A stretch of DNA of 64,000 bases, from the NCBI RefSeq assembly GCF_001659605.2, contig NC_035170.2:20351190-20415189 (forward strand). The letters run 5' to 3'. The notes under the pieces are model-generated. The model did not search any database, was not told the DNA's origin, and worked only from the letters and a program-made list of their open reading frames with translations. Below, piece by piece: positions 1-64,000 of this stretch (position 1 is the first letter of the stretch; the number at the start of each line of letters is the position of its first letter). Both the position numbers and the translations under genes were made by a program. The stretch comes from Manihot esculenta (lineage: Eukaryota > Streptophyta > Magnoliopsida > Malpighiales > Euphorbiaceae).

Positions 1-1
1 G

Positions 2-230
2 TATGAAACTACCATTGCATTGCATGATTTCAAAATGGCTGAAGGTGAATCAGTTAGTGCTCATATTTTGAAAATGAAAGGCTACATTGATCATCTTGCT
101 AGGCTTGGCTACCCTCTGAGTTTAGAACTCTCCACAGATTTGATCCTACATTCTTTACTTGGCAGTTTTTCTCAGTTTGTCATGAACTATAACATGAATA
201 ATATGGAGAAATCCATTCCTGAGCTGCATG
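2..230 (+). pseudogene. copia A gag, N-terminal fragment cut by gypsy A
   Basis: The frame starting at base 2 reads through a gag segment of the copia UBN2/gag-polypeptide type; recognisable pieces are KMAEGESVSAHILKMKGYID, LARLGYPLSLELSTDLILHS and ending ...SIPELH. Its role would be to form the particle shell for reverse transcription in the cytoplasm. The frame breaks exactly at 230/231, where gypsy A begins. Beyond gypsy A, after the 5-bp target duplication at 7857-7861, the same frame resumes as ...G-MLKTAEVNVKKKP, so the two pieces were one gag before insertion. The true start codon lies upstream of the window. Confidence 0.85.
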
Positions 231-831
231 TGTAACGACCCGAAAATCGGACCGCTACCGGCGCTAGGATCCAGGTCGACTTAAGGTCGCCGGGACCCGT
301 AGCAAGCCTGCTATCCTCTCTGCATACCTGATAAATCCCATACATGATCAAACATTTGCTGTCAAACCATAAAACTGATACTCTGACCCAAGGCTCAACC
401 TGTGCATGCACTATCTCTGTACTACAGAACCCCTTACTAGAGCTTGCTCCAGACGGGTCAAATTCATACTCTGATAAACCTGGTTTTCACATACTCATCA
501 AAATATGTACATACTCATAAAAACAGACCATGTATACAAAAAGGGATTTATATTACATCTGGGTCAAGCACATGACTATACAAAACCATTACATCTCTGT
601 ACATCCTTACATGTCCACACTATGCTATTACACTTCTCTTACTCTTTCTCTTCCGGTACCCTGCTAGACTCCCCTGCACACTGAACCTGCAAAACTAGGT
701 TAGGGGAGAGGGGTGAGCTATAAAGCCCAGTGAGTAGAAACACTGAAAATAGTTCCTTAATTACATGCTCTCATGAAATGCATCACATTATCTTGAATGG
801 ACATGACCACCAAAACTCCCTCCAGTGTCAG

Positions 832-930
832 TATGCCTGGCCCGGCCAGGTCTTACAACCTCAATATGCCTGGCCCGGCCAGGTCTTACAATATCTGTAT
901 GCCTGGCCCGGCCAGGTCTTACAACATCTC
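832..930. repeat. three 33-bp tandem units with a 15-bp interrupted palindrome
   Basis: Units start at 832, 865 and 898. Each contains CCTGGCCCGGCCAGG (7-bp arms around one base) followed by TCTTACAA. The repeats lie in the R-U5 part of the gypsy A LTR. They would be rich methylation targets and could form small hairpins in RNA; no function is shown. Confidence 0.9.
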
Positions 931-1299
931 TAGGGCTATTGGGGTCGCCTTGGTCCATCCACATCATCATGTTCATCATATTATGCAATGCGCCATCTTC
1001 GTGAAACTAGTGCAATCAACCTACTATATTCATCATGATGCATGAAACGTGATAAAAGCATTTGATTTCTTACACAATAAAAGATTAAGTTGAGTTCTAC
1101 TCACCTCTGGCTAACTCTGGACTGACTCTGAAGCAGTGCTCACTGCTGGTCTCTTTGGTTCCTCTGGTCTGTGCCTGCACAGATGGACTCAAATGAGGGA
1201 CCAACCTAGCTCAAGAACAACTCTATAAAACTCCCCAAAACCCCCCCTTAAACGATCCTCAAACAATCACATAAAGCATGCAAAAGAAGGCTGGACAGG

Positions 1300-1595
1300 G
1301 CACTTTCGGCGGCAGGTTCGGCGGCCGAAAGTCTCGTCCAGAGACGAAACTCAAGCACCTTCGGCGGCCGAACTTAACTTTCGGCAGCCGAACCCTTTCG
1401 GGGGCAAGGTTCGGGGGCTGAAAGGCACTCCAGAGACGAAAGTCCCTAACCTTCGGCAACACCTTCGGCGGCCGAAACCCCGCTCCAGAGCCGAAAGTCC
1501 AAACTTTCGGGGGCAAGCTTAGGCAGCCGAAACCACCTCCTTAGCATGTTCGGCGGCCAAACCTTCCTTCGGCGGCCGAACCTGGATTTGCCATT
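1300..1595. repeat. cluster of TTCGGCGGCCGAA-type palindromes in gypsy A LTR
   Basis: About ten perfect or degenerate copies of TTCGGCGGCCGAA are interspersed with CTCCAGAGACGAAAG-like segments; two more copies lie near 2124 and 2161. The spacing is irregular, so this is a degenerate higher-order repeat, not a simple tandem array. Weakened copies of the motif appear at 35048-35155 in the related solo LTR, which supports the family link. Confidence 0.8.
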
Positions 1596-2096
1596 TAGGC
1601 AGAATCCTACTATTCTCATGCACAACTTCCCCCAACACACTCAAACATGCAACCAACCAAACCACAACTCGCATATACCCATGTACATGCACAAAGGGGT
1701 CCATAACTAACTTAAAACCCCAAACAACAACATCAATACAACACATAAGCATAGTTTTGCACAAAACTCACAGCAACCATACTTACCCTCAACATGCAGC
1801 TCTACCCATAAAAACACCATAAAACCTTTAGAACACATGCTAGAAGCTCAGGATCTACACTTACCTCTGAGAATCCTTGAGGATAGGTAATCCTAACGTG
1901 GAAAGATGGAGAACCAAACTTCCAAAGCTTCCAAACTCTCAAACTTGGTCTTTGAGCTCAAAACTTCAAAACAAACACAAAACTCTTCAAAACCTTGAAA
2001 GATGTAAGGGAAAACATAAAAAGCACATGAGGAAGGAGAGGAAGACACCTATGGCGGCTGATGGATGAAATTTCTATCCATTTCACCGACATGTGG

Positions 2097-2108
2097 CCTT
2101 TTATAGGT
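2097..2108 (-). promoter_or_regulatory. TATA-like box of gypsy A 3' LTR
   Basis: The minus strand reads ACCTATAAAAGG about 250 bp downstream of the LTR start, the usual place for the U3 core promoter. The matching promoter is absent from the aberrant 5' LTR, so this copy could not drive its own genomic RNA from the normal position. Confidence 0.6.
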
Positions 2109-2351
2109 GGCTGGCCAGACCACCTTCGGCGGCCAAACGTGTTTTCGAAACCATGCAAGGTTCGGCGGCCGAACTTGCCATTTCCTTCCTTTGTGTTTTC
2201 CTTTCAAAAATCCATTTGCTTAATACTGAAAACATTAAAACAGATTCACAACACTTAGAAAGCATACCTATTACCCTTCTAGAGAGTTCCGACATCCAAG
2301 ATTCCACCGGACTACAGGAATTCCGATGTCGGACTCAAGCCGGGTATTACA

Positions 2352-2366
2352 TTCTCCCCCCCTTAA
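2352..2366 (-). other. polypurine tract of gypsy A
   Basis: The minus strand reads AAGGGGGGGGAGAA directly before the LTR start TGTAATACCC. This is the expected plus-strand primer site at the 3' LTR boundary and fixes that LTR end. Confidence 0.85.
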
Positions 2367-2430
2367 GAACATTCGTCCCCGAATGTTCCACAAAAATAAT
2401 GAAACACACAAAAAAAGGAGGAAACTAACC

Positions 2431-5400
2431 TTAAAACAGATATGGGTACTGCTGAAGCATAGACTCCCGTGTCTCCCAGGTGCACTCTTCTAGATTGTGG
2501 TGGTTCCAAAGGACTTTCACTATTGGGATTTCCTTGTTCCTCAGTTTCCTGATCTGTGTATCCAGAATCCTCACTGGCTGCTCTACATAGGTAAGATCTC
2601 CAAGGATCTCCACCTCAGGCTCACTGAGAACCTTACTCGGATCTGACACAAATTTTCTTAACATAGAAACATGGAAAACCGGGTGCATCCTTTCCATAGA
2701 AGGAGGTAAATCCAGCTTGTACGACACATTCCCGATCTTCTGCAAGATCTCAAAGGGTCCAATGTACCGTGGAGCTAGCTTACCCTTCTTTCCAAAACGA
2801 ACCACTCCTTTCATCGGAGACACCTTTAGCAATACCATATCACCTTCCTGAAACTCTATCTGCTTTCTGCGGATATCTGCATAGCTTTTCTGTCTACTTT
2901 GAGCAGTCTTGATTCTCTCTCTGATTATGGGCACCACTCTGCTGGTGATCTCAACTAACTCCGGCCCTGCAAGAGCTGCCTCTCCAACTTCTTCCCAGCA
3001 AACAGGTAATCTGCACTTCCTTCCATACAAAGCTTCATAAGGGGCCATCCCTATGCTAGCATGATGGCTGTTGTTGTAGGCAAACTCCACCAAAGGTAGA
3101 TGCTGCTTCCAAGAACCGCCAAAGTCTAACACACACATTCTGAGCATATCCTCTATGGTCTAGATGGTCCTCTCTGACTGTCCATCAGTCTGGGGATGGA
3201 AACCAGTGCTGAAATCCAACCTAGTACCCATAGCACTTTGCAGACTCCGCCAAAATCTGGAGGTGAACTAAGGTCCTCTGTCTGACACTATAGACACTGG
3301 GACTCCATGCAACCTTACTATCTCCTCCAAATACACCTGTGCTAACTTGTCCACAGAGTAGTTGCTCCTAACAGGGATGAAATGAGCAGATTTCGTGAGT
3401 CTGTCCACAATCACCCATATGGAGTCTATCCTGTTGGACGCTGCCGGTAAGCCCACTACAAAATCCATAGCTATGTTCTCCCATTTCCATTCTGGAATCG
3501 GCAGTGGGTTAAGCATTCCAGCCGGCTTCTGATGTTCCAGTTTCACCCTCTGACAAACCTCACAGGCGGACACAAACTGTGCCACTTCCTTCTTCATAGC
3601 TGGCCACCAATACACTCTTTTTAGATCTTGATACATCTTGGTGGCTCCAGGGTGAACATTGTACCTTGCATTATGAGCTTCCCTCATAATGTCTCCTTTC
3701 AGATTACTGTCATCTGGTACACATAGTCGATTCCCATAGTGGAGGATCCCTTTGCTATCAAATCTGAACTCTGCACTGTTGCCTGACTAAACAGTCCTGG
3801 CAATTTTCACTAACTCAGGGTCCTCATGTTGTTTCTGAGCTACCTGCTCCAGAAACACTGGTGTCACTCTCATCTGTGCTATCAACGCACCCGTACCAGA
3901 CACCTCTAGCTGTAGCCCTTCGTCGATGAGCTTGTAAAACTCCATCACCACTGGTCTTCTCTCTGCTGCTATATGGGCCAAACTGCCAAGTGATTTTCGG
4001 CTCAAGGCGTCTGCCACAACATTCGCCTTATCCAGATGGTACTGAATTCTGCAATCATAGTCACTGAGCAGTTCTACCCACCTTCTTTGCCTCATATTTA
4101 GCTCTTTCTGACTCAAGATGTACTGTAAACTCTTATGATCTGTGAAGATCTTGCATTTCACCCCATAGAGGTAATGCCTCCACATCTTGAGTGCAAAAAT
4201 AACTGTTGCCATTTCTAGGTCATGGGTGGGGTAATTCAACTCTTGCTTTTTCAACTGCCTAGAAGCATAAGCAATCACCCTGTCATTCTGCATCAGAACA
4301 CAACCCACTCCCACTCTGGATGCATCACAGAATACTGTGAAGTCCTCATTACTGACAGGCAAAGCTAACACCGATGCTGATGTTAGTCTTCTCTTTAGCT
4401 CCTCAAAGCTCTCTTCACATTGGTCCGTCCACACGAACCTCTGATTCTTCTGCGTCAGTTTGGTCATAGGAGCAGCTATCTTTGAGAAGTCCTGTACGAA
4501 CCGTCTGTAGTAACCTGCCAAACCCAGAAAGCTTTTAATTTCTGTCACTGATGTGGGTCTAGGCCAATTAGCTACAGCTTCGATCTTCTTGGGGTCTACC
4601 TCAATACCTTCTGCTGATACAACATGCCCCAAGAAGGCAATGCTCCTCAACCAAAACTCACTCTTAGAGAACTTGGCATATAAACCATGCTCTCTCAGAG
4701 TTTGCAGCACTATCCTCAGATGCTGGGCATGCTCCTCTACATCTCTGGAGTACACTAAGATATCATCGATGAAGACAATAACAAAGTGATCCAGATACTC
4801 GCTGAAAACTTTGTTCATGAGATCCATGAATGCTGCAGGGGCGTTAGTCAACCTGAACGGCATTACTAAGAACGCATAATGCCCATATCTGGTCCTGAAA
4901 GCTGTCTTTGGCACATCTGCTTCTCTGACTCTCAACTGATGATACCCGGACCTCAGATCTATTTTAGAGAAACAACCGGCTCCAGCTAGCTGGTCAAATA
5001 GATCATCGATCCTAGGCAGGGGATACTTATTCTTGGTAGTGACCTTGTTCAACTGCCTGTAGTCGATACAAAGTCTGAGGGATCCATCCTTCTTTCTGAC
5101 AAACAACACTGGAGCACCCCAAGGTGAGGTAATAGGGCGGATAAAACCCTTGTCTACCAAGTCCTGCAGCTGCTCTTTCAACTCTTTTAACTCTGCTGGC
5201 GCCATCCTGTAGGGAGGAATAGAGATAGGTCTAGTACCAGGCATTAAATCTATTGCAAACTCTATCTCCCTATCAGGTGGTAGTCCTGGAAGCTCGTCTA
5301 GGAAGACGTCTAGAAATTCTCGGACTACTGGAACTGCGGCTGGTTCCCTAACCTGTCTATCTAGCTCTCTCACATGAGCTAGAAACCCCTGACAACCTCT

Positions 5401-7386
5401 CCTAAGCAAACGACGAGCCTGAAGGGCTGAGATCAAACCTCTAAGTGTCCCCCTCTTGTCTCCTCTGAAGACACATTCTGACCCATCCTGGTCTCGAAGA
5501 CTGACTACCTTATCTCTGCAGTCCAAGGTAGCTCCATATGTAGATAGCCAATCCATCCCTAGAATGACATCAAAGTCCGTCAATTCTAGAACCACAAGGT
5601 CAGCTGGTAGGCATCTACCCTCTATGAACACTGGACTGAAGCGACAGACTGACACTGCCACTGATGGGTCACATTTGGGTCCACTGACCCAGAGAGGACA
5701 CTCTAACTCAGAAATCATCAGACCCAATCGCTCTACGGCTCTCGAAGCAATAAAAGAGTGAGAAGCACCGGGGTCCATCAAAGCATACACAATAGAACAC
5801 CCAATGATGAGATTACCTGACACCACTGTGTTCGACGTGTTTGCCTCCTCTTGAGTCACAGTGAAGATCTGTGCTGGGGCTACCGGACCTTCACCTCGGG
5901 AACATGCCGCTGAAGAAGAGGCTGACCCTCTCCCTCTACCTCTACCACTGCTCTGAGGCATGGCTGGAGCTGCTGGCTGTGCCACACTGCCTGAGCTCAT
6001 CTGCTGGGATGGTGCCATAAAGGTCAACTGAGGACACTCCCGAGCAAAATGTCCCTCCTGCCCACACTTAAAGCAGGCTGTAGATCCCATACGACAAACT
6101 CCTTTGTGCGGCCTTCCACATATCATGCACACTGTACTGCCTGTGCTAGAGCTTGAGCCACTACCCATTCCCAGACTAGACTTGATCTTATTCCAGAACT
6201 TGCCCTTCCTACCTTTCAACTTTTCTCCCTTCTTGCTACCAAAAGTTGATGCACTGGGGCTCTTAAAACCCGAAGACTGTGCCCCTTGCTGCTTAACTGT
6301 TCCCTGAATAATGGCACTCGCCTCCATCTTCCTGGCGGCATCCACTATAGAGTGGAAACTCTCTTTCTCTGCTAGAAGAATCAAGGAGGAATACCTGGGA
6401 TGAAGTCGCATAGTATATCTCCTTGCCTTCTTCTGGTCAGTGTCATAAGCCTGACCCACATACTGAAGCAGATCCAGGAACTTGTCTGTGTATTCATCTA
6501 CACTCATCTCCTCGGTCTGCCTCAACTGCTCAAATTCTATAACTTTCATCTCCCTGGAGCTGTCAGGAAAAGCCCACCCTGCAAACTCATTGGCGAACTT
6601 TCCCCATGACATGCTGTCCAACTTGGGGTCCACATAATTCTTGAACCACTCTCGAGCCTTTTTACATTTCAATGTGAACCCTGCCATCTCAATGGCTCTG
6701 CTCTCATCAGCTCCTAACTCATCAGTTATCATCTTAACCGTTCTGAGGTACTCAAATGGATCATCTCCCGTGTTGAACTTGGGAGCATCCAACTTCAGAT
6801 ACTCTGTCATTTTCACTTTACTTCCCTCAGCCAAGCTAGGTTGCGGTACTTGGACAACAAGGACTACTGGTTCTGGTTCTGGTGGTGGCGAAGGTGCTGA
6901 ACTTGACTCTGGTTATGTTGTACTGGGATGAAAAGGTGTAGGTGGATACATGGGATATGGTGGGTAAAAAGGAGGATAAGGCATGTAAGGCATGTAGGTA
7001 GGATATGGGGTAAAGCTAGAGTAATCCGACGTACCCCCCATCGGATACCCTGGGCCCTGTGGAAAGGGTAGATAATGGGGTGGATAACCAAACCCCGAGG
7101 CCTGAGCGCCTCCCTGAGATTCTCCCATACCCTCTTCCGACCTGCCCATACCCATGCTTTCCTCTCTTGATTGATCCACATCCATAGCCTCCCTCACTTC
7201 CTCTGAGCTTCCTCCTCTTTCTACTCCTCTTCTACTCTCGTCAAAAGACCTTCTAGGGTCCCTTGACGTACCCTCCCTGCTTGATCTCGGAGACCTTGCC
7301 CTTGGCAACGCAGGAGGACGAGCATCTGAGCCCTCATTCACTGGTGGGACTCCAGTCAATCGTGCAGATCAACGAGTTCCTCTCAT
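2431..7386 (-). pseudogene. gypsy A gag-pol polyprotein with five premature stops
   Basis: One reading frame of about 1650 codons runs from ATG at 7386 to TAA at 2431. In order I see a proline/charged N-terminal region, a retrotransposon gag domain ([18 protein letters not shown]), a CCHC knuckle ([14 protein letters not shown]), aspartic protease ([11 protein letters not shown]; family usually DSGA), RT ([12 protein letters not shown]), RNase H ([14 protein letters not shown]), integrase zinc finger (HPGATKMYQDL and CEVCQRVK), the catalytic core, and a C-terminal chromodomain (VLWNHHNLEECTWE), which targets integration in chromoviruses. Stops interrupt it near 7372 (TGA), 6911 (TAA), 3787, 3266 and 3160 (TAG); each is one C-to-T change from Arg or Gln. 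No other frameshift is needed. The product would be cut into capsid, enzymes and integrase; this copy cannot make it. Confidence 0.9.
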
Positions 7387-7626
7387 CTTAAATTTCTGAA
7401 AAACACATAACAGCACACATCATCATATAAACAGCACAACGAAACACATGCATAACTCATGACATTACAGCTCAACAACAAGACAGGACGCAACATCCTA
7501 TCCTAGTGGACATGCTTTCCTATTGTGCTTGACCTACTAGAACCTCTATGAGCTCGACACTCTCTCTCTAGGTCTGACCATATGAACCTAGGGCTCACAC
7601 CCCTTCGGTCCAACCATTTGAACCTG

Positions 7627-7640
7627 GGGCTCTGATACCA
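7627..7640 (-). other. tRNA-iMet primer binding site of gypsy A
   Basis: The minus strand reads TGGTATCAGAGCCC three bases after the LTR end at 7644. This matches the plant initiator-tRNA PBS and orients the element. It is intact although the LTR beside it is rearranged. Confidence 0.85.
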
Positions 7641-7643
7641 ATC

Positions 7644-7856
7644 TGTAACGACCCGAAAATCAGACCGCTACCGGCGCTAGGATTCAAGTTGAGCCTTGGG
7701 TCAGAGTATCAGTTTTATGGTTTGACAGCAAATGTTTGATCATGTATGGGATTTATCAGGTATGCAGAGAGGATAGCAGGCTTGCTACAGGTCCCGGCAA
7801 CCTTAAGTCGACCTGGATCCTAGCGCTGGTAGCGGTCCGATTTTTGGGTCGTTACA
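7644..7856 (-). repeat. aberrant fold-back 5' LTR of gypsy A, 213 bp
   Basis: Bases 7688-7856 are an inverted copy of 231-399 (169 bp, 4 mismatches by eye, all transitions at CpG). Bases 7644-7688 are a direct copy of 231-275, the last ~45 bp of the LTR (3 transitions). The two parts meet at CAAGT (7685-7689), where both parental sequences share CAGGT. The unit is thus U5 joined to inverted U5 with U3 and R missing; its own ends form a 45-bp inverted repeat. It is flanked outside by the TSD and inside by the PBS, so it occupies the 5' LTR position. Confidence 0.88.
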
Positions 7857-7861
7857 GCATG

Positions 7862-9757
7862 GGATGCTAAAAACAGCTGAGGTGAATGTCAAGAAAAAGC
7901 CTATCCAAATTTTGAATGTCAATAAGGGTAAGCCCATGAAAAATAAGGGGAAGTCCAAGTCTAAAGGTGGTAATGGGCCTAAGGGACGAGGCAAGCCTAA
8001 ATGGCAATCCAAGGCAAAAGTTCCTAAGAAAGGAATCTGCTTCCATTCCAAGGAACCAGGGCATTGGAAGAGAAATTGCAAACTCTTTTTGGATGAGTGC
8101 AAGAAGAAGAATAGTAGTGAGACTACGACTTCAGGTATTTATGTTATAGATATTAATTTATCTATTTCTACTTCATGGGTATTAGATACTGGATGTGGTT
8201 CTCACATTTGTACAAATGTGAAGGGTCTCAAATGGAGTAGAAAAATGAAAAAGGGCGATGTGGACCTACATGTAGGCAATGGAGCAAGAGTTACTACCTT
8301 AGCTGTAGGGACTTATGAACTTGTGTTGCCCAATGGGCTTTTGTTAGTTTTGAACAATTGCTTTTATGTTCCTACTTTGAGTAGGAATATTATTTCAGTT
8401 TCTGTTTTGGACGATGAAGGTTTTTCATTTCTTATTAAGAATAAGAAATGCTCCATTTATAATAAAGATTTGCTTTATTGTATTGCAAATTCTTATGATG
8501 GCCTTTATGTCCTTAATCTAGGTGATTCTAGAGACAACAATATCTATAACATAACTTCTAAGAAAACTAAGCCAAATGAGTTAAACCCAACATATTTATG
8601 GCACTGTCGTCTTAGCCATATAAATGAGAATTGCATATCTAAGCTCGATAAAGATGGTTTATTAGATTCATTTGATTTTGAATCATTTGAAAATTGTGAA
8701 TCTTATTTGCTTGGTAAGATGACAAAGGACCCTTTTACTGAACAAGGTCAAAGGGCTTCAGACTTATTGGGCTTAATACATACAGATGTATGTGGCCCAC
8801 TAAGCATTAGTGCCAAGGGAGGTTATCAGTACTTCATTACATTCACTGATGATTTCAGTAGGTATGGCTATGTCTACCTAATGAAACATAAGCATGAATC
8901 TTTTGAAATGTTTAGAACTTTTCAAAATGAAGTACAAAATCAACTTGGTAGAACTATTAAAGTGCTTCGATCTGATCGAGGTGGTAAATATTTGAGCCAA
9001 GAGTTTGATGAACATCTTAGAAATTGTGAAATTGTTTCACAATTAACTCCTCTAGGAACTCCACAATGGAATGGTGTTTCTGAAAGGAGAAATCGAACTT
9101 TATTAGATATGGTTCGATCTATGATGAGTCAAACAAATATCCCTTTATCATTTTGGGATAATGCCTTGGAAACAGCTGCATTTATTCTAAACCGAGTACC
9201 ATCGAAAGCGGTTGAAAAGACACCATATGAGTTATGGACTGGCAAAATGCCCAATTTGTCTTTTCTTAAGATTTGGGGTTGTGAAGCTTATGTGAAACGC
9301 TCAATTTTAGATAAGCTAGCTCCAAAATCTATCAAGTACAATTTTGTGGGGTATCCTAAGAAAACCAAAGGATACTATTTCTGTAATCCCTCAGAGAACA
9401 AAGCGTTTGTTGCTCGAAATGGTACCTTTTTGGAAAAGGAATTTATCTCTCAGAGATTCAGTGGGAGTACAGTTCGACTTGAGAAAACTCAAGCACCACA
9501 AGAGAGCATTGAACCGCCGATAGAACCACTTTCAGAACCACAAATAGTTGTGGAAACTGAAAGGGTGACACAAGTCCCACGCAGATCTGATAGGACACGT
9601 CATCAGCCTGAGAGATATGGATTTCTCATGACTGATAGTCGTGAACTTTTGCTCATTGATCAAGATGAGCCTAATACCTATCAAGAGGCTATGTCAGGTC
9701 CAGATTTCGAGAAATGGCTTTTTGCCATGAAATCTGAAATGCAATCCATGTATGACT
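7862..9757 (+). pseudogene. copia A gag C-terminus, protease, integrase and start of RT
   Basis: Continues the gag frame after gypsy A. Features in order: a basic linker; a zinc knuckle CFHSKEPGHWKRNC in which the second Cys is Ser; aspartic protease (SWVLDTGCGSHICT); the pre-integrase finger HCRLSHIN...CESYLLGK, where the last Cys is Tyr; and the integrase core with DVCGPLS, TFTDDFSRYGYVYLM and the downstream Glu region (WNGVSERRNRTLLDM). The linker before RT ends ...MKSEMQSMYD and then stops (TGATAG) at 9758. Copia RT normally continues directly from this point, so the stop comes from foreign sequence. The two lost metal ligands suggest decay before or after that event. Confidence 0.88.
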
Positions 9758-9928
9758 GATAGAGCATATTTTAGTCCATTTTATCATTATGTTCTTGATG
9801 TTTATTTACATCTTTTCTGCTTAATTTTGTGATTTTAATCATGTTTTGCAGATATTAGGTGTAAAGAGACAATCTGGAGAAAATGCTCTTAAAACTGTCA
9901 AAAAGTGCCAAATATGGAAAGTGCCAAA

Positions 9929-9996
9929 AAAGGAAAGTTTTCAAATAAGGAAAGTTTTCAGAAAAGGAAAGTTTTCAAACAAGGAAAGTGCAGAAG
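9929..9996 (+). repeat. ~17-bp AAGGAAAGTTTTCA tandem repeat
   Basis: Four imperfect units related to AAGGAAAGTTTTCAAAT lie near the left part of the LTR-like insertion. This is a simple internal expansion. Confidence 0.75.
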
Positions 9997-10230
9997 CAAA
10001 AGTAAATAAGGAAAGCTCAGTCAAAAGATTATTTGAAATTCAAAATGCAGATCTTTCTTTCCTTGTTCAAAGATGTGCACACACTGCAGCAGTCATATCT
10101 TCCTATTTAGGCAACAAGATTTCATGAAGATGCACTTGCCTCTTCTGCGTTCAGCATTCAAAATTCAAACGAAGGCTCCACCTAAAAAGGAAAGACTGGA
10201 CAGATTCACTTTCCCTTCTGCACATGCATG

Positions 10231-10533
10231 CCGCGCGCCCACCTTCCCCCTGAAGAGCATCTGCACGCCTCCTTTCTTCTGAAGCCCTTGCAACGTGATT
10301 CCTTCCTTTTCGGACACAACTTGGGCAGCAAGTACCTCTTGGGCAGCATCTTGAAGACACTTGGGCAGCAAGTAAAATCTTGGACAGCACACTCTTACCT
10401 TTTGAAGCCATTCCGCGCGCCACTTTCCATCTGAAGAAGAAAGCGCACACCTCTTTCCTCCTGAATAATTTTACAACGCGATTCTTTCCTTTTCAGACAC
10501 AACTTGGGCAGCAAGTACCTCTAGGGCAGCACT
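10231..10533 (+). repeat. imperfect tandem duplication with GGGCAGCAAGTACCTC
   Basis: A block beginning CGCGCGCCCACC and ending ACTTGGGCAGCAAGTACCTC is followed by a diverged second copy from about 10411. Shared landmarks in order are CGCGCGCC, CCTGAAGA-like, CAACG(T/C)GATTC, GACACAACTTGGGCAGCAAG. Both lie upstream of the TATA box, as enhancer-like U3 duplications often do. Confidence 0.7.
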
Positions 10534-10539
10534 TTCAAC

Positions 10540-10547
10540 TATAAAAA
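10540..10547 (+). promoter_or_regulatory. TATA box in LTR-like insertion
   Basis: TATAAAAA followed by a pyrimidine-rich stretch (CTTTTTCTACTCTCCC) resembles the U3/R boundary of a plant LTR and supports identification of 9758-11190 as an LTR read on the plus strand. Confidence 0.5.
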
Positions 10548-11186
10548 GACACATAAGGAGCCTCCCCATGCTTTTTCTACTCTCCCTTGGACACACCTAC
10601 GAGATTGCAATTGACACCATCTCTTCTTCATCTCTTTCTTTATTTTTAGTTTTGTTTCAGCCATGAGTGATTGAAACCTTTTTTTCTAGTTGAACATTGG
10701 TTGAAACTTTGGTTGTTTTATGGATTGTGAGATCTGAACATAAGTTGTTTATCTTTTGGTTATTCAATATTTGTGCAATTTCATGCTTGATTCCATTATT
10801 GCTTTGTTATTTTGATCAATGTGGCCAATTGATTATTGATTGCAAGGTAATATATTGTTAGTTTGAATGATTTTAAGTCCGTAATTGCTTGGATTATTCA
10901 AACATAAGAACACTTGGTGTAAAAACTAAGGAAATTGTATGATCTAGCAACATCTCCATGCGTTTGGGTAGCTAGGATTGGATCTCTCTATTTCTTCATG
11001 CAATTAACAATTGTTTTGATGCCTAAGGCCCAAGGACGTTCCTTGGCAATTTGTTAATTAGTAATTAATTAGAGGACGTTCCCTAATTGGTTTAATCATA
11101 AGGAGAGATATGGTGGTGAGAAGCGTCTTCCATCTCCATAACTAATCTATTGAATCTGTCAAGGGAAACTAAGTGTCAATAATCTA

Positions 11187-12284
11187 TTGAATCTTCATTT
11201 TGATGAGACAGTCAGGGACTTTGGATTCATCAAGAATGAAGATGAACCTTGTGTTTACAAGATGGTTACTGGGAGTGCAATTTTGTTTCTAGTCCTATAT
11301 GTGGATGACATATTACTCATTGGAAATGATATCCCTACCTTGCAAAAGGTTAAGACTTGGTTAGGGAATTCTTTTTCAATGAAGGACTTAGGTGAGGCTG
11401 CTTATATCCTTGGTATTAAGATCTATAGGGATAGATCCAAGAGGATAATCGGTCTGAGTCAAAGTACTTATATTGACAAAGTGCTGAAAAGGTTCAGCAT
11501 GCAAGATTCCAAAAGAGGATTCTTGCCCATATCTCATGGTATTCATCTCAGCAAGAATCAATGTCCTATGACATCTAATGACCTAGAACGGATGAATAAG
11601 GTTCCTTATGCTTCTGCTATTGGATCTATCATGTATGCCATGTTATGTACTAGACCAGACGTCTCATATGCCTTGAGCACAACAAGTAGATATCATGCAG
11701 ATCTCGGTGAAAGTCATTGGACAACTGTTAAGAATATCCTAAAGTACCTTAGAAGGATTAAGGATGCATTCCTAGTTTATGGAGGATTGGAAGACGAGCT
11801 AGTTGTAAATGGTTACACAGATGCTAGTTTCCAAACCGACATAGATGACTTCAGATCGCAGTCAGGATTCGTATTCACTTTAAATGGTGGAGCTGTTTGC
11901 TGAAAAAGTTCCAAGCAAAGCACTATAGCAGATTCTACAATAGAAGCTGAGTATATAGCAGCATCAGATGCAGCTAAGGAATCAGTCTGGTTGAAGAAAT
12001 TCATCTCAGAGTTGGGAGTGGTTCCCAGCATTGCAAATCCTATGGACCTTTATTGTGATGACAACGGTGCCATAGCACAGGCAAAGGAGCCCAGATCTCA
12101 TCAGAGATCTAAACACATACTCAGGCGATATTACCTTATTCGAGAGATCATTGATAGAGGAGATATCAAAATATGCAAAGTAGACACAATTGACAACATT
12201 GCAAATCCACTGACCAAGCCTCTTTCACAGGTCAAGCATGATCAGCACACTAGGTCTATGGGTATTAGATACTTGTATGATTAG
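11187..12284 (+). pseudogene. copia A RT C-terminal half and RNase H
   Basis: Resumes inside the RVT_2 domain at NLHFDETVRDFGFIKNEDEP, with the catalytic LYVDDILLIGND, then KDLGEAAYILGIKIYRDRS and the connection to RNase H (VNGYTDASFQTD, later EAEYIAASDAAKESVW and RSHQRSKHILRRYYLIREII), ending ...SMGIRYLYD-stop. An in-frame TGA at about 11900 sits where the family has Trp (GGAV-C-W-KSSKQ), a TGG-to-TGA change. The N-terminal RT part with the first catalytic Asp is absent. The enzyme would copy element RNA into DNA; this copy cannot. Confidence 0.88.
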
Positions 12285-12291
12285 GCCTAGT

Positions 12292-12304
12292 GCAAGTGGG
12301 AGAT
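12292..12304 (+). other. polypurine tract of copia A
   Basis: GCAAGTGGGAGAT lies between the pol stop codon and the 3' LTR, the standard copia plus-strand primer site. Confidence 0.75.
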
Positions 12305-13810
12305 TATTAGTGTATTTGCCCTAGGCCATTATCTTGGACCTTTTTGTATGTCGTTTGGTTATTAATAAAAGAGATTTTTATCATTATTATTTGTTTGCAT
12401 GTTACATAATAATGATTATCATCCCCGGTTACTTATTATTATGTTGATAATAATAAAATATAACTAGTATGATTATTGATTGATAATCATGAGATGATTA
12501 TGTATATGTTAATATAATTCAATAATCATAGATACTTGTTAGAGAACAAAGTATTGGATAGACCCGCATTGAGATCACTACATGGGTTATTGTCATAAGT
12601 GAATCTCAAAGTAGTTATGTCTTAATCATTTGACTTGGGATTGTCATAGTTTCCAACATAAGGACTATTATGTTTTGACATAACCAAACATTGTCTTTAA
12701 TCGGACAATCATAAAGGTTATGATTGAGCATAATAGAAATTATGTAGAGGATAATGAACAATCAAGATAGGATTTGTCCCTCTCTCTGAGAGAGATATCT
12801 TCTGGGCCCCTCGATAAGTGAGACTGAGAAATGCATGGCCGTGCTCAAATGAATTGATAGTGTGATCAATATCATTTGAATTTATTAGTCTACTTAGAGA
12901 TCGAGAAATCATAAGTTTGAACATTATAAGTTTGACATTGACCATGACTTATGTTCAAACTAGATATCGTGTGACAGAGGGATTAATACATGTTCTATTT
13001 ATTAGACTTTATCGAACTATTGATCCTCATATTAGTTGGGTACTCATAATGTCTTGCTAGAGGCCACTTATGACTTATGGGCCTTGTGGGACTGGGCCTA
13101 TTGTCAATTAATGTGAGTCTATTGGGTCACACACAAAAGAACGTTGTTGATGTGCTATGACATATTAATGGGCTAAAAGCTCAAAGCCCATTAATATAAT
13201 TAATAATAATAATGTGTTATTATTATTAATATTAATTAATAATAATAAAGTGTTATTATTAATATTAATTAATAATAATAAAGTGTTATTATTATTAATT
13301 AATTATTAATATGAGATAATAATATTTAAAAGATCTGCAGTCTATCTGTAACTGTTACAGATAAAGGACTCTATCACATAAGATATTTGAGTATCTGTGA
13401 GATTGTGATAATGGGTTATGAACACAACTCCTTTTAGGAAAAGAAGTTGTGGGAAAAATAAAAGACTGAAATATATAAATACTAATTCTATGAATTGTGG
13501 AAGTATGATGTTAATTTTTGGAAAAAATTCAGTCTAACAGTTGCAGATTGTGGAGCACATAATCTATCCATCTTTGAGAGAGCTAGTACTCTAGAAGGAT
13601 AGAAGACGTTCGTGTGGATACCATAGAGGGTGTTCGTTTGAAAAAGCAGCACCATCAGTCCGCCAGTGTATCTTTTGGACGAGATTAACAGGTTAGTCTC
13701 ATATCCTTCTTATGAAATAAACGAAGCACTCGGATTCTGGGAAAGGAAATCTAAGATTTTATTTTTCCGCTGCGCAATTTGGGTTGCAATAATCTCGGGA
13801 TTTCACAACA
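12305..13810 (+). repeat. copia A 3' LTR, ~1.5 kb
   Basis: Starts TATTAGTGTATTTGCCC directly after the PPT; the family would start TG, so the second base appears mutated. A TATA-like ATATATAAATAC lies near 13475, and the sequence ends near TTTCACAACA (13801-13810). The 5' LTR is outside the window, so the right edge and TSD are not proven and may be off by a few bases. Confidence 0.7.
13195..13320. repeat. AT-rich ~44-bp tandem repeat in copia A 3' LTR
   Basis: About three units built from ATTAATTAATAATAATAA and GTGTTATTATTATT. They are strongly self-complementary and could be a slippage product in U3. Confidence 0.75.
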
Positions 13811-14382
13811 AGCTATTGTCTAGGCAGTGCCATCATTCATAGGAATAGGATGATTAATAGTCTCCTGATTAGCATCCAAATGATAATTCAACTCAAAACC
13901 TATCCATCTCAACCTAATTAGCTTGAACAAAGTGTCCAAATAGCGTGTCAAAACTGAAAAACTCATATATCCTCTTAAAAAAATTTTTTATATCAATAAA
14001 AGTTCCTTTCATGTCCCATACAAAAAAAATTCCTTTCATAATTAAAAGAAAATTTTCAATTTTTAAAAAATATTATCTCAAACCTGTTTTTGTAGCGGTG
14101 CAAGTTGATTAGAGGGCGAATTTCAGACACTTGTAAAATATCTACAAAATAATAAAATCACTCAACAAATTTTATGTCCATGTACTTTTAAATAAAATGG
14201 ATATGCTGAAAAAAAAAAACATCCACATATAATTAAAAACATGATGTATATCATTGTGTAGTTTTTAATAGATACTAAAATTTTGCTTTTAATACATACG
14301 TGATTAATTGATTGTCTTTCTACTGGTATCACTTTCTCTACACCACACCCATTACTTTTCAAATAAAATCATAATTAAGATG
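13811..14382. other. AT-rich spacer without recognisable gene
   Basis: Between copia A and copia C. It has poly-A/T tracts and no convincing coding frame or terminal repeat. It ends in the ATTTA target duplication of copia C. Confidence 0.6.
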
Positions 14383-14387
14383 ATTTA

Positions 14388-14572
14388 TGTAGAAGGATAA
14401 TATTTGTTGTATTTCACAATAGAGATTACAACTTATTTATACATGAGAGACGGTATCTAAGTAGGAAGGAAAATCAAGCTTATGATTATACAATCCTAAA
14501 GATTAAGCAACTAACCCATCTATCAATATTTACTTCCTATATTAACATATTTACTTCCTATAACCTATAACA
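14388..14572 (-). repeat. copia C 3' LTR
   Basis: 185 bp, TGTAGAAGGATAA to CCTATAACA on the plus strand. Aligns end to end with 16351-16535. Confidence 0.9.
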
Positions 14573-14579
14573 CTCCCCC

Positions 14580-15508
14580 TCAAGTTGGAGCATAAATGTT
14601 AATCATGCCTAACTTGTTATGTATATACTTAACTCGAGTTCCATTTAGAGCTTTAGTCAAGATATCTCCTAATTGTTCTCCAGTTCGGATATGTCCTGTT
14701 GATATTATCTTTTGTTAAACCTTTTCATGAAACACTAGATTGGAGGCAATGTGGATAGCTGCTTGATTATCACACCACAACTTAGCAGGCACCGAATTTG
14801 AGAGCCCAACTTCTTCCAATAGTTGACGTACCCACAAGATTTCACAAACGGCTTGTGCCATGACTCGATATTCAGATTCAGCACTAGAACGGGAGACTAC
14901 ATTTTGCTTCTTACTTTTCCATGAGACCAAGTTACCTCCCACAAAAATACAATACCCAGTTGTTAACCTCCTATCAACCTTCGAGCCTGCCCAATCAGCA
15001 TCAGAAAAGCATTCAATATTTGAGTGCCCATGGTTACCATAGAATAGGCCTCGTCCTGGGGCCCCTTTAAGGTAACAAAGAATCTGTCCTAAAGCATCCC
15101 ACTGGGCAATAGTGGAAGAGGACATAAACTGACTTACCACACTCACTGAATATGCAATATCAGGACGAGTCACCGTCAAATAATTCAACTTGCCAACTAA
15201 TCTTCTATACCTTTCAGGATTTGCAAATGGCTCACTGTCTTCTGTGGTAAGTTGAAGGTTAGGGATCATTGGGGCACTACAAGACTTAGCACCCAATTTT
15301 CCTATTTCTGCTAACAAATCAAGAATATATTTTCTTTGAGATAAGAAGATGCCTTTCTTATGCCGCATAACTTCGATTCCCAAGAAATATTTCAATGAAT
15401 CCAAATCCTTTGTATGAAACTATGTTTTAAGAAATTCTTTTAGGGATGTGATGCCAGCAATGTCACTTCCTGTGATAACGATATCATCCACATATACTAC
15501 GAATTTAT
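14580..15508 (-). pseudogene. copia C RT C-terminal half and RNase H
   Basis: Begins near the catalytic VVYVDDIVITGSDIAG, has an in-frame TAG after EFLKT (Gln in the family), and continues DSLKYFLGIEVMRHKKGIF, RRLVGKLNYLTVTRPDIAYS, FSDADWAGSKVDRRLTTGYC, SSAESEYRVMAQAVCEILWV and LWCDNQAAIHIASN. Around 14715 the conserved TKHIEVDCHF block expected after FHE is missing in frame (about 15 codons), followed by TAA for Gln. Reading ends at TGA in the PPT. The sequence ahead of YVDD is foreign, where the inverted gag segment starts. Confidence 0.88.
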
Positions 15509-15812
15509 TAAAGAATTAATGGAGTATTTGAAATTTTTGTATTCTGGCAAAGGGAATATTTTCCATATTTATGATGTGTGTAAGGCATTTTACCAAGCCG
15601 AGAAAAATGATAGAACTTTGACATCCTATTTTATGGATTTTAAAAGAGTTTATGAAGAACTTAATGTATTGATGCCCTTTAGTACAGATGTGAAAACTCA
15701 ACAAGCTCAACGAGAGCAAATAGCTGTTATGAGCTTTCTTGCAGGTCTCCCTCCAAAGTTTGAGACAGCTAAATCTCAGATTCTTTCTATGAATAGAATT
15801 TCGAATCTGCAG
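15508..15812 (+). pseudogene. copia C gag middle, in inverted orientation
   Basis: Plus-strand frame with ELMEYLKFLYSGKGNIF, YDVCKAFYQAEKNDRTLTSY, FMDFKRVYEELNVLMPFSTD and QQAQREQIAVMSFLAGLPPK, ending ...ISNLQ. This is the retrotran_gag/UBN2 middle of the same copia group, but it points opposite to LTRs, PBS and the other coding pieces. At its right end the sequence AGAATTTCGAATCTGCAG serves both as its C-terminal codons (plus) and as gag N-terminal codons LQIRNSI (minus). Confidence 0.88.
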
Positions 15813-16018
15813 AAACAAACGAGCATCATCCCTCATCCAATCTCTACGAGTTTCATCAGTTGGAGGATCCTTGGTAAAATGATCATCCATTGCAATACTT
15901 CGTAAATAAATACGGATAGTCTTACTCCAATCTAAAAAATAGATCCATTTAATTTGTGTTCCGTGATTTTAGTCATCACAGAAATCATATCAGTTACGGT
16001 GGTTTTAACTTCAGCCAT
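15797..16018 (-). pseudogene. copia C gag N-terminus
   Basis: ATG at 16018 (MAEVKTTVTDMISV) leads to KLNGSIF, then a one-base loss in a poly-T run, then DWSKTIRIYLRSIAMDDHFT, RRDWMRDDARLFLQIRNSI. This is the copia gag N-terminal region and is correctly oriented relative to the PBS at 16338. Its continuation is the segment found flipped at 15508-15812. Confidence 0.85.
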
Positions 16019-16073
16019 CAAGACAACCAACCCTAAAGCAATCAAAATAACAAAGGATCAGAAAAACAGTACC

Positions 16074-16144
16074 CGTGAACAGTGCCGATGAACAGTACCC
16101 CCGTGAACAGTGCCGATGAACAGTACCCGAATATGAACAGTACC
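16074..16144 (-). repeat. GAACAGTACC leader repeats
   Basis: Six degenerate copies of GTGAACAGTGCC / GATGAACAGTACCC occur in the 5' leader of copia C between PBS and gag. Confidence 0.8.
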
Positions 16145-16337
16145 AAAAATACCTCCACCCAAAACCCGAATGGCAAACAAACCTCAGATCGGGCAAGGGG
16201 TCGGTGTGGCAACTCCAGCAATGGTGAGATCCAAATGTTACCCTTTATGGATAACCTAAATGAACGGAACCCTAAGTCTCCAAAAAAAAAATTTAAAACT
16301 TGACGAGAGAGAAAAGAAAAAAAATCTCTATGAGAAT

Positions 16338-16350
16338 GGCTCTGATACCA
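16338..16350 (-). other. tRNA-iMet primer binding site of copia C
   Basis: The minus strand reads TGGTATCAGAGCC immediately after the 5' LTR (16351). Confidence 0.88.
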
Positions 16351-16535
16351 TGTAAAATGATAATATTTATTGTATTTCACAATAGAGATTACAACCTATT
16401 TATATATGAGAGACGGTATCGAAACAAGAAGAAAAATCAAGACTATGATTATACAATCCCTGAGATTAAGTAACCAACTCATCTATCAATATTTACTTCC
16501 TATATTAATATATTTACTTTCTATAACCTATAACA
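16351..16535 (-). repeat. copia C 5' LTR
   Basis: 185 bp, TGTAAAATGATAA to CCTATAACA on the plus strand, followed by the ATTTA target duplication. Confidence 0.9.
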
Positions 16536-16540
16536 ATTTA

Positions 16541-19500
16541 AAAGTATTAAATTGTCTTTATTATCTTTAGTTATGACTTTATACCCCTAATAAATTAGCT
16601 CACTAGTCTAGTCTTTATATTTTTTTTTTTTATAATAAATTGCATCAAAGTAATATTTGTTTAGATTCTAATTCTGCTAAAATTCACGCCTCACATCATT
16701 GTTCTATTTTATGAATAGCTTTTTCCATTCAAAAGTTCTAAGTGTATTGCTTAAGTGTCACTAGATTTGACAATGTCCAATTATATTTCTCTCATGCCAT
16801 TGTCGGTTAACTGCCTCAATGATTTATCACAATCGGTCGGTCGACCATCTACAATCGGCTGACTAACTCACTCATCATCACAGTCCATTCAACACTTAAT
16901 ACTAGTCAATCGATCCAACACGAAATACTAATCAATTGATATAGAAGGTGTTTGATCTTTAAAAAAAAAAAGCTTTTCATTACGTATTATTATGTAATTA
17001 AAATATTATTAAAAGCAAATTTTAGAGATTGAGTATATAATATTTTAATAAAAAAGTGTTATAAAATTAAAAAGTTGTGTTGTAATTATATTTAAAATAA
17101 AAATAATAAGGATTAAACGTTATGGATTTAATATAATTTATATTTTTCTTTCACATAAAAGATTATTACACTCGTAAATTTTAGAAATATTTCAGCTTTC
17201 AATGCCTTCATTGCCCCACTTTCGATCAACCGCCAGTAAAAAAAAATAATAATAATAATAATAGAAAGTGTGAAAATTACTAATCAACTTTGAAAAATTT
17301 TGAGGAATTATAATCAAAAGATTTAGTTTTATTATATAAAACTTAATATTTTAAATATAAATATAAATAGTTTAAATTTTTTTAATAATAAATTATTTTA
17401 ATAATAAATTTTTATAATATAATTTCACGTGATATAATATATAATATAATATATGAATTATAAATTAATTAAAATAAATAAAATTGAGATAAATATTAAA
17501 AAATTAATTTTATTATTTAAAATTTTAAAATTATGATATAAATGTTAAAAGTGGTGAAATATCTAAAAAAATTTTTAAGCCAAATTTTAAAAAAAGTATA
17601 GTTGTTTATCCATTAAATTATGTAGAGTTTGAGAAATTACAAAAATGCCCCTAAAATCTGTTTGAAATTTTAGGGCCTATGGCCTCCTTGTCCTTACTCT
17701 AGGCCTGATCATAGCAGAGGCAAGATCTGTTCTATAGCTAAAGGCTCTCCCTCTAAAGTTTATCATGTACATCTTATATCCCTTATAAAATACTTTACTA
17801 AACTTTAGTAATGAGGTGTGAAATAAAATTTATAAAATAGTATTTAATATTTTGATTTAACAGTTAAAAAGGATAAAATTAGTTTAGTTTTTAAAAGGAT
17901 TTTATGGTAATTAAAGATTTTATATTCGTTCAAGATTTTATGATAATTAGAGATTTTATGATCGCTTGAAAATTTTATGGTAATTAAAGATTTTATAATT
18001 ATTAAATATTTTATTTATGAGATTTAAATATAATATTAAATATGACCATTATGATTTTATTTCAAAATTCTTATAATCATATATGGCAGTTAAATTTTTC
18101 ACAATAAATAGTTTTCGTCTTTACAAATATATTGACTTTCAATTTTCTTATTTATTCTTTCTTTTCTCTGTATTATCTGCTGCGTTATAAATTAGAGATA
18201 AATTCTTGTTGTCCTAATCCTGAAAAGTATATCTCAGAAGAACATGTTTAATTCTGGAGAATCACAAAATAAATCCTTAAGGACAGTGTTCAATACGATT
18301 CAAATTTTATTGTTTTACTCAATATTTCCAACAAATGTACCCCAATAACATTTGTTAATCACTATCACTTAATAGTTATTCGCTAATGAAATAATTAATA
18401 TTATCCAATGAAGCGTTTATTATATAAAAAAGTTAGATAATTTAGTATACTAATTGGAAAAATTAATTTATCTGTTTATATATTTATTAATTAGTAATTA
18501 TATTTAATGATTTATAAATAATTAAATTAAATATTTTTTAAATAATATTTAATCGATAAAATTAATAGATTTTTTAAAATATTAAAATATTTTAATATAT
18601 TTTTTAAAATTAAAAAATTAACAAGTGAATTCTCTCAAAATTAAATAATAACTTTTTCTTTTTAATATTATCTTTTTTTCCCTCTTAGGTCTTCCATTTC
18701 TTTCTTTTCTTAACTTAAACATTAAGAATTAAGATATAATAAAATTAATAAATTGAAGTATTGAATTGTTAATAAAATTATTTACAGGTTTAAATTAATA
18801 ATTATTTTTTAAAAGAATCCAAAGTTGAAAAAGTGTCAGAAAGTGATTGTGCAATTAACCACGTGTCACCATCTGTACCCAATTGCTTCCCAATTGACGA
18901 TGACCCTCACTGCAACTCTGCAACTCAGGTACAGCTGCGGAAACCCCAAATGGGAAGCCCAGCTCTGATGGATCGGTCTCATATCTTGACCCTACCTTAA
19001 CAGGACGGTGACAAAGTCACTGAATGGCCAATAATAGACAGTGGCAAATAATACTAAAAAAATAGAAGAACTTGGTAATTTTTTTCTAAAAGAATGAGGC
19101 TGTTAAGGTTTGAGTTATATTAATTAATTATGCAGCTTTTCACTTTAATTGAATTTCTCTTTTATCTCTTTTTCATTGGAGTCTTTCAATTTCACATTTT
19201 CTTTTAAAATATTTGTTTCAGGTGGTCACTAATGAGTTTTTCATCATAATTTTTTTAAAACTTTTATATGTTTCTAACAATTTTGATTTCTTTTCGCAAT
19301 ATTAGATTTTACTCTTTTTATTTTTAGATTTATTTTCTCTCATTTTTTCTATTTTTTATTTGATATGATTATTTTATATAAAAAAATTCAAATAAATTTA
19401 TACAAAATTATATAAAAATTTATTTTCTTTTAAAATAAAAATTTTATATTTTAGATCTACAAGTATAGATGCGGCTTTTGCATCAATCCAGTAGTATAAT

Positions 19501-20320
19501 TTGTTCCTTCATCAACACTCAATATGTAGGCTCCATTTTTTTTATAAAAAATAATTTTTTAATATTTTTCACATTTCTTAATGTTTAAAATATTTAAAAA
19601 ATAAAATATTATTTTTTTTTATTAATTTTAAAATTTTTTATTATTTGTAATTAAATTAAAAATTAAAACATAATAATAAAAATTAAAGAACTTTCAAACG
19701 AAAACGTCAATACTTAAACATATCAGCTCTCATCTTAACAAATCGTCATTAACAAACCTCTAAAATTTAACGTTCAAGAAAAATCACAAAAAAACCCAAA
19801 TCTTAAAAATATAACAATTATATCAACAACAAAGAAAGGTGAAGAGCGACGGGGACAAGACAAAGGAGGAGGACAATAGCTGTCCTTTAATTCTAAATTT
19901 GATTAAAATCCAAATAGGTCTTTTTTTATTATTAAATAAACCTCTAAATTTTACCTTAAATTTAATTAAGTTATGACTTATGATAAAATATTATTTTTAA
20001 TAAAAATATTTTTAATAATAATTTATAATTTTAGTAATTATTTATTATTTATATGTATATTTTAATTTTTATGTTAATAAAAATTAATATTTTGATATTT
20101 TAAATTAAAAATAATATTTTATTACATCACAATTTTTTTACCTTAAAGCTAAAACTTATAAATTTATTTAATCAAATAAATTAGATTGGAGTTATTTGAT
20201 TATTAATAAAAAAAATTAAAAAAATAACTATTTAATCTCTATAGTTTTGAGAAATTAGCCTCTACATTTTTAAAATCATACTAAATTGTCCCTCAAGTTA
20301 TAATTAATTAACTAAGAATT
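16541..20320. other. AT-rich noncoding region
   Basis: Long A/T tracts with scattered stop codons in all frames; I see no gene. Local exceptions are a tandem repeat (17896-18010), a slightly GC-richer island at 18835-19030 containing a CACGTG G-box (18860-18865), and a GGTCGGTCG-type patch near 16835. These may be worn repeat ends or regulatory relics; nothing more can be supported. Confidence 0.6.
17896..18010 (+). repeat. degenerate GATTTTATGGTAATTA repeat
   Basis: About five imperfect occurrences of GATTTTAT(G/A) with (G/A)TAATTA(A/G)A within 115 bp, at spacing of roughly 20-45 bp. Confidence 0.6.
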
Positions 20321-20330
20321 CCTTTTGCCT

Positions 20331-20728
20331 ATTTTTTTTATTTTGAAAATGAGAGAAATATCATTAAGTCAAAGCGATCAAAAACACTATATGAGGAGGG
20401 ACATGAACCCAAACTCCTTGACCTGACTCAGAATGAGTCTTTGTTGCTAGAACATGAGCGACATCATTCGCAGACCTGTGAATAAAACTACATCTTATTT
20501 TTTCATAACTGGATAGAAGCAATTTGCAATCTTGAACCAAAAGACCAAAAGGTGATAAATTATCTAACGAAACATTGTTAATGGACACAACAAGAACCTG
20601 AGCATCCGATTCGAAAAGAACTTGATCCCATCCCACTCTTTAATCCAGCTCAACACCTCTCGAAAAGCCATTATCTCAGCACACTTAACCTCCATCTGAC
20701 TGCAAAAACAGCCTATTTTAGCCGTCAT
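20331..20728 (-). pseudogene. LINE 3' remnant: RNase H-like (RVT_3) domain
   Basis: The minus strand encodes CAEIMAFREVLSWIK, then a one-base frameshift, then GWDQVLFESDAQVLVVSINN, LLVQDCKLLLSSYEKIRCSF, IHRSANDVAHVLATKTHSES. This is the plant L1-type LINE C-terminal RNase H-like domain. A short A-rich tail (AAAATAAAAAAAATAGG on the minus strand) follows the stop, as at a LINE 3' end. No endonuclease or RT is visible upstream, so the copy is 5'-truncated, which is normal for target-primed reverse transcription. A domesticated RNase H-like gene is less likely because of the frameshift. Confidence 0.7.
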
Positions 20729-20972
20729 AAATCTACTATTTAAACATTAGTGAGATGTGAAATCACAATATTACTATTGATCCTTCTTATCCATCCCTAA
20801 TTTAATTGAACTCCCAAAATAAAAATCCCTAAAATTAGATAATGATTCTTTCTCAGTGAAACAATTCCCCATCGCTCTACAAAATCAAAATTCAAAAAAG
20901 AAAAGGTAAATGACTTGAGCAGAGGATGGAGAGGTGGAAGTGGGGGAGGAGAAGAGATTCTCATTAGAAAAA

Positions 20973-21620
20973 GGAAAAATTATTTCTTAGTCCATGAGGT
21001 TTAACGTAATTAACACTTATGTCCCTCTATTTTGGCGACCCAACACTTAAGTCTCTCACTTTCTCTTCTGTCCAAATTCGTAGTCTTTTCGTCCATTTAA
21101 ACCGTTTGGTCAAAGAGTCAAAAGTGAGAGGTGATAATTTTTTCCAGAAATACCCTTCTCTTAATGTGAAATTCCTTTTTTTTTTCTCTTTCACGTTTTC
21201 TCCAGTTGAAGAAGAAGAAGAAGAAGAAGAAGAAGGAGAAAGAAGAAGAAGAAGAAGAAGTTGCAGAAAAGGGTAGGAAGAAGAAGAAGAAGAAGAAGAA
21301 GAAGTTGCAGAAAGGAGGGTAGGAAGAAGAAGAAGAAGAAAGAAGAGGAGAAAGAAGAAGAAGAAGGAGAAAGAAGAAGAAGAAGAAGAAGTTGCAGAAA
21401 AAGGAGAAGAAGAAGAAGGAGAAGAAGAAGAAGGGATATTTGGGTTTGGGTTTAGTGAGGGTTAATTTTGTCAATTCACGTGTCCCAAACGGCTATTTTG
21501 GACGGAAGGACTGCGAATTTTGACAGAAAATAAAGTGAGAAACTTAAGTGTTGAGTCGACAAAATAGAAGGATAAAAATATTAATTACGTTAAATTTTAA
21601 AGACTAAAAAATAGTTTTCC
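20973..21620. mobile_element. MULE-type MITE with long TIRs and GAA-repeat core
   Basis: The two ends match as inverted repeats of about 130 bp: left has TTAGTCC...TTTAACGTAATTAACA, CCAACACTTAAGT, CTCACTTTCTCTTCTGTC; right reverse complement has the same landmarks. Flanks are ATTAGAAAAA (20963-20972) and TATAGAAAAA (21621-21630), 8 of 10 identical, fitting a 9-10 bp Mutator-type TSD. There is no transposase. The core (21207-21436) is almost pure purine on the plus strand. Confidence 0.75.
21207..21436 (+). repeat. GAA/AAG microsatellite tract, ~230 bp
   Basis: Almost only G and A on the plus strand, built from GAA/GAAG and punctuated by GTTGCAGAAA(A/G)G at three or more positions, so the array has a higher-order unit. 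Frames here give Glu/Arg/Lys or Ser/Phe runs and are not genes. Confidence 0.9.
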
Positions 21621-21630
21621 TATAGAAAAA

Positions 21631-22974
21631 TCAAGAAGTCATCAATGTGGAAATAGTTTGGTGTGGAAATTTTGTATATGTCCATTCTCTTTTTACTCTT
21701 ATTAGTGTTGGAGTGTGACGTGATGTGACATGACACTAAATAGCAGATAAACAACATGAGAAATTATAGGGTTGAGGGCTGTGCTGTTGTTATTTCCACT
21801 TTTACTCGCAAATGTTCTGTTCGTTGTAATGCTTTTTTCAACAGATGTTGGGTTCAAAAGAAGTAGAGATTTTCCAAACAAAAAAGAGCTGTCGGCTTTC
21901 TTTTTCTTTTTTTTTTTTAATACCTATATTTTTAAATAAATAAATATTTTTTTCTGGGTTTGGGAAGAATTTCTGGATTTTGCGAGGAATTTACAAGTTT
22001 TAAATTTTAAAAAGTATACAAAAAACATTTTATTATTAAAAAATTAATATTTTGGGCGACTTCTATTCTATGGCTACTTTGTTCAAACTTTATTACGTGA
22101 ATTAATCATATTTCATAGAAATTTTATATTTTACTTTAATTGTTCAGTAAAATAAATCGATTTTTTTTTTATAATCAATCATATTAAAAAAGTATTTAAT
22201 ATTAATGAAGAATGAAAATATTTCTAAAAAATAAAAATAAAAATTTATAATATTTTCTATTGTAAATGACATAAATTTATATGCAATATCATACATTTTA
22301 TAAATAATTATTCTATTAAAATTATTAAATTAATAAAAATAATGACATGTCAAAGATATAAAAGATATTAAAATTTTAAAGTATAAAGATAATAATATCA
22401 TTTTATAAATAATAGAATAAAATAAAATATTATTTTTAATTAATAATAATGTTATTAATAATAATGTTTATTATATTAATTTGCATAAAAATATCAATTT
22501 TCATCAATTTAAGACATTTTCAACAAAATAATTACTTTACGTAAATATATTATAAGAAATATACAATTTCTATAAAGTTTAATTTATTTTTGTAAAAAAA
22601 ACTTTGTTTTAGCCAAAATAATCATAGAAATCCTAAAATTTTAATTTATTAAGACATTTATGTTTTAATTAAAAATTATGGATTTATACGATTAAAAATT
22701 AAAATAAATTTATTTCGCCCCGGTGAAAATTATAAAAGGGGGTTTAAACTTATTTCTGAAAATATTATCATATAAAATAAAAAAAGGGTCACGTTATTAG
22801 TAGAAAAATTATTCTCTTTCGCTAAATTATTTTCTATATATATAAGAGTATATAATCATTATTTAAGAAATGTTTTTAGCAAATAATAATTAATGTGTAC
22901 TATTTTCTATAAATAATATTCCTGATTAAATTTTAATTATGAAGAAAAAAATTAACAAACACTTATGCCATACA
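21631..22974. other. AT-rich spacer
   Basis: No coding frame or terminal repeat recognised. It ends in CACTT, the target duplication of Tat B. Confidence 0.6.
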
Positions 22975-22979
22975 CACTT

Positions 22980-23484
22980 TGATGACCGTTGGATTTCTCC
23001 ACCCTGATCTGGGGCCAAACCCATGATATCAACCCATTACCTAGAGGCCCTCAGGCCTCACTCATGGTTCAGGCCCAGCCCGTCAGCCCGCTCAGTCTTG
23101 GGACCAGGCTCTATTCCGATTCCCTAATCAGGCCGGCCCAACCTTTATGGCTCGGCGATCAGATCCTCTCTAGGCCCCGCTCTAATCCCACTTTTCAGCC
23201 TAGTCCAGAGGAAGAATGGCGACCAGCCCACTCGCCTGGTGGGACCACCCGTACGCGTGTCCGGGAGAATCAGGGGTCGTTGCGCATGGGGCAGCGATCT
23301 GATTTTCTCGTACGTCCATATCAACGTGAGAGGGACGGGTGGCCCAATGACACACATTCTGTTACACGTCACTAGCGGACAAAAGGAAACATATAAAAGG
23401 AGAAATATTCTCCTCTAGAAGGGGGCTTTTTTCCAGTTTTACAAAACCCTTGTAAAATCCTATTTTCTGGATCTCAGATCATCA
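22980..23484 (+). repeat. Tat B 5' LTR, 505 bp
   Basis: TGATGACCGTTGG to CAGATCATCA, directly followed by the PBS. TATAAAAG at 23393-23400. Confidence 0.93.
23391..23400 (+). promoter_or_regulatory. TATA box in Tat B LTR
   Basis: ATATAAAAGG, about 90 bp before the LTR end; the same box is conserved in the 3' LTR near 30305. Confidence 0.65.
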
Positions 23485-23485
23485 A

Positions 23486-23504
23486 TTGGCGCCGTCTGTG
23501 GGAA
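23486..23504 (+). other. primer binding site of Tat B
   Basis: TTGGCGCCGTCTGTGGGAA starts two bases after the LTR. This form is common in Tat-lineage and other gypsy elements. Confidence 0.8.
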
Positions 23505-23563
23505 ACGAATGAGATCTTTTCATCGCCGGAGTTCCACTCTTACAATACCCACTGAGATCCACC

Positions 23564-25258
23564 ATGGCTAACCATAATGAAAACAACATCGTTAACACTC
23601 CCAATGACCTGAGCTCTGCCCAAGAGGGGCAGCAGTTCTCTTTTTTCAGTCCCACAACACCAAACAACCAAACACCAATCCCTTTCAACCCCTCGCCAAG
23701 CTTGGCAGGGAACGCCTCCGCCGCTACCTTATCCAATCAGGACCTCCAAACCATGGCCCTCCAACTACAAAACACCACCCACTGGTTGGGGCAGATAATG
23801 CAGCAACGGGGCCTTAGCACCCCAGCAAACGTATTGCCAGTGGTAGAAGAGCCCCAGACCAATGGACCTCAACCTACCCACAACCATCCCCAAACAGTTA
23901 GTCGCGAAACCGGAGAAAGGGGGAGAAGAGCTGGGGAAGAGGAAGAACCGGAGGCCAGGGTTCATGGAAGCAGAGTGAGAGAGATGATTGAGAACGATGG
24001 GGCTGACAGTTATTCTGCCGAAACAACAAAGTGGACGAGAAGCGAAGTGAAATAGAAGGAATACCGTCTGGAGAGGACGCCCAGGCCGGAAGATGAGAGC
24101 GTAGACCAAAAGCTGCAAAAGATGAGAGAGCAGCTCTTGGTTGAGCTGGGAACGAAGAATCAGAACCAAACTCTCCTACCCATCTTTTCACCCTTCTCGA
24201 AGTGGGTGCAGCAGGAGACTGTTCCAAAGAAATTTATGATACCACCTATGGCCGTGTACGACGGAGCTGGGAACCCCCGGGAGCACGTCTTGAACTACAA
24301 GACCTTCATGGAGTTGCAGACTTTATCAGATGCCTTGATGTGCAAGGTATTCCCTACGACGCTCTCGGGGCCGGCACGGGCGTGATTCAACGGCCTTGAG
24401 GCCGGAAGTATTAGCAGCTTTGGAGATTTGCCTACTCGCTTCATTAGTCGGTTTATCGCCGGGGTGCTCGCAGATAGAAAGATGAGCTACCTGGAGACGA
24501 TCTGGCAGAAGAGAGATGAATCGCTCAGGGAGTACGTCGCTCGTTTCAATACGGAGGCCCTGCAGATTCCCGAGCTCGATGAGGGAAGAGCTGTAGAAGC
24601 CATGCAGAAGGGGACGACCTCGGCTGAGTTCTTTGGCTCATTAAGCAGGAAGCCTCCGACCTCACTAGCCGAGCTGATGAAGCAGGCTGAAAAGTACATA
24701 AGGCAGGATGATGCCTTGGTGACAAGCAGGTTTGCCAGAGGAGCGACAGATAGGGAGAAGACACCAGAGGGAGGGAGGCCGGAGAGGCATGAGAAAAAGT
24801 ATGGCAAGAGGCCTGAGCCTTACAGACAACCCTGGGAGCGAAGGGACCAAAGACCTCCCCCTCCTCGGGTCTCAAAACAGAGGTCACTCCCTCCGTGGGT
24901 TCCAGAGAAACCGACCTCTCTCAATGCCTCTAAGGCCGAAGTGCTCATGGCCATTCAGGAGAAGGAGTTCCTCCAATGGCCCCGGCCGATGAAAACGGAA
25001 GCAAACCAGCGAGATCCTGATAAATATTGTCAGTACCATCGCACGCACGACCATGACACCAATAACTGCTTCCAGTTGATTGCTAAAATTGAGAGGCTGA
25101 TAAAGAGGGGACACCTCAAGAACTTTATAAAGAAACGGGAAGAACAAAGGCCTCAGCCAAACCCAGTAGGGCAGACACTCAGGGGAGTGGGAGCAGGGCC
25201 AGTGAATGACGGGTCCAGGGGAACCATCAACATGATCGTTGGAGGAACAAAAGGTTGA
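23564..25258 (+). pseudogene. Tat B gag with two in-frame stops
   Basis: One frame of 565 codons starting MANHNENN. A low-complexity N-terminus is followed by the capsid-like retrotrans_gag domain: PPMAVYDGAGNPREHVLNYK, CKVFPTTLSGPARA, RFISRFIAGVLADRKMSYLE, IWQKRDESLREYVARFNTEA. A zinc-knuckle-like YCQYHRTHDHDTNNC follows, then the end at ...VGGTKG. TAG at 24053 and TGA at 24383 break it; the second falls where the family has Trp (ARA-W-FNGL), a TGG-to-TGA change. Gag would package element RNA. No pol follows in any frame, so the reading frame ends as a stand-alone gag. Confidence 0.9.
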
Positions 25259-25449
25259 ACAAGCTAGAGAGGTACTTTCCTTAAAAATATTTGTGAAAAG
25301 AAATGCTTGTACTATGAAAACATGAAATAACACCATCTTATAATAATGCAATGATTGCCTCTATTATTGTGAGTATCAACTTTCTCAGGAAAAGAAAAGA
25401 ACAGATGTCAGAAGACCTCCTTGAGACATAGAGACCTTCTGGAGGTAGA

Positions 25450-25697
25450 AGACCAGGATCTCGTCAGATCTCCTGGAGCAAAAATGGCCAGGATCCCGTC
25501 AGATCTCCTGGAGCAAAAACGGCTAGGATCCCGTCAGATCTCCTGGAGCAAAAAATGGCCAGGATCCCGTCAGATCTCCTGGAGCAAAAAACGGCCAGGA
25601 TCCTGTCAGATCTCCTGGAGCAAAAAACGGATCCTCCGTCAGATCTCCTGGAGCAAAAACGGCCAGGATCCTGTAAGATCTCCTGGAGCAAAAACAC
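25450..25697 (+). repeat. seven ~37-bp tandem units downstream of gag
   Basis: Each unit contains (T)CAGATCTCCTGGAGCAAAAA followed by a variable (T/C)GGCCAGGATCC-like segment; one unit is shortened. The last unit reads TAAGATCT. The unit contains AGATCT and CTCCTGGAG palindromes. Tandem repeats between coding parts and the 3' region are frequent in Tat elements. Confidence 0.92.
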
Positions 25698-25699
25698 AG

Positions 25700-26700
25700 C
25701 TCATATAAGGATGAATAAGAAAGTAAGAAAGTAAGAATTGACTTCACAGTGAGGAAAACGAAATTCTGAACTCCTGAGCCCGTCACAAAGATAGCACAAA
25801 AGTCTAAGCAAAGAACAAAAATCCGAGCTCCTTAATCCGCTGAACAGACGGACTCACGATAAAAGTAAGAGACCCCGCCCGGAGCTCGGATCAGCGCAAA
25901 AAAAAAAAAAAAGCGTATAGCCCAGACCGCCCTAACTAACACAGGGTCACTTCAAGAACAGATATCCGAGCTCATAAGAAAGAGATAAAATCGTTTGACC
26001 TGAAGCCGCGCCGTTACAAATACAGTCTAGGGATTTACCCCCTCACCACACATGTAATAAATGCTGAGGAGGTAAAGGGAGCAACTCGAGGAGAAATCCA
26101 AGGGCATAAGCAGATGAGACCCCAGCTTCAGCTCTTATCAAGTTAGAACTAAAAGCAAAAAGGCCAGCCCTGCTCATCACCTCTAAAGGTACATGATCTA
26201 ACTTATTATTATTAAACAAAGGCTATGTAATCGAGTTCATAGTAACGGAGTAATAAGAGAAAAACGAGGATGTCCTTACAAGAATCATTAAAATTCGTAG
26301 GTTAAGAGTTTAGCCCACTGTTGAAAACAGAGCTAATGGGTACGGTTAGTCCAGCTCAGAAAGAGCTTACAGAACACCTTAGTAAAATAGATAAGTTTAT
26401 AAGTCAGAGACTAAGTCTCTTGCTAAATTTTCAGCCCTGATTAACTGAGGGGCAAGAAATGAAAGACAATGTAGTCAATTCCTTACAAGATTTATCAAAC
26501 ACCTCCTAAATGTTTTGTTCACCAATCTTAAAAAAACAAAATTAAACAAATTAGACTGATTAGACAGAATAAGTAGCCCGATGAGGAGGCAAGAACAGCT
26601 CAAGTATGAATAAAGCCAGAAGAAATAAATAACAATTAGAATAACTAAAAACACCAACACAAAAATTAAAAATTTCATTAAAAGGAAAAAGTAATTACAG
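25700..26700. other. Tat B noncoding middle with a second PPT-like segment
   Basis: No coding frame. It includes a poly-A run near 25900 and, at 26031-26085, a segment resembling the sequence just before the 3' LTR (29841-29893): GGATTTACCCCCTCA, ATAA, TGA(C/G)GAG, AGGTAA(A)GGG(A/G)GCAA in the same order. It also serves as the 3' flank of the antisense gene. This is where pol would lie in an autonomous Tat element. Confidence 0.65.
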
Positions 26701-26713
26701 CCTGTTTTACAGT

Positions 26714-29647
26714 CTACTCTACTGAAGGAAAAATAGTCCTTAAAGGACTTACATGTGTAGGGGCATTAATATCTACATTACTTTCTATACTACCTACATT
26801 TACATTATTTACATTACTGTCTGTGGAAGGCCCAGCACCTTCTGGCTCGGACCCCCCAATGCCCACAAAAGGCATGACCTCCAGCTCCCGAGACCCAGCA
26901 TCTCCATCTCCCAGCTCGGCACCTGCCTCAGAAGGCCCAGCTGCAGTACGAGGAGCCCCTTTGGGCAAAGGTCTGTCATCCTCCCCATAAAGCACCGCCT
27001 CGCCATCAGAATCTTCCTCTGCAGCTCGGAGTTCAGCCAATGGGGTAGAGGGAGCATATCTGGTTGTCCTTAGGCCCCGATTGTACCCAGAGACGAACAT
27101 GCGAAAGCCCTTATTCCATACGGCAGTCTTCATCTCATCAGAGCCATGAAATTCCGCAAGTCGCCTCTCACAGGCCTCAGCTATCTTGGCTTTAAAATCA
27201 GAAGAACTTGTATAGTCCTGGAGGTGAGCTTCACAGGCCTGCTGGATCTCCATCTTCAGCTCAGGGGACTCCTTATACTCCCTTAGACACTTCTCAACTT
27301 CCAGCTGGACCCTGTCCTCAGCCAATTTGACCTCTTCAAGCAGAGCTGAGCACCTCGTCTCCAAGGATTTGACTTGTTGGCAGAGTTGCTGATTCTGAAG
27401 TTTAGACTCCTCTGCCGCCAAAGTCAAGCCCTTAACACTATCAGCTTGCTTGCTCAGCTTCTGCTTCAGGACCACAACCCGAGCTACGGCTTCACTCTTT
27501 TGAGCCAAAACGGCATCAAATTTTACCTTCAGCTGCTCGTACTGGCGTTGGACCTCCTCCTTCTGGCTCACGGCCTCGTCCCTCTCACGTAGAGCATCCA
27601 CTGCGGAGGACAGCTGCTTCAGAACTTCCTCACAATGGACCTCTGCTGCAGCTACCCTCTCATCAGACTCTTTATGAACCCTTCGGGCGTGAGATAACTC
27701 CGCCTCTAGGGACTTGGCGTGCTCATAGGCTGCGGCCAGGTTATCCCGGGCATCACTGGTGGCCGACAGATTTTCCTCTAAGCAGGCCTCCTCAACCCGG
27801 CGATCCACAGACTCCCGGAGAGAGTGGTCACGAGCGTCCACCTCCATGAAGAGGCCCATCACCTAGCACAAAAAGAAAAAGCTGTCATAACAAAGAAACA
27901 AAGAAAATTAGAATACGAGCAGAAACCAGAATGAATGACTTACCATCAAGAGCATCTCCTTGATCGTGTCTCCCAGCTCCCCCCGAGGTCAAGACCGAAA
28001 CGCTGCCTGCTCCCTAGTAGAACTAGCTAGAAGACCAGTGAGAGCAAGCAAGCGTGGGTCTGAAGCCTCTGTGACGCCACCAAACATTCGCGTCTTGATA
28101 ATTTCAGCGACAATACTTGCGGGAGACTGGTGGGTGATGTCCTATGCGTTCAAAATGTCGTTGTCAGGAGCAAACAACAGGGGTGTCACAGGAACATCCT
28201 TCTCCTTCTCAAGAGGAGGGAGAGCTGGAGCTGATCCCTTGGAAGCCCTGGATTTCTTCCGAGCAGGAGCTGGGACCGACACTTCGGAGAGGGCAGGACG
28301 TTTGTCCCCGGCCTTCTCTGTGATACCTCCATCACTAGCAAGGCCAGATCCCACCTCATCAGGAGCAGGGGCATCTCCAGTAGGGGCCTCCTGAACATCT
28401 TCGTCTATAAGAATGACCTCTTTTCTTTTTCCTGGAGCTTCCTCTTCAATAATGGAGACCCCAAGTCCCACAGCAGAAGCATCCACAGGAGGAAGGATAG
28501 GGTCCGTCTTCCCAGCCCGGTTTCTTCACCCACTTCAGAAATAACTCCTGGAGCCTCTTCTATCCTCTCAGTAGAAGAGTGTCTAGGCCGGGGGGCTTGA
28601 GAAGACTGATGGGCCGAGCTCGATCTGCTGCGGCTAGAGGGCCGAGATGACTTGCTACGTCGGGAACTCGGTTTAGGAGCCTGAGAAGATGCTAGGGGAG
28701 GAAGAGGTTGAGTAACCGACCTGGAAGAAATAACCTCGGCTACCCTTTGCGTAGCCTCCTTCACAGATTGCCCAGCCAAGAGAGCATCCAGAGCTGCGTC
28801 CATACTCTCCCGGGACAATATAAGGTTCTTCGGAGGCTTGATCTGGTCCATCTTCACTTCGAAAGCTGCAAAAGTCCACAATCAACACAAAGTAAGGTAA
28901 CAAGCCACACAGATTACAAAGGCACAACGACACAGCTAAGTGGAATAAAGTACCCGCGTCTCTAATATCACGAAGATTAGACACAAACATACACTTCTCG
29001 ACATCATACTTCTTTTTAACAGAAGTCAGTCGAATATACCCGACCTGCTCAGTCAGGCTCAGCTGGGGCAGGTCATTACAGTTCAGTGAGACATCCTCCC
29101 AGGAGAGTTCTAGGTCCCAGATGAGCCCGGACTCCTTCTTGAGCTCCACTACTGCAAAGCCCTCCATCCAGCCCTTTATTGAGTCTTTATGACCTGAAAA
29201 GATCGAAAGCCCTCCCCGAGGGAAAAAATAATAAAAACCCTGGACTACTCTGACTAATCGAAAGAAAGAAACAAATAAATGCACCGTGGGTGTGAACCCC
29301 CAGCTCAGACATACAGATTCGAAGGAGGACATAAACAGAATGGAATTAGGAACTAGCATCCGAGGAGTTATCCTGAAGTACCGGAAGACCTCGGTAAAGA
29401 AAGGAGAAAAGGGAAAGGTTAAACCAAACTCTCTCTGTTTAGCGAAAAAGACCAGGCTAAGATCCTTTTGGGGATCGATTAGGTCGGAGGGAGGAGGATC
29501 AGGAAGAACAATCCTCTCATTCGGGTAGGGGGCCCGGATACGAAAGAGGGGGGTATTTAGATACTCCCTAGAGAAGAAATTTTTTAGGGCAGACGGAGTG
29601 ACATTAGACTCTACTCTAAGAACGTCGAGAAGTTTTGGGCTATCCAT
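26714..29647 (-). pseudogene. Tat B antisense gene (aORF), three exons, degenerate
   Basis: Minus-strand exons can be traced as 29647-28954, 28865-27944 and 27862-26714, with introns 28953-28866 (88 bp, GTACTT...TTGCAG) and 27943-27863 (81 bp, GTAAGT...GTGCTAG). Exon 1 (MDSPKLLDVLR...) has the hydrophobic 'putative gypsy type transposon' domain (PF04195-like; FPFSPFFTEVFRYFRITPRM, KDSIKGWMEGFAVVEL). Exon 2 is Ser/Pro/Arg-rich (SSRRSKSSRPSSRSRSSSAH) with basic clusters. Exon 3 is a long coiled coil (YEHAKSLEAELSHARRVHKE) ending in an acidic/Gly tail. Exon 2 carries a one-base frameshift near 28510 and two stops near 28140 and 27990. Antisense ORFs are known in Tat-lineage elements; their function is unknown. 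The exon model is my inference from splice consensus and frame continuity. Confidence 0.8.
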
Positions 29648-29877
29648 GGAAGGACAAAGAGAAGAGCGTATCTTGAAAGTAGTTGGGGCAAAAAGACGAT
29701 ACAGGAAAATCGCGCAGAAGATAGAAGAGAGCAAAGGTTTCGAGAAGACAGAGAGAATTTGAAATTTGAAACAGTGATGAGGCGAAGAGATGTTCTGAGT
29801 AGACCTGTCCTTTAGGCTGCGCGGTCATTATTACTCTCGGTATTTACCCCCTCATCAGTCAGACAATAACTGACGAG

Positions 29878-29893
29878 AAGGTAAGGGGGCAAT
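29878..29893 (+). other. polypurine tract of Tat B
   Basis: AAGGTAAGGGGGCAAT immediately before the 3' LTR start TGATGACC at 29894. Confidence 0.8.
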
Positions 29894-30393
29894 TGATGAC
29901 CGCTGGATTTCTCCACCCCGGTCTGGGGCCAAGCCCATGATATCAACCCATTACCTAGAGACCCTCAGGCCTCCCTCATGATCCAGGCCCAGCCTGTCAG
30001 CCCGCTCAGTCTTGGGACCAGGCTCTATTCCGATTCCCTAATCAGGCCAGCCCAACCTTTATGACTCGGCGATCATATCCTCTCTAGGCCCTGCTCTAAT
30101 CCCACTTTTCAGCCTAGCCCAGAGGAAGAATGGCGACCAGCCCACTCGCCTAGTGGGACCACCCGTACGCGCGTCCGGGAGAATCAGGGGCCATTGCGCA
30201 TGGGGCAGCGATCTGATTTTCTCGTACGTCCATATCAACGTGAGAGGGACGGGTGGCCCAATGAGACACTTTCTGTTACACGTCATTAGCGGACAAAAGG
30301 AAACATATAAAAGGAGAAATATTCTCCTATGGGACTTTTTTCCAGTTTTACAAAACCCTTGTAAAACTCTATTTTCTGAATCTCAGATTATCA
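29894..30393 (+). repeat. Tat B 3' LTR, 500 bp
   Basis: TGATGACCGCTGG to CAGATTATCA. It aligns with 22980-23484 with about 25 substitutions and one small indel near 30330. Confidence 0.93.
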
Positions 30394-30398
30394 CACTT

Positions 30399-33300
30399 AA
30401 TCTAAAATTTAAAATGTGAGATTAGCCTATAACAAAATTAATAAATTAATTAATAATTTAATTAGTATAGTGCACAGTTGCTAAAAGTTTTGATAGGCAC
30501 TTTTTTACTTCAAATTTATTCTATTTTTATAATTGATATAGAACTAATTTTAAATATTTAATTTTATTGAGTATGAAATTTTATAAACAAATTAATAAAA
30601 TTAGTTGTTAAAACTAAATTTTTATAATTCAATTAAAAGTAAAAATTATTATCCAAAAATTAGGTATGCATAGTTAATAGTCTGAATTATGTTATAAAAA
30701 TAGCTTGTTTAATTAAATTATGAGAAAGAAAAAATAAAAAGTTTTAAAATTTTTTCAGTGTTTATATTATATAAAATTTTAATTTACATATGGAATATTT
30801 TAGAAAAATATTTTAAAAAAATTTAAATTAAAAAAATTATATTATAAATAAAAAATTTAACATTTGACATTTAAACACGTAACCGTAATTATTCTAAGAG
30901 ATTACGTATCAACATAAGAAATATAAACTAATTAAATTTTAACTCAACGATAATAAAATTGTTTTTTAAAATAATAGCATTTTGATGTTAAATTCCAGTA
31001 TAAATTAATTATAAAATAAAATTTCATTTTTTTAATTAGTCAATTTTCTAAGATTATTATTATTATTATTAATGGCCTTCTTGCAATACACCTAGCCACA
31101 AGTGGCTCTGGGCAGGAGGCCAGAATCCGTAGCTTTGAAAAGTCAATGGTTCTGAAATGAGATTATAGGGCCCAGTTTAGTCAACGCTGGTGGGACTCTT
31201 CCGGTTCCGGATTCTTTCTAATTTTGAATTAGATGAGAAAAAATAAGAAAGAAAAATACTAGAAATGTAAATTAATTAATCTTAAAATTTTATTTTTATT
31301 TACAATTAAAATAAATAATTACAAAGGTAAATTTTTTAAATTTTATCTATTTTTCGCTTCTTCTCTAAATTAAAAAAAAAATTATTGTAATTTATAATTT
31401 GTTATTTTCACCCTTTTTCTCCTCTTATGATTTCAATTATATTTTCTAATTATATTTTCTTACTATAGACGCTAGTGGAGGTTTTTTTTTTTTTAATGGA
31501 AATTGAAGTATTGAATCTAAAACTTTTTAGAAAATATTAAATTTTGTTTGTTTAATTTTCAACATTCTCATGATTTCCTGAAAGGTCGGATGGCTTTTTT
31601 CACTTAATGCAGGAAAAAGTAAATTATTTACTCTGACTCAGTTAAATTATTTTTTGAAAAGTTCATTTTTCAAAAAGTAATTTTTTTCAAATCAAACGAG
31701 GTTTAAAATATAAGAAATTTGATTTTTAATGATATTAATAATTTAATTTAGGGATACTAAGTAAATATTTTTTATTATTTTCTTAAGCGCTGGTCCCCAA
31801 TATGTTTTAGGACACATTATTTTTCAATTGAAAATGTTAATTTGCAAGCGCTTGCATATGAGCGTTACCAAACGAGCGACACACAGGCTCTTTAATTATA
31901 CCGATGCATAGCATTGATGTACTAAATAACCTCAAAGTACCAATGATTTTTTACAATTATCACGATTATAAAATAAACAATGCATCTTAACATATGCATC
32001 CGCAATTAGCTACACTATGAATGAGTAGTGTCCTAAATATAGTAACAACACTTTATCTTTAACAGTTCCAATACACAACACTTTATTTCAACATGTTTTA
32101 TTTCTCAATTATTGTTTGTAAAAAATAATTTGTTGTGGTTAAGATATGTGAGATAAATAAATGATTGATGCATTGATAGAAATAGTCCCACTATTTATTT
32201 TAAAATTTTAAATAATATTTGGATAAAACCTGAAATAAAAAATTATTCTGATTTATTAATTATTTATTTTCATATATATGAAAATTTAAATTATAAATCT
32301 TGGAAGTACCTGCAAAACAACTTTCTCCTCTCGCAAAAAAAAAATATTATAAAAGAAAAAATAAAAAATTAAGGATACATAATTAGTAAAAAATTTTAAA
32401 TTAAATTTTAAATTTTATATAGTATAATTTTTATAATAATATTGGTTTTGCAGGTAGAAGAGGCCGTAAAAATCATGAATATTTTTAATTATTCGAAGCA
32501 AAGAAGACGAAAAATATTCATTTTCGCTAGACATTCAAATGAAGGACACAGAGTTGGAAGATGCAAGGAGAGAAAAGTAAGAAAATTTCAATGTATTATT
32601 TAGTTAAAAAATTAAAATTTATTATATAATATCTTATTGTTGTGGTTTATATTGTACACTTTTTATAATTAATATAGAAATTTTAATTATTTAAATTATT
32701 TTACAACGTTGGTGAACCGTTGAAACTATGTTTCTAATGGAAGTTAATACAAATTATATGTAACTAAATATTAATTTTATAAGTAAATAATAATTTTTTG
32801 TTTCGTAATTGAAATTTTTTTTTTTGAAATGGGAAAATAAATTTTTAATAAGTTAACAAAATTTATTTAATTTGTAGTTATTTATTAAAATAGGTGGTAA
32901 ACTGATTTTCATTTAAAATTTGAGGTATAAATTAATAAGTTAATGAATTATTGGCATCCATTTTTTTCATATTAAAAATAAAGTAAAATAAAAATATAAT
33001 GTAGATAAAATATTTTATATTTTTTTTATAATAATTAAAAATAACATTAGAAGTTTCAAAAATTTATTTTGATTTACTTATTACATAATTATCTTACAAC
33101 TCTCTCCTCTACTCACCAACTCACATGATAAGGTTAGGTATTTTTTTTATATAAATTCTATTAGATTATATTTACTTGTAATTTGTTTATTAATTTTTTA
33201 TGTTTTTACTTTAAAAATTAAAGTCATTAAATTATTTATATAAAATATTTTATACAACCTTTAAGCAACGAAACTGTGATCAAATAATAAGTCAATATTT

Positions 33301-34055
33301 TGTGAAAAAAGATATTTTTAAAACAAATAAAAACATTAGGTAGTAAAAAATATTTTTTTCTCACAAAAAATATAATAATTTTATTTTGAAAATTTTTCAA
33401 GTAAAGATATTTGATTATTTTAATTAACGTTCAATATCATTAATTTTTTTTATTTCGTAATTAATAAATAAGTATAATAATAAAAATGTATTTATTTAGT
33501 AGATAATTTTTTGTATGTAAAGATTTATTTTTTTAAGAGATCTAATAATAGAATTATCAAAATTATCAATTTATGAACAAAAGTAATCGATTTATAATAA
33601 CAAATCATTTAATAAGAGATTTTTTTTCTATCTATAAGCTTTTATATATAAGTGAAAAAGGAAGAATAAGAATAGAATTGTCAAAATTATCTATAGCGTT
33701 CATTTAAAGATTGCATATTATTTACTATTTTAAATAATTAAAAAATAATATAATATAATAATTAATTTTTTAAAAAATATATATAATTCAATAACTTATT
33801 ATTTAAACATATAATATAATTGATTAAATTAATTTATTATTTTCACTATTTCAATGTAAATTCTTTTATACGAACTTGTTTGTAAAATTTAATAGTCTGA
33901 ATATTTACTACTATTATCATTTATCTTTAATTTTAAAAACACAATATCTTATTATATATATGCTATATTTCATGATAATTTTTAAAATTTATAATATTTC
34001 ATTTTTAATTTATTTATATTGATAAATTAGTTGTGTATATTATATTTGATATTTA
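30399..34055. other. AT-rich noncoding region
   Basis: About 3.6 kb without a recognisable gene. A slightly GC-richer stretch at 31065-31215 and a palindrome-like CAAGCGCTTG near 31843-31852 followed by GCGTTACCAAACGAGC could be worn transposon ends, but I find no matching partner. The rest is poly-A/T-rich. Confidence 0.55.
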
Positions 34056-34059
34056 TATA

Positions 34060-34302
34060 TTGCTTTCTCATCTTAGTCCTTAGATCATAATTTGGAGATG
34101 TCTATGTTTCCTCTTCACTACTCCATTTTATAGTGGAGTGTAAGAGTAAGACCTTTGGTGGATAATACCCCTATTCTCAAAAAGATTTTGGCATCCTTTG
34201 CTCAAGATTTCATGCCAATTATCCGTTCCTATAATTTTTGCTTTAGCCTTGAACTAATTCTTTAATTAGCTTTAAGAATCTAGATAGAAAATGTATACTT
34301 TG
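34060..34302 (-). pseudogene. copia D integrase core, second part
   Basis: The minus strand reads KAKIIGTDNWHEILSKGCQN, LFENRGIIHQRSYSYTPL, a TAG stop, NGVVKRKHRHLQIM. This is the copia integrase around the second Asp and the Glu (family ...QNGVVERKHRH; here Lys replaces the expected Glu). It directly continues the core that ends at 36795 on the other side of the LTR. Confidence 0.85.
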
Positions 34303-36794
34303 TGTAATACTTTATTAAACTCCAATGTCAAAATTTTAACTTTCCGATGGAATCTCTGTTGGAATTCGAAATCTCAGAACTGAAAATTTTAGAAAGATAA
34401 AATGAGTTGTTTTAAAAATAAATTTGAAGCATCTTTAAAGGTATTAAAGTTTTTCAAGTTACCTAGGTTCGGCCACTGAATATAAGCTGGCAAACCCAAC
34501 TATAAAAGGGTCTCAACCCGATTTTAAGAGAAATTATTCTCTCTTCTTCCGGGCACAGGTAAGCCTAGGGCCCCTTGATAATATTTACTTGAAGTTTCTT
34601 CAAATTTTCTAGAAATTCATAAGTTTTACCTTCTGTTTTGAAGAATCGAGCCTTGTTTTTCAAGTTCTAACTTTTGAGACCTTTGGAGCTCATCCCTTCT
34701 TCTTCAGAATCTTTCCATTTTTGTTGTGATTGTGTGTTCTTTAAGAGGTAAGCTTGTTTTCTCAAAACTCATCACTTTTGAGCTCATTATGGTTGTGTGT
34801 AGCTTAAGTTCTGGTTTTAGAAAGCATGCAAGGGTTATGTCTTTTTCTTCTTTTATGATTAAATCTTGCATGTCTATGTGATGAGTGGTTTGCATGTTGG
34901 TGTTTTGGTGTATCTAGAATTGTTTTGAACCTTCTAAGTCAATGTTGGATGTTTTTAGTATATGTTTTAAGCTTTTGCATGTGAGTTTGGAAGTATTTTG
35001 AGGGCTGTTGACTAAGGTTGAATTGAATTCTATTTTGTAGAATAACCTAGGTTTGGCCGCCGAACTTGCCTGTGAAGGCTATCTTTTGGCTGCTTAATCT
35101 GCCTCCAAAGATTTGACCTTCAAATCTATAAGGGGACTTTAGGCCGCCAAAACTGCCGCTGAAAGTCCTCTGTCCAGCCATTTTCAGCTCATTGTCTACA
35201 TGTTCATTTATATGTTTTTAAGGGTTTCTTGAAATAGTTTTGAGTGTTGTAAAAGTTATGTTTGGCTCCTCATTTAAGTCCATCTGTGTAGGATCAGACT
35301 TGGGAGACCGTAGAGACTTACAGTAAAATAATTGTTTTAGAGCTAGGTTTGTGTTAGCCAAATGTAAGTAGAACTAAACTGAACTATTATTTTAAAGAAA
35401 TCAAACGTTTTAAGTATGCTCATGCATCATGAATGTCATATATATATGATTAGGCTATTTTGTATTAGAATTCACAAATATGATGCATTACACAATTAAT
35501 TGTTGTTGTTATGGGTGAGCAATTAGTCGGTTCAGTTCAAAACCGAACCGAACCAAATAAACTGAAAATCAAAATTTTAGTATTTTTAAAAACCAAACCG
35601 AATTGATTTTGATTAGAAACCAAATCAAACTGAACTGATCTGATTCGATTCGATTCGATTCGATTTGATCGATTTCGATTTTTAATAATTTTTTTATTTT
35701 TTACACTTTATTTTTAATATTTTAAAATTTAATTAAAATATTTTAATCTTAATATAATTTAATTTCTCTATATTATTGAAAATAACATATTATTATTACT
35801 AATCGGTTCGGTTCGATTTTTTTAATTTTTTTCTGATCAAAACCGAACCGAACCGAACCGAAATAACCGAAATTTTTAAAATTAAAAATCGAACCAAACC
35901 GAATTGAATAAAAAACCGAACTAAATTTTAAAATTAATTCGGTTCGGTCGGTTTTTTCGGTTTGAACCGAATACTGCTCACTCCTAGTTGTTGTGAATGG
36001 ATGTTGGATGACCCACTAGCCTTTAACCATGCTATGATATGTTATGACGGATATGAAAAGACCAGAGCTTGCCCATTCTACGCCCATTGCATTATGTAAA
36101 GGAAAGATTAGGGTTGTCCATTCTACACCCCTGACACTATGGATATGTTATGTTATGTTTAAGAGGAAGTCCTGAGGAGCACCTATCGTGGGCCGAGAAC
36201 TATTGAAATTATGGAGGGTTACTGGTGACAAGTCTATCTTGACGTGAATTGTTTGTATTGTGACGCATTCATACGATCATATATTTCATTAAACTGCTTT
36301 TGTTTATATTTTTGCTTATTAAACTCTTATAGCTTATCCCTTTTCCCTAACCCCAGGATTGACCAGAGTTAACTCGGGAGGTCAGTAGAGTTGCTCGGTA
36401 TAATTTTGATGTAATAGTTTAGCTGTGGACATATGTAATCCTTATTGTGGATTAGACTTGTACTTTGCCCAAGTTTTCTTTTATAATCCCTTGTTTATGA
36501 TCTTTTATTTAAAAGTTTTAAAGTTTAAGCTATGTTTGAACTAAACTAAGACCTGTAATGATAACCATACTGGAGCATTTGATGAGGACTCTAGTATGGA
36601 TTTTATGTTTTCAGTTGTGGTATATACATGTCGAGTTTTGGTTCATAAGATAAAATATTTTTATACATTTTATGATTATATTTGGAATTATATCAGGTGC
36701 AACAGGATGTATAGTAGGTTTGCTACGGGCTCCAGTGACCTTAAGTCGATCTGAACTCTAGCGCCGGTAGTGGTATAGTTCTTGGATCGTTACA
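34303..36794 (+). mobile_element. solo LTR related to gypsy A LTR
   Basis: Starts TGTAATACTTTATTAAACTC and ends TTGGATCGTTACA. Both ends, and internal landmarks such as TTAAGTCGATCTGAACTCTAGC, GTAGTGG and weakened TTCGGC(G/C)GCC-type palindromes, match the gypsy A LTR read from 2351 to 231. Length is 2492 bp, or about 2.0 kb after subtracting the hAT MITE, close to 2121 bp. On the minus strand the flanks are CAGTG and CAAAG, a possible decayed 5-bp TSD (3 of 5). It splits the copia D integrase. No internal gypsy sequence remains, so LTR-LTR recombination is likely. Confidence 0.85.
35510..35985 (+). mobile_element. hAT-type MITE, copy 1
   Basis: 476 bp with ends TATGGGTGAGCA and TGCTCACTCCTA and a perfect 8-bp TSD GTTGTTGT (35502-35509 and 35986-35993). 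The subterminal parts are runs of CGGTTCGGTT / AACCGAACCG, and the middle is AT-rich. The 8-bp TSD and TAGGGGTG-type ends indicate hAT. Nested in the solo LTR, so younger than it. Confidence 0.9.
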
Positions 36795-38820
36795 CACTGA
36801 CCTTTGAATTGCATCATAAAAGTCTAAGTAGCCCTAGTATGATCATCAATAATATTAAAAAAATATCTGGCTCCAGTTAAGGATTCCTCTCTATAAAGCC
36901 CATATATGTCTACATGCGTTAGGTCAAACGGTTTTAAACTCAAACTATGACTTATAGGAAATGGAAGTCTAGGCTATTTAGCTAAATAACAAATTTCACA
37001 TTGTAAATTTCTATTTCCATCATGTCTAATTCCATCAATATGTTTTAGTTTGCCAACAGAAATATGTCCAAGTCTTTCACAAATATCCTGAATACTAAGC
37101 ATGCAAGCAGATTCATATGACACATTGTTAAGACTTTCTTTATTAATATGATAAACAGAAAGCATGGTATTTACAAATGATTGAAAAGAAGGAATAGTAT
37201 GCAATATTATAGACAAAGTATCATAAACCTGTGATGTATCAAAACTCTTTTGGTTTACTTTATATAAACCCCCAACTTCTTTTCCTACAGCCACCACTCT
37301 TTCAATCAAATGGTCCTATATAAAGTAATGATGAGTGTAAAAAAAATAATAAGACCTTACTATGTTTTATCAACTTGCTAACAGACAATAGATTGTAATT
37401 AAAACTTGGAATGTTGAGCACATCTCTTAAAGTAATAGAATTAGATAAAGAAATTGAGCCAGCATGTATTACTCTAGCTATATTGCCATTAGGTAAGTAA
37501 ACATACACACACTTTTGAAGCCTAGATAAACTACTAAATAAATATTTATTTGGCGATATATAGTCGGTTGCACCAGTATCTAATATCTAAGTTATATCAT
37601 CATGCATTCTATTATTCAATATTAGCAGAACTGTAATTACCAGCAAAGGTGTGTGAACCACAGTTCAAGCCTTTAGTAAGTCTTGGACTCATATCACCAA
37701 TTACAGCTGTTAAGGCTGCTTTTCCCTTCACTAGCCTTGAGAACACCTATTGAAGAGTACTCAAAGCTGCACTAATCTCATCAATTTTAGTAACACCATG
37801 TGCTATATCAAGAGAACTATCCTCCTCATACTCAAGGTCCTTAGTTATGGCCACAAGTTTCTAGCTAGTATTTCTATCTCTATCCTGCCTTGCAGGTTAC
37901 TCTCCAATCTTGGTTTTATTTTTAAACTAGTCTGGATATCCTATTAGTTTGAAATAGGTATCTCTAACATGACCATTCATGTTGCAATGATTATAATGCC
38001 CCTTCTTTGGATCATATTTCTTTTGTTTACCTTTCTGTAACTGTCCTTGTGACTGATTAAATAAAACCAAGGTCTTAGTTGAATTAAGGTTTCTTTTACT
38101 TAGAATCTCCTTTTGAGATTCATGCTTAAGGGCCATAGAGTATGTGCTATTTATCGAAGGAAATGGATCTAAAACTAATACTTGATCCCTCACAGAATCA
38201 AAATTCTCATTCAGCCCCATCAAGAACTGTATAAGTCTATTGCTATTATTCATATCATCAATGGCCTTAGACGCTCCATAGGAACATGGAGGTAAAATTT
38301 CTATTGATCCTAACTTATCCCATAGTCTTTTCAGACGGATGAAGTAAACTGAAACGAGAGAATTTTCTTGAGAAATGAGGGAGATTTGTCTATGTAATTC
38401 ATAAATCTAAAAACCATTACTCTCTCCAAACCTCTATGTAATCTCACACCACAAATCTCTCGAAGAAGTCGTATATATGAAGCCATCTATGAGATCCTTC
38501 GAGATCGAGTTTAAGATCTAAGATGTGACCATATAGTCACATCTCCTCCACTCTTTATTGAACTCATTATCTTTATTTGGCATCAGAATGGTGCCATCGA
38601 CAAAACCTAAGTTCTGCTTGACTCCTAACGCTATTAGCATAGCTCTATTCCAAGATCTAAAGTTTCTACTCCTTATTAGAGAAGCTGAGACTAGAATCAT
38701 ACTTGGATTGTCAGACGACTGTAAGTAGAACAGATCACCGTTCATCGCATCCACTAGATGTTGCTTATATTTTCTCGATCCGAACGCCTTAGTTTCTACC
38801 ATAGGCATTGGATCTGTCAT
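36795..38820 (-). pseudogene. copia D gag, protease and start of integrase
   Basis: ATG at 38820 (MTDPMPMVETKAF) starts a gag with NPSMILVSASLIRSRNFRSW and NRAMLIALGVKQNLGFVDGT, then stops near 38515, RLIQFLMGLNENFDSVRDQV, and a knuckle-like HCNMNGHVRDTYFKLIGYPD (first Cys not seen). Protease DTGATDYIS lies near 37570 in another frame, followed by VYLPNGNIARVIHAG and NLLSVSKLIKHS. After a frameshift comes the pre-integrase finger (CERLGHISVGKLKHI, CEICYLAK), then HVDIYGLYREESL and DDHTRA, TFMMQFKGQ at the LTR boundary. Several stops and frameshifts make it non-functional. Confidence 0.85.
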
Positions 38821-38982
38821 TCCTCTATTTTCTTAAGATCCAGCTAAACAGATCGAGAGAAATATCGCAGCTTTCGTCAAACCCTAACCTTATAAACTCG
38901 CTCACTCGAATACCATATGAAGAAAAAGAAATGAATAATACTTCAGATATATTGATTATGAATAAGTCTTGTACAAAAGAGG

Positions 38983-38991
38983 CTATTTATA
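38983..38991 (-). promoter_or_regulatory. TATA box of copia D LTR
   Basis: TATAAATAG on the minus strand, about 65 bp before the LTR end. Confidence 0.55.
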
Positions 38992-39111
38992 CTAAGCTTA
39001 TCTCACGTACAATGCATGGTCCAGAAAAGAAAATAAAACAAGAGTCCTTAAAGAATTCAAGCTAAAATAATATGATCTTAACAAAGAATTTAAAACAATA
39101 CAACTCTGTTA

Positions 39112-39217
39112 ATCAGGTCATCAAGTCGTCAGGTCGATCGGTCATCAGATCATCAGGTCATCAGTCAATCATTAGGTCGGCAGGTCGTCAGTCGGTCATT
39201 AGATTGGCAGGTCATCA
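39112..39217 (-). repeat. degenerate GTCATCAG / GTCGTCAG repeats
   Basis: About ten short, imperfect units such as CATCAGGTCGTCAGGTCG, ATCAGGTCATCAGTC and TTAGGTCGGCAGGTCGTCAG fill the U3 end of the copia D LTR. Confidence 0.75.
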
Positions 39218-42200
39218 TTTATATTTTTCTATAATCCCGATAAAAAGTAAAATAAGTATAATGACATATGCAATCAAATGTGCAAATTTATTTATAGAAA
39301 AACAAAAAACAGATATCTCCAAAACTATATGTATGATTTAAATTTAATTACTCTTCACAATTTTGTAGAAAATCAGTATAAGATAGCAAGGCCATATTTG
39401 ATATTATTGATATAGAACTCATAAATAAACCTGAAATCTAAAATTTCGAATACTGAAAGTCCTGTGAACCAAAATCTAAAATATATAAGGTACATATTTG
39501 GATATCCTAATTAAAATTTCGGCCTAAATTCTAATCCAAATACAATTACTATAAAATAAGAGACCACAAATGTAGATGGAATTAAACATAGTCTACTATA
39601 AAATAAGAGACCACATATGTACATATCTCATTGTTAACTATTTTCACTAATTATATCCTTAAAATCATTACTAACTTGAGCAGCAAAGATTTTGCTCACT
39701 AAACTATTAGTCTACTTAGTTTACATATTCAAACGCGCTTAACAAGTTGGGGCAACATTAATTATGGCAGGAAAGACTCAAAATAATTATATGAAAAATT
39801 ACATCAAATAAAATGATGAAATTAAATATATAAGCAACTAAGATAATATGAATCACTTTTAAGAGGTACACCTATTAACAAATATTTTTATTTAATAGCA
39901 AATATTTACTAACCTCAGAAAATAAGTCTGAAATGAGAAAAATCAGTGCAAAGAGTATCAGGTGTTGCAACCCGTTCTACACTGATATCAATAATTTTCT
40001 CCTAATTTATAGGATAAAAATATTACATCATATACTCTAATTTTCATTTAGCAGATATCTAAAATGAAAATCGTGAAGTTAAATTTTTTCTTTTTTTTAA
40101 TGGAAGAGCGAAAAAACTCAATCGCGAAAAAACTCAATCCGCGTCCATTATTTTCTATATGTTATTTTCTAAATTGACATTTTCAGAGATATTCAAATGT
40201 AATTAAAAAAAAATTAATGTTTAGAAATATATTTAAAAAAAATGAAATTAAAGCTTAACTAACATATTCATCTTTTACCTAGGAAAATTACTTATAAATA
40301 ATATTCTCTTAATCTTATAATTTTTATTCATTTTATTTTTTCATCTTTTGAAAATATATATTTTTTATTAATTTTTCGATTATATCATTCTTAAATACAT
40401 TAATTTTATTAAATATTAAGAGGTATTTTAAAAAATTTCTTAAAAATAAAATAAAATAAATTAAAATTATAATAGTCGACTTATATGTTGCTATAGTCTA
40501 AAAAAAATGGACAATAATTTTAAAATAAAAAAAAATGAATAAAAATTATGAGATGAAAGGAGTATAAAATTTTAGCATAGTTTACTCTATCAATATAGGA
40601 TTAATATCCATGGACTTTTATTTTTTACTAATGTTGAATAAAATCATTAATACAAACTCAAATTATCTACTTATCAACTCAATTATAACTAAAGTTATCC
40701 TTACTGTAAACTACTATTCTCCTCTAAGAAATAATTTAATATGTTGACTGTAACTATACAGTACCTTTAACTATATGAGTAAAACCCTTCTTACTTAGAC
40801 TGAAATTTCTCTCTTTCTGATGCGGAATACCAGACTATTAGAAACTGAAACGACACATATTCTAATAAAAAGAATTTAGTTCAGAAAATAATCCTCCTAT
40901 CTAAAGCACCATTAATTAACATGTAATTAATAACACTTATAATTGATTAATTTTAAAAGCAGTAAGAATAAGAACTATACAAGTTAGTATTAAACTTTAT
41001 TTGTGACGCAATATCAAGAACTAAGGTCTCTTTTAAGATCTAGAAAAAGAATCACGTAAAACAAATGTATTGAATAATTGATAATCTGTCCACAATATGG
41101 AAAAAGAAACGCTTATATATCCTAGGGCAATCTAGCTCAATTAGGAAAATAAAATAAGTACAAATATAAATAAAAACCCATGATCTTTGCCACTACCCAC
41201 TACTATACATGAATCTCTAATCTATGCCATTATCCATTATTGGATAGCTACCCACTACTGAATTATTGATGAGAAATTTATTAATGCAAATACAAATTTA
41301 AATCGTCAATAAAGACACATTCGACCTAATTGACTTGGAATGATTAGATTGTTCTTCAATTTCAAAATAAACTTGTAAAGTTTCAACATATCCTTTCATG
41401 AATCCTTGAAATGCTTTCTTCGGCCTCTTGAATCTCAACATTATAATTAGTTCTTGAGACAATGCTAATTCATCATTTTTTGTATTGTTGGTTGTGTTTA
41501 TATCACTTTCTCTATGGGATTGAATTATGCAAAAGCCACTATCCACAATGGACAAAAGTCCTTCCTAAATTGAACAAAAGTCACTCTCCTCAATTGCATA
41601 AATGCTCATCTCTTTAATTTGGCAAATCTCTCTTTTCAATTGAACAAGAGACGCTCTCTTCAAGTAGATAAAAGTCAAATAATCTCTCTATTATACTCTA
41701 ATTATAGTGTTAGACCTTCAATAATCCTATATCCGTTGAGAAATAAGTCTCCCACTTTTAACTTGGAAAGAAAGTTTTAACACTTTGGTCCTATATCCGT
41801 TAAGAAAGTTTTAACTTGGACAAAAGGCGTTTTATGATGAGCTCTTATTGCTTTACCCAATTGTGAAAGATGCTGGCAGAAAAAAAAAATTAAAAAAAAA
41901 AACATGTGATTTTATTACCATCTTCATACTGAATACCCAATAACTACATCATATAGCTGAAATTGTTTAAAATAATAAATTATTTAAAATCTATAATACT
42001 TCATAGTTCTAATTTCAAATGCTTCTTGTGATTGCTTGGAAAACCATATTAAACAAGCTTTTCCTATTGCTTTGAATAGACTCCAATTGGAACTGACTCT
42101 TCAAATTTTTCTTGAGTTTTTTCAGGAAAAAGATGTTTACACTTGGGAGCATCGATCATACCACCTTTGTACTTCAACATTATCAGGAATCTTACAATAT

Positions 42201-45200
42201 TTCTATAATAATTTTAAAATGACAAAATTGGTATATATATTTAAAGACAAAAAAATTTAAGATAAATAATGAAAATTTGAAAATAAAAATATTAAAACTT
42301 AAATTTTAACACCTTAATTAGTCAACTTTATCAAAATTTTCTTTACATGTTTCTTTCCTTTTCAATCATTTTCTTCCATTTTCCATTACTTTCCCCCTTT
42401 CCATCATTTTCTCATTTTCTATCACTTTCAGTTTTCTTTTATCCATTTTTCTTGCACTTTCACTCATTTTGTCTCTCATAATTTCATTGACTTTTTTTTT
42501 TTCTTTTTTTTGAAGAACCATTGTATTCCAAATAATTGTTGAACATAAAATAAAAAATATTTATAACAAAAAAAAATGAATTTCAAACTATTGGTAAATT
42601 ATTGAACTTTCAAATCCATAAATTAATATTTGATTTATTTGCCATTTATCCATATTTTAAAATTTATGGATATATTAATTATCAATGGATTTAGAATAAG
42701 TAGATAAAAAATTACAAATTAATTTTATGAATTTAACTAAATAATTAATTCGTTGATAACCTTAGAAAATTCTGATAGTGTTTCTTTTAAACTTGTGTAT
42801 CAAAAGGCATTATATACGCGCGATATGAGAATCAATTTTCTAGTTATTTTAAAGAGAGAAAAAAAGGGAAAAGAAAAAGAAAGATAACTTGGGAAAATTT
42901 TTAACGTTATATGTTTTTATATATATTTTTTTTCAGTAAGCATATTGAATGAGTTTTACTTGCTTAGAATCACACATATTAACTAACTCATGTTTTATGG
43001 ATTAAATTATTCTATAGTTTATAACTTATGGATTAATCGAATTTGTGGATTTCGATATAATATATGCTTGAAAGATTAATTTATATAATTATGAAATGGG
43101 ATAGAGTACAAATAATACATATATATTTTCAATAAATATAGATATTTAATTAAAATAAAATAGTAAAAGTCAAAAAAATATAAAATAAGGTGGTCAATAG
43201 ACTAAAGATAAATTTATATTTGTAAAGTCCAAAAACATAAATGACCTAAAGGAAATTAAATCTTAAAAATTCAGCTCAAAATAACTCGAACCATGACTTG
43301 GAATCAGTATTGAGAAGACGCCACACTTGTCTCTGCATGCTCCATTCACTGTTGTCGACTAAGGAGCTTCTATAATATTCGTTAAAGCTTGCTAACACAT
43401 TGGAAAATATCGTTAAAACTTGCTAACATATTGGAAAATAGATGAGCACAACGTCAACCACGGAAGAAGAATCATCAGTCATCAGATCAATGGTGATCAA
43501 AGGATGCAACTTAATATACATGCAAAATCGGATAAGGTTGAAGTGACAAAAATCGACTCCAAATGAAAAAGGAAAATATAACTTTCTCAATCACCGATCA
43601 ATACTATTGCTAAATTTATTGAAAGTCACCGATAATGTATGTATATTGGATCTTTTGAGGCAATTATAGATCTTAAGAGTTAAAAATTTTGTTGGTAATT
43701 ATGTTTATGTATGATAAAAAAAAATTGTGCAAAACTCTTTGCTTTTTTAATATTTTTTATATCAGCTAGATTTTAGGAATTACTTGTACCTTTTTAGTTT
43801 TCATGATAAATTGACTAAATTAAGAAAAAATAAAAAAGTAGTATTGAAACTTGATGTTGATAAATTTACAGATTTAGAAATTTATTTCGGACAATTGAAT
43901 CTTTTCAGAGAGAAAAATACTAAGAGAATAGAGATCTAAATATTCTTCAATATTACCTAACTAGTTTTATAATTTTTTTTCATTGATATGCAATCATGAT
44001 CGGCACAAAATTGGAGTTCTCTGCTTTAAAAAGCAAAGAACTACATGAATAACCTAAAATAAGACCAAAATTTCTCAATTTCTATAATTAAAAACACTAC
44101 CGGTCAACCGGTAACATAATGAAAAAATATGTACGATCTTACTTGAAAGGAAAGAAAGGAAATCCATTTTCGAACTAGGTGAAGGAAGCTACCTATTCGG
44201 CAGAGTAAGGGCAGCTGCAGGTTTGGACAAAATAGGGACTTGTGCTTCAAAAACTAAAATAAACTCTTTAAGAGGAAGGTCTCTCTGTAAAAGTTGAGAG
44301 AGATAGTGGAGAGTAAGGAGTACAAATAATAATTTACCAGAAGAGAACAAAATGAATTATTGGAGGAAGCAGCTAAGACTAGGCGTAGAGAGCAAAGATA
44401 TTATTCCATGTACGTAAATATTGATGCAGAAATTGCGTGTTGATTATATATAACTTATATATAGACAAAGCCACTGAGCCTCAATCTCCACAGTACATTT
44501 CACTGTTGGCCTTCACACCACACCATCACTGTTTGCTTATTTTATTTGTTTATTGTTATTATTTGGACAGTAGTCAGCATTTCGCACATAAAATAATAAT
44601 AATTCAAAAAAAAAAACAGCATAGTCAGCGGAATAGACAACTCTCACCTGACTTTCCATGGCTGTCTACCCTACTTGGCGTTTCTGCAGTAATTGTGTGT
44701 ACTCCATTTAATCAATTTTTTGTTTCAAAAAATTATTATTTAATCTTTATATTATAATAAAATTAATTTATTTAGCCTCTTAATTCTTAAAAAATTTATT
44801 TAAATATTTATATAATTTTCGAAAGTTTACTGAAAGGTACATATGTTAATTTAGAACACCGTTACTCTTCCAAGATTATGTCTAACACTAATTTAAATAT
44901 TTCGTGCTTTTCTAATGAGTAAAATTCACGAAGGAATGTTTAATATATTTTTTAAAATTATAAAAATATTTTGATTTATTTTTAAAATTAAAAATTTAAT
45001 TAATTATTTTTTTATTATAAAAATTAAATAGTAATTCTTTATTAAATATTTTATTTTTATTTTTTTAATTTGGAAGAATTTCAATTGATTACTCTGAAAT
45101 TTGATAAAATTTATAGAGTAATCTTTTATTAAACTTACAATAATAAATCAGTCCTTAATATTTTTATCTAACAAAATGATCATTTCATTAATAAAAAATA

Positions 45201-46100
45201 TATATTATTATTAGTTGACCATATATTTTTTGATAATTAAAATACCTCTCTAAATGATTGGTATTTTTTATAATAAAAAATTAATATTATTTATTATTTT
45301 AAATAAAAAATTAAAAGATCATTATTTTAATTTTAAAAATTAATAAACTTATGAATTTTATTCATTATTTTTTAATTTATTATTATAATAAATAAAATTA
45401 ATTTTTAAAATGTTAAAATTAACATTCTGGAAGTATAAAAATTTTTATGCTTCTGAAAATCAATTTAAATGAACTTCTAAGAATAAAAATAAATTTTTAA
45501 TTTTCAATTAAGTATAAATATTAAATTTTAATTTTTAAATATGTAATTTTTTTATACTTAAAAATATAGAAATTAATTTTTAAGAAAATTTTTAATTTTT
45601 ATACTGACAGAATATTAATTCTATATTTTAAAATTAAAATTATTTAATATAAATTTTATGAATTCATTAATTTTTAAAAATTAAAATACTAATTTCTTAA
45701 TTTTTTATATTATTAAAATAATAAATAAAAATAATTTCTTATTATAAAAAATTGGCCACTAAATACTAATGGCCATATATAAAAGATAGCCATAGATCTC
45801 TATTTTCCAATGTAATAAATAAAAATTTCAAAATAGGCGGACGGAGATAATCGAATTCGAATCCAAGACCTTCACACTTTTTACATTGAAGGAGAAAAAA
45901 AAAAAAACTTTTATTGGTTTATCTTCTTCTTAAATTTAGGGATTGTTGCAAAAAAAAAAAAACTTCTAATCTCTTTCCAATTTAAATTATACCTTAAATT
46001 AAAAAGAATAATCACTGATTTTTTTTTTTAAATCTTTGACTAGATATCTCCTCTCCTCTGTATCTATTATATGGTATATAAATCATTAATTTCTTAAATT
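39218..46100. other. AT-rich noncoding region
   Basis: Nearly 7 kb with no gene I can support. Contents seen: a two-copy 16-bp repeat GCGAAAAAACTCAATC at 40107-40138; a Stowaway-type MITE (40304-40562); a duplicated CCTATATCCGTT(G/A)AGAAA motif near 41727 and 41793; a pyrimidine-rich stretch with CATTTTC/CACTTTC motifs at 42345-42480. Short frames here have no domain and biased composition. Confidence 0.55.
40304..40562. mobile_element. Stowaway-type (Tc1/mariner) MITE
   Basis: The left end TTCTCTTAATCTTATAATTT and the right end read on the minus strand CTCCTTTCATCTCATAATTT form about 31-bp TIRs with 5 mismatches, continuing TTATTCATTTT in both. The ends are flanked by TA (40302-40303 and 40563-40564). 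The right-hand TIR is close to the CTCCCTCCGTC-type Stowaway end. There is no coding capacity. Confidence 0.65.
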
Positions 46101-46104
46101 TTAC

Positions 46105-49100
46105 AATTATCAACGGGTTCTTCTAGATGAGGAGTTAGTACCCAAAACAACATTTAAAAAAATTTTAGTTGGAAGAAGGAAATAAAAATACCAAACACTT
46201 CCATGCTCAAGCTTCTGCATGGAAAAGAACTGATTTTGTTAATTTTTTCACTAATAGTGCTGGAAAGCATGTGTCAGATAAGAAAGGTATGAGCTTTATT
46301 ATTATGAATCATTTTAATAACATATTTTTTGAGTTTAATGGTGATTATCCAAATGTTACTGAGTTTATTGAGCCCGTGGTTAGTGATAGTGATAATGATA
46401 GGCTCTTGGCAATTTTTTCGGCTGACGAGTTTTGCAAAGCGGTCTTTCAAATGCATCCTGATAAGGCCCTGGGTCCGAATGGTACGAATCCAATATTCTA
46501 TTAAAAGTTCTAAGATATTATTGGGGAATCTGTGGTATCTTCTTGTCAAGAATGGCTGCGAGTTGGAAAATTTTTAGACACTATAAATGACACTACTATT
46601 GTTCTTATTTCCAAAAAGGAATCCCCTTTAAACTTGCAGGACCTGAGATCGATCTCACTGTGTAATATTCTATATAAAATTTTGGCAAAGGTCCTTGATA
46701 ATAGATTCAAAGCGCTATTACCTAGTATTATCTCTTCATCTCAGTATGCTTTTGTACTTGGCAGGTCGATTTCTGATAATGCTTTAGTAGTTTTTCAGCT
46801 TATCCATTTTATGAAAAGTAAAACAAGAGGTAAAAAAGGAGAAGTGGATCTCAAAATTGATATCAGTAAGGCTTATGATAGAATAAATCGAAATTATCGT
46901 AAGCAGCTAATGCTGCTATTGGGATTCAATAGTAGGTGGGTTGATATGATTATGTTGTGTGTCTTTACAGTTATATACTCTGTTGCTTTAAATGGTAAGA
47001 AATTTGAGCCTATTACACTAAAAAGAGGGTTGCGACAGAGTGATCCTTTAAGTCCTTATTTGTTTATTTTATGCTCTAAATGATTGACAGCTTTGTTTCA
47101 TAATGCCGAACAATATGGGCTTATTCATGGTACAAGAATTTTCCATCAAGCCCCTACTATGTCCCATTTTCTTTTTGCTGACGACAGTTTCTTCTTTTTT
47201 AGGGCAAATGATAGGAAATCTAAGCATATTAAGGATATTCTCGGAACTTATGAGCGTGCTTCAGGTCAAATTATTAATTTCAACAAGTCAGGTATCGTTT
47301 TTAGTTCCAACTGCTTTAACCATATTAGAATGCACATTTCTTCGATTCTGAGCATTTATAATCCTCTTGACCATGGGAGATGTTTAGGATTATCTTTCTT
47401 TATTGCATGTAATAAAAAAATGTGTGTTCTCTTTCATGAAAGATAGAGTATGAAAACGTGTGTGTATACTATAAGAAAAGTATTCACTAACAAGAGAAAA
47501 ATTTATCATTAAATATTAAAAATTGGTCATTGAAAATCATTAACAACCATTTTATTCGATCATTAAGTCGTCGTTAGAGGTTCTATCGTTAAAAAATTTT
47601 TAACGAGGATATTGCACATCAATCGTTAATACTAATTACGATAATACTATAATCGGTCATTAAAATTATAACAATAACGAGAAGTTTGTCTTTCGATAAT
47701 GATAATTAATATGGTCGTAAAAAATTTAATAATGACAATGAAACTTGTCGTTAAAATTTTAATAAAAATTATTATTTTTTCATATAATAATTTTAAAATG
47801 ATGATAATAATTAAAAATAATTAAATATTGATAATAATTGAGTACATAATATTTTTTATAAAAAAAATTTTAATTTATACTCATTGTGAGTTTACATGAT
47901 CTATAAGTTATATTGCTTGTTAATTAATAGTGGCTTTATGTGATACCTAATTCCTTCTCTTTCTAATGTGGAATTTGAAAAAAAATGTACACTTGCATTT
48001 TAACGACCAACACTTTCATTTTTAACGAGAATATTTTACAACGATCGTTAAAGTTTAATATAACAACGACCAATTATATTATTGGTCGTTATATATATGT
48101 CATTAACGAGAAAAAGTTAAACTAGTCGTTATCTTTTTGTCGTTAAAAGCTATATTTCTTATAGTAGTACCTAGAATGGAAAATTCTTATCTTTTTGTCA
48201 TTAAAGAAGTTTTGCTTAAATCAGTAGCTCAGACTATTCCCTCTTATATATGATAAGTGTTTTTGCCATCCCAATTTCTTTGTGTGAGGAGCTAGAAAGG
48301 ATCATGAATTTATTTTGGTGGGATTCTAATAGTATTGATAGGAGAAAGATTCATCAGTTATCATGGCAGAAAATGAGTGTGAGTAAGGATAAGAAGAGTT
48401 TGGGTTTTCGAAATCTAAGGTACTTTAATTTGGCTATGCTTGGTAAGCAGGGTTGGAGATTTCTTTCCGCCCATGATTCTCTTTGTTTTCATATTCTCAA
48501 AGCTAGATATTTTCCTAGAGTGAATTTTTTTGATGCTAATGATGGGTCTAATCCGAGTTTTATTTGAAAGAGTATTTTGCAGGTCTAAGGAGTTACTGAA
48601 TATTAGTACCAAGATGAGAGTAGGTAATGGTGAGTTAATTAAGGTTTGGGGGATCCTTGGCTTAACCGAGATGATAATTTATTTGTTGAAACACCTTGTG
48701 TGGATGGGCTGGAATATCTCAGAGTTTCAGGTTTAATTAATGAGCAAGGTATAGGTTGGAATGTAACTTCTCAAAATTGTTGCTTTCTAGTGACATTGCT
48801 TGTGTGTCAAATATTCCTTGGAATATCTCTAGGTAGTCAGATGTTATATGGCACTATACACAGAATAGGTTATATTTTGTAAAATCTGGGTATCACTTGT
48901 TAGTATGGATAAAATGGAAGAAACTTTGAAAACTGTAGATGCCACCAAAAGTGAAAATTTTTTTTGTGGCGGGTTAGTAGAGGTATTCTACCTACTAATG
49001 TATTATGGCTCTAAAAGGAGTTAATATTACTACCGGGTGTAAGGTTTGTGGAATTGATGAGAATGATCTACATTTCCTTTTTCATTGTCCTATGGTAATT

Positions 49101-49665
49101 GAGTGTTGAAAGATCTTAGATTTTTCCTATTCTAGATCAAAATATGACTAATAGTTATATTCTAACTCAAACTATATTGGGTTTGTCTAATATCTCTTTG
49201 CAGGGCAAGACATGTATGTTGTTATGGAATCCAGAGATTGTTCGGGCAACAGAGATCTATTTATCTTATTAGTTAAGTCTTCAATTTCCTGTAGATGGAT
49301 CTAATGGTAGCCATCAACATGTCACGGACAGTTGTTGGCAAGCACCTATTATTGGGAGATTTAAATGCAAAGTAGATGCTGGAGTAATTAGTCCGTCTGG
49401 AATTATCAAGTATAATGCTATCTTGCCTAATTCTTTTGGATCGTTTATTGCAACATTTTCTGGTCATTTGAGAGATATTGTTCAGCCCAAAATGATTGAA
49501 GTGTATACTTTGCGTGAATCTCTAATGTGCCTTGAATTGTATAGTACTAATAGTGTGGATGTTGAGCTCAATTTGAAAGGTATGGTTGATGTTGTGTTAT
49601 CTCAACTGGAGAATTTCTCCGAATTTAGTCAACTTGTTTATGATTGTAGGATTATTTTAATGTAA
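46105..49665 (+). pseudogene. LINE reverse transcriptase and RNase H ORF, degenerate
   Basis: Pieces in order: LLDEEL and LEEGNKNTKHFHAQASAWKR before RT; a stop near 46502; VLISKKESPLNLQDLRSISL, CNILYKILAKVLDNRFKALL, QYAFVLGRSISDNALVVFQ, KIDISKAYDRINR, LKRGLRQSDPLSPYLFIL; a TGA; then the catalytic FADDSFFFF and ASGQIINFNKSGIVFSSN. After the CACTA element: KEVLLKSVAQTIPSYI, ELERIMNLFWWDSNSIDRRK, LGFRNLRYFNLAMLGKQGWR, then TGA for Trp. A worn zinc-finger region near 48940-49110 precedes the RNase H-like part (FKCKVDAGVISPSG, VYTLRESLMCLELY, LENFSEFSQLVYDCR). It would reverse-transcribe LINE RNA at a nicked target; it is inactive. Confidence 0.87.
47467..48166. mobile_element. nonautonomous CACTA-like element in the LINE
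   Basis: Ends TACTATAAGAAA and TTTCTTATAGTA are perfect 12-bp inverted repeats, with the 3-bp TSD GTA on both sides (47464-47466, 48167-48169). CACTA elements usually begin CACTA; here both ends read TACTA. Subterminal regions are full of GTCGTTA / TAACGAC motifs in both orientations, typical of CACTA transposase-binding arrays. No coding sequence is present. LINE frames continue on both sides. Confidence 0.85.
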
Positions 49666-49925
49666 TGATCCCATTAGATCTTATCGTGGATAAGGAGATA
49701 AGCAAATATGATTGTTCATATGCCACTTATATTAGTCCTACTTATTAGTTTTATGTCCAGATTTTTTGAATAATGCTTTATAGTTTGATATTGCTCCAGA
49801 TTGTTTCACTTAATATTTTAGATCCTAAGTTGGATGTTCTAGAGAGATTTGCTGATCTGGGTTAGTATGAATAATCTATATTAAGTTTTTCTTGAATATA
49901 ATTAATAAAATTTATATTTAAAAAA

Positions 49926-52350
49926 ATAATGTTATTCAAAAAATTAAAATTAGATTCTTTCATATTTTTGATATTATTATCTAAAATTTAAGCTTTTTGT
50001 TAATTTTATAATTATAAAATTTTCACGGTTTCCTATTACCCAAGTAATAAAGATGGCATGTAGTGAGTAGTTTATATTTTATTATATCATAATTTTATTT
50101 GATTAGTGTTAATTAAAGTTTAAAGAAAGGTTGATAAAGGTTGATATGGTGATTTTATTATTTCAACAATAGAATGCAATAATTAATACTCAACTCTACA
50201 CAATTTAGCTAGTAATTTTTTTTATTTAGAGTTGGATAACGTATAAAATCTAAGGCTGAATAAGATTTGAATACGTATCTCCAAACTTTTGATCACGATT
50301 TAGAAAAATTTATTCCATTCGATCGGGCTTTATCATGCACGACATGATGAGAGTCAGGTCATATGATACTATCCCTGATCCTATTCTTCACGTAAGGAGA
50401 AGAGCTCGGTCACTCCCACCTCGTGTTCATACGATGTCTTCAAACGCGTGCAAAGACAGCTCTGACATAGCATATAGATTAGAGAAAGCATGAGTTTAGT
50501 TGACTAGTATTAATGAGTCAAGTGCTCGCCATTAATGAATCGTCCTAAAAACCTACTAAAAATACAATTGTCTTATCATGAATTGAAATAAATAAATTCT
50601 ATTAAATAAAATAATTCAAATCATTTCACAAATTAACAATTATATTCTAATCTTTTAATTTTAAATATTAAACTACGAATTTGACATTTGCCACGATTAA
50701 ATTATAATTAAACTTTATTTAGAACATTTTAAATATCCAAATTAAAATCTCTAAAATATCTTTATTTAAAATGTATTTCTTGTAAAAAAAATTAAATTCT
50801 AATAATAAAATTCAATTCATTTCAATTTATAAAAAAATTCCTTTATTTAGAATAAATTTTAAAATAATAAAATTCAATTGAATTAATTTATTTTAAACAA
50901 ATTAATAATACATTTGAAATTGATTTATATTCTTTACTATCCTTATTATTCTAAACTAAATATAAATATTTATTTTATAAAATAGTAATAATTTTTATCA
51001 CATTGAAAATATTATTTAACACCATTATTAATATTTTCATAATATTTAAAAGCTAAACTTTATATAATATTTTTATGATGAAAAACTATAAATTAAGTTG
51101 AAATTTAATTTTTCAAAAATTAACCAAATAATGTAATGGATTTCTGAAAATGAATTATAAATTCATTAAATATTAATACTTAATGTTAAACTAATTAAAT
51201 TTAAAAAAACAGTTATTAAAAAAAAGTAAACTTCTAGTTAAAATAAATAAAAAAATAAAGAAAAATAAAAAAAAAGAGTTTTTAAGTGCTGATTATGTAA
51301 TTTTTATACAAATAACATTAAATTAAATTATTTCTTATAAAATTTCGGTAATTTTAACAAGATTTAATTTCAAAAAAATTCTAATGAGAATTAAAAAAAT
51401 TAAATTCTTATTTTTTTAATTTTACTAAACATAAAATTTAAAAAAAGAATTTAATTCATTCGAATACTTTCAAAATTAATCATTATACATAAAGATTATA
51501 TTTTTTTATTTTTTTATTTTAAAATTATTATTTATTTTTTTTATTATTATAATAATATATAAATTAATTATTATAATTTTATTTTATGTTATTTTTAAAA
51601 ATATTTTAAAATATTTTTTAATATTTAATAAAATTTAATATTTTTAAATTAAATATTATTGAAAATTTAATAAAAAATTATTTTTTTTTTATAAAAAAAA
51701 AACTCGGAACGGAGAGCATTTGCCATTGCATTCGCATGAGATAATGAGATGAGACGCGTTTCTTTTTATACACGTTTATTCATGGATTTTGTGTTTATTA
51801 CAACCTTCAAATTTTAAACGTTTCTACCGTGGAAAGGTTGTTTCAGGCTCTGAAAGAAAAAAATAATTATTTTATTATTAATCTCTTGATGTGTGGGCAC
51901 ATCTATGCAATAGATTGAAACATTGAGGGCTAAAATTTCAAATTTTGGATACTGTCGAAGAATTCGTTCATTTTAATTCGGCTTTGTTATAAGATTCTTT
52001 GAATTTCATCATGCATGATATTTTTCATTTATGTCTTAAATCCGAATTACACTACAATTAATTAATATTAAAAAAATTCCATTAATGTGTTTGCTTTGAA
52101 AAGAATTATACGAACAAAAACAAAAGAGAATTAAAATAAATGAATATAGTAAAATAAGTTTTTAAATATTTGTAGACACTATTTTAATATTTTTATTTAT
52201 CAAACACTTAAATTTTAAATGCAGTCACATACTTAATTTGGTAGCAGGTATATCCGAGTAAATCTGAAAAATCTCAAATTCTACTCATCAAATTTTTAAT
52301 TTCTATTTAAAAAAAAAAAAAGATAAACAGCGATTATAAAATTATTATTT
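49926..52350. other. AT-rich noncoding region
   Basis: No gene seen. A moderately GC-richer patch at 50290-50480 (GAGCTCGGTCACTCCCACC) resembles worn Tat LTR sequence but has no recognisable ends. Confidence 0.55.
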
Positions 52351-52355
52351 TAATA

Positions 52356-52791
52356 CTACTACTGTAATAATTTCCCAGCGATTTAAAACTATTACATAAA
52401 AAAAATCGCTTTTCTATTATATAATAATATATATGAACAAAAAATTTATGAAAAATTATTTTATATTCGATAAAATTATAATTTTAGCGGTATTTTTTAT
52501 TTATTATAAAAAATAATTAAATTATTATTTTGTATTTAATAGCAGAAATAAATATAATAAATCTTAAAATATTATTATTAATTTATAATTATAATTAAAA
52601 TATATAAAATAATAATTTATAACTGTTTATTTTAAATTTATTATAAAAAATAATTAAATTATTGCTTTGTATTTAATAATGAAAATAAATATAATAAATC
52701 TTAAAACATTATTATTAATTTATAATTATAATTAAAATATACAAAATAATAATTTATAACGGTTTACTTTAAATATATTTTTTTAGTAGTG
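52356..52791. mobile_element. possible small CACTA-like MITE
   Basis: The right end TTTTTTTAGTAGTG reads CACTACTAAAA on the minus strand. The left end is CTACTACTGTAATAA, and ATA flanks both sides (52353-52355, 52792-52794). The ends match only loosely, so this is tentative. It contains the 137-bp tandem duplication at 52501-52774. Confidence 0.3.
52501..52774 (+). repeat. two-copy 137-bp tandem duplication
   Basis: 52501-52637 and 52638-52774 align along their length from TTATTATAAAAAATAATTAA to the AACTGTTT/AACGGTTT end, with few substitutions. Confidence 0.85.
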
Positions 52792-52849
52792 ATAGAAAAT
52801 AAATGGATCATTATAATTAAAAATTAATTTGAGATATAATTTTAGTATA

Positions 52850-53476
52850 TGATAACCTCCGGATCTTTCCTAGTCCAGGAATAAGGTCGGGTCCAAAAGA
52901 AGGTCACAGGTCCAAAGCCCATCAGATCATACGCTCGAGAGGCGGCTCGACCTCACGAGTCTGGGCTAGCAACCCAAGGTGATCCGGATCAGATATGAGC
53001 ACAAGCCCCATAAGGGAGTAGGTCCAATCACTCATCAGCCCTACCCGGATGCGCTCTGAAGAGCATTAAATGGCCGTTACGCATAGAGCAGGTGCCTGAC
53101 ACGCCCGTACGTACGGATCTGAGTGACAAGGACAAGAAGCACTATATACTGGGGGGGTCTTCTATGCAAGGGGTATCTTCTTCTTTTTCTTCTCCTTCCT
53201 GGACTCCATTTTTATTTTTTCTGCAACTCTTGTCTAAGGACACGATTCTTATTCAGGAAACCTGACTTGAATGTCGGAGGGTCTCCGCCGGGCATCCCCG
53301 GTGGACCCCTGACCCCCTTTTCCCTTGATTTGCAGGTCCTTTCCTCAAAAAAAATATGGAGAGACCCATTTGACAGACTCATCAGAGAACCTAAAAAGGA
53401 ATCAAATCCATATAACAGGGGACGAGGGAGAACTAGATCTATCGGATATCGAGTCCAGAAAGATTTAGAGTTATCA
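52850..53476 (+). mobile_element. Tat/Retand-type solo LTR, 627 bp
   Basis: TGATAACCTCCGGATC to TTAGAGTTATCA with the perfect TSD GTATA (52845-52849 and 53477-53481). It is GC-rich like Tat B LTRs and has a TATA-like ACTATATACT at 53141-53150 followed by a CTTCTTTTTCTTCTCC leader. No internal element sequence remains, so it is a recombination product. It shares style but not obvious sequence identity with the Tat B LTR. Confidence 0.87.
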
Positions 53477-53481
53477 GTATA

Positions 53482-54309
53482 GTAAAAAGTACAAGATTAT
53501 TAAGTTTCTAGATTAATAATTAAGGACTAATTTTATGGAGTAAATAGAAAAAAAAAACCTTCACATCCTAACATTTTTCTATTGGTTAAAAATATTGGAT
53601 ATGGGTGAAAAAGAAAGGGGACAAATTAATTATTTGACGAAAAATGACAAAATTATTAATTAAAACTACTGTCAGATTGAAATGACTAAATACGGAATTA
53701 CCAGTTAGTTTTTAAATATTTAATATAATTTTTTATTAAAAAAATATTTATTGTAAAATTTAAATATATCAATTAAAATTATCAGATTTTGTTTTATAAA
53801 GACTTAGTTTATAATAATTGTAATTTCCTTAGCAAATGGAGACGGGGTTTTCGACTATTTTTTGAAAACTTGAAAACAATAGAGACAGAATTATCTTAAA
53901 GATTAAATTTGATAACTAAAATTTAATAAATTTATGGAAACTATAAACGTTATGCTATTATATTAATTTTGAAATATGATTTTCTATTACCTAAGATATA
54001 ACAATCACACAGTAAGTCTTAAACTATTATTATAAGATAGAATTATGTGGCAGAAGTGATAAAAAATTGATTAGACTCTGTCATGAGATTAATTAATATT
54101 ATTTAGCTAATACAGTATGAGAAAAAAAATTGGTTAGAAAATGAAAAATCTTATTAAAATTATTTAAATATTAAAAAGTAAATTTTTAATAGTTAAAAAA
54201 TGCTATTTATAATAGAAAAAAATTATAATATTTAAAATTATAAAAATATTTTAAAAAATAATTAAAATGTAAAATTGACTCCATAAACAATAGAATTTTA
54301 TATAGAATT
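53482..54309. other. AT-rich spacer
   Basis: No gene or repeat ends recognised between the solo LTR and the Tat E remnant. Confidence 0.55.
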
Positions 54310-54954
54310 TTATGATAGACCTGTGCCTCCCATTACACTTTTGAAAGTCGTGTGTTTCGAAATTTCTTTTTCAAAAAGTTATCGTGAGTCTCCATCGAAC
54401 GTTGGCAGCAGAAGTTAGACCCGGTCTAAGTCTGCCATAAAGTCCAAGATTAGTTGCTCCATGTCAAGGAGTCTGATAAACTGATATGTAGTCCCACTCG
54501 CAGAAAAAAAGACCTGAACACTATAACACTAAGTTTTTCACCAAAACTCATCCTCTCTTGAGTAGGACGAGAATTCACGGAAAGTTACCGTTAACGAATA
54601 CAACCCAAAAGATTCCATTACACCTACAATCGCAGAATCTCTTATCCACTAGTCGGTACCAGTCAGATTTTCATAAGATTTGACAACCAACCCCACCTTC
54701 TTGCAATATAAAAAGTAATAAACGCAGAGATCAAAGTACGCATTCTTACATAACTATTTCTGACATGAGCGTCGGAGTGGCTGTCATAGGCGACAAGCAC
54801 TCACATTTTCTTTTTTTGTAGATTGACCAATTACAGCTCAGCTCCATTTCAATCACATAATTTAATTCCATTACTGGGATATCTATTGAATTCTCTCAGT
54901 TCATTTAGATTAAAACTAGTCCCTTATTCACTTTCCTTCTCTTACATTCTCTAA

Positions 54955-55606
54955 ATGGCTGACAATTCACAAACTGTTGCTAAGACTGTTGTTAACAAAA
55001 GGGACACCATTTCTTCTACCTCTAGCAGTGGACAAAACACATCCTCTATGATCAATGAGACAAATCTCAATAATCTGAATAACGATCAAATGCTCCAATA
55101 TATCAAAGCTAGAGGATGAGGAGTCATTGGACGAGCCTCGAAAGGACGTCGACTGGAAGTTGGTCCGAACTGAGCAAAGGTACCAGAAGGAGCAGGAGAA
55201 GGACTATGGTCTGGATGATGCCTCGCCCCTGTCAGAAGAGATCCTAGTAGAAACTTTTCCTACCAAGTTTAAGCTGCCAAGTTTGGACAAGTATGACGAA
55301 ACAGCAGATCCCAGAAGTCACTTGGCAATCTTCAAAATAGCGATGCAGTTTCAAGACGTCAACAACTTTGTGCTGTGCCGAGTGTTTTCATCCACACTCA
55401 TATGTTTGGCTTAGAAATAATACCAACATCTGAGTCCAGATTCTATTCAAAGTTTTACTCAAGTTGCCATGTTATTTAAATCTAGATTTATTACTTGCAT
55501 ACCTCCTAAAAAACTCTCCTCTGACTTGCGGAAGATCGACCAAGGAGATGACGAGTTTTTAAGAAGTTTTATTTCACATTTCAATGCTGAAGGGATATAG
55601 GAACAA
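54955..55606 (+). pseudogene. Tat E gag, frameshifted
   Basis: ATG at 54955 (MADNSQTVAKTVVNKRDT...) leads to NDQMLQYIKARG and a TGA; a +1 shift continues EESLDEPRKDVDWKLV, EEILVETFPTKFKLPSLDKY, DPRSHLAIFKIAMQFQDV, LCRVFSSTLICLA, stops replacing the QKW of the family, YQHLSPDSIQSFTQVAMLFK, SRFITCIPPKKLSSDLRK and RSFISHFNAEGI. This is the retrotrans_gag domain of the Tat lineage. The zinc knuckle is missing because the deletion begins here. Confidence 0.83.
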
Positions 55607-55845
55607 GATGTCTAGAATGTTTAACAGTAGAGTCAAACCACGTACTTTTAATATAGGAGATTTAATCCTTAAAATAATTGATGTAATGAGAGATAGTGTT
55701 GGGTCTGGTATGTTGGGCGAGAACTGAAAAGGACCATCTAGGGTCTCGAAGGTTATTCACCTAAGGTCTTATAAGTTGGCCAAATTAGATGGTCGAGTCA
55801 TTCCCCATTCTTGAAACATTTGTAATCTAAGTGAAATTTATCAAT
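55607..55845 (+). pseudogene. Tat E integrase C-terminal fragment
   Basis: RMFNSRVKPRTFNIGDLILK, GSGMLGEN, GPSRVSKVIHLRSYKLAKLD, NICNLSEIYQ. This is the C-terminal GPF/Y-like part of gypsy integrase. It follows gag directly, so a deletion of about 4 kb joined the two. Several stops. Confidence 0.8.
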
Positions 55846-55946
55846 AATACTTAACGAAGTATTCTTTTGCATATATTGTGTTACAAGGAATGGTGAATTG
55901 CCTCTCCAAAAGTTAAAAGATCGTTGATCAACGTGTCTTTTCAAAA

Positions 55947-56446
55947 AGGCCACAAAGTGGATATCCGCCAGACTCACGACCAGGTGTCAGTCTCAATTAA
56001 TTGCTAATGCATTTTATACATAGGCCACAAGACGAATATCCACTAAGCTCACGACTGGGTATCAGTCCTAATTAATAAAAATTTCTAAGGCATTTTATGC
56101 TCAGAGCACAAGGCGGGTATACGCCAGGCTCAAGATCAGGTGTCAGTCCAAATCAATAAAAATTTCTAAAGCATTTTATGTGTAGGTTACAAGGCGGATA
56201 TCCGCCAGACTCACGACCGGGTGTCAATCCCAATCAATAAAAATTTCTAAGGCATTTGATGACTAGCCCACAAGCTGAGTACTTTCTAGACTCAAGACTG
56301 GGTGTCAGTTATGATTAATAAAATCTTTAAAGCATGATCATGTCCGAGTGTCTAGGTCGGTTGATTATTTTTCCAAGTTATTTATTTCATAATACGAGGC
56401 GGGCATCCACTAGGCTGATGACCGGGTGCTAAGTCCCGTTAATGAG
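55947..56446 (+). repeat. ~81-bp tandem repeat of Tat E, five to six units
   Basis: Units begin near 55947, 56032, 56103, 56184 and 56265, with a degenerate one near 56389. Each has (GGC)CACAAGGCGGATATCC, CCAGACTCACGACCGGGTG, TCAGTC and AATCAATAAAAATTTCTAA. The unit at 56193-56206 holds the perfect palindrome GGCGGATATCCGCC. Confidence 0.9.
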
Positions 56447-56653
56447 TCCATTTAAGTTTTTTTATGACAAAAGGTAGAGATTGCCAGATATTTAATTGGC
56501 TTGGCTGTTAATCTCACTTAGTAATTTTTTAAAAATTATTTAAGTCTTATTTGGCGATAATTGAACGAGAGTTATGATCGAGTATTGGTCATACAAGCAC
56601 TTAGTAAAAATAATAACAATATATAAAGAAAAGTTTTTTCATTAAAAGGAATA

Positions 56654-57689
56654 TTACAGGGCAGGAGGGACATCATCAGTCGCATCGACCTAAGTTTCTG
56701 TTATATTTTCATCTATAGTTATTGCATTAGAAGTTAGGTCAAAGGGATTGTATTCGGTTGTCTCTCTTCGTCGTGCCCATCCTCATCCTCATCGTTCTCC
56801 TCCTCCAAGAAGATGTCATCTATACAAGCAAAGTCCTCGATAGGAAATTGTTTCACTAGCTCCTTCTTGACTGAGTCTTGGCCTTTGACGAACATCTCCC
56901 CTCTTCAAGCTACTGCCTCTTAAAGTTCAGCTTCTAGTTTAGCAATCCTAGTAGAGGCAGTCTAGTTCTCCTCAGCCTAAGACTGCAGCTCCTGGACTTG
57001 CTGCTAGAGGATACCTACTTGATCTTCGGTATTTTTAGCCCGATTCTCAAGGGAAAACTTTGAAGTATTATTCTCGTCCAGATCCGCCTGGAGTTTATCC
57101 ATAGAATCCATCATCTCTTTCATAGTGCCCTCCACTTCATTAATCCTAGCCTTCAACCTCGAATACTCCTTTTCCAGGAGATCTTTGTCCATCTCCTGAG
57201 CCCCAAACTCTCGCCTCAGAGCCTTATTCCGCTCCTTGGCCATAAAAATGCAAAGAGCACTCTCCATTGTAGAATGGATAATATTGTCATAGAGGTCGTT
57301 GGTCTCGACCTCATTCAAGTGATGGCGGTCCCGGGCCCAAGACCATTCTTGGCAATAAGGACTGAGAGACGAGGCTTCTCGAGCAAAAAAGTTGTCCAAG
57401 TCAGAGCTAGTGCCAAATGCTGGATGCCCCTAGGCCATGTTGCTCCAGCTCTAGCCTCTTCACGTGACGGGTTCACTTAAACAGGGACTATTGCAGGACC
57501 GCCCCTTGTAGAACACTTGGGCTAAGTAGGGGCTACTTCCTCAATTGCAAGAGAAGGTAAAGAAGGAAGTATAATAATCTCCTCGGCACGATAAACTCGT
57601 TTAGGAGATGGAGCGGTCATTCCAACAACAGTTTTACCTTTACAAGTGGCGCGTGCTGTCTCGATAAACTTATTTCTTATTTTAGTCAT
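56654..57689 (-). pseudogene. Tat E antisense ORF (coiled-coil exon)
   Basis: Minus-strand reading from ATG 57689 (MTKIRNKFIETARATCKGKT) through stops near 57520, then SMLWARD-like sequence, MAKERNKALRREFGAQEMDK, LEKEYSRLKARINEVEGTMK, EMMDSMDKLQADLDENN (heptad-like coiled coil), then EMFVKGQDSVKKELVKQF, an acidic run LEEENDEDEDGHDEE, and a TAA at 56654. Its order (coiled coil, MFV-G, acidic tail) mirrors exon 3 of the Tat B antisense gene (FRMFVSGYNRG, EEDSDGE). The exon-1 domain is not visible here. Internal stops include TAG near 56693. Confidence 0.72.
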
Positions 57690-57710
57690 ATTTACATAAA
57701 ATAAAAAGTG

Positions 57711-59930
57711 AATCAGTAAGACAGTTTTAAAAGTAAAGGGGTTAGAAAGAAAAATAGTTTATTTATTTATTTAAAAAATTATTTTTTTAATTTTTTAATA
57801 TGTTATTAACTTTAAAGTTTATTAATTATAAAATATTTTCTTTTATAATTACAATAAATAATAAATCAATATAAAATAACATCACAATATCAATATTAAA
57901 AAAAATCAATATGATATATGGTATTTATCGGTCATTTTGCATATTAATAACAGCAAACATATAATTTTATCAAATATCGAGAATATAGCGAGTACAATTA
58001 ATTATTAACGGTTACTGATAATTATTTTTAAAAAAATATAAAATAATATTATATATCTTCACTCAATTTTATTTTAAAATTTAAAATTTATTTTTTATCA
58101 AAATATTATATAAATATAGCGAGTATAGTAATTTTTTAAAATTGTTTTTTAATGTAAGAAATAAAATATAATTATTAATTAAAAAAATATAAAAAAATAT
58201 TTTCATTTTTATTTTGGGGTCTATGATTTAATTTATTTAAATTAGTATCTTTGATAAAATTTTTATATCAATAATTCTGATAATATTTAAAAAATGCTGC
58301 TATTTATTAATGATGGGATGTCAAATATATTATTTTAATACAAATTAAATCATAAATAATAAAGTAAAAAATTGATAAAATTATAAAATTTTTTTAATAC
58401 TTTCCTTAAATTATTAATTATAAATAGTATTCAATAATTAAATTAAATCTTGCCATCAATTTATCTATTTTTGATAAATGTATCACCTAAATACACATTT
58501 TTTCACTTCATCAATCTAAATTATTATTTTGAGCTAACTATAGGGCTTGTCTTGGACTAGTTCGTAACAGTCATGCCAAGTTATTCCTAAATTATAATAT
58601 GAATAATATTTTTGTTTATAAATTAGAATATTATGAAATATTCTGAGAGATTTTATTGTAATAAATTAAAAATAAAGAACTGAAATATAACAAATTTCAA
58701 AGTTGGGGGACTTGATGTAAATTAATCCATGACATCTTCTCAATAAAAACGTGTTTCACACTACAAACGCTGTGAAGGTACACAAATCTCGGCTCACTTC
58801 AAATGGGCAAGCAATTTATGGCAGGTCAGTTCACCTTTTTAGTTCAAAAAATGCGGATAATTAGATCTTATTTAATTCAGATCTGAGTATTTTTTTTTTG
58901 AAAATTTTACTTTAAAAAAAATTTAAGTGAATTTAAAATAAAATAAAAAAAATTGTAACTTACAGAAAATAAAAAAAAAAACTTTTAAGGAGGAGGGATT
59001 TTTATATAATACCTTTAAAAATAGAAATTTCATGATAACAAATTAAAAATGGGCAATTAAAGATAATAAATTTTAAAGTTGGGACTAAGAATGTAAATTA
59101 GCCATCAAAAATGGAACTGTTATGTATGAGAAAAAAAAAATGATTTTATGGATTAGTCTGTCTGAAATTTTACCAATACAGACGTGAAACATTTATGGAT
59201 TTTGTCTCAATTTTACCAATGAGTTATATATATTTTTTATATGTATATATTTTTTATATGTATATATTTTTTAATTTTCAAATATAGAAAGGGTAGTGGA
59301 CTTTTTTTTCTTATTAAATAGGAAAGTTTAAATAGATTAAACTTTTAATTAATTTCATAAAATAAAGTCGAATATTTTTAATTTATTTTAATTATAATCA
59401 ATTTATTTCAATTGTGGTCAATTTCTAAATTGATATATTTATTATGTATTTCTCTGCTATTTTAGAATTTTTTTTTAAAGCAAACCTGATTGTATTAATA
59501 AAATTTCATCAAATTGAGAAATAATTATACCTGATAGATTCTCTAATCAAAATATGAACAATTAGAGTAGTATTTATCTAATAAAAATATCAGGTCTAGA
59601 GTTTAATAAAAATTTACAATTATTTAAAATTAAATCCCTACATAAGATAATATGGCAAAAATACTCCTCAAGTGTCTGTTTAAACCATTGCATAAGATAA
59701 TTTGGTAAAGATAATCCACCTTTCTTATCTCTCGAGTATAAATCATTAAAGTCTCCCGAACAAAATCACGAAAAAGAGTTTTTACGAGATAAAACTCGAA
59801 TAAGATTTCAAGACTAACGTGGTCATTGCGATTCCGGAAACTCATAATAACTGGTAAACCTTCATTAAATATTATATTTCGAAATAATCAAATCAATAAA
59901 ATTTGAAGAAAAACTAATCACAGAAATAGA
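57711..59930. other. AT-rich noncoding region
   Basis: No gene seen. Two related segments, 58660-58735 and 59035-59110, share ATAAATT(A)AAAAAT, CAAATTTCAAAGTTGGG / AAATTTTAAAGTTGGGAC and ATGTAAATTA, suggesting copies of one low-copy repeat. TTTTTTATATGTATATA is repeated at 59233-59272. Confidence 0.5.
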
Positions 59931-59938
59931 CCCATGAC

Positions 59939-60405
59939 TAGGGGTGAGCAGTATTCGATTCAAACCGAAAAAATCGACCGAACCGAATTAATTTCAAAAT
60001 TTGGTTCAGTTTTTTATTTAATTCGTTTCGGTTCGATTTTTAATTTCAAAAATTTTGGTTATTTCGATTCGATTTTGATCAGAAAAAAATCAAAAAAATC
60101 AAACCGAACCGATTAGTGATAATAATATGTTATTTTCAATAATATAAAGAAATTAAATTATATTAATATTAAAAAATTTTAATTAAATTTTAAAATATTA
60201 AAAATAAAGTGTAAAAAATAAAAAATTTATTAAAAATTGAAATCGATCAAACCGAACAGAATTAAAGCGAATCAGACTGGTTTAGTTCGATTCAATTTAT
60301 GATCAAAATCAATTCGATTCGGTTTTTATAAATACTAAAATTTTAATTTTTGATTTATTCGATTCGATTCGATTTTAAACCAAACCGATCAAATGTTCAC
60401 TTCTA
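59939..60405 (-). mobile_element. hAT-type MITE, copy 2 (inverted relative to 1 and 3)
   Basis: 467 bp, TAGGGGTGAGCA to TGTTCACTTCTA, TSD CCCATGAC / TCCATGAC (59931-59938, 60406-60413; 7 of 8). The start GTATTCGATTCAAACCGAAA corresponds to the reverse complement of the end of copy 1, showing opposite orientation. Confidence 0.87.
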
Positions 60406-60947
60406 TCCATGACTCTTCCACGTTAACGAAAGAGTTCCTCTCAATTATTGTCTATTAACGAAAAAAACAACCATCAAGATATAAAAATACCATTTTAAAT
60501 ATTATAGTTTCCAATAAATATTTAAAATGAGGATTCAAATTGGGATCAACTTGATCACCTGTCTTAAACATGATCTGATAACTTTTTTTTCTTTGAAAAA
60601 AAAAGTATATTAATACAATGTTTTGATATTAAACATGCAAAATTATTTTCAATACCATCCAATTTTTTTAAACCAAAATAAACAAGTAATTAAAATCAAC
60701 TTATAACTCAATCCATTTATTAATTATTTTAATATTAAAAGTGTCTAAATTATACAATTTTTTTATGTATAGGTATATGATTTATGTAAAAGAGAATACT
60801 ATAATATTTTAATTTAAACTCTATTTATTTTATTAAAAATATTTTTCATGAAAAATAATTTTTTAAAAAATATTTTTTAAATGTAGATTATTTTTTATAA
60901 ATAAATGAAATTTAAATTTAATTCTTGAGTTGAATTTTACCTGAGAT

Positions 60948-61410
60948 TAGGGGTGAGCATTCAGTCGGTTCGGTTCAAAATCAAATCAAATCGAATAAAT
61001 CGAAAACTGAAATTTTAGTGTTTATAAAAACCGAACCAAACCGATTTTAGTCAGAAACCGAATCGAACCGAACCGGTCTGATTCGATTCGGTTCGGTTTG
61101 ATCGATTTCAATTTTTAATAATTTTTTTATTTTTTACCCTTTATTTTTAATATTTTAAAATTTAATTAAAATATTTTAATTTTAATATGATTTAATTTCT
61201 CTATATTATTAAAAAAACATATTATTATCACTAATCGGTTCGGTTCGATTTTTTCGATTTTTTTCTGATCAAAATCGAATCGAATCGAAATAATCAAAAT
61301 TTTTGAAATTAAAAACTGAATCAAATCAAAATATATAAAAAACCGAATCAAATTTTAAAATCGATTCGATTCAATCGATTTTTTTAATTTGAACCGAACA
61401 CTCACCCCTA
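60948..61410 (+). mobile_element. hAT-type MITE, copy 3
   Basis: 463 bp, TAGGGGTGAGCA to ACTCACCCCTA, TSD CCTGAGAT / CTTGAGAT (60940-60947, 61411-61418; 7 of 8). The AT-rich middle (TTTTTTATTTTTTACCCTTT) is in the same orientation as copy 1. Confidence 0.88.
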
Positions 61411-62107
61411 CTTGAGATATTACATAAACCATATATCGTTGATCATATGTGAGTGTGATATGACGAAACAAAGGTCCCTATCCACCATATATCATCCAAA
61501 TCTATGTATGTTATTATCTATCAAGTACACACAAATACGGGAGATTATATAAGAGGATCCTTGGCCCTACGTTCTCCCTCCAATATCATTGTGAGATTGG
61601 CCCCACCAAAACTTTATTATATTTTTATTATATAAGGGGTTCCTGCAGAATAAAATCGTTAAGAATATATATTGTTTTCTCTCTGGCTTTAATTAAAATA
61701 TTTCGATCTTAATAATTTTTTAAATAATAACTATTAAATAATATAAAAAAATAAATTATTAATTAATATCATAAAAATTTTTAAAAAAATTATAATTTTA
61801 TATGTTTATTTATATAAAATTATTTTATAATAATTATTCAATTCAATTTAATTTGTTTTATCAAAATTAAACTAAATTGATATGATTAAAATTATTAAAA
61901 ATTAAAATCGAGGACTGAATTAAAATTTGAAATATGAGATTGGATCCACTGTCTGGATGTGAATAGGACATTGCTGAGCCTGGTGCTGTGCTGAGCCTAG
62001 TTTTGTGCGATTGTAACCCAACCATAACATTAGTCATAGTCACTAGTAAGAAGGTGAACGGGACCCACTGAGGACTGCTTAAATTTCAGTGAAGATATTG
62101 TGGAATG

Positions 62108-62236
62108 TAGCATTAATTGTCCACATAGCATTAATTGAGCATTAATTGTCGACATAGCATTAATTGACAGCCTGCATTAATTGACCATTAAATGTGCAGC
62201 CAGCATTAATTGTTCGCCCAGGCGCCCAGCATTAAC
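62108..62236 (+). repeat. GCATTAATTG motif array
   Basis: Eight close copies of (A/T)GCATTAATTG or CCATTAAATG within 130 bp, with variable spacers (TCCACATA, TCGACATA, ACAGCCT, TTCGCCCAGGCGCCCA). The last spacer holds the near-palindrome GCCCAGGCGCCCAGC. Confidence 0.85.
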
Positions 62237-63599
62237 TCTATTCAAATTTTCTTGCCGAATATTCCAGGGAAAATTAAAAGAAAATTTATGATGGAAGACT
62301 GAAATGTTAGAAAGAAATAGAAATTGGATCCCAATAATAATAATGATGAATTCTTCAGTCACGGACTTCCTCTGCCACTCGTTGCTGTTCTGCATATTTC
62401 TCCCTTGATAATCTCCAAAATGTGTATCCCATTTGGTTCCGTGAACTTTGCAGCTTTATGTTCCGCTTGTCATCTTATCTTCTCTTTCTTTTTTTTTTTT
62501 TTTTTAACCTTAAATTTATTATATAATAATAAAAAATTAATTATTTAATTTTTATATTGTAATAAAACATCCATGTATTAAACATACAATTTAGAACCTA
62601 AATGTTAAGTAAAGAGATTTGGAGATGTATCGACTAGTAAAAATAACTAAAAAAATAAGCTAATTCTTATAAAAATAAAATATTAAAATTAAAAAAAATA
62701 TATATTTTTTTTCCTTTTTTGAATTTTATATATCACTATTTTATTATGTGAAATTTATTTACAATTTTATCTGTATTAAATTTTTGAGAAATTTTTCTTT
62801 CAATGTAGACAATTAATTATTCAAATATAAATTAAACTTTTAATACTAGTACAATGAAATAAGGAAAAATAATTAATTTTCTAAATACCAGAATAAATAT
62901 AAGTTTAATAAGTGAATGAAGTGACAATAGGTAAAAGATTTTAGCAATTTAATTTATAAGAAATATCACTATAATTATTTTCCAATTTTTTTATTAAAAT
63001 AATAGTAACCGAAATTCAAATATTTTTGCTTCATTTAATGCAAAAAACTACTAGTTACTTAATGAAATATTCTCTATTTAAAAAAATTATTAAAAAAATT
63101 TTCGTCAGAATATATATTATTAAAAATAAGTAGAAGAAATAGTGTTAAACACTTAAACATAATCAATTAATTATATTACACAATTGGACACTATATTTTA
63201 GATTTTTAAATAGTTTTTTAATTAATAACTCTTTAAAATAAAATTTTAATTATTTAGTTTTTGATTTACTTTTAAGATATACATCAATGGGTGATTTAAT
63301 ATTTTAAACATACATATTTTAAAGATTTAAAAATTATCAACTAATTTTGAGAGGCTATTATGAGTAAATGGCTGCTCCCCTCGCTTCTACCACTGATAAT
63401 TAACCAGGCAAACTTACATAGGAAAGAATACAGAATAGAAACCTTAGAAAAATTTACAATCTACCAGCCCAGCCCAACCCAACCAAATCCAATTCATAAT
63501 TTCACAATGGAAGCAGCCTAGCCTAACCCAAGTCATAGTGGAAGCATTTGGACCATCCAACCAAACAACTGTAGCACAATTCTTTTCTTTTTTGTCGAT

Positions 63600-63880
63600 A
63601 GGTGGGAATCCAATTCGTCAGGAACTTTTTTATCTATGCCAATCTATTTAGTAGATAGTAAACTAATTGGTGCCCATTCAAACACTATCATTGCAATCAA
63701 TAAGCACAAGCACCTCAACAAGACACCACAATCAAAGGACAATGGGTTGAAAACCTCATGGAAAGCACCAACAAAAATACATAGACGGGATGATAGGGTC
63801 AAGTTTATCGACATCTTTTTAAAAACTTTAGAGAAGCCAAATAGGCAAGGGTTCCTTATCGAGCTATAAACCTCCAATCT
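63600..63880 (-). other. unrecognised segment with a 77-codon frame
   Basis: The minus strand has an open frame 63877-63644 (start MEVYSSIRNPCLFGF, hydrophobic in its second half), preceded upstream (63900-63920) by TTTTTCTTGTTTTGCAG, which looks like a splice acceptor. I cannot link it to a family. It could be the 5' part of a LINE or an exon/UTR relic. Confidence 0.2.
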
Positions 63881-64000
63881 AATCGAAAGAATTTCGACTG
63901 CAAAACAAGAAAAATTCTTACACTAGAAAGCCACAACGTTGTAAATTAAAGCCATTGATACAAAAAAAAGAAAACCCATCAAAATAGAGAAAAATGATAA

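Follow-up and report, generated by a model that had tools for sequence, protein, structure and literature searches.

A Ty3/Gypsy insertion in Manihot esculenta with U5 sequence at both outer ends, probably the product of a template switch before integration

How can an LTR retrotransposon come to carry the U5 end of its long terminal repeat (LTR) at both of its outer ends? This question is raised by a Ty3/Gypsy element located on the minus strand at positions 231-7856 of a 64,000-nucleotide stretch of Manihot esculenta DNA (NC_035170.2, positions 20,351,190 to 20,415,189; hereafter the window). Its 3′ LTR is normal, but instead of a second direct LTR its 5′ side contains only 45 bp of U5 next to the primer-binding site and 169 bp of inverted U5, joined at CAGGT. 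The features of the element are as follows (positions in the window):

226..230, no strand: target-site duplication GCATG on the 3′ side of the element
231..2351, minus: complete 3′ LTR of 2,121 bp, named Y type, with its U5 end at 231 and its U3 end at 2351
231..399, minus: arm A, the final 169 bp of the 3′ LTR U5
2100..2105, minus: candidate promoter TATAAA at LTR position 247, in the presumed U3
2352..2364, minus: polypurine tract AAGGGGGGGAGAA
2431..7359, minus: gag-pol reading frame with internal stops (gag, zinc knuckle, protease, RT, RNase H, integrase pieces and a weak chromodomain)
7629..7640, minus: primer-binding site TGGTATCAGAGC (minus strand; GCTCTGATACCA on the plus strand)
7641-7643: 3-nt spacer between the primer-binding site and arm C
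7644..7688, minus: arm C, 45 bp of U5 in normal orientation, adjoining the primer-binding site
7684..7688, no strand: fold-back junction, CAGGT common to both templates, now CAAGT
7688..7856, plus: arm B, 169 bp of inverted U5 forming the 5′ outer end of the element
7857..7861, no strand: target-site duplication GCATG on the 5′ side of the element

The initial annotation had described 7688-7856 as an inverted copy of 231-399 with 4 mismatches in 169 bp, which was reproduced, and 7644-7688 as a direct copy of 231-275, for which alignment gave 42 of 45 identical positions (BLAST paired 228-270 with 7641-7683, at 95%). A word search of the window agreed that both outer ends read TGTAACGACC, which is found at 231 and 7644 with its complement at 7847, and that the U3 end GGGTATTACA occurs a single time, at 2342-2351. 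The primer-binding site, the polypurine tract and the GCATG target-site duplication (TSD), all said to be intact, were located as well. Two details needed adjustment: the proposed CAGGT junction is indeed a word common to both templates, but the site itself now reads CAAGT, and the LTR, given as about 2.1 kb, is 2,121 bp long. In addition to the candidate promoter, the 3′ LTR holds a second TATAAA at LTR position 1800, and the 5′ end of the element is devoid of either.

Judging from its coding content and signals, the element is a defective copy of a Ty3/Gypsy LTR retrotransposon. Gag, protease, RT, RNase H and integrase follow each other in Gypsy order, with profile matches (pieces searched apart) to Retrotrans_gag, zf-CCHC, RVP_2, RVT_1, RT_RNaseH, Integrase_H2C2 and SH3_Tf2-1. 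The integrase core itself yielded no match in the pieces scanned, and a putative chromodomain (PF00385) at the C end of the integrase, as sought for a chromovirus, scored 22.7 bits, below its cut-off of 25.1. The primer-binding site, polypurine tract and 5-bp TSD also conform to Ty3/Gypsy. A DNA transposon with terminal inverted repeats was rejected on the Gypsy pol domains in the scanned pieces and on three relatives (L031, L037 and L040) that are flanked by two equally oriented LTRs, in a comparison showing matches longer than 150 bp.

When the insert and one GCATG are removed on paper, the flanks join into one Copia-type frame without a stop for 708 codons, counted from the edge of the window, and keeping both TSD copies breaks all three flank frames. 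By this restored empty site, which draws on the flank reading frame only, the element is a single insertion.

Three sister solo LTRs of the Y type measure 2.19-2.23 kb (TSDs CAAAC, GTCCA and GTAGC), and the two full-length relatives examined have paired LTRs of 2.06-2.2 kb: L040 (E17) with LTRs of 2,057 and 2,062 bp that are 97.7% alike and a TTTCT TSD, and L031 with two LTRs that are 97.9% alike across 2,086 aligned bases. The short 5′ end of our element is therefore abnormal. The comparison with full-length relatives called for by the initial annotation thus turned up LTR pairs of about 2.1 kb in both, and no regular LTR of 213 bp. The search that it proposed for further inverted LTR ends in the same genome gave none besides this one in the copies scored and the U5 ends surveyed: the full junction matched at this locus only (1 of 40 scored among 1,444 candidates), and this element was the single fold-back among 41 distinct U5 ends linked to a primer site (from 51 segments, at loci chosen by similarity and not at random). 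A candidate second fold-back at C11:19662236-19662509 proved to be the Y solo LTR with TSD GTAGC, nested inverted in the LTR of an older relative.

Comparison of the three arms bears on their origin. Arm A differs from arm B at 4 of 169 positions, all of them CpG transitions, whereas it shows 2-3 non-CpG differences from each of the three other Y LTRs. Because no non-CpG difference is present in 169 bp, the inverted arm and the 3′ LTR are, by their sequence, descendants of one parent; the four sites, few and prone to methylation, do not allow the insertion to be dated. Arm C differs from arm A at 3 of 45 positions, of which two are non-CpG and one of these lies within the shared CAGGT. With 3 changes in 45 bp from the 3′ LTR against 4 in 169 bp for arm B, there are hints that arm C is older or derives from another template (Fisher's test of the divergence of arms C and B from A, P = 0.16 for all changes and 0.043 for non-CpG changes; arm C against A and B pooled, P = 0.038). 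The chance of a junction overlap of at least 5 bases is about 0.005, with a formula giving 0.0046 and sampling of 231-630 giving 0.0058.

Because the insertion is single, the TSD exact, the junction homology 5 nt long, the parent of arms A and B the same and the LTRs of relatives 2.06-2.2 kb in length, we favor template switching: the element is probably one Ty3/Gypsy insertion of a cDNA that was already faulty before integration through a template switch of the reverse transcriptase. We infer the following course of events. As it grew, the minus strand would have continued beyond the primer-binding site into U5 for 45 nt and, at CAGGT, switched onto a strand that was likewise of minus sense, on which it was extended by 169 nt as far as the end of U5. 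That donor would have been minus-strand strong-stop DNA or else the 5′ end of a minus strand, either the growing one itself or a sister. The resulting linear cDNA would have had U5 at both ends; integrase would have removed the 3-nt spacer and inserted the molecule by its two CA ends, with the 5-bp TSD as a result. The pre-integration switch put forward by the initial annotation stands as the best reading, but the stage that it gave (copying of U5 after the second transfer) and its choice of strong-stop DNA as the donor are less certain, since arm C, diverging at 3/45 against 4/169, may be older or stem from another template. Its further claim that integrase accepted a U5 end is compatible with the outer junction, which fits a U5 or a U3 end alike: because both LTR ends share TTACA, this junction is silent on which of them was integrated. 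It counts against the preferred reading that the outer end could be a remnant of the U3 end, that arm C is further from arm A than arm B is, that a displaced flap of the same strand as donor would have to be 169 nt long when just 45 nt had been copied, and that this is a single fossil.

A further property, unseen in the initial annotation, emerged from subfamily comparisons. The internal region is 92-93% identical to three members of another subfamily (X), whereas the LTR is 76-77% identical to the LTRs of those members and 97.0-98.5% identical to the three Y solo LTRs, and identity to subfamily X steps down just beyond the polypurine tract. (The badly cut L027 internal piece, at 54-58%, was left out, and the 100% LTR-to-LTR lines of L027 and L028, in which the same LTR was entered twice, were disregarded.) On these identities, the element is a mosaic of an LTR and an internal region from different subfamilies. 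A single round of reverse transcription in a particle that contained two distinct RNAs may have produced both the mosaic and the fold-back, although we regard this as rather unlikely. In that case, the minus strand would have begun on a Y RNA, from which it took the Y LTR, and moved at the polypurine tract to an X RNA, from which it took the internal region. Beyond the primer-binding site it would have gone on for 45 nt into the otherwise unused 5′ U5 of that X RNA and then turned back on Y strong-stop DNA, whose copying would have left an inverted Y U5 at the end, so that arm C would be X and arms A and B would be Y. We are not aware of a published fossil in which the minus strand reads through beyond the primer site. 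Site 19, which is A in arm C and in four of the five X U5 ends read but G in all five Y ends, and the excess changes in arm C fit such a course as a hint. Site 19 is a CpG site, and the X copies had been retrieved with a query carrying that A; in copies found without that base by a gag-leader query (20 fetched of 40 listed; 19 via a primer-binding site match and L042 from the raw line), the A was present in just 2 of 20. Arm C was therefore rejected as proof of another parent and remains a hint.

Repair after integration would account for the structure differently. A normal two-LTR element might have undergone a microhomology-driven, replication-type rearrangement in which 169 bp of the 3′ LTR were copied inverted into the 5′ LTR, in at CAGGT and out at TTACA, with loss of the remaining 5′ LTR. 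Both junctions do have 5-nt homology, and the greater distance of arm C than of arm B from arm A (P values as above) would be expected for a later-copied arm B. Such repair requires two switches, the second of them exactly within the terminal 5 bp of the LTR with no U3-specific base left, and a template 7.3 kb distant in inverted orientation, and we consider it unlikely. Alternatively, two sister cDNAs might have been co-inserted at one site by their U5 ends and end-joined in their inner parts at CAGGT, whereby the first cDNA would have lost its 5′ LTR and the second most of its length. The 5-nt junction homology suits this, and purified retroviral integrases do carry out concerted integration of two ends in vitro when given DNAs that mimic the U5 end (PMC3790719, in the part consulted), a system that is alike in that two like ends are inserted together, and differs in using test-tube oligonucleotides instead of a genomic insertion and retroviral instead of plant Gypsy integrases. 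The sisters would have to be nearly identical, since arms A and B have no parental difference outside CpG sites, and two partners plus a large deletion are needed, which makes this quite improbable. Inverted repeats are a known class of artefact, which would speak for a fold-back arising in assembly or sequencing; yet the inverted arm carries four private changes, extends over 169 bp and thus 124 bp past the 45 bp of neighboring direct sequence, and terminates exactly at the TSD, so we give an artefact very little credence. Hardly credible at all is a non-autonomous subfamily that regularly ends in this short terminus, for which no supporting point was found, against no further copy in 40 scored candidates, 1 of 41 distinct U5 ends folding back and three sister solo LTRs of 2.19-2.23 kb.

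Switching at the cDNA level has been described for complex LTR elements with TSDs in Triticeae, rice and maize (Sabot and Schulman 2007; PMC1950507). Our element shares the flanking TSD and was probably also formed before integration, but those complexes have three direct LTRs, two internal regions and normal ends, whereas this one has a single internal region, no third LTR, an inverted U5 at one end and no 5′ U3. Among HIV-1 proviruses, 26 of 88 were asymmetrical, 24 by partial 3′ LTR deletions and two in the 5′ LTR (<100 nt), according to the part of Joseph et al. 2022 consulted (PMC9278108); these resemble our element in their two unequal LTRs, which that study attributes to misalignment and template switching by the reverse transcription process, and two proviruses had genomic inversions, but that part does not mention an inverted U5 end. 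Plant tandem LTR-retrotransposon structures (PMC11899658, in the part consulted) are likewise single insertions of abnormal layout, to which Gypsy is perhaps more prone, but they are direct tandem arrays with shared internal LTRs, and template switching has 0 mentions in the main text. Solo LTRs of plants, of which this genome has three of the same LTR type, retain both U3 and U5 ends, unlike the 5′ end of this element. The matches listed from the open PubMed Central literature included no case of an inverted U5 end on an LTR element.

If a template switch before integration is indeed the right reading, this element would preserve, in a natural setting, a strand switch that took place close to the final step of cDNA synthesis, and it would show that a molecule ending in U5 on both sides can be inserted by a plant Gypsy integrase. 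It would also reveal a route to copies born without a 5′ promoter, which may tend to escape LTR finders, as these seek two direct LTRs. A single dead copy leaves the general picture unchanged, and such insertions would record a copying error that is normally hidden.

The element at window positions 231–7856 matched gag, zinc knuckle, protease, reverse transcriptase (RT), RNase H and integrase-end domains when its pieces were searched separately, while a chromodomain match scored below the cut-off.

C10, 20.35–20.42 Mb: the window
231–7856, minus strand: Ty3/Gypsy element (domain matches)
Terminus at 231, minus strand: complete LTR of the element, 2,121 bp

Read in the element's direction from 7856, the inverted last 169 bp of U5 (arm B, 7688–7856) is followed by 45 bp of direct U5 (arm C, 7644–7688), a 3-nt spacer, the primer-binding site TGGTATCAGAGC, the internal region, the polypurine tract and the complete LTR, whose U5 end (231–399) is referred to as arm A. 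As the initial annotation stated, both outer ends read TGTAACGACC, the U5 terminus, and the normal U3 end occurs once, at 2342–2351. The leader adjoining the primer site (7560–7643) contains GGTCTGACCATATGAACCTAGGGCTC and GGTCCAACCATTTGAACCTGGGGCTC, which form an imperfect repeat; of the 40 matches listed in a leader search, only the window and four others reached query position 493 or 494.

The LTR copies nearest to the window's own in the genome, L002–L004 (enlarged as L009–L011), were solo LTRs of 2,225, 2,203 and 2,193 bp with target site duplications (TSDs) CAAAC, GTCCA and GTAGC. These LTRs (type Y, together with the window LTR) are 97.0–98.5% identical to the window LTR; L011 has TGTAATATCC at its U3 end, and the other two have TGTAATACCC. 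Full-length relatives carrying paired LTRs, which had been proposed for comparison, were also found: E17 (L040; LTRs of 2,057 and 2,062 bp with 48 mismatches between them, TSD TTTCT), L031 (paired LTRs 97.9% identical over 2,086 aligned bases, the 3′ LTR being about 2.16 kb) and L037 (paired LTRs 98.1% identical). The short 5′ end of the window element is therefore abnormal. Three tandem 33-bp units lie inside its LTR (823–937), and overlapping matches in L004 suggest one extra unit there.

Among the copies compared, the fold-back appeared only in the window. In the 640 Mb genome (86 contigs), a junction-spanning query matched over its full length at the window only (1 of 40 scored matches, from 1,444 candidates). 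The 48 fetched loci yielded 51 primer-site-linked U5 segments, 41 of them distinct (the window copy had been counted twice, as L005 and L012); among these, only the window copy carried an inverted U5 or a direct U5 match ending before position 60. The further inverted-end copies that the initial annotation suggested seeking were thus absent from the 40 scored matches and the fetched loci, which were picked by similarity, so that 1 in 41 is not a genome-wide rate. A look-alike at L004/L011 (C11:19662236–19672150) proved to be the Y solo LTR with TSD GTAGC, nested inverted in an older relative's LTR. In L033 (2069–2287; C9, about 9823848–9824066), two tandem direct U5 ends precede one primer-binding site, separated by 17 bp (by U5 match) that are not a primer site; this may be a nested LTR or one with a partial deletion.

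GCATG lies on each flank of the element. The domains encoded in the right flank are gag-pre-integrase, Pol beta-barrel and integrase, a layout we take to be Copia-type. Removing the element and one GCATG left one frame that runs open from the window edge for 708 codons and is ended only by its last codon, whereas retaining both copies broke all three frames. Because the frame is restored only with one GCATG, the 5-bp duplication, annotated as a perfect TSD, is genuine, and a single step brought the insert into an open gene.

Four CpG transitions are the only differences between arms A and B and account for the 4 mismatches in 169 bp originally recorded. Comparison of arm A with each of the other three Y LTRs gives 2, 3 and 3 non-CpG changes, and those three are 5–6 such changes apart from one another; A and B thus share one parent. 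Between arms C and A, 3 of 45 sites differ; two are non-CpG, and one of these two falls within the shared CAGGT. Relative to B, the excess of changes in C was not significant when all were counted (p 0.16) but borderline when only non-CpG changes were (p 0.043), as was its excess over A and B pooled (p 0.038). C may have been copied from another template, B may have arisen later, or the excess may be due to chance.

The templates that meet at the junction read GGATCCAGGTCGAC (direct) and GCACAGGTTGAGCC (inverted). The CAGGT microhomology claimed there is indeed common to both templates, but the element itself now reads CAAGT. A random junction would show an overlap of at least 5 bases with a probability of 0.0046 (formula) or 0.0058 (sampling of 231–630 against its complement). 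The junction polarity fits a growing minus strand, whose CAGGT end could pair with ACCTG of a minus-sense strand that would then be copied out to its 5′ end. In the normal pathway, as described in PMC5651808, extension of the minus strand displaces the LTR portion that lies ahead on that strand, so a minus-sense donor would be at hand at that stage. The donor 5′ end would bear the 3-nt spacer, which integrase trimming would then remove; the spacer is absent beside the TSD.

We regard the initial proposal, an RT template switch before integration, as the probable origin of the 5′ end, with some weight left to two rivals; it would require only a single switch, followed by normal copying to the end of the strand. 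Rearrangement by later repair, the strongest rival, is unlikely: it requires two switches, one within the last 5 bp, although a second switch at TTACA, shared by the U3 and U5 ends, would yield the same outer junction. Joint insertion of U5 ends from two cDNAs seems more doubtful still; in its favour, integrases can join a pair of U5-type ends in vitro (PMC3790719). Whichever origin applies, the element is very probably dead, since its 5′ end lacks the U3 side (as annotated), including its TATAAA, and its coding frame contains internal stops.

The LTR (231–2351) and internal region (2352–7643) follow different subfamilies, with a step in identity at the polypurine tract. The internal region is 92.2–93.3% identical to those of E17, L031 and L028 (subfamily X; three elements only), which share 92.5–94.1% with each other, whereas the window LTR reaches only 76.4–77.4% against LTRs that share 88.7–92.0%. 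LTRs generally diverge faster than internal regions; the more distant L037 shows 76.8–78.3% (LTR) and 88.4–88.9% (internal) against the X elements. Against E17 and L031, identity is 91% in the 300-bp bin with the polypurine tract (2331–2630), 73 and 72% in the adjoining U3 bin, and 70 to 88% across the LTR bins; E17 against L031 remains at 89–95% through the LTR (bins by E17's own length). Two copies that share the window's longer leader and whose complete LTR could be delimited (L062, L063) carry LTRs of X type, 77.6 and 78.0% identical to that of the window and 91–93% to X; of the others, L061 lacks a clear start of U3 and the comparison of L039 was piecewise. This pairing of a close internal region with a distant LTR, together with the X-type LTRs of L062 and L063, indicates an X-like internal region joined to a Y LTR. 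Of the 40 scored U5 matches, only the three solo LTRs besides the window reached 98%; the next were no higher than 95% and included L006–L008 (83–85% over the 558 bp of the LTR next to its U5 end). The join may be old in the Y family or made in the same round as the fold-back.

Template switching has been published as a source of unusual LTR insertions in plants that keep their TSDs intact (PMC1950507), and asymmetrical HIV-1 LTRs have been described as well (passages of PMC9278108). The window element shares the intact TSD with the former and unequal LTRs with the latter, but differs from both, as far as those passages of the HIV-1 report go, in its inverted U5 5′ end. No LTR element with such an end was among the matches listed in the open-access literature. 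We rate the inverted-U5 5′ end as a new form of a known class of copying error, represented by one fossil and of moderate interest.
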